Positions 1 to 64,000 of a stretch of 64,000 nt of DNA are shown in pieces (position 1 is the first letter of the stretch; the number at the start of each line of letters is the position of its first letter). Position numbers and translations under genes: made by a program. The stretch spans positions 10,380,821 to 10,444,820 of the forward strand of contig JAAONU010000013.1 of NCBI GenBank assembly GCA_012932295.1, in the 5' to 3' direction. Source of the stretch: Cyclina sinensis (taxonomy: Eukaryota > Mollusca > Bivalvia > Venerida > Veneridae). The notes under the pieces are model-generated. The model had not been told where the DNA came from. It did not search any database and was given only the letters and a program-made list of their open reading frames with translations.

Positions 1-230
1 GGTCACAGGTGCCTGAAGATTGAAAACCATTTCCGCTCAATGACTGGAGTTCTATTGCATCCAAAGCCTCCAAGCTTCATAGGATGATTGCCCTTGCTGA
101 GTAGAAGAACCCTATTGATTTTAGGGTCAGTAAATCAAAGGTCAAGGCCACAGGGGCCCGATAAGTGAAAACCGTTTCCGCTCAATTACTGGAGTTATAT
201 TTTACCCAGGGCCTTCAAACTTCTTTGTAT
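1..230. repeat. Two diverged units of a ggtcaaggccacagg-type bivalve repeat
   Basis: Positions 1-60 and about 144-200 share a unit containing 'gaaaaccatttccgctcaat', followed by 'actggagtt' and 'cttcaaacttc'-like segments, spaced about 145 bp. The same theme (calcium-channel-like names do not apply; it is non-coding) recurs at 54.6-56.0 kb. No gene is seen between 230 and 1100. Confidence 0.5.
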
Positions 231-1133
231 ATATACACAGCTCAAAATAATTAAAGGAGTGCCCATATGATCTATAGAATACATGTACCATAGGCGTTGA
301 GTAGATTTATGAATATCTTTTACAGCAATAACAAAATCGTTCTGTTTACAAAAACAAATCGGCATTTTCATCGCCAACAGGCACATTCCTAAACAGAGGC
401 AGTGTCCAGGATATGAACACTATCAAATTAACGTTGAAAAAGTGGTCTTACAGGAGAACAAATAATGTCTGTAAAAGCAGATTCAGGCCTGGAAACGTTT
501 CATAGTCATTGCCTGCAATGAGTGTATTCCCTTTCGGGCGTTTAGGCACTTTCTGCATCGTCAGGGAATGATGTATATATATAATGTTCTTACTTATACC
601 ATAATAAATGACAGAGGCATCTGTTTCAGAAAGGCGATATCTTTCCCTTTGCCTTCCTTCCATCGGGTGCAGGGGGGAGACATGCGTTTTCACAAAAAAC
701 ATCTAGTTTGAATTGAACTATTATAACATTGCACTTCTTTTTTTAACAGTTTAAATGGGCTTAAATTGCTCTCATATTTTCTTTTCTTGAAATCAACTTG
801 TTTTAGTGTTCAAAATAAACCAAATCATTTCAAGACTAAACTTCTTTAATGCTTATAAAATCCTTTCTGTGGATCTGAAGTTAATAATTTCTTCTTCGAT
901 TAGCCTACCTTGATTAATTTAAATGAACTTTATAAATTTAAGTACAAATCTTGAAAAACAGATTACTTTTTTGAAGTGCTTGCATTATTTTGTACAGACA
1001 GTTATTGAACTAGTCAGGTGTTTATATTTTATATAATCTCTATAACTATGAGACATCATTTATAAATGATACTTTCACCATTGAGAGTTACTGCAGTAAA
1101 AGCATTATGATACCAGCCATTTCTCTGTTTAAG

Positions 1134-2441
1134 GTGCCGCCCCAGTGCAACCTCAAAACCTTCCCTCACAACAACAAACAGCCCCAGGTAACTACCAGTG
1201 GCATCCTATTCAGAGTGCCTATCCAGTATCGACGCAGCAAGATAACAGTCTTGTTACAAGTGACCAGCTTGCTCATCAACAGGCTCCATCAGGTAAAAAT
1301 ATCAATTAATTAATATTGATATTTGTTTTGGTTTTATATTTTGGTTTCTTTTTTGTTTTGGTTAAGTCAGTTAAAACTGTCATTATTTTGAGGTCTTTTC
1401 TGTTTTATCGGGCAAGTGAATGCTGTATGTTTCCCTTTATATCTTAATAGATAAAACATATTTAGTTAACCATGCAGGTCCCAACTCATTATAAATAAGT
1501 GACTGAATCACAGAATATAGCTGATTTTTTTTCTTTAAAATTTAAGGAAAGTTAATATACTATGGAAAAAACCCATAATATTATGCTTCTATTAACCATG
1601 ATTTTTTTAAAGTTTTGATTTATCAGGATTCGAACCCATGACCTTTCGGTCGGTAAAATATAAAGGGACAATCTGATCCACAGAGTCTAGTTTTCACAGT
1701 TCGTCAAATTTAATTTTATAACTAAAGTATCTACTCCGTGACAAACGGGGTAATTTTTTACCGATAAAGTGTGTAAAACCTTATGTTTTGATGTTTTCTA
1801 TAACAAAACATGAGTCAGAAGGTTAGTTTTGATGTGTTCTTCACAATTACAGCTTTAATTTCCAGATGTATAAACATTTTTTTTTCACCGTCGGCCCATC
1901 TATGAGTCAGTAGCTTTAAATAAGAAATTGAATAAGATATAAAAAAGAATACACACAAGTCGAACATTTGCAGGATTGTTTTCGTTTTCGAGAAAGTGTC
2001 AATAAACTGCAAGCGATTTTCCGTATCATCAGTTAGCATACAGTAATTTAAGAATTAGCAGAAATTAGTTCCTAGATTTCAAAATTTTACAGCTTTCGCA
2101 CTGAAACCAACATAGCTCATACAGCTGACATCGTACATGAACATAACTCATATAGCTGACATCGTACATGAACATAACTCATATAGCTGACATCATGCAT
2201 GAACATTACTCATATAGCTGGCATCGTACGTGAACATAACTCATATTGCTGACAACATACATGAACATAGCTTTTATACTTCACATCGTACATGAACATA
2301 ACTTACATAGCTGACATCGTACATAAAATGTTTTTCCCACTGATGATGTGTTTTGTAATGTTTACTGTTTTTACTATTCCAGCACCTTCAACTGATTTTG
2401 AAGCGCCCCCTCCATCCTATGAAAGCATTCAAAAGATGTGA
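1134..2441 (+). CDS. 3' end of an unrecognised gene: Q/P-rich tail ending in a PPSY motif
   Basis: Two coding exons, 1134-1292 and 2383-2441, joined in frame (GT at 1293, AG at 2381-2382, codon split G|CA). Upstream exons lie outside the window. The first exon is read in the frame that gives a Gln/Pro-rich low-complexity stretch (about 52 codons with several QQ and the segment NYQWHPIQSAYP). The second gives STDFEAPPPSYESIQKM and a TGA at 2439-2441. The PPSY is a PPxY-type motif, known as a ligand for WW domains such as those of Nedd4-family ubiquitin ligases; such tails are common on small membrane adaptors. I cannot name the protein, because the conserved part is not here. The intron 1293-2382 holds a TIR element and a 31-bp tandem repeat. 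An AATAAA at 2842-2847 is a plausible polyadenylation signal. Confidence 0.62.
1498..1915 (-). mobile_element. TTAA-type TIR element with tRNA-like core (copy 1)
   Basis: Reverse-orientation copy of the element best preserved at 19700-20135. The right end reads TGAGTCAGTAGCTTTAAA (TTAA at 1916-1919). The left end is diverged (AAGTGACTGAATCACAG). The middle contains the reverse complement of a B box (GATTCGAACCC near 1627) and a CCTTTCGGTC block shared with the other copies. It sits in the intron of the 5' gene. Confidence 0.72.
2110..2326. repeat. 31-bp tandem repeat, 7 copies
   Basis: Seven consecutive 31-bp units close to 'acataactcatatagctgac' + 'atcgtacatga'. Units 5 and 6 are most diverged. 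Intronic and non-coding, ending about 55 bp before the splice acceptor of the last exon of the 5' gene. Confidence 0.9.
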
Positions 2442-3310
2442 AGCCTTACACATTCTACAGATTCTTATGTACACTTTTACTCGGTAGTTACCAAACAATG
2501 CTTCAATGCCATTATCACACGAGAAAAAAAGTGTTCACCCTTTTCACCAGTGATACTTAAACTGCTTGCGATTCGAAGTAAAACTGTTTGACAACTTGTC
2601 TGTATCGTATAAAATCAGCTTTCGATCGTAGTTTTGACTTAACAACCTTGTTTGAAACCACCAAAGTTAAATTTCAAATGCTTGGATCGTTTTTTACTGA
2701 AAATGTTTAAAATAAGTAAGATCTATGAAGATATTGGGTATTTTGATAAATCACAGAACTTAACTTTTAATATATTTTCAGAAAAGTTGTTGAGTAATTT
2801 TTGTGAGATTGTTTTGTTTGACATTTTCAAAGAGAGGATATAATAAATGAACCATTAGTGTGTTGTTAATAATGTTTTTGAATTTCAAGAAAAATAGCTG
2901 CCAATTTGAATTGGTGGAAAGAAAACACGATATTGGATAGCCAATTAGAAATTCAGGCTCTGGGTAAACTTGTTTCGAGTTTCTTGCTGACATTTTTGTC
3001 AGTCAAAAACAAAATCAATAATGAGAATCTCGGCTTTAAACCTCACTCTAAAAGCCATTTATTTGATAATATATATTTCTGTTACCACTGGCCAGTATTT
3101 ATATCCATTGTTTTAATTAGCACATTTATGACATTAAGTTGAATAATTGTTAGTTATACTATACCTTAGTTATACATTTTTAAAGAAATATACAAACTGC
3201 TAGTTGTACTAGCCAACAATATGTATATATTGCTTCATATAGAGAGAACTACTGATGCATTTGCTTGTTTTATTAAACGATGATATGCTTAAATGTCTTA
3301 AATTATTTTT

Positions 3311-4505
3311 AGCTTACCTGAGCATTTGCTCAATGTGAGCTTATGTGATTGCCCTTTGTGCGTTGTGAATTGTGCGTCGTGCGCAGTCAAAATTTTACTT
3401 TAAAAATCTTCTCCTAAACCACAAGGTGAAAGTTGATAAAACTTTGCAGGAAGCTTTACCAAAACTTTTCAAAGAATTTCATTTCAATGAAGAACTCTAG
3501 TTGCTTTGACAACACAAATGAAAAGTCTTCCTGTTTGAAACTACTCACATGTCTGAAATTTGGTGTCGCATTGTCTATTGCACCTCTATAAGTGTTGTTC
3601 AAATATTGTCCCTTGGGGCAGTATTGGCCCCGCCTGCGGAGTCACATGTTTTACCCAGAAATTTAAGGAAATACTTTAAGATCTTCTTGTCTGAAACTAG
3701 AAGGCCCTGAGTTCTAAACTTTGGCATGCTTGATAACCTCTACCAAGTTTGTTAATATTATTTTATTAGGGTCACTACTGGCCCCTCCTTCCGACAAAAA
3801 AGACGATAATCTTTAGAAGTCTTTATGAAACCACTCATATGATTTTCAAGCGGTATATATCAGATGATAGTTTGCCCTACAATCTAAATTTTGGCATTCT
3901 TTACGTTGGTGAAGAACTCAAATACACTGGCTAAAAAATTACCGGATATTATATATACTATATACAAACAGCTCGGCAGAGTGAACCGCGAGCGAACTGC
4001 ACTCTAAGAAATATCGCTTTTATCCTACATGCCTGTGCCGTAGAGAACCTCGTTCAATATCCACGGGCAAGGCCCACACAAAAAAGTGAGATTTTTTCGT
4101 ATTACATTATCATATAAGGGAGAATTTCCAAAGTCTTAAGCACTTAGGGTTCTGAAATTCGACATGAAGCATTGTCCATTGGACCCCTACAAAAACTATT
4201 TAGTCTTTGATCTAGGTGGTGATCTTTTATACTGACTTATATAGGCAACAATTAAAAAGACTTCTTGTAAGAAACCGTAAGGATGAGACATAGATATATT
4301 TAAAAATCTTAAAAATAAGGCTAAGACATCAGACATTTGATTTGAAACATTGCTTATTGGACCTGTACCAATATTGTTGAAATATTGCCGCTTGTTAAAT
4401 TCTTTCTTCCTTATTTCAATGATATATGCATTTCAAGGCACTTGTCTTTCAAAGCAGTTGTACTAATTTGTGCGCTTTAGGGCCATCATGGCCCCCTTGT
4501 TTTAT
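3311..4505. repeat. Dispersed bivalve-type repeat, about 1.2 kb
   Basis: Starts with 'agcttacctgagcatttgctc' and ends in 'agggccatcatggccccctt'. Inside are degenerate units of roughly 150-200 bp with 'aaatcttcttgt..gaaact' and 'attggacc..taca' themes. No coding frame survives. I read it as a decayed non-autonomous element. It lies between the end of the 5' gene and the transketolase gene. Confidence 0.5.
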
Positions 4506-4762
4506 TGAACTGTATTTTACATAATGTATCATATAATTTGCTTATTTTTTATTTTTTATAGTCATTTCGTACTGTTAAACTTATACCTTTGCATGTTTTT
4601 AATAAACTTTTCATGGCATACACGTTGTTAAAATTATTTGCATTTTGACTTTTATAATTGCACAAAAATACAAAAGGATATTGTGTAATCCTCTGCCCTT
4701 ATCATTGAAATCACAGCCATAGCTTTTTTCAGCTGTCTGTGAAGTAAATAAATATAACTTAA

Positions 4763-5119
4763 AGGCACATTGAGCCTCAGAAATGGCTACAATTTTTCCT
4801 CTCCGGAAAAAGGCATAAATGTGTTTTACAATATTTAAATAATAGATTGAGAGCATGCTATATGCTTAGCACTTTAAGATAGTTGCGTTGAATGTGAAAT
4901 AATTTGTTATAAACGTAGCAAACTTGTAAACAAAGTGGTATTTTAACATTCATACAAAATACTAATTCACTATAGCTTTACCAGTGGCCAAAAGCAAAGG
5001 TGACAAATCATGGGTCATTTATATGGCTAATGAATACCATTTTGGAAATTGTAACACTACGCTAAAAATGAAAAGCTTTTGAGAAAATAAAAGTAGTATT
5101 TTTGGGGCTTAATGGGCCT
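4763..5119. mobile_element. TTAA-flanked TIR element (MITE), family 3, 357 bp
   Basis: Flanked by TTAA at 4759-4762 and 5120-5123. The left terminus is AGGCACATTGAGCCTCA; the reverse complement of the right terminus is AGGCCCATTAAGCCCCA, a 17-bp inverted repeat with 14 matches. No coding potential. Both termini begin AG next to the TTAA, as do the other TTAA elements here. Confidence 0.75.
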
Positions 5120-5123
5120 TTAA

Positions 5124-6092
5124 GTTTTAGAACTCTAAGAGAAGTTGTCAAAAATCTGTTAAAAATAAACTGGATTAGAATCTGCATTATACAAGAAACT
5201 GAAGTCTATAATATAAAGGAATTAATGGTTTATTTATCTAATTAAAACAAAGATTACTTTTCATGGCGACAGAGCTTGCCTCTCTTAATTTAGCCTTTAG
5301 AGACCAAATAGCTTTAGGTTGAAACGCAACAATTTTGTATCAAAAACTGATGAGCTGATAAAAATTTCTTTGATTTAATAAAAATCCATAAGTTCTTGTA
5401 AAAATACTTATAAATCACAAAACTTGGGGTCTCCGACAAAAATACACTAACACAGTTCCCTCATCCAAATACCAAGAAGTGACTTTCTCTTGCTAAACTG
5501 TTATTTTATTATTATTATTATGTTGTTGATGATGATCAGTGAATATCAAGCTGAATGAGAAAAGGATAATATGTGGTCACATTTTTTTAGTAAAAAACAT
5601 ATTTGTTTATTTTCTAAGAATTTAATTTAATTCAAGTATTTTGGGCAAGGTAGTCATTATTTGCTGGCTAAGGCTTGTGTATAAACACAAGTTATAAAGT
5701 ACAAGTTAGTAGCATAACAAATTTTTAACAAACAGTACATGCTTTCAGCTGGTGACTTAACATTTCAACCCACCTGACTAAATTTAACTTGTCCGAGAGA
5801 TCAGCCGGGCAAATAGTTTGAGCAGCTTTCATGAATGTTTGATCAAATTGTTGCCTAAGATTGTTCATAAACTAAAATACTGACTACAGATGACCGACAA
5901 ACACAAAGGCTTACATGACCCACAAACTAAATCGAACTATTTAAATTAAAAATGAATTAATTAATAAATTATGCCTATATTACCACAAAATATTTTGAGG
6001 TATGGAAAGATACATTTTTTCAGTTACGAATATGAAATAATTCTGAAATATTAATTTTGAATTCCCATAATGTTCAGACCAAAACGGCAGAA
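5124..6092. other. Intergenic stretch downstream of the transketolase gene
   Basis: AT-rich sequence with short ATT runs near 5510. I see no exon or repeat family. It should contain the 3' UTR of the minus-strand transketolase gene; TTTATT (AATAAA on the minus strand) occurs near 5506 and 5604, but I cannot say which is used. Confidence 0.3.
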
Positions 6093-9000
6093 TTAATGCA
6101 TCATATTGCGGACAGCCTTTTCTATGCAGCTGGCACTTATTCCAAACATCTCGATAAGTTCTTCTGCTTTTCCGCTTCTTGGAAGCTCAGTCACAGCCAT
6201 TTTCTTTATGCTTATGTCACGTTCTTCGCACAGAGCACCAGCCACACAATCTCCAAGTCCACCTGTTTTATAAAGTATGATAGGTTTGTTTTAAATATAA
6301 TACAAGGAAAGTCAAGAAAAAGTCATTAAAAGGTAAAGACAGAAAAAAGAAGTCTTGACTTCTTAACCAAAATATTTAAATGAAGACAAGTACTTATTTT
6401 CAAAGTTCATAATTTAAAAACAGTTTTTAACTATACACACCCCATTCATAATGATCCTCAACTGTAATCATTCTTCCACCAGTTTCCCTTGCATTCGATA
6501 GTATTGTATCTTTATCAAGTGGTTTGAGTGTAAATGGGTCAATCACGCGGATGAATATACCGTCTTGGCGTAATTGTTCTGCCGCCTTTAAGGACTCGGT
6601 TAGAGTAATTCCACATCCAATAACAGTGACAGCATCGCTGTAACTTTTTCTAACTACCTGTTTATGTATCAATGTTCCGTAAGTAATACATGGAGATTTA
6701 AGTAATCATATAATCAATTCAGAACCCATCTGATATGTTTCAAAAGCAGCCGTAAGTGGGTGTATTCATATGTGTTTTCTTAACTGAAAGCATACATGCA
6801 TTTCAACCAGATAAATTCACTCAGTTTTCTTAGTAAAACAAATGTGCTTTGCAGAAAAGAAAATATATATTTTGAGTTGTTTTTACTTTGACATGCAAAT
6901 ATCTTTGATGTATATATGGCATAAAACATATTCATTTAAATTTTCTCACGAGTTCAAGAAAGCCTTTTACGAAAAAAAGTATGCGACAGTGAAATAAGTA
7001 AAAATGGCAATTCATTTAGTGCAACAAGCTAAAACAAGTGTCCTTCTCTTACGTCTTTTTTTATTTTGATCATTCGGTGATAACAATTTCCAGGACAAGG
7101 GCAAAGAAAGGTAAGAAAATGTTAAAATAAAGAATGGAAAGTAATTACTCATGTTCGAGAACGGTTGATGCACTTCATTTTATGGAGCAAGAAATCATTC
7201 AAATCGTCATTTACTTTAACTCATCACTGAAACCTAATTAGCCGAAATGATTGCGTCACAGTCACCTAGAACCGATTGTTCCTGTTGGTTATCTCTTATG
7301 CTTTATATATCAAATTAAGTGTCTTTAAAGAAAATTTTATACCTACAAGTGACTGATGTGTTCCACTTCTGCTCTGAATAATCTGAAAAAGACACATTTG
7401 TTTATTTCCTCGATTATTTATGATACCTACCTTTGCCTTTCCTATTTCAAACACTTCGTCATTGTTGTAAATCACTGGTACACTTGGTCGGCTAGTTCTG
7501 ATGTAACAAAGTCCTTTTGTGTTTGCCGAAAGTTCAACTGCCCTCTCCATGGAAACAGCATCACTGGGATAGAACAAGGTGGACCCCGGTATAGCTCGAA
7601 ACATGGCGATGTCTTCAAGGGCCATCTGAGTTGGACCGTCGCATCCTGCCATTTAAAGTCTCACCTTTCATTTTGGATAACTATTAAGTAACTTAATGTC
7701 AAAATAGTGGGCCCTGGTATGGCTCGAAACATGGCGACGTCTTTAAGGGCCATCTGAGTTTTACCGTCTAATCCTACCATTTAAAGTCTCGCCTTACAAT
7801 TTGGATAACTATTAAGTAACTTAATGTCTAAATAGTGCCCCCATTAATTGATGCTGAAAAATCATTACAATCAAAATATGTCCGGGTTATTTAAGCATTG
7901 TTTTAAAAAGGTTCTTACTAATAATTTTTCATTGATTTTTTTTTTCTGAATGCGAGCTTAAATCATCACTAAAACTCAAATATCGAAAACAGCAACAACA
8001 TTAATTGTGAATATACCTAAATGGTCCAATCTCTTATAAATTCCCTCTTTTATTCGATATTGTTACAGCAATAATATTTGCCATAACTATATTACCAAAG
8101 ATACTCAGACCAAACTTTTCAGAATAACTGCTATCACTCCCCAGCAAGTATCATGATTAATTTTTAGAGAAGTCCAATATTTTATTTTTCATAATCATGT
8201 TTTCTAGATAATACCATAGAATGGTTGGTTGATTTTTGACACCTACCGATTGAAATTCCAACATGTGAACCAACTAGATTGATATTGCTTTGTGAAATGC
8301 CCCCTATTCTGATCTGGTCAAATGCTCGAGCCATGAAGGCACCGAATGTATTGCAGAAAACAACATTTCTGTCCCTAATAGCACAACCTATAGCCACACT
8401 GACCATATTTTGCTCGGCAATGAAACACTCGATATATCTCTCGGGATATGCTTCCTGAAAGTAAAAACAGCGATCAAATCTTAAACAAAAAGGTTTTAAT
8501 TTAGACCTCGACATTTTAGTTACATTAAAGAAATAACTTCATCAAAACAAAACTGTAATTTTAAGTTAGAGCTTTCATAAGAAATAAAGCATCGTTCATT
8601 TTCTGTTTATTCAAAGATTACGGGACAAAATGACTAGATAGAAAGACACGCCTCGCTTATCTTTTCAGCTGTCCTATGTTTTACCTTTGCAGGTTTTACA
8701 CTGTGATTAAACCAGTCTATCGACAAGTGCAACAACCTAAGTATACATGTACAAATTATAAATTTTACTCACCATAAACGTGTTAGAGTAAGTTGATTTT
8801 CTTGTGTCGGCATCAAGAACTACAATCCTGTCATTGGTCCTGCCGAGCTTTACAAGTGCCAAGCCGTACGCAACACGTGTTGGTATCTACAAATTAGGAA
8901 ATAGATTTTAAGTTTGAGTGATATACCGTCTGATATATCACGGTGTCGAGTTCAGATGCGTAGTAATTTAATCACGAAGGCCGTAGGCCTGAGTGATTAA

Positions 9001-12000
9001 ATAATTACGCATATGAACGAGAAACCGTGATATATACGACGGTAGATCACGAAAATGTTAAAATCTATTTCCATTCTAACACGTACGTATATTTATAAGG
9101 GACGTTAGTATGTGCACTATTTAACAGTGGCGTTCTCAGTGACGTCAGCGGGCGCGCGCTTGTATTCAGCGTGCTATACTGCCTGATATATCACGCTCAA
9201 TTCCTTCTTTGTTTATTGTCGGCAAATTGCGGATAGTGTTAGAATAAAAGTTAAACCAGCGAACATTTCTTGTTGCAAATCTTATTGCAGTTCAATACAT
9301 GTTAATGTTTTGTAAGGTAAAAGGCTCGTCGTGTAATATTTGATAATTTGTGGTAACTGTTATTTCAAATTAACATCTCACAAAAAGACAAAAAAAAATT
9401 AAACAAACGCAAATCAGTTTTTTAACTGTTTCGTAACTACATTTAAATAGGGAATTAAATTTGTTACAAATGTGCGCTCTTTTTCTGGACAGAAAAAGGT
9501 GTTCTTAACTTAATAAACTTGAAAGTTTAGTGGAAAGAGCAAAGAGTATTTTAAAGGCATGCTACATACTGCTTCTCCAATGTTGTACTTTGGAGCATCT
9601 GACAGTTTTACTTTACTTATGTCTACTTGAAGAACCTGAGCTGTTATTGGTCGTGGTTTGAGTTGCCAAGGTGCACTGCTAGTCATTCTCTCCTGAATTA
9701 TCTTTATACATTCTCTTGCCTGATCGTCAAGTTGTTTACCGTGATAAGATGCTCCTTCAAAACCTGCCAAATATATTAAAGGCCGGTTTCCCTCATAGGC
9801 ATGATTTAGATTTTTATCTCCAAACTGTGTTAAGACAGTCAGCGATGAGCCGTCAGTCTTAAGTACCGCAAATCAAAATCAGACATCGTGATTATGTGTG
9901 CGAAATGGGGAAAAAGGAAGTTTTTATGAATCGTGTAGTTTCAACCATAATACCATCTGATGGCTTTTATTCGACTTCATGATCTGTGTTTTAACCGTAA
10001 TAAATATGTCATATCACCTATTTTACAAATCGTAATAACCTGACTTACCTAATTGTTAATAAAAAAAGCAGTCTGATGTGATAGCTCAGAGTTCAAAAAA
10101 CATTCAGGTATGAAAACTGATGCGTTTAAAGCGACTGACTCACAAAATTTTGCTGAATTTTTTTATTCTTTAAAATTTAAGAGGATTTAATATACTATGG
10201 AAAAAATATAATATCATGCTTCTATACACCATGAAAACTAAAAAAAGGTTTTGACTTAAAGTTATACACGGTCTATAATTTACCCTTACAAAACATAAAA
10301 AAAAACACTTCAGATCGATTTATTAGGGGGAAATAGGCATTATTTGAGAAAACATGTTATACTGATTCTTTCCCGTTTGTCGAATAAATAGAAATGAAAC
10401 ATGTATAAAGTTAAAAAAACTGGCAGTTTTTTTAACTCGCGGATATAGCCGAAGATAACGTAATTTTTACGACGATTTCCGTAAATCACGTGATATGAAT
10501 ATTAATTAGATACAAATCGTGAACAAAATGGCGGATGAACCGTTTCAAAAACGGAAGCGAAAGTCAACTGTGACGGATTCATCCAAGAAAAGGAGAAAAC
10601 AGGCATATAATTTAGGATTTAGCAAGGCCAGGATACACATTGGGAATGAGTTTACACGCTGGCGTGAAGTAAAAGCTGAGTTAGCTATAAAGACCGACGA
10701 AAAACTTGCCAAGTTTTTGCTGGACAGGTAAAAATACTAAAATGGATTTTATTCGAAACATTTGCGGTTTACTTAGTAATATACAATACACTCATGAATG
10801 ATTATTCGACGTGCAGTCTGTTTAGTTCTGGTATTAAAGACTGCCTTTTTTGTATGTTTCGATTATGTTACATATTAGTATTTTCAAATGAGTAGCCATG
10901 TTTCGTCCCAATAAATTTCGTACAATGAGGGAAACCAAATAGGCTATTTCTGTTACGGTTTTAATGAAAAAACATCGTCTGAATTGGCAGACAGTTTTAT
11001 TGTATGTAAACAAATTTGATAAAAACTATTTTATGACTAAGTCAGTACATCTCATGTAAAGGTACGGTCAAGTGAATTCTGTTATTTTCAGTTTTTTTTT
11101 TTTCATAAATTTTGTGTTACAGTAATGAACACAGAGATGTAAAGTAATGCCATGCTGTTTATTTACATGTTTCACTACTTCTGATGCTTGTTATGATTGA
11201 AATTGGAGAATTTAACTAAATATTTTTTACTTGCTGCTTTTATGAACTTACTTCTCATTCCCCAAAACAGATAAGAAATTAACAGCAATTATTGTATTTC
11301 AGATATGATTCATCTAAGTTGAAGCAGAGCCAAACAACACAAAGGCCATCTGGTCAGTTACACATACCAACTGCAACGCCATCCCATGTTTATCAGTCCT
11401 CTACACCAGGTCCATCACATGGATACCTGAGCATTCCTCAAATTCCTGTATCTGAGATATCATCAACATCAGATATTGGGGGCTCAGAAAGGTACTTGAA
11501 GTTAGATAATATATTTAACATATTTTTTCATCTAGGGTAGCGTGTATGTTGTTATACATTGTTGCTTTTACATAAATATTTACATAATTGTGTCATTGTA
11601 AAAAAGCGATCTATATAAGACCAAACATTAGTCTGGTGTCTAACCCAGATAAATTGTCACCTTGTCTGAATACGGATAACACTTATTATTTTGAAGATTG
11701 GCAAATACATTATATATAAAAAAATATTCTGCTTTTCACAGGGAAGAACCAGAAATGTCAGGTGTGGAGTCAGTTCATTCTGAAAAAAGTGGCACGGGGT
11801 AAGAGTTGAATATTAATTGCACTTTCGGTTCAAATAGTAAACAATGCATTTCCTAAATTGATGTGAAATGAAGGAACATTACTGTAAAACAGTATTGTTA
11901 ACAACAATCATTTATGACACTTGTATTTGTTTTGAAAGTTACTTTTTAACTGTTACATATGTATATGTGTGTGTGTATAAGGCAGTTGTTCTTTATTTGA

Positions 12001-15000
12001 TAGATTCTTTTTAGTATGAGGTATGAAGCAGTACCTTTATAATAAAAGCATACTGCGTAAAATATGAAAGAATTCCTTCTATACGTGTAGAGTAGTACAA
12101 ATTCATGTTTTTATGAATAGGTCAGCAGAGTTGAGAAGTGCTGGTGGGGTTCCTGTAAAATCTAAAGCCGGTCGTACACTTGAACAGAAAAAACTGTCTG
12201 CATCTTTTGCGGATCCTTTTGAGTAAGTTCAATTATAAATAATGATATCTGATTTTAAATTATTTGTTGAAAAAGTAAGAATAGAATCACTTGAACTATT
12301 GAACATGTATAAAACACACAGCTGAAACTACTAACATAAATTAGAGGCCTAGTTGTTGCCTATGAACCACCTTCTGCTAACTGCTGAGGGTTTGAATCAA
12401 ATTTGGGACTAAAATTCTCTCATACAGCAAAGATAACCAGCTGCATTAGCGAAGGTTGATGATTCTACCCAGGTACCTGCTTATGCATAAATTAATACCC
12501 AAAGGGGCAACAGGGGTGTTCATCCATTTTTAAAGCTAGAAATTCACCATATGACCTATACAGGTGTCAGTGTGACTGAAACCCAAGAAAATAGAATTAA
12601 ATAATGTGAGAACAGTAACAGTTAATTGGCTATAAGTTTCCATTTCATTTTTAAATGAAAAATATATATATTAAAGACGAAGAATATATTAAATATTCTA
12701 GAAGTATTTTCCTGAAATCACTGTTACAAATCAATTTGAGTCTATGTTGTAACACTTGAAACTTTATGTTGTGGTGGAATTTCAGTCTGTCCATCGACAT
12801 CACTTTGCAAGAGTCCAGCTATGAAGATTCTGATGACCCAGACTTTGAACCTAGCTTTGTATTATCAGCTGTTTTGTAAGTCTTTTTTAGAATTTGTAAA
12901 TTGTAAAATATCTGAGTCATTTAGAAGCTTGTATTGTTTGCTAGTAACTAAATGTCATTGTTGATTTTTTTCACAGATGATTCTTGGTGGCAGAACATCA
13001 AGATAAGCGGTTTAACTTTGTATTGAATTTGCTAAGAGGCTTCTGACGGATGTTCTCTGTAATAATAAAATTTCAATATCTACAAATGAAGTTGGTGTTC
13101 TGTCTGTTTCTGTGGCAGAAATGTTTATTATAAATGAAATGGAAAGTACAACATACCAAACTCATTTTTTTAAGTTGTAAAAATGGTACCAAATTATACA
13201 CAAAAATCGTAATAAATGAATTTATCTTTTTTCTGCATTTTAATTTCAGACCTAATGTTATCGATGATGAAGCAGAAGAGATGGCCTTTGAAGAAGTGGA
13301 ATTTGGACTGGAAGTAGACACAAACACTATTGATGAGGAGGGTACAGAGGAGGTGGAGGAAAAGCCTGGATTAATGAAGGTGGAAACAGATGACCAGTGT
13401 GATGAAGTCTGTTCATATACACTTTGTTTGTCATTCCTTCCACAGCTGAAGATGTTGGCCAGTATTAATGTTAACACGTGTAGTACAGTCAGTTGCAAAG
13501 GGGCAGTATCCATTGTTGACAGCTTTGTAGGGTCAGCTCTTTATTTCAGATGGGTAAGTATTTATATTTTTTACACTCATATAACATATGTCGAATCTCA
13601 GATTATATTTTTTGTTCAGTACAATAGTCAGATCAAGTCAAAATATTTTACTAATATGAAAAGCAGAAGTATCTTTTTTCATTGGTAACATAGTTAAACA
13701 GAAAACAAGTGAATAACATTTTGTTTGTTGATATAAATGGTGTGACCTGTATAAAGATAAAACAATGTAATACTTAGCTCATCTTGTAATGTTTTAGCTG
13801 ACTGTATGCATGACATGTGACAAGTTTTACTTATATGCTAGACAATTTTCTTGCACAGGCAGGCAGCTGGGAAAGCCATACTTCCTTTATTACCAAGTGG
13901 CAATGTCCTTGAAAGTTTCATATCTCTCGCACAGTGGTACGGGAATCTCATGTATACAGTTTTGCAACTGTATTTATGTGGAAACAGAAATTTTAGAGTA
14001 AGAAAATAAATACCACAGATATATAAATTTCTATTTGTAGGTGTGTAGCAATGGTCACATCAGCAAAGAATGGTGTTCACAACCAATATTAAACAAACGT
14101 CTTCACAGTGGAGATTTTTTGGTTTGTGGATCAATCTTAGCATCAGGAAACAACTATGGGAAATTGTGTTTATGGGCCAAGCTGCTGAATCTAAAATTTC
14201 CTTCGTCTGACCAATTTCACCGTATTCAGTCCACTTATCTTGTGCCAACTATAGACCAGTTCTGGCAGGAACACCAACAAGAAGTGCTGAACACTTTTAG
14301 GGGTCAACAAGTTGTTGTATTAGGTAAGACCGTTCATCTTTTTTTCAGCTCATCAGATCTATTGCATTTACCAGTCGTCGGTCTATCTACACTTTGCTTT
14401 AAAAGTATCTCCTCAGCCTCTCGGTCAATGTGATCAAACTTCACAGTGATGTTTCAGTGGATGATCCTCTTTCAAAGTTGGCTTAAAAATTTAAATCCAT
14501 GCAGAAGTCTGCTTGTTACTATTACTTAAAAAAAACTACTTGTCTGATTTCAAACTAAGCTGGCATACATGTTCCTTTGGTGAACATTTATCAAGATTAT
14601 TCATTTAAATTTGGATCGTCATGTGATGTAGCCTGTTTTTAGAATGTTATTGTCATAAATTGTTACACACTTTCAAAATAATTCGGCACAAATGTTCCTT
14701 GGGTGAAGCTGTACCGAGATTGTTCAAATAATTTTGATTTTTCAAAAACACAGCCACAGTGGGCATGTCTCTTTTCCATATAATTATGTATAACTGTTCA
14801 TGTCAGAAACTGCTAGCATGCAATCTATATTCATATATTTTCAACTTGGATCAATTTTTCAAAATGCAAAGGCTTCCTTTCAAATTTTGATGATACAATT
14901 CATGTGCAGTTATCTTTATTCACATGTGTGTATCTTGTTTAATAATAGTATATACAGTCAATAAAATTTGTTGTTAAGAATTTGAAAACAGTATATTGTA

Positions 15001-18000
15001 CTGTTTATATAGATAATGCATTGAAAAATTTGAAAGGTACCAATTGGTTAGATTATTATTGCTTCATTAGTGATTATTTGATGTTGTCTTCCAGGTGATG
15101 GACGCAATGACTCTCCAGGACATAGTTCCCAGTACTGTTCATACACCCTTATGGAAGAGACGACCAAAAAAATTCTAACAATAAAAACGCTGGATAAGCG
15201 TATGACAGAACGAAAGTCTGTGAATATGGAGAAATTAGGGTTTGAAAGAGGGATGTCCGAGTTAGAGACTGAACAAATTGAAGTCAAAGAAGTTGTGACT
15301 GATGCTCATCTTGGTATAGGAGCACTTATGAGTAAGTTTATAATGTCAAACTATTTAAAACTATATGACTTTGTAATGTTTCCCTGTAAAGTAATTGTGT
15401 TACAGGTTATGCAGAATATATGAAAAGGAATACCATGTGGTAACTGTATTATGGTATACCTTTTATGCCTGGTTTATACATATTTATAAAGAATGCCCCC
15501 TTCTCACTTTAAACAGATAATTTTATGAAAGTTTATCCTGCAATAACATGAAATTTCATGATACAGTTCGGGGAATACACATGTCTTATTATTTATTAGC
15601 TATCAAAGAACTCACCAAGTACCCTGGTAAATTTCTTTCAGTTCGTTTTAAGAAATTAACCATTTTTGAGAAACAAACATAAGATATTTAGGTCTTGTAG
15701 GTTGTTGCCGAAGATTAGTATGTTTATGAAGCTTTGACAACAAAAGTCTCTATTTTGTAGCCATTTTGTTATTAAAGTTGTTACATCATTTTAGCTTCTG
15801 ATAAGGGAATTTATCTGCTAGGCAATAGTCTTATATTCCTTATTGGCATTTCTTCTGTATAACATTTTGATAATAAAAGAAAGTTTGCTTGACATATTTG
15901 ATATATGTGTTACTTATTATATTATTGTTATATTTCAGAATCAAGGTACCCAGACATAAAGCACTCCCATGATATTTGGCATGTGGCAAAGAATCTCGGG
16001 AAAAAGATAGTGAAGGTAACTTCTTTACTAAAATAGATACAAAGCAGTTTAGTTAGAAACCACTTTGTTTGTCATAGTGTTAATGTGTTTTAACATAGAG
16101 ATTCATAAAGCAGAGAGATTGGTCAAGCAGAACATAAACACAAGTCAATGAGGAGTGTTTAGTGCGGCAGAGTGACTCCAACCACTTGGCAAAAATTAAA
16201 GCAATGAAGGCTGTGTTATATAAAATTCTGAAGACTTATAACACAAACAGTTAATTTGTATTGTTAGCTTGAATTTATTCATTGTAAGAAAACAGTAATA
16301 GTAAGTTCATATTGAAACCTAGTTAAGGATGGTGAAAATAATCCTCAGGTGGGGTGAAGACCAAGGTGGATTTGACTAAATTATGTTTATTTTGTATGGT
16401 CGGCAAAAAATATTGTGATGAAAGGTATTATGCAGCCAGTTATTTCAGTTTGTGACTGGTTTTGGGGCAGATCTGGTCCTCAGTGTAAAAAAGGAATTAT
16501 GGTTTCCACTTAACTTGAGGTAGGCCACATTACCTTTTAGCAGTTGACCTGGACCCTACTGTACATGACATGCAGTTTGTAGTATTGTAATACAGCCCTA
16601 TTCTCTTCATCTCATTATTTGCTAGACATGTTGCTCATGGGCTTCTAGTGTGCAAAATTTATGACAAAAAGTACATCTTTTTTTTGTGTTTCATTATTTT
16701 AGATTGCTCAGAAAAAGCAGAACTCAGTACTGTTGAAGTGGTCAAAGGACATTGTTAATCATTTCTGGTTTGCATGCAAAGAAGCAAACACTTGCAGTCA
16801 GTTTGTGGTAAGAGTTTGTTTTATTTATGGTAGAATTGTTGTTGAATAGCAACAGTGTTTTGGAGTAAACTTTCCTTTTCAAACTTCATGTGAAATTTCT
16901 ATATAATGATAAAATATTTGGAAATAAAGAAAATGCTCGGAAGTTTGTATCCAGCCCACATAAACAGAAAGAAAATGCTCGGAAGTTTGTATCCAGCCCA
17001 CATAAACAATTGATTTTCTTGTTTTCTTGGGATTAAGTGTGGCTACATAATGACTTTCTAGCTTTTATTGGTGGAAGAAGGTTTCAGTTTCTTCACAGCT
17101 TTATTTTAGGCATAGTTTTGGCACTGTGGTAGAACCACATATGTTCCCGTTGTATGACTTCATCAAATTTTCCACTTCTTGGGTTTTGAACTGACAGAAG
17201 TTAGGGGCAGTTATGTGATTTTGTGTTGGCAACCTAACCACTATGCCAAAGAGGCCTTTCATGCAAAGAATATGTAGACCTGTTATCTTGACAAAATGTT
17301 AAGATATAGAGATTGAGATTTCAGTCAGCATCAGAATTTTCAACAACTGGTTTATTGCTATATCATCTGTATTATTCCATTTTAGCAGATGGTACATTGT
17401 ATATGACCATTCTGCCCTTACACATGCAGAACTAATAAATATGCAACCTCACTAATGTCACTAACTGGAGATAGATCAATAAAATGTTATATTGCATTGT
17501 ATTTAGAGCATCTGGAGAAGTGTACTCCATCACATCACAAACACACATGAATGGATGTTACCAGATGGAAATGGGCAGACAGGATGCTTGCATGAACCTA
17601 TGTCAGCAGAGGAGGTTCGAGACAAACCATGGCTGGACCCCTCCAAAGATGCTGCAGCACTGAAGGATTTGACTAGTCTTGTTCTAGATAAAAGACTTCT
17701 GAAGAAAGTGGGCTATTACTTGAACTTCAGGTATAAAGTTAGGTTACTTTGGTTGACATTATACAAATATCATGTTCTAAGCTGACTATCATTATTTGAA
17801 TTTTAGAAAAACACCAATATCCATGCTCCTTTATATGTTATCTTGTCTCATTCTTCTAATCATGCCTGAATGTCTATAAAAAGTTATGGAAATAAATATA
17901 TCATGGTAGATATTTTCTTCCATTTACCGTTTATTGTAGGGCAAGTTATAACAAAACTTGCGTCCAATACTTATGATTTCAGCAAAAACTTGATAGCACT

Positions 18001-21000
18001 TGATAACTTTAATAATATTACAGGAGCACAGCTGATCTGGAAGGATTTCATCAGCTAATCCTTATGTACTGCTCCAAGAGGTTTTCATATTCCCCACCTG
18101 TTTATAGAGCAAGAAATCGCCTTGCTGCTCTTGACCACAACATGAACCTGAATAGAGATGTGATTGTCAACAAAGATGGAACTCAAAGGTAAAACTACAC
18201 TATCTGTTGGAAATTGTAGCATTAATCAAATAGTGAGAGTGTCCAGTTTTCTTTTCATTTAAAACTTGAACCTTCATATTTGCTGCTAATAGTGGACAAC
18301 TTCCTATCTTGAATATGTGGTTGAGACAAACCTCCACTTATAGTCACTTGTAAATCGGTCTGAGGAAAAATGAATTCTGAACAGATGTTCCATATTATAA
18401 GCAATTGTTACTATTAATCTGTCAGGCAATGGTCAGAAGTGATATAAAATGACATTGTTACTTGGACACTGTCTTGGAAACTCTGTTATCATCTAATTGG
18501 TTCTTTCTTGACCTAACAATCAAACAAAACAAACCTAAAGAAATCATACTTTGCCCCTACAGTAGGACAGTGAAAGCTGTGCTTTACTCCACCATTTAAA
18601 AGAAACAAAAGTAATCAGGTTTTAAGAATCTTTGAATAAAGTTCATCTCTAATCAAGACCTTTTTATGCAGTCACAAAGATTGTCTTTAGACACAGATTT
18701 GAGTTTTACACAAGTGTTTCGAATAATGGTAAACATGTCATAAAAAATTACTAACTCATATTTTATTATTGGCCAATTCTGTCTATGCTATTTCAAAACA
18801 GCTTGTTAGAATTATCACAAAGTTTTCACCTATTTCAGATTGCAGAGATTATGGAATAAGAAGAGTGGCAGATGGACTGCACATGTGAAAAAAGTTCAAA
18901 AGGACTATGGCTATGTAAAAGACATTCAGAAAAGAGCATTAAAGATGCGTATTCATGACAAGACTGGCATGAGAAGAAAAAAGGAGCTTGAGGCTGATGA
19001 TCCAAGGCGTATATCTTCTCACCTTGCACCAGAAGAACCAAAATCAACCAGGGAAATTATGGCTGAAAAAGTGTCTAGATTCAAATGAAATGTAGACTGT
19101 GTCAATAACATAACAACCAGCCTCATAACATTAGGTTACAGCTGTGGATACAAAAACATTTTACAAAGTAAGACAGCTGCATCAGTAAGTCAGAGCTGTT
19201 GTTCATCAGTTTAATTACTCTGGTTTCCCAGTCCAAAAATAGTACACATTTACACAGTTGTGACCAAAAAACAAATGTATTATGTTAAAATTCCATTTTT
19301 GAAAATATGCAACACAGTATGTTGTAGGCTTATTGAGCGAAGTTTTCCCTCATTTTTTAAAACATTTTATTGAACAGATTAAAGAACACAAGTGATGTAA
19401 AAAATGATAATATTCTGCAGACTTATTTATATGCACTGTCTTTGACTTTGATGAAGCTGTATTAAATTTTTCCTTTTTATGCAACATCTACAGGCAGAGT
19501 TTATTGGGAAAATTATTACTAATATAGAAAATTGGTTTCCAGTCAATAACAAGTATTAATTGGTCAATCGTGACCAAACTTGGTATATATATCACCCTTG
19601 CACGGAACCTAGCTAAGGGTTGTACTTGGGCTTAGTCGGGTCAAGGTCATTGTTACTAAAAATAGAAATTCAGTTATCGTTTATTAATTTGGGTTTAAAG
19701 GGACTGACTTACAGATGGGCCAACGATGGGAAAAAAAGGAAAATTTTTATACATCTTGAAATTCTTGCTGTAATTGTGTAGAACATATCTAAACTAAGTT
19801 ACTGACTCATTTTTGTTACAGAAAAACATCAAATGTATAATTTTACACAGTTTTATTGGTAGAAAATTTTCCCTGTTAGTCATGGGGTAGATACTTTAGT
19901 TGTGAAATTAATCTTGACGAAACTTGTTAACTAGTCACTGTGGCTCAGTGGTGTAAATCATCGCTCTTAATTTTACGGACCGAAAGGTCATGGGTTCGAA
20001 TCCTGGTTTTCAATTTTTTTTTCAGTTTTGGTGGTGTATAGAAGCATAATAATCATGTTTTTATTCCATAGTATATTAACTTCTCTTAAATTTTAAAGAA
20101 AAAAAAAATAGGCTAAATTCTGTGAGTCAATCGCTTTAAATTGACTGATCTTTATGATACTATGCTTACAGCATCCTTGTAGCATTCTGGCATCTGCATG
20201 CATTTTGTACACAGGCTGTGTGTTACAGTTCACAGATTTTTGTCAGACTAACGACCATTTCTCAACTAAAAATTTCTATCATGCATTCAATTACTAATAT
20301 TTTTTCTATAGTTATGTGCCCTTTTTCCTCTGACAAATGTGTATGGCAGTACTCATTGAATTTAGTGATAGCTCTAAACTACTGTTTCTGTTCTATTTGG
20401 TGATTTTTAGCTCGACTATTCGAAGAATAAGGAGGGCTATGGTTCTCGCCCTGGCGTCGGTTCAAGTTTTAGGGCAAGTTAACATTATACACCTATCCCT
20501 TGCAGATATAGCCTTGAAACTTACAATACTTGTTTACCATCAACAGCTTACTCTACTAACAAGAGGAGGTAACTCTTGTCAAGCATTTTGTGTGAATTAT
20601 GGCCTGTTTTTGATTTAGAAATTTTTGTCCATTTCTCAAAAAGTGTCTAAGATATTCCATTCGAACTTGGAATACTTGATCACCAGCAAGACCCCTGCAA
20701 AGATTGTTGGTACCCATGTATCTCTGGTTACCGTTAGCCCCACCCCAAGGGGTCACTTGTTTTTGCTTATACTTATAAATAGGAAAAAAAAACTTCTTAA
20801 GCTTGAAATAAAATATTAACTGATTTGAGATGGGTAAGTACTCCCCCTTTTTTCCCCTGCATCCCCTCTCTGCATCCCCCCGCCCCCTTAACCCCCCCCC
20901 CCCCCCCCCCCACCCCGGCCGGATTTTTTTTAAATACATGAGTACTTCACTCCCCATCCACCCTCAAACCTGTGACTGCCACAAGAGGAGGTAACTTTGT

Positions 21001-24000
21001 CAAGGATTTTGTGTGAACTTTGACTTTATAAGGTTTTATAACCCTTCAGTGTCAAGTACTGAGAATAGTCGAGCGCGCTGTCCGCTCTTGTTCATATGAA
21101 TTGTGACAAGAATGATATGTGATTCTTTTATGATTAATTTAGGCTGTTTCTTTTTTTCTGGTACCTTTCTAATTTTTGTTCACTTATTCATGTTTTTCTT
21201 GTATGCAACATTAATTATTCATTTAGATTCTAAATAGAATATATGGCAAAAGGTAACTTGCATGGAGACGACAGTGCTTAAAGAAACCAATGTTAATTGT
21301 CTATCTCCTGAAAATGAAGAATCCCAGACTCCAGTCTTGTATTTTTCACCATGTTTCATTGCCTGGCATTTTAAACATATCAGTTAATCTTTATTACTTT
21401 TAACTCTGTATATATTTGATATGTATAATGAAACAACAAATAAAAATGATACATTTTTATTTCTTTCATGTATTTGCGTATTACACTTTAAAACAGGTTT
21501 ATTTCTTTTGTCCGAGGAAAGTCATTGATTATATCCTTATCCAAGCCGAGATGGCTTATAGCCAGTATACTGTCCAAAAGGATCAGGGAATTTGTCCCTG
21601 ATCCTCCAAACACAACATGAAGGAATGACCCTCCTGTCCCCAACTCCCAAGTGTCCATACGTCCACAGAATATACTGCCTGTATGCGGTGTGCCTATTGG
21701 CAGCCATCAGGTCTGGCTCATCGTCATATACTAATATGTCTTTGCGGAGAAGACGAGCGAGTGCAAGGACAGCTTCGTCCAATATAAGTACTTGGAAGTC
21801 CTGAAGAATAACAACTGTAAATGACAAATGATTTTTATAACATTTTCTGTTGTTTCATTCATTGGAATTTTCACATTAGTCAAGAAAATATACTCCCATC
21901 ATTGTAACAAAAAGGTTAAGTAATGTCACTGATCCATGGCTGATTGAGACTTTGATCCTTTATTTATGATGCTACTGGATTTTTAACAAATGTTGATATT
22001 TCATAAAGAACACTAAATTTTTGTATAAATAAATAATGCGAGATCTACTTACATTAGCATACAGTCAGCTTACTTTGTAAATGTAAATGCACTAAAAATA
22101 ATTATATATAAAGTGATTACTGGTTTGTTTTTTAAAGCTATTCAAAAATGTCCATCTCTTTACATGGTAAAAAGCAGCACTGTACAGTTTAAAATCATGT
22201 AATACCAAGATATGTAACTGCTGTGTTTATAATATCAAAATCTGTTTAACATTACTTACTGGTATTAGGGAGATACAATTTTCCTTCCCACAACAGACTC
22301 TTTCTATCTGTGTGGGCATTTCCCTGCATTTTGTACACACACACCAATTGGGGGATGCAACATCAGGGCCTGGATGATAGCCACCAGGCTGTCTTATAGC
22401 TGGCCTCATGATGTCAATCATGACTGTTGGATTCTTCTCCAGAACATGGAGAAGGAGCTCTCTGCTGTCCTCTAAAGACATCTGATTTATTTCATCCTGA
22501 AAGAACAACAAAAACATAATCATTATGAGAGAAATTCCTCTGCAGTTATTTATCAGTCAGAAAGTATTTTGTCTGTTATTTGATTTCAACCAGTTATCAA
22601 TGTACTTTCAGAATGCTAACACTTTAAGTAAAAATGACATCTCTTTTATGATGTTGACCTTTGATGATACTATTGGCAAGTGTTTAATATTCTGTTGTAT
22701 TTATGCCAAAAGTAACCAAAAGTAAAGCACTTTTGTTCATCAAAAAATTACAAAAATAAAACATCGGATTTTTCAATAACTATATTTGAATGAACCTTAC
22801 CACTACAATGTTTTTTACAAGTATACATTTTTCCTGCCATACAAGTAATATATATCAATTTTCTGCTGTTATTATGTACAAATACAAAGTAGGGGCATAA
22901 TAGTTACCCTCATGCTGTCTTGTCTCTGCTGGATATTTCTAAGGGCTTCATCTGCCCTTCCTTGCTCAGACCTACTCCGAGAACGCCCTCTTGATCGAGT
23001 TCCCCTTCTGGAAGCTGCCCTTCCACGAGAGCCACTCCCTCTCCTTGAACCCCTTACACCACGACCTCTACCACGTCCTCTCCCCCTCACATTTCGCTCT
23101 TGGTTACTTGATCTTGAGCTGGAACCTTCTTCTTGCTGAAATAAGTGTAAAATATAATTCACACGCAGCCCTCATAGTAAGCTTTTTTTCGGGATACCCA
23201 CAGTTATACCATACCAGGTGTATTCTCTGTTTGGTTTTATCATCATACCTTTTAAAAGATTTAATTCTTGCGTGAAAAACTACTACTGCAGACCTATATG
23301 AAGGGACCAGGTTTTGGTTACGAATACACTAAGGTACGAATAGGTGGTTTATATTTCAAATTCGTTCAGCACGTTTAATTAAACACATCGTTCGATCGAA
23401 CTCATTTATTATGAACAAAGTATATCAATGATATTTTGAACCATCAACTTCAAGTACATGAAAAGTTTTCTTTTTACTCGTTTGAACACTCATCATTTAC
23501 CGCAGTTGTGCAAGTGTTTTTGATGCATTTCTCTATTATTTAAAAATTATATCTTAATAGTAACATGCGGAAATATTGCATACTTCATACGATGTATATC
23601 AATTGACAATAAATTGATGAAATACTTACCAAATCCATCGCTGACTCCTCATCAGAATTTCTCGAATGCTCCGACATTTTGTTTTTGTTTTGTTGACCTT
23701 TTGGGCGAACTTCCGGTATGCATAAATTATCCATCGCCAAATGTCGGATAGCAGCGAACGAGCGTTTGCTTCGATATTTGTTTTTGCAAATATCTTATTT
23801 AAACCTTTACTTTTTACATAGTTTTCGGTCAAACAAGTTTAAATAAAGATGTATAAGCTTGCATGGCAATAAAATGGATTTTATTTTTTTGGGTTCAGAT
23901 GCGCCAGATATATCTTTAACCAGGATTCGAACCCACGACCTTTCGGTCAGTAAAATATAGAGCGACGACTTAGTCCACTGAGCCACGACGTCTAGTTATT

Positions 24001-27000
24001 AGATTGCCTCAAAATTAATGCTATAACTAAAGTATCTACCCCGTGACTAACGCGGTAAATTTATGATAAAAGTGTGTAAAACTTTATATTTTGACGTTTT
24101 TCTGTCACAAAAACTGAGTCAGTAACTTAGTTTAGATATCTTTTTCACGATTACAGCAAGAATTTCAAGATGTATAAACATTTTCTTTTTGTCATCGTCT
24201 TGAGTCAGTCGCTTTTAAGAAATAGTGTGGATTGAAAATCGATTCAAATTTTTAGAAATTAATATTTACTGTTTCAAAAAATGAACATTGAAAAAATTCA
24301 TTCAGAAATTGATCACTTAAAGAATATAAAGTAAGTCATTTCTAATAAAAAGAATTTTAGGAAATGCCCCTTTAAAGAAGATGCCAAGATGGCCCTTATA
24401 GCAACAATGCTGTACTGTATTCTTAGACCAGAACAATCTGATGTGATGCCAAAATTTAAAAAGATCATTACAATTTTAAACATGTGCTGTCAAAATATCT
24501 TTTAATATATTTCTGGAGCAGACAGAAAGTAACGGAAAAAAGCTGAGTTATATCACTGAGAAGTTTCATGACCCCGAGTAAAACCTTTTGGTAGCTTTTT
24601 TCACTAAATCAAAGGCTATAACTTTCCTCTTCTTGAAAGAATTGAGTTGAAAAACCCCATCTGCGCAACTTTATACGCTGATCTATATTCCCGTGAAGTT
24701 TCATGAATGTTAGTCTTAAAAAGAATTTTCTCTTTAATTGTACATTTATCGCGTACGAACAGCAAAATGTTATAATAAAACATAAAAAGACATTGAAATG
24801 CAAAATTATCACCTTTTAACCCTTTTCCTTTGTATGTTTTTGCAATGATGCATGTAGGTTTGCCATTCTGTTTTGAGGACTCAAAGAAAGTCCTACAAAG
24901 GCTCTCAATGTTATGCCCGTCTATGATGTAGGTGTTACATCTGCAAAAAAATCCATAAAACGTCAAAATGGTTAGGATTTATTTTCAAATATCAGGAATT
25001 CGTCCAGCATTTCGTTGGTGTTATTTTAGAAAATGTTGTAATAGTTTCTTCTTTGGATTTTTCTTGTGACTATGTACAAGTCGCTTCAAGTGCATCAACA
25101 TGATTATAGGAGTAACATTACCTCCATTTATGCGTGGCAATTTTGTTATAATAATATGTCTATGTAATAAATTGATAAATTCAACATGTTTAAGATCGCT
25201 TGGGAAGAGTATCAAGATTCCAGTGGTGACAAGGACGACTTGCGGCATATCACAAATTCAATTTCTGGTTCATAACTTATAACTATTTTTGTCTTTTGTA
25301 TGAGACGAACCATCGAGGTCAATGTATCAGAACAATACATTGAGCATGTAAAAGAACCAGTAGTATCTCTGGAACGAACGTGATATTTTCTGTTTCTTGC
25401 ACTGGCTGGGTTTTGGTTATAATGACAACCGTTACTGACGATAAATAAACTCGGAGCAGGGTCAAGCTTGTTTGAAAATAAAATATTCATTTAATTGCAC
25501 CTATGTTTACAAGATTTGACCTAGTTTAATGAATATGCCAGGCAGTTAAACTTGTTTCGTTGAAAAGCTATCAAAATTTCCAAATGCGCTGTTTTCTTAA
25601 ATACTCTAGTTTCATTTACCATTGAATTTCATCGCTTTATTTTTAATATATTTAATATATTTTTATATATGTTTTTACAAGGTTCGTGAACCGGTGAAAA
25701 AAATAACATACCCGAATGACTTCAATTTTATTTCATAACTGTTGACGTCATGCCCATACATTGTCTCCTCGTAAGACCCATATTTGTTGATGTCAAATAT
25801 AGCCACTAGATTATCTAACTTGTAATAGCAAGCAAATGCTATAGCTTCCCAGACAGCCCCCTCCGCACACTCACCATCCCCTAGCACGCAGTAAACGCGA
25901 TAACTAGAAAAAAAAAACAGCGAGTTTGAAACATTTATTTAAACACATTAGCCGACAATGTTAGTCGAAACTCATTAGTCGACAATGCTAAAAAAGATGA
26001 TAAACGTGATAAATTAAAACTTAAGAGTGTAAAACGTGCTGTAAGTACTTAGGAGCAAAATATTTTTAAAAAATGAAGTCGACGATGTTAATTGAAATAA
26101 AGCGACACAGTTTAAATGCAAAGTACAATATTACTAGTAATGAGAGCTCGTAAAACATGCAATATACGTAAAAGGTAAATTGAATAAAAATCGACAGCGT
26201 AAGGGTTTTAAAATCTATGTGAGGAAAGATGACAAAGGTAACGGCACGAAAGACGTTAACCTAGAAAGATAGCGCTAAAGAAGCAAAAGACACAAATATT
26301 TCACAGCCACAACGTTGACTTTGAACTTTTCTTCGTGAAATAATAACTTAAGAATTTACTAACACGAGATTCTGCCAATTAAGATTTCTAGAATTACTAT
26401 GTTATTCTGTCAGGTAAATAACTTTTAGATTTACGTATATTTACGATACACTTCTATTTTGAAAACAGTATTTTTTTTCATTTATAACTGAGTAAAAGGG
26501 TAAATAAGATGTCCTTCATTCTTTTTATCAAACTCACTCAGATTTGTCAAAATATTTGCCAGTGTACGCCATGCCCGCGGCACAACCAACACCTTGACCA
26601 AGTGATCCTGTGGCGACATCGATAAACTTCAGTCTCTAAAAACAATAGATGATGAATGGCATACATTAAAATTGCAAACATCACATACAGTTTAAAACAT
26701 CCACATTTATTCCTGACCTTTTAAAACCTTTAAAAAAGCTATTTGTTTTATTGTTTGCTAAACGTCAACCTTAGTTTTAGAAACCTAGCTACACAGTCAT
26801 AAATAAACACAATTAAGTACCTCGCATTCGTAAGAGACAGAGAAATATAATAGTTCAACTAGATTGCATTCAGAATTACAATTAATGGAAAATGTAATTG
26901 TATAAAATAAGCTCAGTGTTTTAATAATATTATTTTAGGAGAATAAAATATAAAAGACAACAACCCTTAATTGTTTTAATTCTGATATTATTATTCTTGA

Positions 27001-30000
27001 CCTGGGGTATCTTCACGACGAGATCATGCTCATACCTGGAATTACTTAGTATTTCTTTAAGATCGGACAAATCTCAAAATTGCTTGATCAAACGTTACTG
27101 ATACAAGCAATTGTTTATTGTACAACTGAAGAAAGATTCACGAACATTTTGAAAATTTTGATTTTTTACTTTGAAACGTGTCCAAAATGTTAAGACGGCA
27201 AGTTGTCCCAGATACAGCTAGACTATTTTGTGTAATTGTAAGTGTGCTGATGTGTTTGAAGCCTTGAATGAAGCCTCGTGTTAATTGAAAAGTTTTATGA
27301 TGTAAACATTTATGAATAAAGCAGTTATAATAATTTCAGATTTTACATTTTACTTCTTTATCCTTTTTTGATAATAGTAATTAAAACGTACATAAAGAAT
27401 TGTTTATCCAGATACATGAGATGGCAACTGGCTGAGATGCAGGCAAATTTTTGTACTGTTCAGCTTATATTTTATAGTTAATTTCTGTTTCAAACGTCTC
27501 AAATCTTTCCATTTTCCACCGGGTAAATGGAAGGTAGGTATATTCAACAGATTTACACGTGATGTTTCTATGATATTGATGTTTATTATAAGTATGTGAA
27601 GTTGGCTTGTACATTGTACATCGTAGTTCAGCTTGTAATTCGCCAATTACAAGCTAGTAGTTGGGTATTCAGCTTGTAGTTCGGACCAGATACACCAGCA
27701 TACAGAATATTTGAATTACAAGCTAGTAGTTGGGTATTCAGCTGGTAGGTCAGCCCAGATACACCAGCATATACAATATTTGAATTACAAGCTAGTAGTT
27801 GGGTATTCAGCTTTTAGTTCGGACCAAATACACCAGCATACATAATATTTGAATTACAAGCTAGTAGTTGGGTATTCAGCTTATAGTTCAACCCAGATAC
27901 ACCAGCATACGTAATATCTGAATTACAAGCTAGTAGTTGGGTATTCAGCTTGTAGTTCCGACCAAATACACCAGCATACACAATATTTGAATTACAAGCT
28001 AGTAGTTTGGTATTCAGCTTGTAGTTCAACCCAGATACACCAGCATAAGTTATATTTCAATAACAAGCTAGTAGTCGGGTATTCAGCTTGTAGTTCGGAC
28101 CAAATACTTCAGCATACACAATATTTGAATTACAAGCTAGTAGTTGGGTATTCAGCTTGTAGTTCAGCCTAGATACACCAGCATATACAATATTTGAATT
28201 ACAAGCTAGTAGTTGGGTATTCAGCTCGTAGTTCGGACCAAATACACCAGCATACATAATATTTTAATTACAAGCTAGTAGTTGGGTATTCAGCTTGTAG
28301 TTCGGACCAAATACACCAGCATTCACAATATTTCAATTACAAGCTAGTAGTTGGGTATTCAGCCTGTAGTTCAACACAGATACACCAGCATAAGTTATAT
28401 TTGAATTACAAGCTAGTAGTTGCGTGTTCAGCTTGTAGTTCGGACCAAATACACCAGCATACATAATATTTGAATTACAAGCTAGTAGTTGGGTATTCAG
28501 CTTGTAGTTCAACCCAGATACACCAGCATACACAATATTTGAATTACAAGCTAGTAGTTGGGTATTCAGCTTGTAGTTCGGACCAAATACACCAGCATAC
28601 ACAATATTTGAATTACAAGCTAGTCGTTGGATATTCAGCTTGTAGTTCAACCCAGATACACCAGCATACGTTATATTTGAATTACAAGCTAGTAGTTGGG
28701 TATTCAGTTTGTAGTTCGGACCAAATACTTCAGCATACATTATATTTGAATTACAAGCTAGTAGATGGGTATTCAGCTTGTAGTTCGGACCAAATACACC
28801 AATATGTTATATTTGAATTACAAGCTAGTAGTTGGGTATTCAGCTTGTAGTTCGGACCAAATACACCAGCATATACAATATTTGAATTACAAGCTAGTAG
28901 TTGGGTATTCAGCTTGTAGTTCGGATCAAATACACCAGCATACATAATATTTGAATTACAAGCTAGTAGTTGGGTATTCAGCTTGTAGTTCGGACCAAAT
29001 ACACCAGCATATGTTATATTTGAATTACTAGCTAGTAGTTGGGTATTCAGCTTGTAGTTCAGCCCAGATACACCAGCATATACAATATTTGAATTACAAG
29101 CTAGTAGTTGGGTATTCAGCTTGTAGTTCGGATCAAATACACCAGCATACATAATATTTGAATTACAAGCTAGTAGTTGGGTGTTCAGCTTGTAGTTTGG
29201 ACCAAATACACCAGCATACATAATATTTGAATTACAAGCTAGTAGTTCAGGGTATTCAGCTTGTAGTTCGGACCAAATACACCAGCATACATAATATTTG
29301 AATTACAAGCTAGTAGTTGGGTATTCAGCTTGTAGTTCGGACCAAATACACCAGCATACACAATATTTGAATTACAAGCTAGTAGTTGGGTATTCAGCTT
29401 GTAGTTTGGACCAGATACACCAGCATACGTTATATTTGAATTACAAGCTAGTAGTTGGGTATTCACGTATGCTTGTGTATCTGGTCCGAACTACAAGCTG
29501 AATACCAAACTACTAGCTTTTTATTCAAATATTATGTATGCTGGTGTATTTGGTCCGAACTACAAGCTGAATACCCAACTACTAGCTTGTAATTGAAATA
29601 TAACGTATGCTGGTGTATCTGGGTTGAACTACAAGCTGAATACCCAACTACTAGCTTGTAATTCAAATATTGTATATGCTGGTGTATCTGGGCTGAACTA
29701 CAAGCTGAATACCCAACTACTAGCTTGTAATTCAAATATGGTGTATGCTGGTGTATCTGGTCCGAACTACAAGCCGAATACCCAACTACTAGCTTGTAAT
29801 TGGCGAATTACAAGCTGAACTACGATGTACAATGTACAAGCCAGCTTCACATACTTGTTTATTATTATTATTATTATTATTAATATTATGATTAAACAGG
29901 AAAAGAAGCAACAGCGGATGTCTATGATTTCCATAAGTTTACATCTAACTGAGTTATTGTGAAGTTGGTTCATAACAGGATTGTCAGATTAAAAAAAAAG

Positions 30001-33000
30001 ATGGTGACTTTTCTGTTTGAAATGTTTTTTTAAGGTTTCAGTATTCAGTTATTCTCGACTAATGGTTAGCATCGTTTAACTGCCAAAAGTGATATAAACA
30101 TATTGTACTCTTGGTTCCAACAAAAGCAAACATGAAACCTGAAAATTCGATTAATTGCATAATACACGGTAGAGACAGAAATTATGACAAATAAATGTCT
30201 TTGCACTTTGTACTCTGTAGATCAAGTAACGCCAGAGAAATAAGATTTTATTGTTAATGATGATCTGAATACATGAAAATCTCAAATCTCGTTAAATTCC
30301 GCGAAAATGCCTGTTGGTACGTGTACGCTACAAATAGCTTTTAAGGACAAGCCGTAGACTAGTGGGACATTTAGTACTCGAGTAGCATTTAAAGACAGAC
30401 AGGAATTCATAAACACGACACAGTTTTGAATGGATTAAACTCGCCGAATCGAACTTTATGACACACTAAACTCTGCAAATGCACCACGCTGCATAGACAT
30501 CTAGGCACCAATGTCCCTGAAAAAGTGTCCACTGTAAAACTGATAGGTGTCATTCAAAATAAAGGCACCTAGAACTTTAACTATCTCAAAAACCTGTTTA
30601 GATCACGCTCCCCCACATTTTTATGAGAAAAAAAAACATTCCGAAAAAAAGACTCAGAAAGAAAAAACACAGTAAATATGTCAACTCCCTTAAGCTGAAA
30701 TACTTTTTTAAAAATAAAATCGAAACAAAACAAACAAAAATGTAGCCATGTAATACATCTCGTCAAGCAATGATACAATTGTAAAAAGCATTCAAGAGCA
30801 TTACTTGTCAATCAAACATAGATACAATCCATATCGAGAGAAGACAAACAAATGGCACGTGCCCAAAGGCTAACTGATTTAATGTATTTATTTTTCATTT
30901 GTTGCCTTTTTTCTGTGTTCGAAATCGATGTTGCCCTATAGCATCCATCATTCCCGATTATTTCAATCCACATCCAATAGTATACTTACTGACAATTATT
31001 TTGCGCTAAACTGTTTATATTCAGTTGGACCAATAATTGCATGATTGGCGTTCCATAGTCTAACATGCTACATCATTCGACTAAGGTCAGGCGAATCTAC
31101 TCAAGTCGCTGCATTTAACTTACAGGTAAATTATCGCTAAATATGCGAATTCATTCACTTATCATGTATTTTATCACTCCAATCATTTGAAACTAATGGT
31201 AATCACGTTTTTATTTAATCATTTGAATATTTTGTCGAACACATTTTCGCACTTGATAAAATTAACATCATTCGACTCAAGTCAGGTGTATTTTATAGTT
31301 TCTGCAGTCGCTGCATTGTGCCTCACAGGCCCCGTGATCCCTAACCACTAGAAGTTGAGTTCTTGTTTATTAGCGGTAAACATTAATGACACGGTTTTTT
31401 TTTTTTTTTTTTTTTTTTTTTGACGATTGATATTGAATTTGTACTATTTTTCGAGTGGTTTAAAAATTACTTACAGGTGTTGGATGCCCTTCAAAGTCGG
31501 AATTGATTTTTCTGAGACCGTTGATGAAGTCGTCCACATGAAAAAGACCTGCTTCCGCCCAAGCTGCATACAGAATAGGACACGCATGACCCTGAAAACG
31601 TATTGTAAACGTCTAAGGAAATATTAGAAGACTATGAACAATGTAACGAGATAATAAAAGGAGCATTTCTTTACTAACATCAAGTCCATCAGTCTCATGC
31701 TTTTACTGTACTGGACAAAAGATTTATTGATTTACATAAGATCTACTTGTTTTTTTTTTTTGTTGTTTTTTTTTTTTTTTCATGACCGAGTCACAAATCA
31801 GATAAGGTAAATGAGATATAATGCTGATTTGTCGTTACTTCAAAACTCTTATTTTTCAAGTGAAATTAAACATCTAGTAACCTCGTCCTTTTGCAAAATA
31901 TGATATTACTCAGCTAAAATGAACCTTAAAAAACTAACATTTTCATTTACAAAAAAAACTCCTTTATTCACTGACAGTTATTTTTTATTTTGTTTCCTGT
32001 AATTATGGTCATATACCTTAAACTAGTCATCCATGCTTTTTTTGTGATACCTGGGTACTTTTTGTGCTAATTTGGATCAACAAATATAGTACTTAGTAAT
32101 TATGTTATCGGCAAAATTCAACTTTTTGTCCACCTAGACGTATTTTACTGTTACACAATTTACATGTTTCTTATTATTATTGTTCTGTCTTTTGTTGTAC
32201 ATAATGTTCTCAGATCCCGTTCTTTCAGGATGACTCATCCTTATGATAGGAGATTGCCTGTGTATTTGTATTTTGTTAACACTATAGACCGACCGCCGTC
32301 CGTCATGGAACTTTGTGTGTGTGTGTGTGTGTGTTCTTTTCCCACATAGGTAACAGCTTAATGGCATGGCGGTTAGCGATTGGTCTATTTTACAACGGCG
32401 TACAGGAATTTAAACATAGAACCTATTATACACATTCATTTTGCGGCGTATTACTCAGTCTTTTCATGGAAATGTTATTTTTCCTGTTTAGTTCATTGTA
32501 TAATTATATTATATCGTTATACTACCACGCCAAATGCACACAATTTACATTATGTATTTTTACCCATTCCATTCACTCATTATGTGTACTCGTTATCATA
32601 AATATCCTTTCGCTCGACTTTTCGCTTTTAAATTTTGAGATATGCTCAGTTATCCTTTTGTTATTGATTTTAAGTGGTGATATAGAGAAAAATCCAGGTC
32701 CGTCAGACCAGACTGAAATTAACTGTTTGTCAATTTTTTGTCAAAGTATCCGTAACAAGACAGAATACATAAACGACAACTGGTCAGATTTTGATATACT
32801 TTGTTTTACCGAAACGCACCTTGATTTCGCTGTGAGTAATGAAACTGTAAAATTAGATGTTTTTTCGACGTTTTACAGAAGAGACGTTACGTGCCACTCG
32901 GGTGGACTATTAGTGTATATTTCAGATGACGTAGTTTCTAAACAAAGGCAAAATCTAGAAATTTATTTAAATGAATCGTTGGTGATATAAATGAAGATGA

Positions 33001-36000
33001 GCTCAACATGAGCAATAATAAATTCAGGGAAATTCTTTTGTTAAATGATCTAAGAAACGTAATCAATGAACCGACTCGCGTTACAGATACTTCAGCAAGT
33101 CTTATCGATCCTATAGCTGTTTCAAGTAGTATAGATGTTCTTAACTCAGAAAATTTTCATACTCACTCTTCTATCAGCGATCACTATGGTACATACATAT
33201 TTATAAAGTTTTTGAAGAAAACGCCTACTTCATACAAAAGACGAGTCTGGAATTATAAACGTGCAGATTTTAACAAACTTAATAATCTAATAAGTAATAC
33301 CGACTGGTCAATTTTAAACCGAAATACCGTCGACTCAGCTTGTGATCTATTTACTGACGTTATCCTAAATCTTGCGGAGAAATGTATTCCCACAAGTATC
33401 GTTACTATACGTTCATACGACAGACCGTGGTATGACTCTGAAATTCGTCATACTACTAGAAAAAGAGACCGCGCTAAGAAAAAAGGCACTTAGGACAAAA
33501 TCAATAACAGACTGGAATTCCTTTAAACATTTACGTAATTTAGTTAATAACCTAAAAAAACATGCAAAAGAATCGTTTTTTAACAACCTAGAATTGTCTC
33601 TGGAAGAAGCCAAAACAAATAATCATTTTTTTTTACTGGAAAACGGTTAAGATGCTTATCAGAAATTCTTATTGTGAAAATAACACGATACCTACATTAA
33701 TTGTTGATAAGCATGGAACAGAAGAACACTACATCACCGATAAAGAAAAAGCTAATTGTCTAAACGAATATTTTACCTCTGTGTCAACAGTTGATGATTT
33801 TTCTGTTGTGCTACCGAACTTTGCTTATAAAACAGATAGAATATTACCTGACTTTACAATTCAGATGCAAGAAATTAAAGACATTCTAAAAGGTTTAGCA
33901 CTTAACAAAGCTGTTGGACCTGATAAGATTAGCCACAAAATATTGAAAGAGACATGTGATAGCATCTCTTATCCCCTCTGTATATTATTCAATCGATCTC
34001 TTCATGAAGGTATAATCCCGATGCCTGGAAACTTGCACATGTAATGCCATTATTTAAGAAAGGAAACAGAAATTTACCAAATAATTACAGACCTATCTCA
34101 CTTATCAGCTGCGTAGGAAAGTTATTAGAAAGAATAATATTTAAACACATTTTTAATCATCTACACACTAATAAACTTATATATCCACTTCAATCTGGTT
34201 TTCTTCCCGGACATTCCACAGTTTATCAGCTAATGGATATGTATCACCAAATATGCGAGTCCTTTGATAATGAACTGTCAACATGTATAGTCTTTTGTGA
34301 CATATCTAAGGCGTTTGATCGAGTTTGGCATCCAGGTTTACTTTTTAAACTTAAACAATATGGTATAAACAATAAACTACTTCAGTGAACGCGCGACTAC
34401 CTTACGAACCAGAAACAATCAGTTTTTATAAGATCTGAAACATCAAGCACTTTGAGTATCTCAGCAGGTGTACCACAGGGCTCTGCTCTTGGCCCTCTTC
34501 TTTTCTTAATATATGTGAACGATATAGCTGATAATCTTCTTAGTGTAACTAGACTTTTCGCTGATGATAGCTCTTTAGCTGTATCTTCCAATGATTTAAT
34601 TGAAATAGAAACGACACTTAACAGCGATCTCGAAAAAATAAACGTATGGTCTAAGCAGTGGTTAGTCGATTTCAACCCAAGCAAGACTGAAGTTATGTGT
34701 TTCTCCTCTAATCCCAATAACAAACCTGAACTGGTTTTTAACGAGACTCCTCTAGATTTTGTAGACAGTCACAAACACATAGGTTTAACCCTTTCATCTC
34801 ATTTAAAGTGGCATCATCACATTAACAATATTATGCTATCAGCATCTAAAGTTCTTAATTCTATGCGACTTCTAAAATTCAAATTGAAAAGAAGAAGTCT
34901 CAACCAAATATACACTTCTTATATGCGTCCAATATTAGAGTACGCATCAACAGTCTGGGACGGCTGTTCAGCATATGAAAAACAGTCACTTGAATTATTG
35001 CAATACGAAGCAGCGCGTGTAGTAACAGGTCTAACACGATCAGTTTCTATTGAAAAATTAATTCGCGAAATTGGTTGGGTGTCGCTCTCTGATAGGCGAA
35101 AAATTAAAAAATTAGTTATAGTTTTTAAAGCTAAAAACGGCTTTTTACCCGAATATCTTTCAAGCATATTCCCGCAGTTGCTAGCAGACGTTACCACATA
35201 TCCCCTTAGGAACAATGATGATTACGTTACTGTCGTGAGACGTACTCAACTTTATAACTGTTCATTTCTACCTTCATCCCTCGAATTATGGAATTCTCTT
35301 GAGAACGATATTAGAAATTCACCTTCGCTAAATATGTTTAAAACTAAACTGAAAAAAGTTTTCAAGGCCCCTACCATACCTAAGCATTTTCTTTATGGGG
35401 ACAGATATCTATCAGTGATCCACTGTCGATTAAGAAACAATTGTAGCAACTTAAACAACGACCTATTTATTAATCATTTAAGAGACAATTCCACTTGCAA
35501 CTGTGGACATAATGTCGAAAACGCCGAACACTTTTTTTTCCGTTTCTCCTATTTTTCCAATCAAAGAATTACGCTTTTCCACGAAACGAGAGCTTTTCAT
35601 CCGCTTAATGTTAACTTATTACTATTCGGAAGTGATTTTCTAAATTACGAGCAAAATACAATAATTTTTGAAGCCGTCCACAAATTCATTAAACAGAGTA
35701 ACCGGTTCAACTTCAATTAATTTAAACGGCTCTGAAACCCTGTACCCTACCTTCCTTGGGGGCTCTTCTGTGGGTATGTTATTCCAAAAGAATGGGATCT
35801 GAGATACGATATCCGTTACGATATCAAAAAATGATTTCACATACTTAACACACGATCAATAAACATCAACTGTGTGTTTTTTTCTACATTTTTTTCTATT
35901 TTTACTTGACACTGTTTTGTCATACATGTACACTTCTTTCTTCCTTCCACGCCGACTTATCATTTGTTATGAACTATAATTCTGGAAAGGGCGTTAAGCT

Positions 36001-37511
36001 AAGTTGTAAGAACTTGTAGCCCAACCCATTTGTTAAATATTATGTTGTATTTTAGTATATTTGTTATCACATAATACATGTATTTGTTGCAATAAAATAC
36101 GATTAAACATTAAACATAAGATCTACTTCCTTTTAACAAAAATAGTTATAGTCAAATAGTTATTCTGTAAATTTTACGAAGTATCGAAAATATTTTTTTT
36201 TTTTTTTTTTTTTTTTGTGCCGGGGGGTGGATCACCATTTTTTCACAGATGTAAATGAAATCATGGCAAGCTGTGAAAAGTGTATTAAAAGACAACAGAC
36301 CAACCAGTTTTGTTCTTAATTTTGATTTCGTTTAAGCAAGTAGTACACGCATCATTGCTATCAAACGTAACTGCAAGATGTTGCGCTTTAAATTAACACA
36401 TGGTGTTTATTTCCTTTTCTTGTTGAGCATTACGTGTGAAAATCTTTCATAGCAACCTTCAGGATAATTTGTGACATCTGCAGTACTCGAAAGCAAACTT
36501 CCAGTCGAACCTGTGGCTAAAAAAGCTTTCGATAGGCCACGAAACTTTCATTCATTCATTTATTCATTCATTCATTCATTCGTTCGTTTGTTCGTTCGTT
36601 CGCTCGCTCGCTCGCTCGCTCACTCACTCACTCACTCACTCGCTCATTCATTCATTTAAACGTAAGTCTGTATATTTATTCTTTTATTCGTACTTTCCTT
36701 TGTTCATTCATTCAGACATTTTACTTGACAACAACATTATTGCAGTCTTTCTGATAAGATGAGAAGCGATTTATATTTGCTTTACCCATCTTTACCCAAA
36801 GACTGTAGAAAATAGTGAGTGACCATAAAATTGAACATATTCTACATATTGCAGCAGCACCATCTTTAAACTGAAGTCAACGTCTTTAGGAAGATCACAA
36901 GAACAACTTACAGGCAGAAACAGAAGCTGGTTGTTTTATATAAGAAAGCTCTCACCTTTGACAGGATAAACCTGTCGGCGGCAGGATGTTTTGGATTATC
37001 GGTCGTATATCGCATGACATGAAAAAAACAACACAGACATGATCTCGGCGATCGACGCACACGATGTTGGGTGCCTGAATAACATAGTATTACAAGTTTT
37101 AAACCATTTTAACGCTCATCTTTGCTCAGTGTTTATAGAGTTTAATTTATATATATACTACAAAAACGCTCGTGTTAATTTGATAGTACAAAATAATTTA
37201 ATAGAGAGTGAAAGTTTTTTCCACAGGGCTTTTAGGGGAAAAGGAAACAAATTCTATTTTTAAAAGAAGTAGGAACAAAAAGGATTTTATGGCTATGGAA
37301 AATTGAAGCCGAATTAAGAACACGTAAAATTATCAAGAAACTGAAATGATAATACTTATAACAAATGCTTTAGAAATTATTATAATAAATTTAATGCAAC
37401 TTACCCAGACATGCATGACTGCGTTGCTTTTATTACATCAACCCTTAACTGGTTTGCAATGTCCTGAAGTGTCTGCAAAATTTCAATGTCCGGAGCATTG
37501 TAGTCCGCCAT
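6093..37511 (-). CDS. TKT: Transketolase (12 exons)
   Basis: Thiamine-diphosphate enzyme of the non-oxidative pentose phosphate pathway. It moves two-carbon ketol units between sugar phosphates in the cytosol. Exons in coding order: 37405-37511, 36956-37074, 31475-31591, 26538-26635, 25712-25903, 24813-24940, 9570-9763, 8773-8886, 8247-8454, 7431-7645, 6441-6657, 6093-6262. All splice phases agree except one extra T inside exon 2. The predicted length is about 625 aa, matching animal TKT. Visible motifs: [30 protein letters not shown], the ThDP motif starting GDGECAEG and ending [17 protein letters not shown], then in the pyrimidine domain [18 protein letters not shown] with the conserved Glu, [14 protein letters not shown], and a C-terminal [11 protein letters not shown] / PRSGK segment. 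The start ATG at 37509-37511 has A at -3 and G at +4. The introns of 15 kb, 4.8 kb and 4.9 kb are swollen by mobile elements. Confidence 0.95.
7579..7834 (-). repeat. 128-bp tandem duplication of a transketolase exon edge
   Basis: 7579-7706 and 7707-7834 are diverged copies at an offset of exactly 128 bp. The first copy contains the 5' part of exon 10 (to 7645) and its acceptor. The second carries a decayed copy ([20 protein letters not shown] when read in the same frame) with an AG acceptor but no donor side. The duplicated fragment lies upstream of the real exon in transcription order and would not restore a full exon. Confidence 0.85.
8905..9205. repeat. Palindromic hairpin element in transketolase intron 7
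   Basis: Inverted arms 'accgtctgatatatcacggt' (from 8926) and 'accgtgatatatacgacggt' (ending near 9052), with an inner palindrome around 'gaaggccgtaggcctgag'. A further fragment, 'actgcctgatatatcacgct', lies near 9178. No coding potential. Similar in style to the hairpins at 39961 and 53038. Confidence 0.65.
10528..19088 (+). CDS. DDE-type transposase, probable Kolobok superfamily (13 exons)
   Basis: Exons: 10528-10727, 11303-11491, 11742-11798, 12121-12222, 12786-12875, 13250-13553, 14041-14323, 15095-15331, 15939-16015, 16703-16807, 17507-17730, 18024-18188, 18839-19088. All phases agree and the sum is 2283 nt, a 760-aa uninterrupted protein. The N-terminus is Lys/Arg-rich (nuclear-signal-like), then a segment [15 protein letters not shown]...FLLDRY that I recall as a recurrent unnamed domain in animal proteins. 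A Ser/Pro-rich and an acidic linker follow, then [14 protein letters not shown] (zinc-knuckle-like). The RNase H-like core has GDGRNDSPG (first D), VVTDAH (second D), [12 protein letters not shown], and THEW (candidate E), and ends with [17 protein letters not shown] and [14 protein letters not shown] recall fish and invertebrate homologues with the same blocks. Family placement is inference; there is no THAP domain. ATG at 10528 has A at -3 and G at +4. Confidence 0.85.
16925..17007. repeat. Short tandem duplication in a transposase intron
   Basis: About 42 bp ('aaagaaaatgctcggaagtt' continuing to 'cccacataaaca') occurs twice in a row within intron 10 of the transposase gene. Recent, nearly identical copies. 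No functional reading. Confidence 0.85.
19700..20135 (+). mobile_element. TTAA-type TIR element with tRNA-like core (best copy, 436 bp)
   Basis: Flanked by TTAA at 19696-19699 and 20136-20139. Terminal inverted repeats are AGGGACTGACTTAC and AGCGATTGACTCAC (11 of 14). The middle (about 19930-20007) resembles a tRNA: A box TGGCTCAGTGG at 19941-19951 and B box GGTTCGAATCC at 19993-20003. It combines a DNA-transposon outline with an internal pol III-type promoter. It is nested inside the two-gene transposon, downstream of the transposase stop codon. Confidence 0.85.
20411..21073. mobile_element. TIR element between the two transposon genes, 663 bp
   Basis: Terminal inverted repeat CTCGACTATTC (20411-20421) and GAATAGTCGAG (21063-21073), perfect over 11 bp. 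Inside are two 'gaggaggtaactcttgtcaa'-like units about 420 bp apart (20562, 20985) and a C-rich homopolymer run at 20892-20911. No coding frame. It lies between the convergent stop codons, so it could have inserted without harming either gene. Confidence 0.65.
21498..21503 (-). terminator. Polyadenylation signal of the ballast-domain gene
   Basis: AATAAA on the minus strand, 33 nt after the TAA stop at 21537-21539. Position and sequence fit a canonical signal; no transcript evidence is available. Confidence 0.55.
21537..23677 (-). CDS. RG-rich protein with P2X7-type C-terminal ballast domain (4 exons)
   Basis: Exons: 23630-23677, 22908-23135, 22260-22496, 21537-21800; all phase 0, total 777 nt, 258 aa, intact. 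The ATG (23675-23677) lies about 240 bp inside the right end of the transposon. The N-terminus is acidic/Ser, then an RG/RS tract ([20 protein letters not shown] and SRGRSRSRS), typical of nucleic-acid-binding disordered regions. Next comes a helical segment [19 protein letters not shown], then the ballast domain with [18 protein letters not shown], and [14 protein letters not shown], ending [13 protein letters not shown] and FGQYTGYK. In vertebrate P2X7 this cytosolic zinc- and nucleotide-binding region follows the channel; no channel is encoded here. Basic charge suggests a nuclear partner of the transposase, which is inference. It could alternatively be a captured host gene carried as cargo. 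Confidence 0.85.
24219..24812. repeat. Intronic repeat shared with 46.95-47.34 kb
   Basis: Segments 'ttggtagcttttttcactaa', 'aaaaccccatctgcgcaact' and 'gtgaagtttcatga' recur at 46950-47330 in the same order with a period near 150 bp. Non-coding, in transketolase intron 6. Confidence 0.6.
24941..25711. other. Transketolase intron 5
   Basis: AT-rich intron of about 770 bp. An open frame of about 90 codons on the minus strand (25212-25490) has no recognisable features and no splice logic; I treat it as chance. No repeat family recognised. Confidence 0.4.
27590..29856. mobile_element. Foldback-type element with 69-bp satellite arms, 2.27 kb
   Basis: The termini are inverted: left AAGTATGTGAAGTTGGCTTG (27590), and the right end read on the other strand gives AAGTATGTGAAGCTGGCTTG (29856). 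They continue through 'tacattgtacatcgtagttc' on both sides. The 9-bp direct repeat GTTTATTAT flanks the element at 27581-27589 and 29857-29865. Inside, about 26 copies of a 69-bp unit ('caagctagtagttgggtatt'...) run to 29465, where orientation flips and about 5 inverted copies follow. Two alternating variants ('ggaccaaatacacc' and 'acccagatacacc') are interspersed. A 9-bp duplication with long inverted ends fits a non-autonomous Mutator-like or foldback element. The AT-rich flank makes the duplication less certain. No transposase is present. Confidence 0.8.
29866..31474. other. Transketolase intron 3, remainder
   Basis: An (ATT)n run at about 29860-29892 is followed by 1.5 kb of AT-rich sequence in which I see no gene. 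A poly-T run of about 31 bases ends near 31421, just before exon 3. Confidence 0.4.
32361..35720 (+). pseudogene. Retrotransposon polyprotein: 2A-like, APE endonuclease, reverse transcriptase (broken)
   Basis: The N-terminal region from ATG 32361 (the frame is open from 32313, through a GT repeat) has two hydrophobic segments, then the 2A-like GDIEKNPGP at 32676-32702. The endonuclease start has [23 protein letters not shown] and [11 protein letters not shown]. An internal deletion near 32970 removes the middle of the endonuclease and shifts the frame, which resumes at [13 protein letters not shown]. Further breaks: a shift near 33485, another near 33640, another near 34030, and an in-frame TGA at 34386-34388. 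Reverse transcriptase motifs include [61 protein letters not shown] and LFADDSSLA. The C-terminus has [15 protein letters not shown] and ends at 35720. Family named only to clade level. Confidence 0.88.
32655..32702 (+). other. 2A-like ribosome-skipping motif
   Basis: The reading frame gives [14 protein letters not shown], matching the D(V/I)ExNPGP consensus with an upstream hydrophobic helix. Such motifs are known in some APE-type non-LTR elements of invertebrates, where they separate an N-terminal peptide from the endonuclease-reverse transcriptase during translation. The motif itself is intact although the rest of the frame is broken. Confidence 0.85.
36129..36955. repeat. Poly-T and tetranucleotide repeats in transketolase intron 2
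   Basis: A T-run of about 27 bases at 36190-36216, then at about 36549-36655 a compound tetranucleotide array that changes register along its length: (ATTC)n, (GTTC)n, (GCTC)n, (ACTC)n, (ATTC)n. No exon seen between 36129 and 36955. Confidence 0.8.
36956..37074 (-). CDS. TKT: Transketolase exon 2 with a 1-base homopolymer frameshift
   Basis: The exon (119 bp, acceptor AG at 37075-37076, donor GT at 36954-36955) encodes [17 protein letters not shown] followed by [18 protein letters not shown], both clearly transketolase. The two halves are in different frames: there are seven T (seven A on + at 37022-37028) where six are needed. With one T removed the exon is 118 bp and fits the phases of both neighbours. 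Either an assembly error in a homopolymer or a real inactivating indel. Confidence 0.85.
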
Positions 37512-40500
37512 AATCAAAGCCTCTTGGTTTTGAACTAAAAGCACAATCTGCTTAAGTTGTACACAGCGTTTTTTCACTTAAGGCAAACCTTATTTAAATG
37601 TTCTTTTCATGTCCGAGGAAAGTTTTCCTCTAAGCTGTAGGTTTGAACAATTGATTCAGGCGTCTGGTTACGTTTGAATTCGAATTTCGGTTTCAATACA
37701 TATAACAATACCAGTGGAAAGAGACAACCGGTTTTCTGTTAACTTAACGAATTTTTATATTTACTCAAATAAAATGTATGTCAATTAGTCCTCGCATTTA
37801 AATTGAAGTTCAAAAAATCGTCGTAAAGATTCAATGCAATATCTCGTTTGATATATCTCTATAGGTATTAATGCGTGAAATGATGGAATACCTATCACAA
37901 AAAAACACATTACAAACACTGGTTAGATTCAGTCGTTAATTTTTTACTAAGAGTTTAAAACGTTTAATAATGGTCTGCTTACGAAATTACAATCTTAAAA
38001 ATGACAAGCATATTTATGCAAGGGAAACTTTGTTCACTTTCACACTGTTTATAATGTACTTAAAATCAGTTTTATTTGAAACACTATTATATTTGCTGCA
38101 TTTTATAAATTCATCCGATATACCATTATAAAATTTACTACCTTTTTCGAAACATAAAGGAAATCTACGTGTTTTTCTTTTTCTCTAAGCTGGTTACCAA
38201 CAAACCAAGTTTCAAAACCGTTTTAAAAAATAACAAAGTCAATCATTCAGCTCAAATATCATAAAAATTGGAGAAAATTATGTTAGTGTTGTTTTTTCTT
38301 CCACATTAGTTAGCGACCTTGACCATTCATACTTAAATCATTCCTAACTGATGTCTTGTTGCTATATTCTTATATGCTATATTTCACATCAATAACACTC
38401 ATTCCTGACTTACAAATTTTAGCGGTAACTGAGCGGTTGAAATTGATCTCGACATTTTCGACTCGTGACTGTCTGCATGGCAAATTCAAACTAAATACAT
38501 GAATTTCTTTTGAACTAAGCTGCTGACCGTTACCTCTCCGACTTTAAAAGCTATCCCCACCTTTGTCTCTAACACGTATACTTTTCAGACAAGTTTCAGT
38601 TTCAGACCTCATTCTGAACTTTAGAAACTGAGCGGAAAACAATTATTTTGACACCACCATTGCAAAGATATTCTCCTGTCTAAACACCAGATTTATTTTC
38701 AGTCCTGTTATGAATGAATGAATGAATGAATGAACAACCACAGGACTTGAAAACGGAAGAGCGGACGTATAAACGAATGGTACCTTAAATACAAGTTGAA
38801 TAAAGTTAATATTGTTCGTTTTTACTCTGAATATTTACGCGTCAGTGAAAAGATAATTGCAGTTTTGCAAAATCTAAGCCATTACGACCATATGTTGCTT
38901 AATCGATAAATCATAGTATGAGAAAATTCGATATACATGTTATAATGTCTAGCTGTTGTTATCTTATTTTAGTGAATGTTCTGCATGTAAAAGAAAAATC
39001 GGCGGGCTTAAGACATTTCGGGGAAAAAACATCTCAATGCATCATTGATATATATTATGTAACTCTATATCACGCTTCTGTAGAAGGCTAGTACGCAAAC
39101 TTCGAATACCAGATAGATGAGATGTGTCCTTGGGCGAAGTCACTTGACAACACACGTGTAAAAAGGTCAAGGGCACACTTGTAAAAAGGTCAAGGCAGCA
39201 GTGAGTAGTTACCGGTAAGGAATTTGTCAATAACATAGCTACTATCAAATGTAACTGGAAATGTGTCACAAGAATACTGCACCGCAATTACCGTAGAAGA
39301 ATTGAGATGGGGAATAAAAGGAGTTGAAAGAAGTTTTAAGTTACACAAACTCGATACAAGAACGTGACATAACTCTGGCATTAGGCACCTGTAACTGTTT
39401 TCACGAGGAACGAATGTTAATCGGAAATACCGTTTGAGGAAATGTTGATACTTATACGAGAAATTGTTTTTAGAACAAGTCGAATTGCATGTACTTCGAG
39501 TATATCATTTTCATTGAAAAGAGTTATCTGGTACCAATATGTTACACTTAAATGTACAGATGTACAGATTGCAGTTAACATGTGTTTATCTGAGCATGTT
39601 TACATCGGCAGCTCACTGGTAAGGGCGTTTGTCTTCGGTCTGAAGCAGAGTACATGGTATTTCCTCAGACAAAGAACTGTTAGACAAGCTGTAGTTTACA
39701 TACATGATTAATATTCTTGTTTATTATATACTTATAAATGAAATAATTGAGAAATACTGATGAAATGAAATGCGTATTTTCATTTTCCGTATTTTCACTG
39801 TAAAAAATTATTTTTCACTGCAGTGAAACATATTTTCCGTATTTTCACTGGAGTCTTGCCGAACTACTTCCTTCTAAATTCAGCCAATACACAAAATTAA
39901 AGGGGAATTCTTTCGAAACGTAAGGTCAAAAAAGAGAGAAAGTATATAATAAACAGAAAATTCAAGTTTTTTCTATAAATACGGGATTTCTTTTGTTCTC
40001 ATGGTATGAAAATTATCATATTTCTCTCGTGGCTATCGCCACTTGTGAAATATTTATTTTTATACCACTCGATGAAAATAAATCCCATGTTTATAGAAAA
40101 AACTTGAATATCCTCTATTTAGTTCCGTGACGATTTATTATATACATTTAGAGATATGCCCCGAAAATTATTACCATTGATTAAATCAAATACCATACCT
40201 CCACTGTTTCAAGAGTTTTTATCAAATTAATTACCTCCACCTTACCTTATCGTTCATATAATATTTTATGCCTTCAGTAGCTTCTGTAGCTTGGGGTTAG
40301 GCAAGTAGTGTCTTTCTATTTTTCATCAAATCTAGAGTCACAACACGGATAATCATAAATCAAGTAACACAAAATAGACATTTCTGTTCTAGAAAAGACA
40401 GTTTTATTTTTATAGTCTGTTACTCGACGAGATGAAGTTAGAGCAGTTTTACATTCGAAGAATACGTCTTGAGGACACAAACAACCAACTGACTTCACCG

Positions 40501-43500
40501 TATGTTCATTGAAAATGCATTCTCATCCTTTTTTATTTATCTTTTGTAGAAAATTGCACTAGTACCATTGAAGTTCCATCAGAAAGCTATTAAAAAATCA
40601 AAGGCGTAGGGTTCTGTAAAGCTGAAAATCTGTGCAAATTTGCCTCGAAGATCATAACCCTCGATTTCGCAAGTCAAATTTATGGCTCAGTTCCATGTAC
40701 AATCTGTTTCCCCCATTTCTCAAGGAAAAAAATAAACATTTAAGTTTTAGCATTTTCCACAGCCATGGTTTAATGTGTTTTTGAACGCAAACTCTAAAAG
40801 GTGGCTCTGATTATGACTGACAAATAGTTTTGAGTGAGGAAACACGAAACAAATTGCTTGTCTTATTCAAATACTGATCAGCTCTCGATGTCATATAGAA
40901 CGTAGTGTTTTGCTACTCTGCTGGAGTTGTTTGTTATTCTGCAGAAATCTTTTCTTTAAACAGACTAAAATGATTTATTAACAGTCATTAATGCCATAAT
41001 GGTGTTGCAAAATAGTCTTAGGCTAGCGCTAATTGTGCAAAGTAATATGCGAGATGTATGTTATATGAAGTTTTTCTTTTAGTAGAATGGACTTGTTTTC
41101 AAATAACTTATAATAGTGCCATGTTTGTCGCAAGAATAGTCTTAGGCTAATATTACTTGCAATACAGATGCAAGGTGAAAAATAAATAAATAAAAAAAAG
41201 CTCGTTTAGCCTTTTTGTACTTTAATGTTGTTTTGCTATTCTGCTGGAGTTGTTGTCTGTCTGATATACTGCTATTTTGCTAGAGTTGTTTCTTCAGCTG
41301 TTCTGCTATTCTGCTTTTCGATATTCTGCTTACTACAGACAGACGGAAACGTTGAAGAAATCCGTAACATGATTTATACCACGAAAGACCGGTGGTGACA
41401 TTTTTTCTATATTTTTTCTTTCACAAAGTACATACCTCACAGCTCATACTTTACACTTCATACTTCAGTTTACAAACCTCACATCGTTTCATATTTTGTA
41501 CTCCATACTTTACACTTCATGTTTCAAACTTCATACATTAAACTTAACATTTAACTGTGTTTGCCAGAATCTATTGTTGTAACATAGTGTTGACGTGTTT
41601 CATGCTACCTGTGTAATTAGATTAATTCATTAAGTCAATAAATGATGAAGTCGGAAGACAGACTAGTGAAAAGAAATTAAAATTTTGTTGTTGTACATCA
41701 TTTTTAAAATTCTGCCTGTCAGAATATTATCATGGTTTTAAACACAGAAAAGGACCAAAATCATTTTACTACTGATTATAGGAGACTTATTCTTAGAAGT
41801 TAACTTTTGTCTTTAGTGTTCGCGTTTTGATTGAAAATATACAGACAATATTTGCACAATTACGTGACTTCTTTCGATCGGACAAGATTTCAATATCTAG
41901 ATCTCAGTTGAAATGTTAGAAGTGTATTGTATCTATTTTATTTCTTTAAAAAATGTAAATTTGCATTAGTGTTACTGAGTCAATAATCTGCGGTAAAAGT
42001 AACAGTATTCTATTGAAGCTTTGAAGCTATTGAAGCCCAATTTAGCAATATTTCCTCTGTAACTGAAGCGTTTGTATCTCTCGTTGAAGTAACTTTATTT
42101 AATTCTTCCGTTTTAGCAAGGTAAACACTTGTAATCGGCTTTATTCACATAGGTACAAACTTCACAGTCATTTTTCCCTCCATCGTAATTTTCCATTATA
42201 GATATTATGTATTAAGTCAAAGTCTTTTACCCTACATCTAAAGTCATCAATACAGAATTCTGTCTGACTGTTGCATCTCTTCCCAGTCAGTATTCCCTTC
42301 AAAAACTTGAATATTGCAGAAACAACTTACAAAATTCATATCTATTATATTATATGAAATTAATACTTATTTATTTTGTATCTTAATATGACTAAGAATA
42401 TGTAGTTTTATAGACAAAACAGGTGCATAATTATATGTGTTTCGGCCTTCGCAGTTTCATATATTTCTGCTGTAATACGAATATCTAAGAAATTGATAAG
42501 GCTTTCAGTTAGTCTTCGTCAGTTTTAAGAACATCTCCGCACTACTTGCAAATACATAGTTGTAAACATAAAATGATTTCCCTCGCTTCAAGTTTGACTC
42601 TTGACATTATTTGATTAAATGTATTTATCTTTGACGCCTATGACTGATATTTTGCGACACACTTATTTGTTTGAAAGGTATCTCGTGAACTGATCTCATG
42701 GATTTCTATCTACGGCTCTGACACCATGATGAGGAAAATATAACAACAAGAAAAGACCAGAAACCCACACAAGTATTAGGATCTTACCTATTTAATTAAT
42801 TGCATTGTGATGGACTTCTATTGATCAAGTGGGCGAATACGCTTGATCATATGCCTCAGGAATAATCGTACTAGTATATAAAAAACTGTGCAATATTCAA
42901 ATGGATTTAAACGTACCTTCCAGCGTCTGCACACTTTTACTCTTGTCAACGTGGATTGTCAGATCAAAGTTTATGAATATACATTTAAGCTGTCTAAACG
43001 TTTTAGAAGACTGTTATCAATGTTAGTGGTATCGCTTTATAATTGTATAAAAATGTTTATATAATTCAGATCACACTACGACAATGTCACTCTGTATACA
43101 AATAATCGTTTCATTAAATGTTCTATTTTCAATTAATTTATCAATAAAGAGTCTGAGTTTAAAAAAGTTCAAATATGTGTTGTCTTGAATGATGGTCGAT
43201 GAAAATTATGTTCTCAACAACAAACGTTGCTTGTTTTTTGCTTTTCTTTTCCTTTTTTGGAGGGCTAAAATGTTCTCATGATCAGAAAAAAATTGTACCA
43301 GCCTACAACATATATTGGGTACCACAATTATATGTTTTTTTAGTTACGGAAACTAACTAAAAAGAACGGAGGTTTGGGATGACGTGTTCGAAACTGAAAA
43401 TATGTATCACGAACTTAAGAAGATTCACAAATGTATTAGTATGCATAAAACACATTGTGTAATGTAACAGAGCGTGATTGGCTAAATCAGTTAAGACAAT

Positions 43501-43960
43501 AAAGAAAGATCAACAAGAATACTAATGTCTTTAATCTATGAAGGTAGTACATTAAGACAAACAAAAAGACATACAATAAGCAAAGCAAATGAAGCATAAC
43601 TAATTTACAATGCGGCCTTCAAAACATCAATGATAAAAATATGCATAATGTACCTTAAAATCTATGATGAAACTTATGCTTAAATTGTGCTCTTAAAATT
43701 TTTTTCATTATCAGAATAATTTGTAAGTCATTTTTAATGAAAAGGTCTAATGCAAGCCACCAGGTTTTTGTTGTATTATAACTATTGCTGGTGTTTTTCT
43801 TTGAATTATCTTAAACTTTTAGAAATAGAGTTATCTAGCTGAAGCAACATTTTGTCGCGTGGTGCACCATAAACATTGTCTGTTGTTATAATTGTCAGAG
43901 TTGTGCTGTTTAGGTGAATGAAGGAGTCTTTGTCCCATAATTTCTTCTGCCACTAGTACA
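37512..43960. other. 6.4-kb intergenic region without a recognised gene
   Basis: It lies between the transketolase start codon and the 51-bp array. It should contain the transketolase promoter, of which I recognise no element. Visible: (GAAT)n at 38713-38733; a hairpin element at 39961-40108; a tRNA-like fragment near 39605-39640 (GGCAGCTCACTGGTAAGGGC) without a clear B box; repeated 'ttctgctggagttgtt' phrases at 40915-41300; and 'cttcatactt'-type repeats at 41430-41545. Open frames of 60-90 codons (39042-39381 on -, 39442-39711 on +) have no supporting motif. Confidence 0.5.
39961..40108. repeat. Hairpin element, 148 bp
   Basis: The outer arms TTCAAGTTTTTTCTATAAA and TTTATAGAAAAAACTTGAA are perfect inverse complements over 19 bp. 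The centre holds 'ctcgtggctatcgccacttg', which resembles the core of the hairpin at 53038-53190. A non-coding dispersed palindrome. Confidence 0.85.
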
Positions 43961-43997
43961 TCTTGCACTCTGAGAAAAAATACAACAAATTAAACAT

Positions 43998-45290
43998 ATT
44001 GTACGTTTTCTCTGTGCTGCTAGCTTGTCCTGGTAAGTGGCTGATGTTAGTGTACTTTTTCTCTGTGCTGCTAGCTTGTCCTGGTAAGTGGCTGATATTA
44101 GTGTACGTTTTCTCTGTGCTGCTAGCATGTCCTGGTAAGTGGCTGATATTAGTATACGTTTTCTCAGTGCTGCTAGCATGTCCTGGTAAGTGGCTGATGT
44201 TAGTGTACGTTTTCTCTATGCTGCTAGCTTGTCCTGGTAAGTGGCTGATATTAGTGTACGTTTTCTCTATGCTGCTAGCTTGTCCTGGTAAGTGGCTGAT
44301 GTTAGTGTACGTTTTCTCTATGCTGCTAGCTTGTCCTGGTAAGTGGCTGATGTTAGTGTACGTTTTCTCTATGCTGCTAGCTTGTCCTGGTAAGTGGCTG
44401 ATGTAAGTGTACATTTTCTCTGTGCTGCTAGCATGTCCTGGTAAGTGGCTGATGTTAGTGTACGTTTTCTCTATGCTGCTAGCTTGTCCTGGTAAGTGGC
44501 TGATATTAGTGTACGTTTTCTCTATGCTGCTAGCTTGTCCTGGTAAGTGGCTGATGTTAGTGTACGTTTTCTCTATGCTGCTAGCTTGTCCTGGTAAGTG
44601 GCTGATGTTAGTGCACGTTTTCTCTATGCTGCTAGCTTGTCCTGGTAAGTGGCTGATGTTAGTGTACGTTTTCTCAGTGCTGCTAGCATGTCCTGGTAAG
44701 TGGCTGATATTAGTGTACGTTTTTCTCTGTGCTGCTAGCATGTCCTGGTAAGTGGCTGATGTTAGTGTACGTTTTCCTCTATGCTGCTAGCTTGTCCTGG
44801 TTAGTGGCTGATATTAGTGTACGTTTTCTCTGTGCTGCTAGCTTGTCCTGGTAAGTGGCTGATGTTAGTGTACGTTTTCTCTATGCTGCTAGCTTGTCCT
44901 GGTAAGTGGCTGATGTTAGTGTACGTTTTTCTCTGTGCTGCTAGCATGTCCTGGTAAGTGGCTGATATTAGTGTACGTTTTCTCTATGCTGCTAGCTTGT
45001 CCTGGTAAGTGACTGATGCTAGTGTACGTTTTCTCTATGCTGCTAGCTTGTCCTGGTAAGTGGCTGATGTTAGTGTACGTTTTCTCTGTGCTGCTAGCAT
45101 GTCCTGGTAAGTGGCTGATGTTAGTGTACGTTTTCCCTATGTTGCTAGCTTGTCCTGGTAAGTGGCTGATGTTAGTGTACGTTTTCTCAGTGCTGCTAGC
45201 ATGTCCTGGTAAGTGGCTGATATTAGTGTACGTTTTCTCTGTGCTGCTAGCATGTTATGGTAAGTGGCTGATATTAGTGTACGTTGCGTT
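43998..45290 (-). repeat. 51-bp tandem array derived from a coding exon, about 25 copies
   Basis: The unit is 51 bp (17 codons). Read on the minus strand most units encode TYTNISHLPGQASSIEK or close variants. The first unit at the 45.29-kb end belongs to the last exon of the receptor-like gene (…NATYTNISHLP then TAA at 45255-45257), where GG of the consensus is replaced by TA. Single-base insertions near 44717, 44772 and 44925 shift the frame. From 44741 to 43953 the same frame is open for 262 codons. The period being a multiple of three explains the long open frames on both strands. Confidence 0.88.
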
Positions 45291-48200
45291 GCCTTGGAAC
45301 TTGACAGGTTTGGTTCTGGGTTTCATTGCTGACGCTGCAGACTCGTAGTCGTCACCAGATGGCATATCTACCTTATTTATATACACTTGAGCATTGGCTG
45401 CTTTGCTATCAAAATCTATGTCGTGATTAACATTCATATTCTCCCCAGCGGTTGTGTTTTCATCAAAACATATATTATCATATCCTGCACTGGCTTTATC
45501 ACGTGGTCCAAGTATTTGATAGTTATTAACATAATCGCTGCCACTAGCCTCCTCTGATAAGTTGTCTCTTTCTAGTTTTAAATGCACTTCGTCAGCTTCT
45601 TTTGACGGTGATCCGATTTTTTCTTGTAACTTTACTGCCTGGCCTGTTTCCGCTTTGGGCGACTTTGCTTTCTTTGCCAGTTTGATGATTAAACCTGGAT
45701 TTTTTCGCCTGAAATAAGTAGATAGTAAATAAATAAAAAATATAAGGGAAAAACGCAATTATCAGTACATTCGAGGTTAATACTTCATACAAACGTAAAA
45801 TGTTAAGGGTTTTGTGTCTTGAATCTTTGCCTTGGGTCTTAATATTACAATATTTAGTTGATTTTTAATTGTAATTCAATGCAAAAGTCGGTGTTAAAGT
45901 CGTGTTCATATTACGGACATCGAAGCAACGAAACTTAAAGAGGCTGTACTCCAGATTTGACATAAAAAATTTTTTCGATAAATTATATATTTAGAGATTA
46001 TAACAACATAATATTTTACTTCAAAACTGATTATAAAAGTCAAAATAGAAATAAAAAAAATATTTTCGCTCCAGCCTGATTTGAACTCTGGACCCTCATG
46101 TTAACAAAATATTTCCAACGCTTTTACTGTCACCACCATCGCCGCATGTGATATAACAGATATTTACTTTAAATCTTATACGATATAGTTATACCGTCGC
46201 GTTACGGTATAGCATTTTGAAAGGGAAAAAAATCAATTTATAATGTAATTATTCGACTTATTTTTTGTCAGTAGGTTATTTTTTAAGCATTAATCATAAA
46301 TATGACAAGAAATTTATAATACAAGAAAACTTTCCTTTTTTTGTCATCTGGAGCACAGCATCTTTAATATAGGCTTTTTATCTATTATTACACTCTTACC
46401 GAAAAGAATTTTACCTTCATTAATCCTGTTGGCTTATAATGAAGGAAAGAAATAAAACTACTTGCGTAGACTTGCGTATATTTTTTTCATTTTTTTACAA
46501 AATTTTAAGTAGAACGTGTTTCAAGATAAAATGTCGTAACAAACATTTTCATGCAAATCGAATAAACTGGTCATAGTTATTGTTTTTAATCGCATATATA
46601 CAATAAATATGTAAATCTAAATAAAAAGATGAGGAAGTAAATTCTGTTACCGTCTTATCAGACAAACAACAACAATAACAACGGTTGTAACAACCAGAAC
46701 AACTGACACTGAGGCACCAACAATAACACTGACATCTGTACCTTAAATATAATAGCTTAAAGGTAAAAACAGTATAGAGGATAGATATTTGAAGTACCTT
46801 CCTGTCTCAAAGATAGACAAATTATTTCATTTAATAACGTATACGTAAGTACTGGTTAAAGGATATATGATTACAATCTTTGTTGATGAAATGAACAACT
46901 CACATGGGTAAAACGAAAAACCCCAGGTACACAATTTCACTTTCTGATATATATAGCACTGTTAAGTTTCATGACCCTGGGGGCAACAATGTTGGCTGAG
47001 CATATAACACTAACATTTTGGTAGCTTTTTTCACTAAATCAAGGGCAATAGCTCTTCTCTCCCTCGGAGGAGGTAAACAGAAAACCCCAGTCGTGCAACT
47101 TCATTTGCTAGTCTATATCCGTATGAAGTTTCATGACCATAAGTCTAATAGTGTTGGCTGAGCGCACAACACAAATGTTTGGTATCTATTTTAACTTAAT
47201 TAGGGGACATAACTCTGCTTTCGCCTGATGAAGGGAGACTAAAATCCCCAGGTGGGCAACTTCATTTGTTGATCTATATCTCTGTGAAGTTTCATGATCC
47301 TAAGCGTAAAAGTTGTGTCTGAGCGCATGACACAATCTTTTAAACAATGGAGCATACAAAGGATCCCCTATATTGATTCGTTTGAACAATTTTAACTCAT
47401 TCATTCGAAACAATTCTGTCTACAGTAGCATGTTTATGCTGTTTATGCGTCGGACTAAAAGCACTATATTTCTTCCTATTATCTGCTTAATACCAGTAAA
47501 TAACAGCAGGGCAATGATGGCCTGATACAGTCCACCTGAGTACCTATGTCCTCATTGAAAGCATTACAGCATATATAATTTATCAAACAGAGAAAAGAGT
47601 TTTAAGTCAACCAACTTAGTTTTTCTTTCCCTGTAATCTAAATCTAGAGCCCGCATGACACATTTTCAATCTCTAAAGCACAAGGTGCAAGTGTAGTGAA
47701 AAACGAGTAAAACATGACCTCTAGGGTGTCAAATAGGTTTTCAATTTGTTACCTTTTATTATCAAGTTGAATGTTTATCAAAGAAATTTTAAGGCAAATA
47801 TCCTAATTAAAATTAATGATGATTGGACAAAAATGCAACATATAAATTGTTCTTTTCGCTGATCCGAGACAGTGACCTTAATTTTGACCAAACATGATCC
47901 TGCCTAGGCCTTATCCTGCAGATCATAAAAGCACATATTTTTTACCAAATCTTGTGAAGATTTGGTCAAGCAATTAACCTCTGGTGTCACACAGTTTTCA
48001 CTGATTTGTGACCTAGTTTTTGACATGACTAAGTCTCACCTCAATCCTCCTACAGATCATTAAAACAATCAAAATAATCAATTTTATTGAACACTGGAGC
48101 TAAAATGTGACCAAAAGAATGTTCACAAGGTTTCAGTCACCTAATCTGGTCCCTAATTTTGTCCAATATGACCCAGTTTCGAACTAACACCAAAGACAAA

Positions 48201-51200
48201 TAATTGTTGTAAATATCAAGGTTGGGCCCAAAATGTGCCTTCTAGAGTGTTCAAAAGGTTTTCAACTTAGCCCAGCCTTCGATGCAATATCAGATGTAGC
48301 AGAGAGATCATCAGGGCTAATATTGTGACAAAAACATGAGTGTACGCAAAACTTTCCGATGTCTATGACCTAAAGTTTGACCCAATATGACCCGGTTTCA
48401 ATCTCTCCCGAGTTCTCATTCAAACAAATATTCCTACAAAGTTTCACGAAAATTTGGTAAAAAGAAAATGTGAATACCAAATTGTTCAGTGTGTTAGTGT
48501 TTTTTATATTAACTGGAGACCTAGTTTTCGAACCCTCATAACTCGTTTACCCACTAGCCTAACAAATAATTAGAACAACATTCTGACCAAGTTCCATGAC
48601 GATTTGAGCCCTGTTATCTCTAAAGTGTTAACAATTTTTTCCACAGACCCGAGCTGTTGACCTAGTTTTTGACCAGAATAACCTGTTTTCAAACTCATTC
48701 GATAAATCCTCATGACAAATATTCTGACTTGGATTTATGAAGAGCTGGCCAAAATATCTAGAATGTGCCAAATATGTTCTACTGATATGAGTTTTTGACA
48801 TATTTTAACATATCTGCCACAAATTAATCCAAGAGATGGATAACAGTACAGAAAAAAACATTGTAATCAAATGACATGGCTGAACAGACGTGTAGATTTA
48901 CACTATGTTACGTGATAGACTGTCAATTTGTTCCCCGTATAAATATCTAAACGTGGAAAAATTGATAAAATGTGGTTTTAAACAGTAAAAGTTTAGGTGC
49001 CAACATTATTTTCGTACAATCACATCTTTTTAATTACCTTGTCCGATTGTTGTGGCTGACAAAACATATGCCGTAGAAGTCGAAGTTGTAGACTGTTGAG
49101 CAAATGGTGGAGCTGAAAGTATTTATATAACATGCTTATCTGCAAGTAAATGCAAGTACATGTTTGTGCTGGTTGTAATACGACTGTTGATGTAAATGTT
49201 TGGAAGTATAAACTACGTAGGGTATTAAGAAGTTACGATGATTCGAAAATACGAAATTTGTTTTGAAATGCATATTTGAATCTCCAAGTACGTGTTAGAA
49301 TTGCATTTGACAATGCACATTTAAATCCAAAAGTAGATGCCAGAAGTAAATTTTAATTACATTGTCCGATTGTTGTGGCAGACCAAACATTTGCTGTAGG
49401 TGTCAAAGTTGTAGATTGTAGAGCAAATGGTGGAGCTGAAAGTATTTATATAACATGCTTATCTGCAAGAAAATGTTGTGCTGGCTGTAATACGACTTTT
49501 GATGTATATGTTTGGAAGTGTTTACTACGGAGGGTATTAAAAAGTTACGATGATTCGAAAATATGAAATTTGTATTCAAATACACATTTGAATCGAGAAT
49601 GCACATTTTAATCCAAAACTACATGCCAGAAGTATATTTACGCACATTTAAATCCCCTACTACATGACAGAAGTGCAATCTCGAATGTACATTTAATGCC
49701 ATATCAAAAGACTATTTTCGAATTCGTATCTCCAACCACCAGCTAGAAGAGCATATTCAAATTGATATCTGAATCCCCGACTGCAGGCCAGAATTTTATA
49801 TTCAAAAACATTTGAGTCCAAAACTACAGGCTAATAGTATATTTTTGAATTCACATTTGAACCACCCAACTACAGGCATTATGCATATATGACATTCCAA
49901 CTATCAACAATAAGCCAAATTCACACAAACCTTTATGCCTCTGATCTGAGTCAAGATGAAGAATCAAAACCATTCAAAAAGTAGTTACAAGTTTCGAATT
50001 CTAACATAAAAAAGTCACTCCAAATAAATTCAAAAGGTGATAGAGTGTCCCAGTTTTGGTGATATTATCTTTTCATAAAGTTGTCGTGCAAATCTTATAC
50101 TTTATCGATATTAAGTCCAAGACATTAAACTTTAAATTATTGTGAAAGTGGCCTCAGCTTAACCCTCTATCAATATACTGAATCTAGGTAAACGACTAAA
50201 TTGTCTATGTGAAAAGTTATTTAGTCCAAAAATTTCGAAAATTCAAACTAAAACAATGTACAAAGGAAATACAAAACTACACGTTATCTTAACAACTCAA
50301 AGTTTTCTTACTGGCTTGACAGAGGACACTTTTTGCCGTATCATTTACTGTGAACCGAATCTGTTTATCTTTCGTCATGTATCCAAACTGTATTTGTCTG
50401 TAAGTATCTTTTCCAATCCAATCTGTGAATTAAATGAGACACATGCACTATTATTTATCAGAACTCTTTTTTGTTTATTTAAAATGTTTAAATAGAGAAT
50501 TTCTTCGACATATTCTATAACTACTACCAAAATGCATATTGAAACGTGGACAGCCATACTCACAGCTGCATCGTACTCTTCGAACACAAGAAGTTAAGAG
50601 AGGGGGGGGAGGGGGGGGGAGGTGTCAGAGCTCTCTTAAAAGATCGGCGTTCTTAAACTAACGTTTTACACTAGACACTACTATAAACTTCAGATAGCTC
50701 TCCTGCTGTTTAAGGTTTCAGTTGGTACGCTGATAAATCGCAACCTGAATTCGGACTTTTTCTCCCAAAATGCCATTATCGGTGTACCAGAGTGTCACAC
50801 AAATATGTCATGCACATTTTCAAAGACTAACTGGCAACTACCATCTGTTTTTATAGATAATTAGAAGTTGGTAAGCACATAGTTGTTTAGCGGCTTCGTG
50901 CATGTTGAGTTTGGTTGAAATATGTAAACATTAAAAAAATCAAAGATACATCTGTATCTGATGTATCTGTCTTATATAGTCTCAGATTATTAATGAAACT
51001 TACAGTTCAAGGCATAATAATGATGATGATGATGACAATGATGATGACGACGACGATGATGATCATGATGATGATGAGGGATGATATACAGTAACTTCTC
51101 ACTAAAGTTGATTCTTTTTCGTTTTGTATATAATTCGTAAGTTAAACAGTAAATGTTTACAAACATGATAAATCAAAATTTAGTATCGACGACTTCAGAA

Positions 51201-54200
51201 ATCCATTTTTGAGAAACTACATGGTAAAGTCTTATATGTTTCCTTAAACAGTCAGAACAGTATAAGAATAAAGTTCATCAAAGCTTTTCTGAAGCTCCAT
51301 TGACATTTTCGAAATTTGCTCGGATACATTTTCCTCATCATGAAGTTGGTGGGGTAAAATGGTACTGTGTTCGTATTCTCATTATAGTAGTTCTCAGTAT
51401 TTGATGTTTTGTTTGTTTATTCTCAGCAGTTATACTTTAACAAGTGTGAATGTTTACAGAGTGCATTGTTGTAGTTTTAATGGTCAGACCAAAAATATTA
51501 GTGATATTGTAACGACCAAATAAAGCGTGAGAGATTTAACAATAATGATGATTACAATAATAACAATAATTATCATATCTTTATTCGTGAATTAACAAAT
51601 TAAGACAAATGAAAACAGTAAAGAAATGAATCACAGTTTTTCATAATGTTGCTTTAAAACATCATTTCCAGAACTTGTCGAGTATGTGTTTAGGCTACAA
51701 ATGTTTGTTTATATAAATTTCATTATACGATTATAAATGTATTGTAAAATGCCAAATATTTGAGTTTGTTATGTGAAAAGGATCAACAATTGGTTAAAAA
51801 TATCAGAATCTATTTTTTTTTATATGTGTGAAGAATGCGATATGGGAAACAGTGTGTGCTTTGAGGGCATTTTTTACAAAAATTAGATATTAAATACATT
51901 TTTAAATTATAATCGTTGCTGCTATGATATTAGGACAAGGTTCAACTTTTCGGAAAAAAATGACAAATCATTTTTTTGTGTGTGTGTAAATATTTAAAAT
52001 TTTGGCAATACCTTTATATGTGAAGATGACTTTGCTGCTAATCACACCTGACCAGGAAGGTGTCGTAACACCCTGTATTCGTCCGAGAGTTTCCCAAGAA
52101 GCAGGACGTAACCCGTTTTGGAAACAATTTATAACGGCGCCCTTCCATGGTCTGTTGGTTTCGTCAATACTTGTCACACCCGTTCCTTAAAATGTCAATG
52201 TGTATGAGGTACTGAAATCAGCGAACAACATTCGGCTCGGCATGCTTGTTTAATGTCGAGCTCAGAACTAAGCTGGTTCGACCTTTATATTTTTCATTTA
52301 TTTTTTTTCTTTATTTCACTTCCTTTGAAAAATAATTTAGTCACCTTTATAAATAAACATAATTAAACATTAGTTCATTTGAATGTGAGAGATATTTATT
52401 TTATGCCTACCAATGAAATATAGGGAAATATCAGTGAGATAAAAGTGATAATCCACTGTTTTGAATCAGTGAAATTACCATTTTGATAATCCACTGTTAG
52501 TGCCGGAACTTGTTTCCCCACCACGTAAAAACAAGAGAATCTACTGTATTTCAGACAGTGACAGCGAGTGAAATTTATTTACCTTGTTCAATCCAGTTAT
52601 AATATTGAATTCCTGAGCCTAACTAGTTGTGAACAATGATGAAATTCGCCATAAATTATTTAAAATGTCTGATTTGTTTACATAACTCACATGGACAATA
52701 TCCAATATGGCCGACTTTCAATTCAATTGATTGAATATTACTCGGTATTAATCCGTTTTTTATAATTAAAGTATGTATGGCTAAAATTCAATATATATTG
52801 ATAAACTGTGTAGAGAAAAATAAATGTTATTTGATGAAAGTGTATTCAGTTTATTTCAGCAGAAGTAAAGTTATCATATGTATTGGAAATTGTCTGCACT
52901 TTTTTTTTTTTGTAACGGTTTGACCAAAGTACGCATTAACTGATTTGGGGCTCACCATGGGGAATTTATTGAAGGCCCTGAGTAAAAATGTCATAAAATA
53001 CCCATTTTTGACGTGTTGGCATAAAATAAAAAGAAAATTTGTTTGTTTTTTAGTGGAATATGGGAATTTATTTCATCTCGTGAACACCATATGTTTATAT
53101 TTTCACTCGTGGCTGCGCCACTCGTGAAAATATCACATATGGTGTTCACTCGATGAAATAAATTCTCATCTTCCACAAAAACAAACAAATATCCTCTATA
53201 TGTTTACCATTTTCACACAATGACATGCAGTAAAAAGAACAGCTTTCCCAAGTCAATCTATTTGTACCATCTGAGATTCGTTCAAAGTAAGAACAAGCTT
53301 GGTCACTGACACCTGTGATAAATGTATCTGTAAAATGAATTACAAATTTGTTAAACAAAAAATAGTAATAGTTTGACAATAATATAACAATCTCTTAAAA
53401 TTTCCTTTCCGGGCGGAAAGATGAAATGCATCTAGGAATACATGTCCCAGAGCGCATTCGATCTCCGATCTCCCGCGTGACACGCCAACACTCTAATCAC
53501 TGAGGCAAAGATTCGATTCCCTGCCGCAGTTGTCAGAGGTTGTAGAGCATACCGTAACACACCCCTCTTGAAAAAGTCATCATTTATGTGTATTTTTAGA
53601 TCAATTGATCAGACAGAAATCTTGAAAGATTTTTTTTATTTTTATTTTTTTTAATAAATAAGTATAGGATAGGACAAACCCCCATCTTAAGAACATAAAA
53701 GTCCGTAACAGAAAGATGCAATGCATTTTAGAATTCACAACCCAGAGTAGGATTCGAACTCCGATCCCCCGCGTGACATGCCAACACTCTAACCACTGAG
53801 CCAAAGTGTGGATTCCCAAATGCAGTTGTTATAGGTAGGTGTGCACTACACCGTAACAATCTATAGATGTTTTAATGTTTAAGTGGAGTAGATGTTTTCT
53901 TTTCTCCTTTGCTTGTTGTGTAACAGATATCATGTAGGTTAAATCTTACTAATCAAAGTTGCTTTTACATAATTTCAAGAAAGCACATAGCGGAAATCGT
54001 CAAACTCAAGAGAAAGACTAGTAGTGCTTACTCCTAAATGCAAATTATTCAGAAAATACCTTGCAATATTTGAGCGATTTAAGCATTTAATTTGTTTCCG
54101 CACTTCGTGTTACTAGTATAAAAGAAATATTTTACCTTAAAATTAAGAGGATCGAAGTGCAAGTATGTAAAGAATGAGAAAGTTTAGATGCTGATTTATC

Positions 54201-57200
54201 TCTAGGAAAATAGAAGACATTTGCCGAGATAACACCAATGACAGAAAAAAGAAACTATATCCACCTTTTCTGATCACTCTGTATACAGACATATGGCCTT
54301 CTCCTCCACAAACTATACCCTCTTCACCTTCTGTATTACAGGAAGAAGTGCAGTTGATTTTAAAACTTGTGAAAAAACTACTATCTTTCTCCAGACAAAT
54401 GCACTGAAAAATAAATGTTTATATTGTATCTTACACAAAGTTACTCATTCTTTCAATACTTCTGTCTGACTTGGATATTGAGATGTTGTTTCGAAAATGT
54501 GGAAATAATAATAATAATAATAATAACAATAATAATAATAAAACAAGAGATGTTTGTAAAACATATATGCTCCCCCCTTGCGCCCTATCCCTAGAGGCAG
54601 CCATGAAGTTTTGAGGAGCTGGGACCAAGCGTTCTATAGTTATTGATCGGAAACCATTTTGTTATTTAAAAACACTGCGACACTTGACCTTTGACCCAAT
54701 GACCTGAAAAACGATAGTTGTTATCTACTGATCATGGCAAACCAACAAACTAAGTCTGACGAACCTGGGCCGAAGGATTCCCTAGACATTCCGCAGAAAC
54801 TGTTCTAATTTTCAAGGTTACTGTGTCCTTGATCTTTGACCCAATAACCCTAAAAACTACATCTAATTGTCATGACCAACCTTCCCTTGATGTTTTTAGG
54901 AGCTGGGTCCAGGCGTTCTATAGTAATTTATCGGAGAGTATTTTGCTTTACAAGGTCACTGTGGTCTTGACTTTTGACTTGAAAAGCAATAGGGGTTATT
55001 TACTGGTCATGGCCAACCTTTATATCAAGTTTGAGGAACCTGGGGCCAAAACGTTCTATAGTTATAAATTGGAAATCATTTTGCTTTTCAAGGTCTCTGT
55101 GACCTTGGCCTTTGACCTGGTGACTTGAAAAATATAAGTAAAAACCTGGGACATACGGTTCTATAGTTATTGATTGAAAACCTTTTTGCTGTTTAAGGTC
55201 ACTCTGACCTTGACCTTTGACCTGGTACCCTGAAAAACTACAGGGATCATTGAATTGTCAAGGCCAGCCTACACACTAAGTTTGAATAAACTTGATTTAA
55301 AAGGCCTATAGTTATTGATTGAAAACTGTTTTGCTCTTCAGAGTCACTGTGACCTTGACCTTTGACCTGGTAATCTGAAAAACCATATGGGTCATCTACT
55401 GGTCATGAACAACAAACACACTTAGTTTGAACAACCTCGAACTAAGGGCTCTTTAGTTTTTGGTCGGAAACTATTTAGCTCTTCAGAGTCACTGTGACCT
55501 TGACTTTTGACCTGGTGATTTCAAAAACTATCAGGGCCATCAACTTGTCATGACCAACATACACACTAAGTAAGAACAACTTGGAACTTATGGTTCTTTA
55601 GTTTTTGGTCGGAAACTGTTTTGCTCTTCAGTGTCACTGTGACCTTGATCTTTGACCTGGGGACCTAAAGAACTACACGGGACATCTACCAGTCATGTCC
55701 AACCTATGTGCTATGTTTGAACAATCTGGGACCAAGGGTCCTATATTTATTGATCGGAAACCATTTTGTTATTCAAAGTATCTGTGACCTTGACCTTGAC
55801 CTGGTGATAGGAAAAGCTATAGTTGTCATTTACTAGTCATGATCAACCTACACACCAAGTCTGAGGAAGGTGGGTTTAGGGGTTCTGTACATATTGATCG
55901 GAAACCAAAGTGTTTAACGACCGACCGACCGACCTACCGACCGACCGACCGACATTTGCAAAACTATATGCTTATTCATCTTCGATGGGGGGCATAACTA
56001 TAAGATTCGAAAAAAACACTTTTAACTGTAAATTTGGCATTTTGATTTTCATTTGATCTTGCATCGTTTCTTCGCTACTTCGCAACGTTTTGTGGTAACT
56101 TCGCCCATTCAACCTCAAGGGAAACAACGATAAGACGATGTGATGGGAGTTGTCATTTTCAATAGATATATTTCAGAATATTAATCAAGTTGATGACATG
56201 GTCAGTATTCTACTAATCATGAAAATATATTACCTCGTCATTGCTAACTCCAATGAGCTCTTTGTATCCACAAGTCTTGTAACATAATCCGGGTGACCTG
56301 GCTGTCTGGCTAATATTTACTCCTCGATTTTGTTGTCTGTCTATCTTAACACAATCTGTGAAACACGGTTAAAGTTGACAATATAACACTGAAATCAATA
56401 TCAAAACCGAGTGTCCTATTTTTCAAGTTTAAGTTCAAATTATTACTGCTTACAGTCAATACCGACTATACTAGACAAGCATGTTCTTGCAACTCATATG
56501 GGTACTGCTTCCTTGGTTCATACTAGTACTCACACCGAAAGTGAGGACTGTAATGTCACTGGAGACTCTCGACTCTGGTGGGATTCGAACCAGCAACCTC
56601 CAGATCGGGAGTACGGCGCTCTAACCCCTCGACCACAGCTCCTCCTCGTTGCTCATCTCATTGCATTCTTCTTATCTTCACACATAAAGCGGAATATTAC
56701 TTTCAATACTATTATTTTATTATATGATATTCGTAACAATCAGCAACCTAGGTAATCGATGTTTGCTAGAAGTTTTACACGAAATCAATGAGCGATCACA
56801 TTCATGTGGTGGCCAGGACCAAGGAATTAGTCTATATAATTTCGGACAGACGATGTATGCAGGAAGTCATAGGGTTGCAATTTATGATTGAATGTTAGAG
56901 ATTTCTTTGAACTTTCTTCCTGACAGTTAATAGTAGACAGTCCTTATACTTCCACATGTAAGTATTAATGATTTTACTACTACTTTTAAACAAGAACTAT
57001 TGATTAACGATGCTTGTATTTGAATACTTTTAATATTTTCGTTTTTTTAGTTGTGAGTTACGAATAACTATATTTAACAAGATAATACCAAGTCAATACA
57101 TGTTAATATTTATATCGGAAAACAAAAACTGTCACTGTAAGATGATAATGCCCCCGAAACTGGTGATAAGACCTTTGAGCTGAGAACCAGTCATTTAGGG

Positions 57201-60200
57201 GTCAAGAACAAATAAAAATAGACCAGTGGGAAGGTCTTATCCAAAGGGGGTTGTGTCCAAATATGAAGTAATTACACTAACTAATAAAGAAGTTATGGGC
57301 AATGTTAAAGATTTTAGACAATTGGATCTTCAAGGTGAAGGTCATTCAGGGGTCCAGGTCAAATAAATAAAGGTCAGTGAGAAGGCCTTGTCCAAAGGGG
57401 TCTTGTCTCCAAATATGAAGTAGATCCACTTACTTTTAAGGAAGTTATGGCCAAATATTAGTTTTTAGACAATTGGATATTCAGGGGTCAAGGTCAAATA
57501 ATCAAAGGTCAGTGGGAAGGTCTTGTCCAAAGGGTTGTTGTGTCCAAGTAAGAAGTAAATCCACTTACTAATAAGGAAGTTATGGGCAATGTTAAAGTTC
57601 CTGGACAATTGGATCTGTCAGTCAGGGGTCAAGGTCAAATAAATATAGGTCAGTGGGAAGGTCTTGTCCAAAGGGGTGTTGTATCCAAGTATTAAGTAAA
57701 TCTACTTACTAATAAGAAGTTTATTGCCAATGTAAATGTTTTCGGACTGACTGACGGACGGACGGACGGACAGTTCAAAAACTATATGCCTCTCTTCGGG
57801 GGCATAAAAAATCATTATTCAGTATAAATACACAGAAACAATTGTGTTGGTCGGATTACAAAAATGTCTACATCCGCGTCGAACACATGCTGTAAACGGT
57901 AAACATGCATATTACTACTTAAGGCTGGGAACCAGACCAGCAAATTTACTTTGTTTTCGGTTCTTTTTGGATTGAAACTGTATCTGTTTTTAAATCAGTC
58001 AAGGAGGAACGATGATGTAAGGTGAGTTTATTTGAAGTTTTTTTTCATATTGTGAATATTATATTATTTGATCTTCTTTGGAAAAATATGGAAAACAAAT
58101 CAAAAATTGAAAAAAATCAACATTGTGTGACAAATCAGGGTCTTGAAAGACCCTGGACTATAACGAAGTTGGTCTAGTTTTTTTCACATTACAGAATACC
58201 ATACGTTACACAGTCGAGTGCCAGACAGAACCCCATACGGACAAAATCCCACTCTATTATTTTACCTTGATATTTACAGAGCGTACAAAACATCACACAT
58301 GAATTGATTGGACAAAGCTAACAGACAGTTCACCCCCAGACACTTCAGCATGTTGGATATATCTGGGATTTCCCAAAAATATTGAATGGGTATTTTCAAA
58401 ACCCTGCGATTTTTGAATTAAACTAACATGCAATACCGGTGTGAAATGATAAAGCAGTTTGTCAAATTATTACGGATGTGCAAAGTTGTTTTTTGATTCA
58501 CCGACAATACCAAACATTGAAATATGAGAATTCATAGCTAATTAAAGCTGAATATAGTGTCCGCAGTTTGACGATTCGAATTTCTTTCATGAATGCTCTG
58601 TTTGGTTTTATGTAAGGTAATATGAATTTATGCTTTGCTTTTTCTAAACTATTTAGATATGATAATCTCTGCTTGTAAGTCAGCGTCATACATCACAGCA
58701 ACAGGAATTTTGTCAAATCAAATTTAAAAGATGCAGTCTGAGTGTTTTAAGTTTGATGAAGATTTTCAGTAAAACAAAATGTAAATAAAAAAGATTTTAA
58801 AGGAAGCAGTCATCCTATTTGATTGCAAAGTATTATAACCATAGTATTATTTCGAGCTGGCAAGTCCAACATTGAAAGCTGAAGGGTTCTACCAACCACT
58901 GCCTTGACGAAGGATATACCAAAGTTTTAGGTATCAAGCACAAAGCAATATTTTAAATGCCAGGAAAAAATGCTGCTGAATATTAAGACTTTGAGTTTAA
59001 AATGTAGATTGATTTTGTTTATATGACCAGTTCAACATATTTTGACTTAAAGCGTCAAATACCATGACAACATAATTCAGTTGAGTTTCAAAGTATGTTC
59101 AAATTATGCCATTGAGGTCATAAATCGCTCTATCCGAGGGTCATTTGATTTAATTAAGCCTTATATACATGTAGCGAAACAAACTGAAAATCTTCTTCTA
59201 TGAAAACACATGGTTAGGGCTTAGATATTCTTCATGGAGCATCATCTCGAAGTCTTTCAAATGATACTCTTGTGGTCAAAACCAAACTGCCCCAGGGATT
59301 ACCTGAATTTTGTAAAGACTTGCATAGAAAAAATAACTTTAAAAATCTTCTTGTCATTAACCGTAAGGCTTGTGTAAAACGTTTGATGTATATCATGGCC
59401 TAGTAGACGTCTGCCAAATTTGTTCAAATCATGGCACTTGGGTCAAAATTGCCCCTTCCCTGGGGTCACCAAGGCTAAAAATAAACCTTTCAAATTTTTA
59501 CCATAGAGCCTTTATTTATTGACAAATGTCTGAGATGTTTGGTAACTATACGGACCATGCATGAATATCTGCCATTTACCTAGGTCAATGTCAAGGTCAT
59601 TGAGAGTTAAAAAGATTTTTAGACTTGTCCCCATATAGTCTTCATTTATTGATCAATATCTGAGATATTTGTTATGTAGGTAACTTGCATGGATCCCTAC
59701 CTTTTGATGGAATTTAAGGTCACTGGATCGAGGTCAAGGTCTCTAGGGCTAAAAATAGATTTTTCTAAGTTTTGTCATAGAGCCTTTATCTACAGGATGA
59801 TATTTGAGATATTTAATATATAGCCAACTTGCATGAACTTTTTCAATTAAATAAGGGTTAAGGTCACGGAACTTAAATACATTTATCTACTTAACCTCAT
59901 AAAGCCTTCATTTATAGACCAATATCTTTGACATTTGGTATATACGTTCCTTACAAAGACCTCTTCCCTTAGATGGATTTGAGGTCAGTGGGTCAAGTAC
60001 ACCGAGTTTAATAATATTTTTTTCTTTCTGTCATCGGGCCTTTATCTATTGACCGATATCTAAGATATTTGGTTAGTAGGCACCCTTCTTTAACCACAAG
60101 AATTCACTGTGGTCACGGTTACCATGGCTACAAATAGATATTTTTACTTTTCGTTATTCTTCATTTATTGACCATTATATTTATTACATATATATGTTAG

Positions 60201-61196
60201 GTCCCTTGCATAGACCTCTACCGCTGTGGGATCTAAGGTTACTAGGGTCAAAGTCACCATGGTTGAAAATAGATTTTTTTCTTTCTGTTATAAAGCCATT
60301 ATTTATTGACCAATATTTCAAATATTTGGGTAATAGCCACCTTCCATGAACCCCTACCATTCACTGGGGTCAAGAGTTTCTACTTTTTGTTATATAGCAT
60401 TCATTTATGGACTGATATGATCTTAGATATTTCGTATGTAGGTACAATAGTTGGACCTCTACCTTTTGGTACGGTTTGAGGGTCACATAAATTAAAATTT
60501 GTTTTTTCTTAATAACACGATCGTAATTACTATGCCTAGTTATGCATATCGTTATCACGTCCCACTCCGATGATTTTTGACTGAGTTATAGACCTTTGAT
60601 ATCTTTTTACATATCATGTTTTCCAGACTGTTTTTCATCAACTATTATACCGATTTTGATAATACTTTGCAGTAATAATAAGTACAATGCTAAGCACAGT
60701 TTCAATGCCAAGAATTTTCACTGAGTTATAGGCCTTTGATTTTTTAATACTTACATGTGTTCATGCTATTTGTCGGCAACATTTTTCAGATTTTAATAAC
60801 ACTTTGCAAGAATCATAAGTACCAAATGTAATTATGCTTGTTGTTGCCACATTCCACTGCCATGGGTTTTCACTGAGTTATGGGCCTTTGATTCTTTTTA
60901 ATACATTAATTTGTCAATGCAATTTCTCTGCAAATATTTGTCAGATTTTAATAAAACTTTGCAGAAACCATAAGTACAAAACCTCCTTGTGCATGTCACT
61001 GATCTGGTTCGGTCCAATGAATTTTCACTGAGATATGGTCCTTTGATCTTGTAGCACATAAAAGATATGAAGTTTTTCAAGTTAAGTTTGTCAGTGCTTT
61101 TTAAGCAATTATTAATAAGAGTGTAATCAAACTTCTTTAGCAGTTATCCCAGATTTGCATTTCATCATCATGTAGTGTTTGTAAAGATTTCTGCTG

Positions 61197-61280
<84 letters not shown>

Positions 61281-61911
61281 CAATAACTGTATCTGGTATC
61301 TCGTAATGGACAGATCTGTTTACTATTAAGTGAGTTTTTGAATACTTCAACGTAGGTCTGATAATAAGAAGAGATCGATGGAATAACCTTATCCGGTAAT
61401 TAGCTGATATCGTAATAAACTTAATATATTCTCTAACACACCATAAATCCCACACTCGTACTTTTACCCATAGAGCACCAATTTCAATCCGTTGAATATT
61501 ATAACTTGAGTATGTAAACTGTATCAATTGAAAACCTTTGGTCATCTGTTGCTTACTATACAGAAATAGTGAAACAAATGATTTTCTGTTGGTTAATCTA
61601 CAGATTCTCACTTTAAGGAGTCCTAGCCAAACCGACGATTTCATAGGAACTTATTTTATTGCAGACAAAATATATATTCCAATCAGGGTCGAACATAACC
61701 TACATTGACTTACCTACATAATCAAATGCGGTAAGCATCCTATAATATCCTATCCACACTTCATAATGTTTGATTTCATGTTCAAACTTAGCCATGTAAC
61801 CGTCTGGACCCACATGTATATCAGGAATTGACATGTTACACATTCTCGTTGCGTCTTTCCACTTTGATTTGACGTCAGTCTCGAAATACCTTCCAGCAGT
61901 TGAAGTAACAT
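45255..61911 (-). CDS. Receptor-like single-pass membrane protein with WSC-like ectodomain and YxN tail (partial N-terminus)
   Basis: Exons in coding order: 61714-61911, 56234-56355, 54265-54403, 53208-53327, 52012-52185, 49361-49435, 49038-49112, 46651-46741, 45255-45708. All phases agree. The ectodomain starts with RYFETDVKSKWKDATRMC and EVWIGYYRMLTAFDYVDC, then LCYKTCGYKELIG, NDECICLEKD, NCTSSCNTEG and CGGEGHMSVYRV. This Cys pattern resembles a WSC domain. A second module has ACSYFERISDG, ESCSFYCMSLC and AVINCFQNGLRPASWETLG. Two 25-residue Ser/Thr stalk exons follow, then a TM helix (SVIVGASVSVVLVVTTVVIV...), a basic stop-transfer RRRK and a tail of about 150 residues with YVNN, YDNI, YINK and YTNI. 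YxN motifs are known Grb2-type SH2 ligands when phosphorylated. Function and ligand unknown; the signal-peptide exon is not identified. Confidence 0.78.
45939..46363. mobile_element. TTAA-flanked TIR element with tRNA-like core, family 2, 425 bp
   Basis: Flanked by TTAA at 45935-45938 and 46364-46367. Termini are AGAGGCTGTACTCCAGAT and, on the other strand, AGATGCTGTGCTCCAGAT (16 of 18). Inside, on the minus strand, a B-box-like GAGTTCAAATC (near 46082) follows a TGGTGACAGTAAAAGCG segment. It sits in the last intron of the receptor-like gene. Confidence 0.82.
46742..49037. repeat. Intron filled with degenerate ~150-bp repeats
   Basis: 46930-47340 repeats the 'ttggtagcttttttcactaa ... gaagtttcatgaccctaag' theme about three times. 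From about 47640 to 48790 another theme ('gacctagtttttgacc', 'atgacccagtttc', 'aatattctgac', 'agatttggtcaa') recurs about seven times. No exon between the TM exon and the second stalk exon. Confidence 0.6.
49038..49570 (-). repeat. Tandem duplication of the stalk exon (323-bp offset)
   Basis: Exons 49038-49112 and 49361-49435 are both 75 bp with identical phases, and encode PPFAQQSTTSTSTAYVLSAT and PPFALQSTTLTPTANVWSAT. Flanking intron sequence ('ctgaaagtatttatataaca', 'gttacgatgattcgaaaata') is duplicated too, so the event was a genomic tandem duplication of exon plus intron. The frame is kept, so both can be spliced in. Confidence 0.88.
49571..52011. other. Intron of the receptor-like gene
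   Basis: 49580-49870 holds degenerate 'catttgaatccaaaactaca..ccagaag' units of about 50-60 bp. A G-rich run lies at 50602-50622 and a (GAT/GAC)n array at 51018-51076. No exon recognised. Confidence 0.5.
52186..53207. repeat. Intron with hairpin element at 53038-53190
   Basis: Arms around 'atttatttcatctcgtgaac' and 'gttcactcgatgaaataaat', with the centre 'cactcgtggctgcgccactc'. A bivalve-type palindromic repeat adjoining the splice donor of the 53.2-kb exon. Confidence 0.8.
53400..53870 (-). mobile_element. Two tRNA-derived SINE copies, reverse orientation
   Basis: Both copies contain, in reverse, a B box and an A box: 'cattcgatctccgatctccc...ctaatcactgagg' (about 53455-53507) and 'ggattcgaactccgatcccc...ctaaccactgagcc' (about 53752-53804). 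Both end in a shared 'accgtaacac' block. 'Pseudo-tRNA' spacing, but no intact cloverleaf. Confidence 0.7.
54561..55997. mobile_element. TIR-like element filled with ~180-bp 'gaccttgacctttgacc' units
   Basis: Begins 'atatatgctccccccttgcg' and ends 'cttcgatggggggcataa', which are imperfect inverse complements. Inside are about eight degenerate units, each with 'gaccttgacctttgacctgg', 'gaaaaactat', 'gtcatgaccaacctac' and 'tatagttattgatcggaaac'. A (GACC)n run at 55919-55953 precedes the right end. Non-coding. Confidence 0.65.
56460..56650 (-). mobile_element. tRNA-derived SINE, reverse orientation
   Basis: Reverse B box in 'tgggattcgaaccagcaacc' (about 56579) and reverse A-box region in 'gctctaacccctcgaccaca'. 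Differs in sequence from the SINEs at 53.4-53.9 kb, so a separate family. In an intron of the receptor-like gene. Confidence 0.65.
57148..57805. mobile_element. TIR element with internal tandem units, 658 bp
   Basis: Perfect 11-bp terminal inverted repeat ATGCCCCCGAA (57148-57158) and TTCGGGGGCAT (57795-57805). Inside are about four units with 'ggtcagtgggaaggtcttgt', 'ccaaaggggtgttgt' and 'ggaagttatgggcaatg'. A (GACG)n run, 'ggacggacggacggac', precedes the right end, as (GACC)n does in the element at 54561. Confidence 0.78.
59100..61140. repeat. Degenerate ~170-bp repeats in a receptor intron
   Basis: From about 59480 to 60520, about six units with 'catttattgaccaatatctg', 'agatatttggt' and 'aggtcactgg'. 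From about 60560 to 61070, about three units with 'cactgagttatgggcctttg' and 'ttttaataacactttgca'. No exon found from 56356 to 61713. Confidence 0.6.
61198..61276. repeat. (TA)n microsatellite
   Basis: An almost pure TA dinucleotide run of about 76 bp. Confidence 0.97.
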
Positions 61912-62731
61912 CTTAATGAGAGAAAAAAATACTGATCAGCAACTGTTAAAGCTTTTATAATTCAAGGGGTATTCCTTGTTATTGTGTAATTTAGTAGAAA
62001 TCTAGAAAATATGGAGCCTGATTTGGGACAATTCGTTTCTTTCGTATTGACGCGCGCGACTTGACGAAACAACGACATTTAAAAGTTTCGAAGTTATGTA
62101 TTGACACGCACGACAGAACAACACACTTAACAGTCCTTTCATCAAGTCGGCGCAGAATATTCTGAAGATGTGAACGTGTTGAATACAAGTAATTTTACAC
62201 AAACAGAATATTTTTATAACTGTGGAACAGTTCTTAAAATTCAAATAAACAATATATGTGAGCAATTCGTATTCATGCTGCCTCGATCATAGGCAGTTTG
62301 CTAGACCAACGATTTCAGGTTCTGTTTCGCTACCCTTACATGTTAGCGCTCATCGCTTTTATACCCAGTTTTATAGTCGATTTTTCGATACCCACTTTTT
62401 TAGATGAGTGATACTTTGCAAAAACACTTGACGTTATTTAATACAAATTCACATTTTAATGCCTATTTACACTTTTTTTATTCGTGCAAATAAATTATTA
62501 GTATAAATTAATATTTTTTTTTAGAATTAAATAGTTTTAATCTATCATATTCATGTACAATTCGTAAAACAACTTAGTTTATCTTTGTTTCGGAATAAGA
62601 GACACATTCTATCAAATGATCTTCTAATAATTATGAACTTGTATCACTGTGCTTAATAAAACAAGTTATCAAACAAATCAGCGTCAAATACCAAAACACT
62701 GCAGATAGCAGCTTTAAGGTATAATCATAAC

Positions 62732-62834
62732 TTATCATTTAAAGACACCGCCGATATTTCTAATTCTTCGTCATGTCCCAGACGCGTGTTTGTCGTAACT
62801 GGTGATCCTTTTCTACACTCAGTATACGTGTTAA
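62732..62834 (-). CDS. Possible upstream exon of the receptor-like gene
   Basis: Open frame with acceptor AG at 62835-62836 and a weak donor (GTTATG). It encodes YTECRKGSPVTTNTRLGHDE and ELEISAVSLND. The style fits an extracellular exon, but its end phase (2 nt left over) does not match the exon at 61911, which needs 1. Either an unseen exon lies between, the donor is different, or it is chance. Confidence 0.35.
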
Positions 62835-63216
62835 CTGTTAAACATAAATACAATTAAATAATATAATCAGCATGTATATTTGCTTTTAAATAAATACCGA
62901 AAGCTGTTTAAATTTGCGATAAACCGTGTAGCGAATCTACTAAGATGCGAAAGACTAGGTGCGAAAGAATCTAGGTAGCGAATATGTACAAGTAGCGAAC
63001 TGACAGGTAGCAAAACGTCTTGTATCCAATCTATACAAACACAAGAGTGCACTGAATTGTTTTGCACTTGCTCTTCAGGTCAATATTAAATAAGTTAATT
63101 CAAAGGAAATCGGAAAAGGCAGAAATATATGACCAGAATCATATTAGTCGATATTTATACTGAGTTCTTATTTTGTCAAGCACCACACCACACAGCAGTT
63201 ACTTCCCTGAATGAAG

Positions 63217-64000
63217 TGGGATTATCCATCCATCCAGACATCCATCAAGGCATCCATCCATCAGTCTACCCAGACACCCATCCATCTATCAAGACCTCAA
63301 TCCAGACATCAATCAAGGTATCCATCCATCCGGACATCAATCAAGGCATCCATCCATCCATCAGTTTACCCAGACACCCATCCACCTATCCAGACATCCA
63401 TCCGGACATCCATTAATCCATGACGACATCCATCCATCCATCAAGACATCCATCCAGACATCAATCAAGGCATCCATCAATCAAGAAATCCATCAATCCA
63501 TCCATCCATCAGTTTACCCAGACACCCATCCACCTATCAAGACATCCATCCGGACATCCATTAATCCATGACGACATCCATCCATCAAGACATCCATCCA
63601 GACATCCATCAAGACATCCATCCAGACATCAATCAAGGCATCCTTCAATCAAGAAATCCATCAATCCATGACGACATCCATCCATTCATCCAGACATCCA
63701 TCAAGACATCCATCCAGACATCAATCAAGGCATCCATCAATCAAGAAATCCATCAATCCATGACGACATCCATCCATCCATCCAGACATCCATCAAGACA
63801 TCCATCCAGACATCCATCAAAGCATCCATCAATCAAGAAATCCATCAATCCATCCATCCATCAGTTTACCCAGACACCCATCCACCTATCAAGACATCCA
63901 TCCGGACATCCATTAATCCATGACGACATCCATCCATTCATCCATCCATCCATCCATCCATTCATCCAGACATCCATCAAGACATCCATCCGGACATAAA
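63217..64000. repeat. CATC-rich minisatellite, cut by the window end
   Basis: Built from 'catccatc', 'catcaagacatccatccaga' and 'catcaatcaagaaatccatc' phrases, with higher-order units of about 100-130 bp; 'ccatgacgacatccatcc' recurs at about 63418, 63566, 63667, 63759 and 63918. Long open frames (repeats of IHPS/IHPD) are a by-product of the composition. Confidence 0.92.

Follow-up and report, generated by a model that had tools for sequence, protein, structure and literature searches.

A 64-kb stretch of the genome of the bivalve Cyclina sinensis (the window; C5:10380821-10444820 of the 902.9-Mb assembly searched, which has 154 contigs) carries a transposase gene and a gene for a P2X7 ballast protein between two TTAA tetranucleotides. 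This raises the question of whether the ballast gene truly belongs to a transposon and, if so, what it does there. The original prediction, made without database searches, knew of no described transposon with such an accessory protein. This part does not stand: Kojima and Bao (2022; PMC9587614) reported that the Kol0 group of Kolobok encodes a transposase together with KolX, a protein with the P2X7 cytoplasmic ballast fold. That KolX and the P2X7 ballast are related has been published, while the available text of PMC9587614 and of the related literature located gives KolX no function.

Ends, target site and mobility of the element

The transposon body occupies positions 10260..23915 of the window (plus strand, 13656 bp, termini AG...CT) and is bounded by TTAA target-site duplications at 10256..10259 and 23916..23919. 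A second full copy, G000:C7:27441231-27454888, is 99.34% identical to window positions 10256-23919 (13682 columns, 48 mismatches). The flanks of the C5 and C7 copies are unrelated and the match ends exactly at TTAA on both sides; when window positions 9900-24300 are used as the query, the only other matches at the C7 locus are to a nested repeat. Truncated copies begin at the left TTAA on C154 (728 bp, 99.9%) and stop at the right TTAA on C14 (1328 bp, 99.9%). Three short stretches (15549-15889, 19720-20009 and 23241-23342) account for 33 of the 48 mismatches and the two copies hardly differ elsewhere, so the transposition that separates the C5 and C7 copies was recent.

The element interrupts a dispersed repeat, the left part of which lies at 10130..10255 (plus strand, starting TTAA/AGCGACTGACTCA) and the right part at 23920..24213 (plus strand, ending TGAGTCAGTCGCT/TTTAA). 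Joined over a single TTAA, the two flanks give an uninterrupted alignment with each of two further copies of this repeat, at 20140-19734 (82%) and 1497-1928 (77%) of the window, and both matches span the junction. These copies lack the transposon and represent a continuous empty site. The TTAA positions, the TTAA-bounded transposon and the interrupted host element on each side, all of which had been proposed from the sequence, are confirmed by the C7 copy and by these alignments. Any tRNA-like character of the host repeat is putative, ARAGORN having found no tRNA in the 64-kb window. As a separate observation, one copy of the host repeat is nested within the element itself, at about 19734-20140 (19734..20140, minus strand, from repeat comparison), and the C7 copy likewise has it inside.

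It is extremely improbable that segmental duplication or an assembly artefact brought the two genes together. Such an origin would fit the tandem arrays found in a related family (period about 15-17 kb), but not the unrelated flanks of the C5 and C7 copies with their breaks exactly at TTAA, nor the position of the window copy inside a dispersed repeat of which two other copies in the window lack the element. These comparisons show instead that the whole 13.66-kb unit, both genes included, has moved as a TTAA-bounded element and has inserted in a repeat.

The inverted similarity of the ends amounts to 8 of 12 bp (AGTTATACACGG and AGATATATCTGG), which is weak: 583 of the 76479 TTAA pairs in the window match it by chance, 17 of these with AG at both ends. 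In a second family, compared on C3 and C15, the break falls at TTAA/AGAGGCATACCC, with two flank bases also common to both copies. Homology in the family compared on C2 and C14 stops no more than 2 bp from TTAA, with CA inside, and the KolX side seems to read TTAA/CA. The comparison of C1 with C19 did not reach the end of homology within the 1 kb fetched, and the C14/C18 and C12 comparisons gave breaks without a TTAA end.

The transposase and KolX genes

The transposase gene (10528..19088, plus strand) has 13 exons (10528-10727, 11303-11491, 11742-11798, 12121-12222, 12786-12875, 13250-13553, 14041-14323, 15095-15331, 15939-16015, 16703-16807, 17507-17730, 18024-18188 and 18839-19088), defined by GT/AG splicing and by homologs, and encodes 760 aa. 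The KolX gene (21537..23677, minus strand) has four (23677-23630, 23135-22908, 22496-22260 and 21800-21537) and encodes 258 aa. As predicted, the two are convergent and intact and start near opposite ends of the element: both are free of stops when spliced, with GT-AG introns, and begin about 270 bp inside the left end (transposase) and about 240 bp inside the right end (KolX). The further prediction that nothing else coding lies inside holds as far as tested, two additional long ORFs having no Pfam match at E <= 0.1. In the C7 copy, KolX is intact and differs from the window protein by one residue, and the transposase is broken by two in-frame stops.

A first transposase model of 805 aa was dropped as it included an extra 45-aa exon (13863-13997) that relatives skip; this model had served as the query in the Pfam and transposase homolog searches. 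The catalytic residues are D410, D478 and E629, with DIWH at 499-502 corresponding to the C/DxxH motif between the second D and the E. The DDE triad and the D and W of DIWH are conserved in the 89 homologs where the site is covered, and an alignment of 38 rows likewise shows conserved D, W and H. The H2CH zinc motif is similarly maintained (H557 in 78 of 80 rows, H562 in 81 of 81, C575 in 82 of 82 and H577 in 80 of 81). Conservation of these three sets of residues supports the proposal that the enzyme is Kolobok-like.

The N-terminal region is of another kind. No THAP domain was matched by Pfam in the window transposase, and a THAP-like N-terminal signature, sought with our own regular expression, is absent from 163 relatives and from the window protein. 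A second expression of our own identified a module around RxxIGxxxxRW...FLLDRY in 38 of the 163 relatives (35 of the 77 with at least 640 aa). In a predicted model of one relative, P0091 (mean pLDDT 74.6), this module forms three helices with moderate confidence. The P0091 fold matches the transposases of ISCth4 (8.4e-7) and the P element (1.9e-4). Pfam matches to transposases were of the ISL3, Mutator and MULE types, every one below its cut-off. A piggyBac identity was rejected because no piggyBac Pfam model matched at E <= 1 and the fold points to ISCth4 and the P element.

KolX matches the Pfam model P2RX7_C (1.1e-32) and P2X7 chains in the PDB (best 2.4e-19), and the model of a relative, P0002, gave a fold match to P2X7, in agreement with its prediction as a P2X7 ballast protein. 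An RG-rich basic tail comes first, followed by the ballast domain. At least six RG/GR pairs occur in 34 of the 47 ballast proteins with at least 60 residues before the domain (47 of 81, window protein included). The seven zinc cysteines of the domain are conserved in KolX relatives, as in the P2X7 receptor and Nanor, with which KolX also shares the ballast fold and the equivalents of R546, H547, Y550 and R578. Unlike P2X7, the window protein has no channel and carries the RG-rich tail instead. R546, H547, R574, R578 and K583 are among the GDP residues described in rat P2X7 (PMC7016195). In 80 rows, equivalents are present for R546 in 75, H547 in 67 and R578 in 80; the Y550 equivalent is kept in the window protein, where R574 is replaced by V and K583 by D, and the last two are not kept among KolX relatives either.

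In 11 comparisons of KolX exon 4 with the window gene, pN was 0.07-0.24 and pS 0.25-0.89; these are not all independent, since some loci are near-identical. Judged by these values, KolX exon 4 is under purifying selection. For two ballast copies on C12, compared with each other, dN is close to dS; some ballast copies may therefore be decaying. For transposase exon 7, eight of nine comparisons with the window gave pN 0.24-0.28 and pS 0.64-0.79; in the ninth (C16) pN was about equal to pS, resembling a dead copy.

Association of KolX with the transposase

All 134 candidates of the ballast search of the genome were scored, with 121 exon matches at E <= 0.001. The transposase search gave at least 59 exon matches, from the best 59 of 304 candidates, and transposases are therefore undercounted. 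These matches formed 70 ballast clusters and, from the best 59 candidates, 27 transposase clusters. A convergent ballast cluster lies within 18 kb downstream in 18 of the 27 transposase clusters found, compared with a chance of about 0.0007 per random position; the 18 are not independent, as eight sit in three tandem arrays. They nevertheless represent several families, with best-exon identities to the window KolX of 51-95%. The nine transposase clusters with no convergent KolX within 18 kb include seven single-exon matches. Two of the nine (C18) have nearby ballast genes in other orientations, for those on C12 and C16 the distance to a ballast gene is 59-84 kb, and none lies within 100 kb of the remaining five.

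The 6 kb beside seven other KolX loci was also inspected directly. A convergent transposase, divergent in sequence, was present at four (C2, C14, C1 and C3), while none was seen in these 6 kb at two C12 loci and at C6; a search locus on C19 has a convergent transposase too. KolX without a transposase within 6 kb at three of seven loci implies that it also occurs alone. Fifty-two of the 70 ballast clusters are unpaired with the best-scored transposase clusters, which does not mean absence: at C3, for example, a direct look found the transposase.

Loci at which KolX has no transposase within 6 kb (the two on C12 and that on C6) are what would be expected if KolX were a passenger, that is, a captured host ballast gene with no role in transposition, and ballast-only genes occur across Metazoa (PMC7016195). 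We nevertheless regard this as very unlikely, given that convergent pairing recurs in divergent families of one genome, that exon 4 is under purifying selection and that Kol0 elements of other animals also have KolX (PMC9587614). For this genome it is established that the ballast gene forms part of the element: the C7 unit carries both genes, and other transposase copies, far from consistently lacking KolX, have it in 18 of 27 clusters. The prediction on this point is upheld.

In other species, protein searches gave 80 ballast and 89 transposase relatives, and a profile search 178, of which the best 120 were listed. The top named relatives are mostly from bivalves (Saccostrea, Mya, Sinanodonta), a priapulid being second for the transposase. 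In viral contigs, a scan with the ballast protein P0002 produced 7 pattern matches, none of which is a relative. As a proxy for co-location we used the occurrence, in the same species, of ballast and transposase rows on contigs of exactly equal size, each row being a 90% cluster represented by its longest contig. This drew on 40 of the 80 ballast rows (those left out had no contig size, were short metagenome or transcript contigs, or were an unnamed ncbi row and Protopterus, for which the contig size is capped), and 35 of the 40 come from species with a transposase row. For 10 of these 35 an equal-size contig carries a transposase row; for the other 25 none does. Eight of the ten matches are chromosome-sized and weak, and two are Saccostrea cucullata scaffolds of 169,089 and 447,411 bp. 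On the 169,089-bp scaffold the locus numbers of the ballast and transposase genes are 7 apart. Co-divergence of the two proteins gave a Mantel r of 0.74 for six equal-size pairs including the window (12 of 720 permutations as high) and of 0.57 for seven pairs (54 of 5040), with one close Saccostrea/Ostrea pair standing out; the Dreissena pair used P0168, and two other transposase rows fit equally.

Classification and possible role of KolX

The element combines TTAA targets, AG...CT (RR...YY) termini, a DDE transposase with C/DxxH and the H2CH motif, all features of Kolobok, with a KolX protein of ballast fold, the feature of Kol0. In identity and composition it is very probably an autonomous DNA transposon that belongs to the Kolobok superfamily and, within it, to the Kol0-like type with KolX. 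The Kol0 lineage with Kolobok-1_XT (Kapitonov and Jurka 2007, cited in PMC9587614) shares the TTAA duplications, the 5'-RR/YY-3' termini, the DDE transposase with C/DxxH and with a Cys/His motif ahead of its final E, and KolX with the ballast fold (PMC9587614). The Xenopus XKol elements (PMC6004289) are also similar in their TTAA, AG termini, length (6.8-13.9 kb), short imperfect inverted ends and DDE and H2CH motifs. They differ in that KolX does not occur in the main text of that paper and in that the Xenopus Kolobok transposases have THAP, in place of which the window transposase has its other N-terminal module. The H2CH motif is described as usual in Kolobok, and THAP as usual but not universal (PMC6004289).

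KolobokP (PMC9587614) likewise belongs to the Kolobok superfamily, occurs in bivalves, has a convergent accessory gene on the opposite strand and is known as multimers. Its His-Me finger nuclease, long terminal direct repeats and the 4.0-4.7 kb size of the oyster families are absent from the window element. This identity was rejected, as the second gene is P2RX7_C and the longest direct repeat listed (66 nt) is internal.

We propose that the 760-aa transposase would bind the AG...CT ends and that its DDE RNase H-like core would excise the element and join it to TTAA. KolX, with its RG-rich basic tail and dinuclear-zinc ballast domain, would act with it as a DNA- or transpososome-binding cofactor that helps to pair the ends, to contact the target or to deliver to the nucleus; the element would need KolX and would therefore keep it. 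The tail charge, the selection and the association with the transposase make it reasonably likely that KolX is a DNA-binding transposition cofactor, DNA binding itself being suggested by charge alone. A stronger version, in which KolX is an obligate factor and its ballast domain, binding guanine nucleotides and zinc, would assemble the transpososome or act as its gate, so that the vertebrate P2X7 uses a domestic copy of a regulatory module from a transposon, is unlikely.

KolX could also help the element from outside the transpososome, through host regulation (escape from silencing, or transcription). Many proteins of chromatin and many that bind RNA have RG-rich tails, which would suit such a role. 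For Nanor, the related zebrafish protein, a function in transcription has been put forward (PMC7016195). We consider host regulation possible, if rather doubtful. According to Kojima and Bao, Nanor itself is probably a domesticated KolX, and P2X7 originated when a P2X4-like gene fused with KolX from such a transposon (PMC9587614).

The pairing of transposase and KolX is already described in other animals, and the window element is a good new example. The example groups given for Kol0 are vertebrates, annelids, cnidarians and sponges, molluscs being unnamed there (PMC9587614). Rump et al. (2020) described ballast-only proteins in oyster and limpet, in a main text that does not contain 'transpos' (PMC7016195). 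A survey of bivalve transposons lists 43 Kolobok consensus elements and, in the text available, mentions neither KolX nor P2X7 (PMC10294476). New here are recently mobile, complete KolX-bearing copies in a bivalve genome, the non-THAP transposase N-terminus, the RG-rich tail that the majority of full-length KolX relatives have and the tandem arrays of a related family. The question of KolX function becomes testable with this material, which comprises complete and very recent copies with exactly defined ends, a window copy in which neither gene is broken, a target also seen in its empty state and related families of the same genome. The results also show that Kolobok elements with KolX are numerous in a bivalve genome, and suggest that many bivalve database entries annotated as 'P2X purinoceptor 7-like' are transposon genes.

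Possible sequence exchange and partial copies of the element

The two full-length copies of the TTAA-bounded Kolobok element, on contigs C5 (the window copy) and C7, differ by 48 mismatches, 33 of which are concentrated in three stretches of the window (15549-15889, 19720-20009 and 23241-23342). Such clustering would be expected from gene conversion involving other copies. Two truncated copies, L074 (C154:2252496) and L038 (C14:14404606), each retain a single end. They are 99.9% identical to the element and their inner breaks are abrupt; the other end was not found in the 2-3 kb beyond these breaks. These copies may have arisen when repair of the gap left by excision was interrupted.

Tandem arrays and possible KolX-only copies

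A related transposase-plus-KolX family is tandemly arrayed at three loci of the same genome with a period of approximately 15.3-16.6 kb: C14:4795374-4838897 (three units), C11:47916794-47988975 (at least four units) and C18:6008696-6051339. Some units are inverted. Multimers of Kolobok elements have already been published for KolobokP (PMC9587614).

In exon 4, KolX copies L013-L015, on C12 (46216062-46237243 and 35151846-35162958), are approximately 82% similar to the window gene. At neither of the two loci inspected does a transposase lie within 6 kb, and homology between the copies stops at the stop codon. They are possibly KolX-only pieces.

Other repeats in the window

The dispersed repeat split by the element (10130-10255 and 23920-24213) has further copies at 19734-20140 and 1497-1928. 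It is roughly 420 bp long, its inverted ends (AGCGACTGACTCA) adjoin TTAA and its middle holds a tRNA B-box-like stretch; ARAGORN found no tRNA in the window. The repeat looks like a candidate TTAA-flanked MITE with a tRNA-like insert.

Elsewhere, the stretch at 32280-35720 resembles a non-LTR retrotransposon, with a weak, sub-threshold endonuclease match and a reverse-transcriptase match (2.5e-11).
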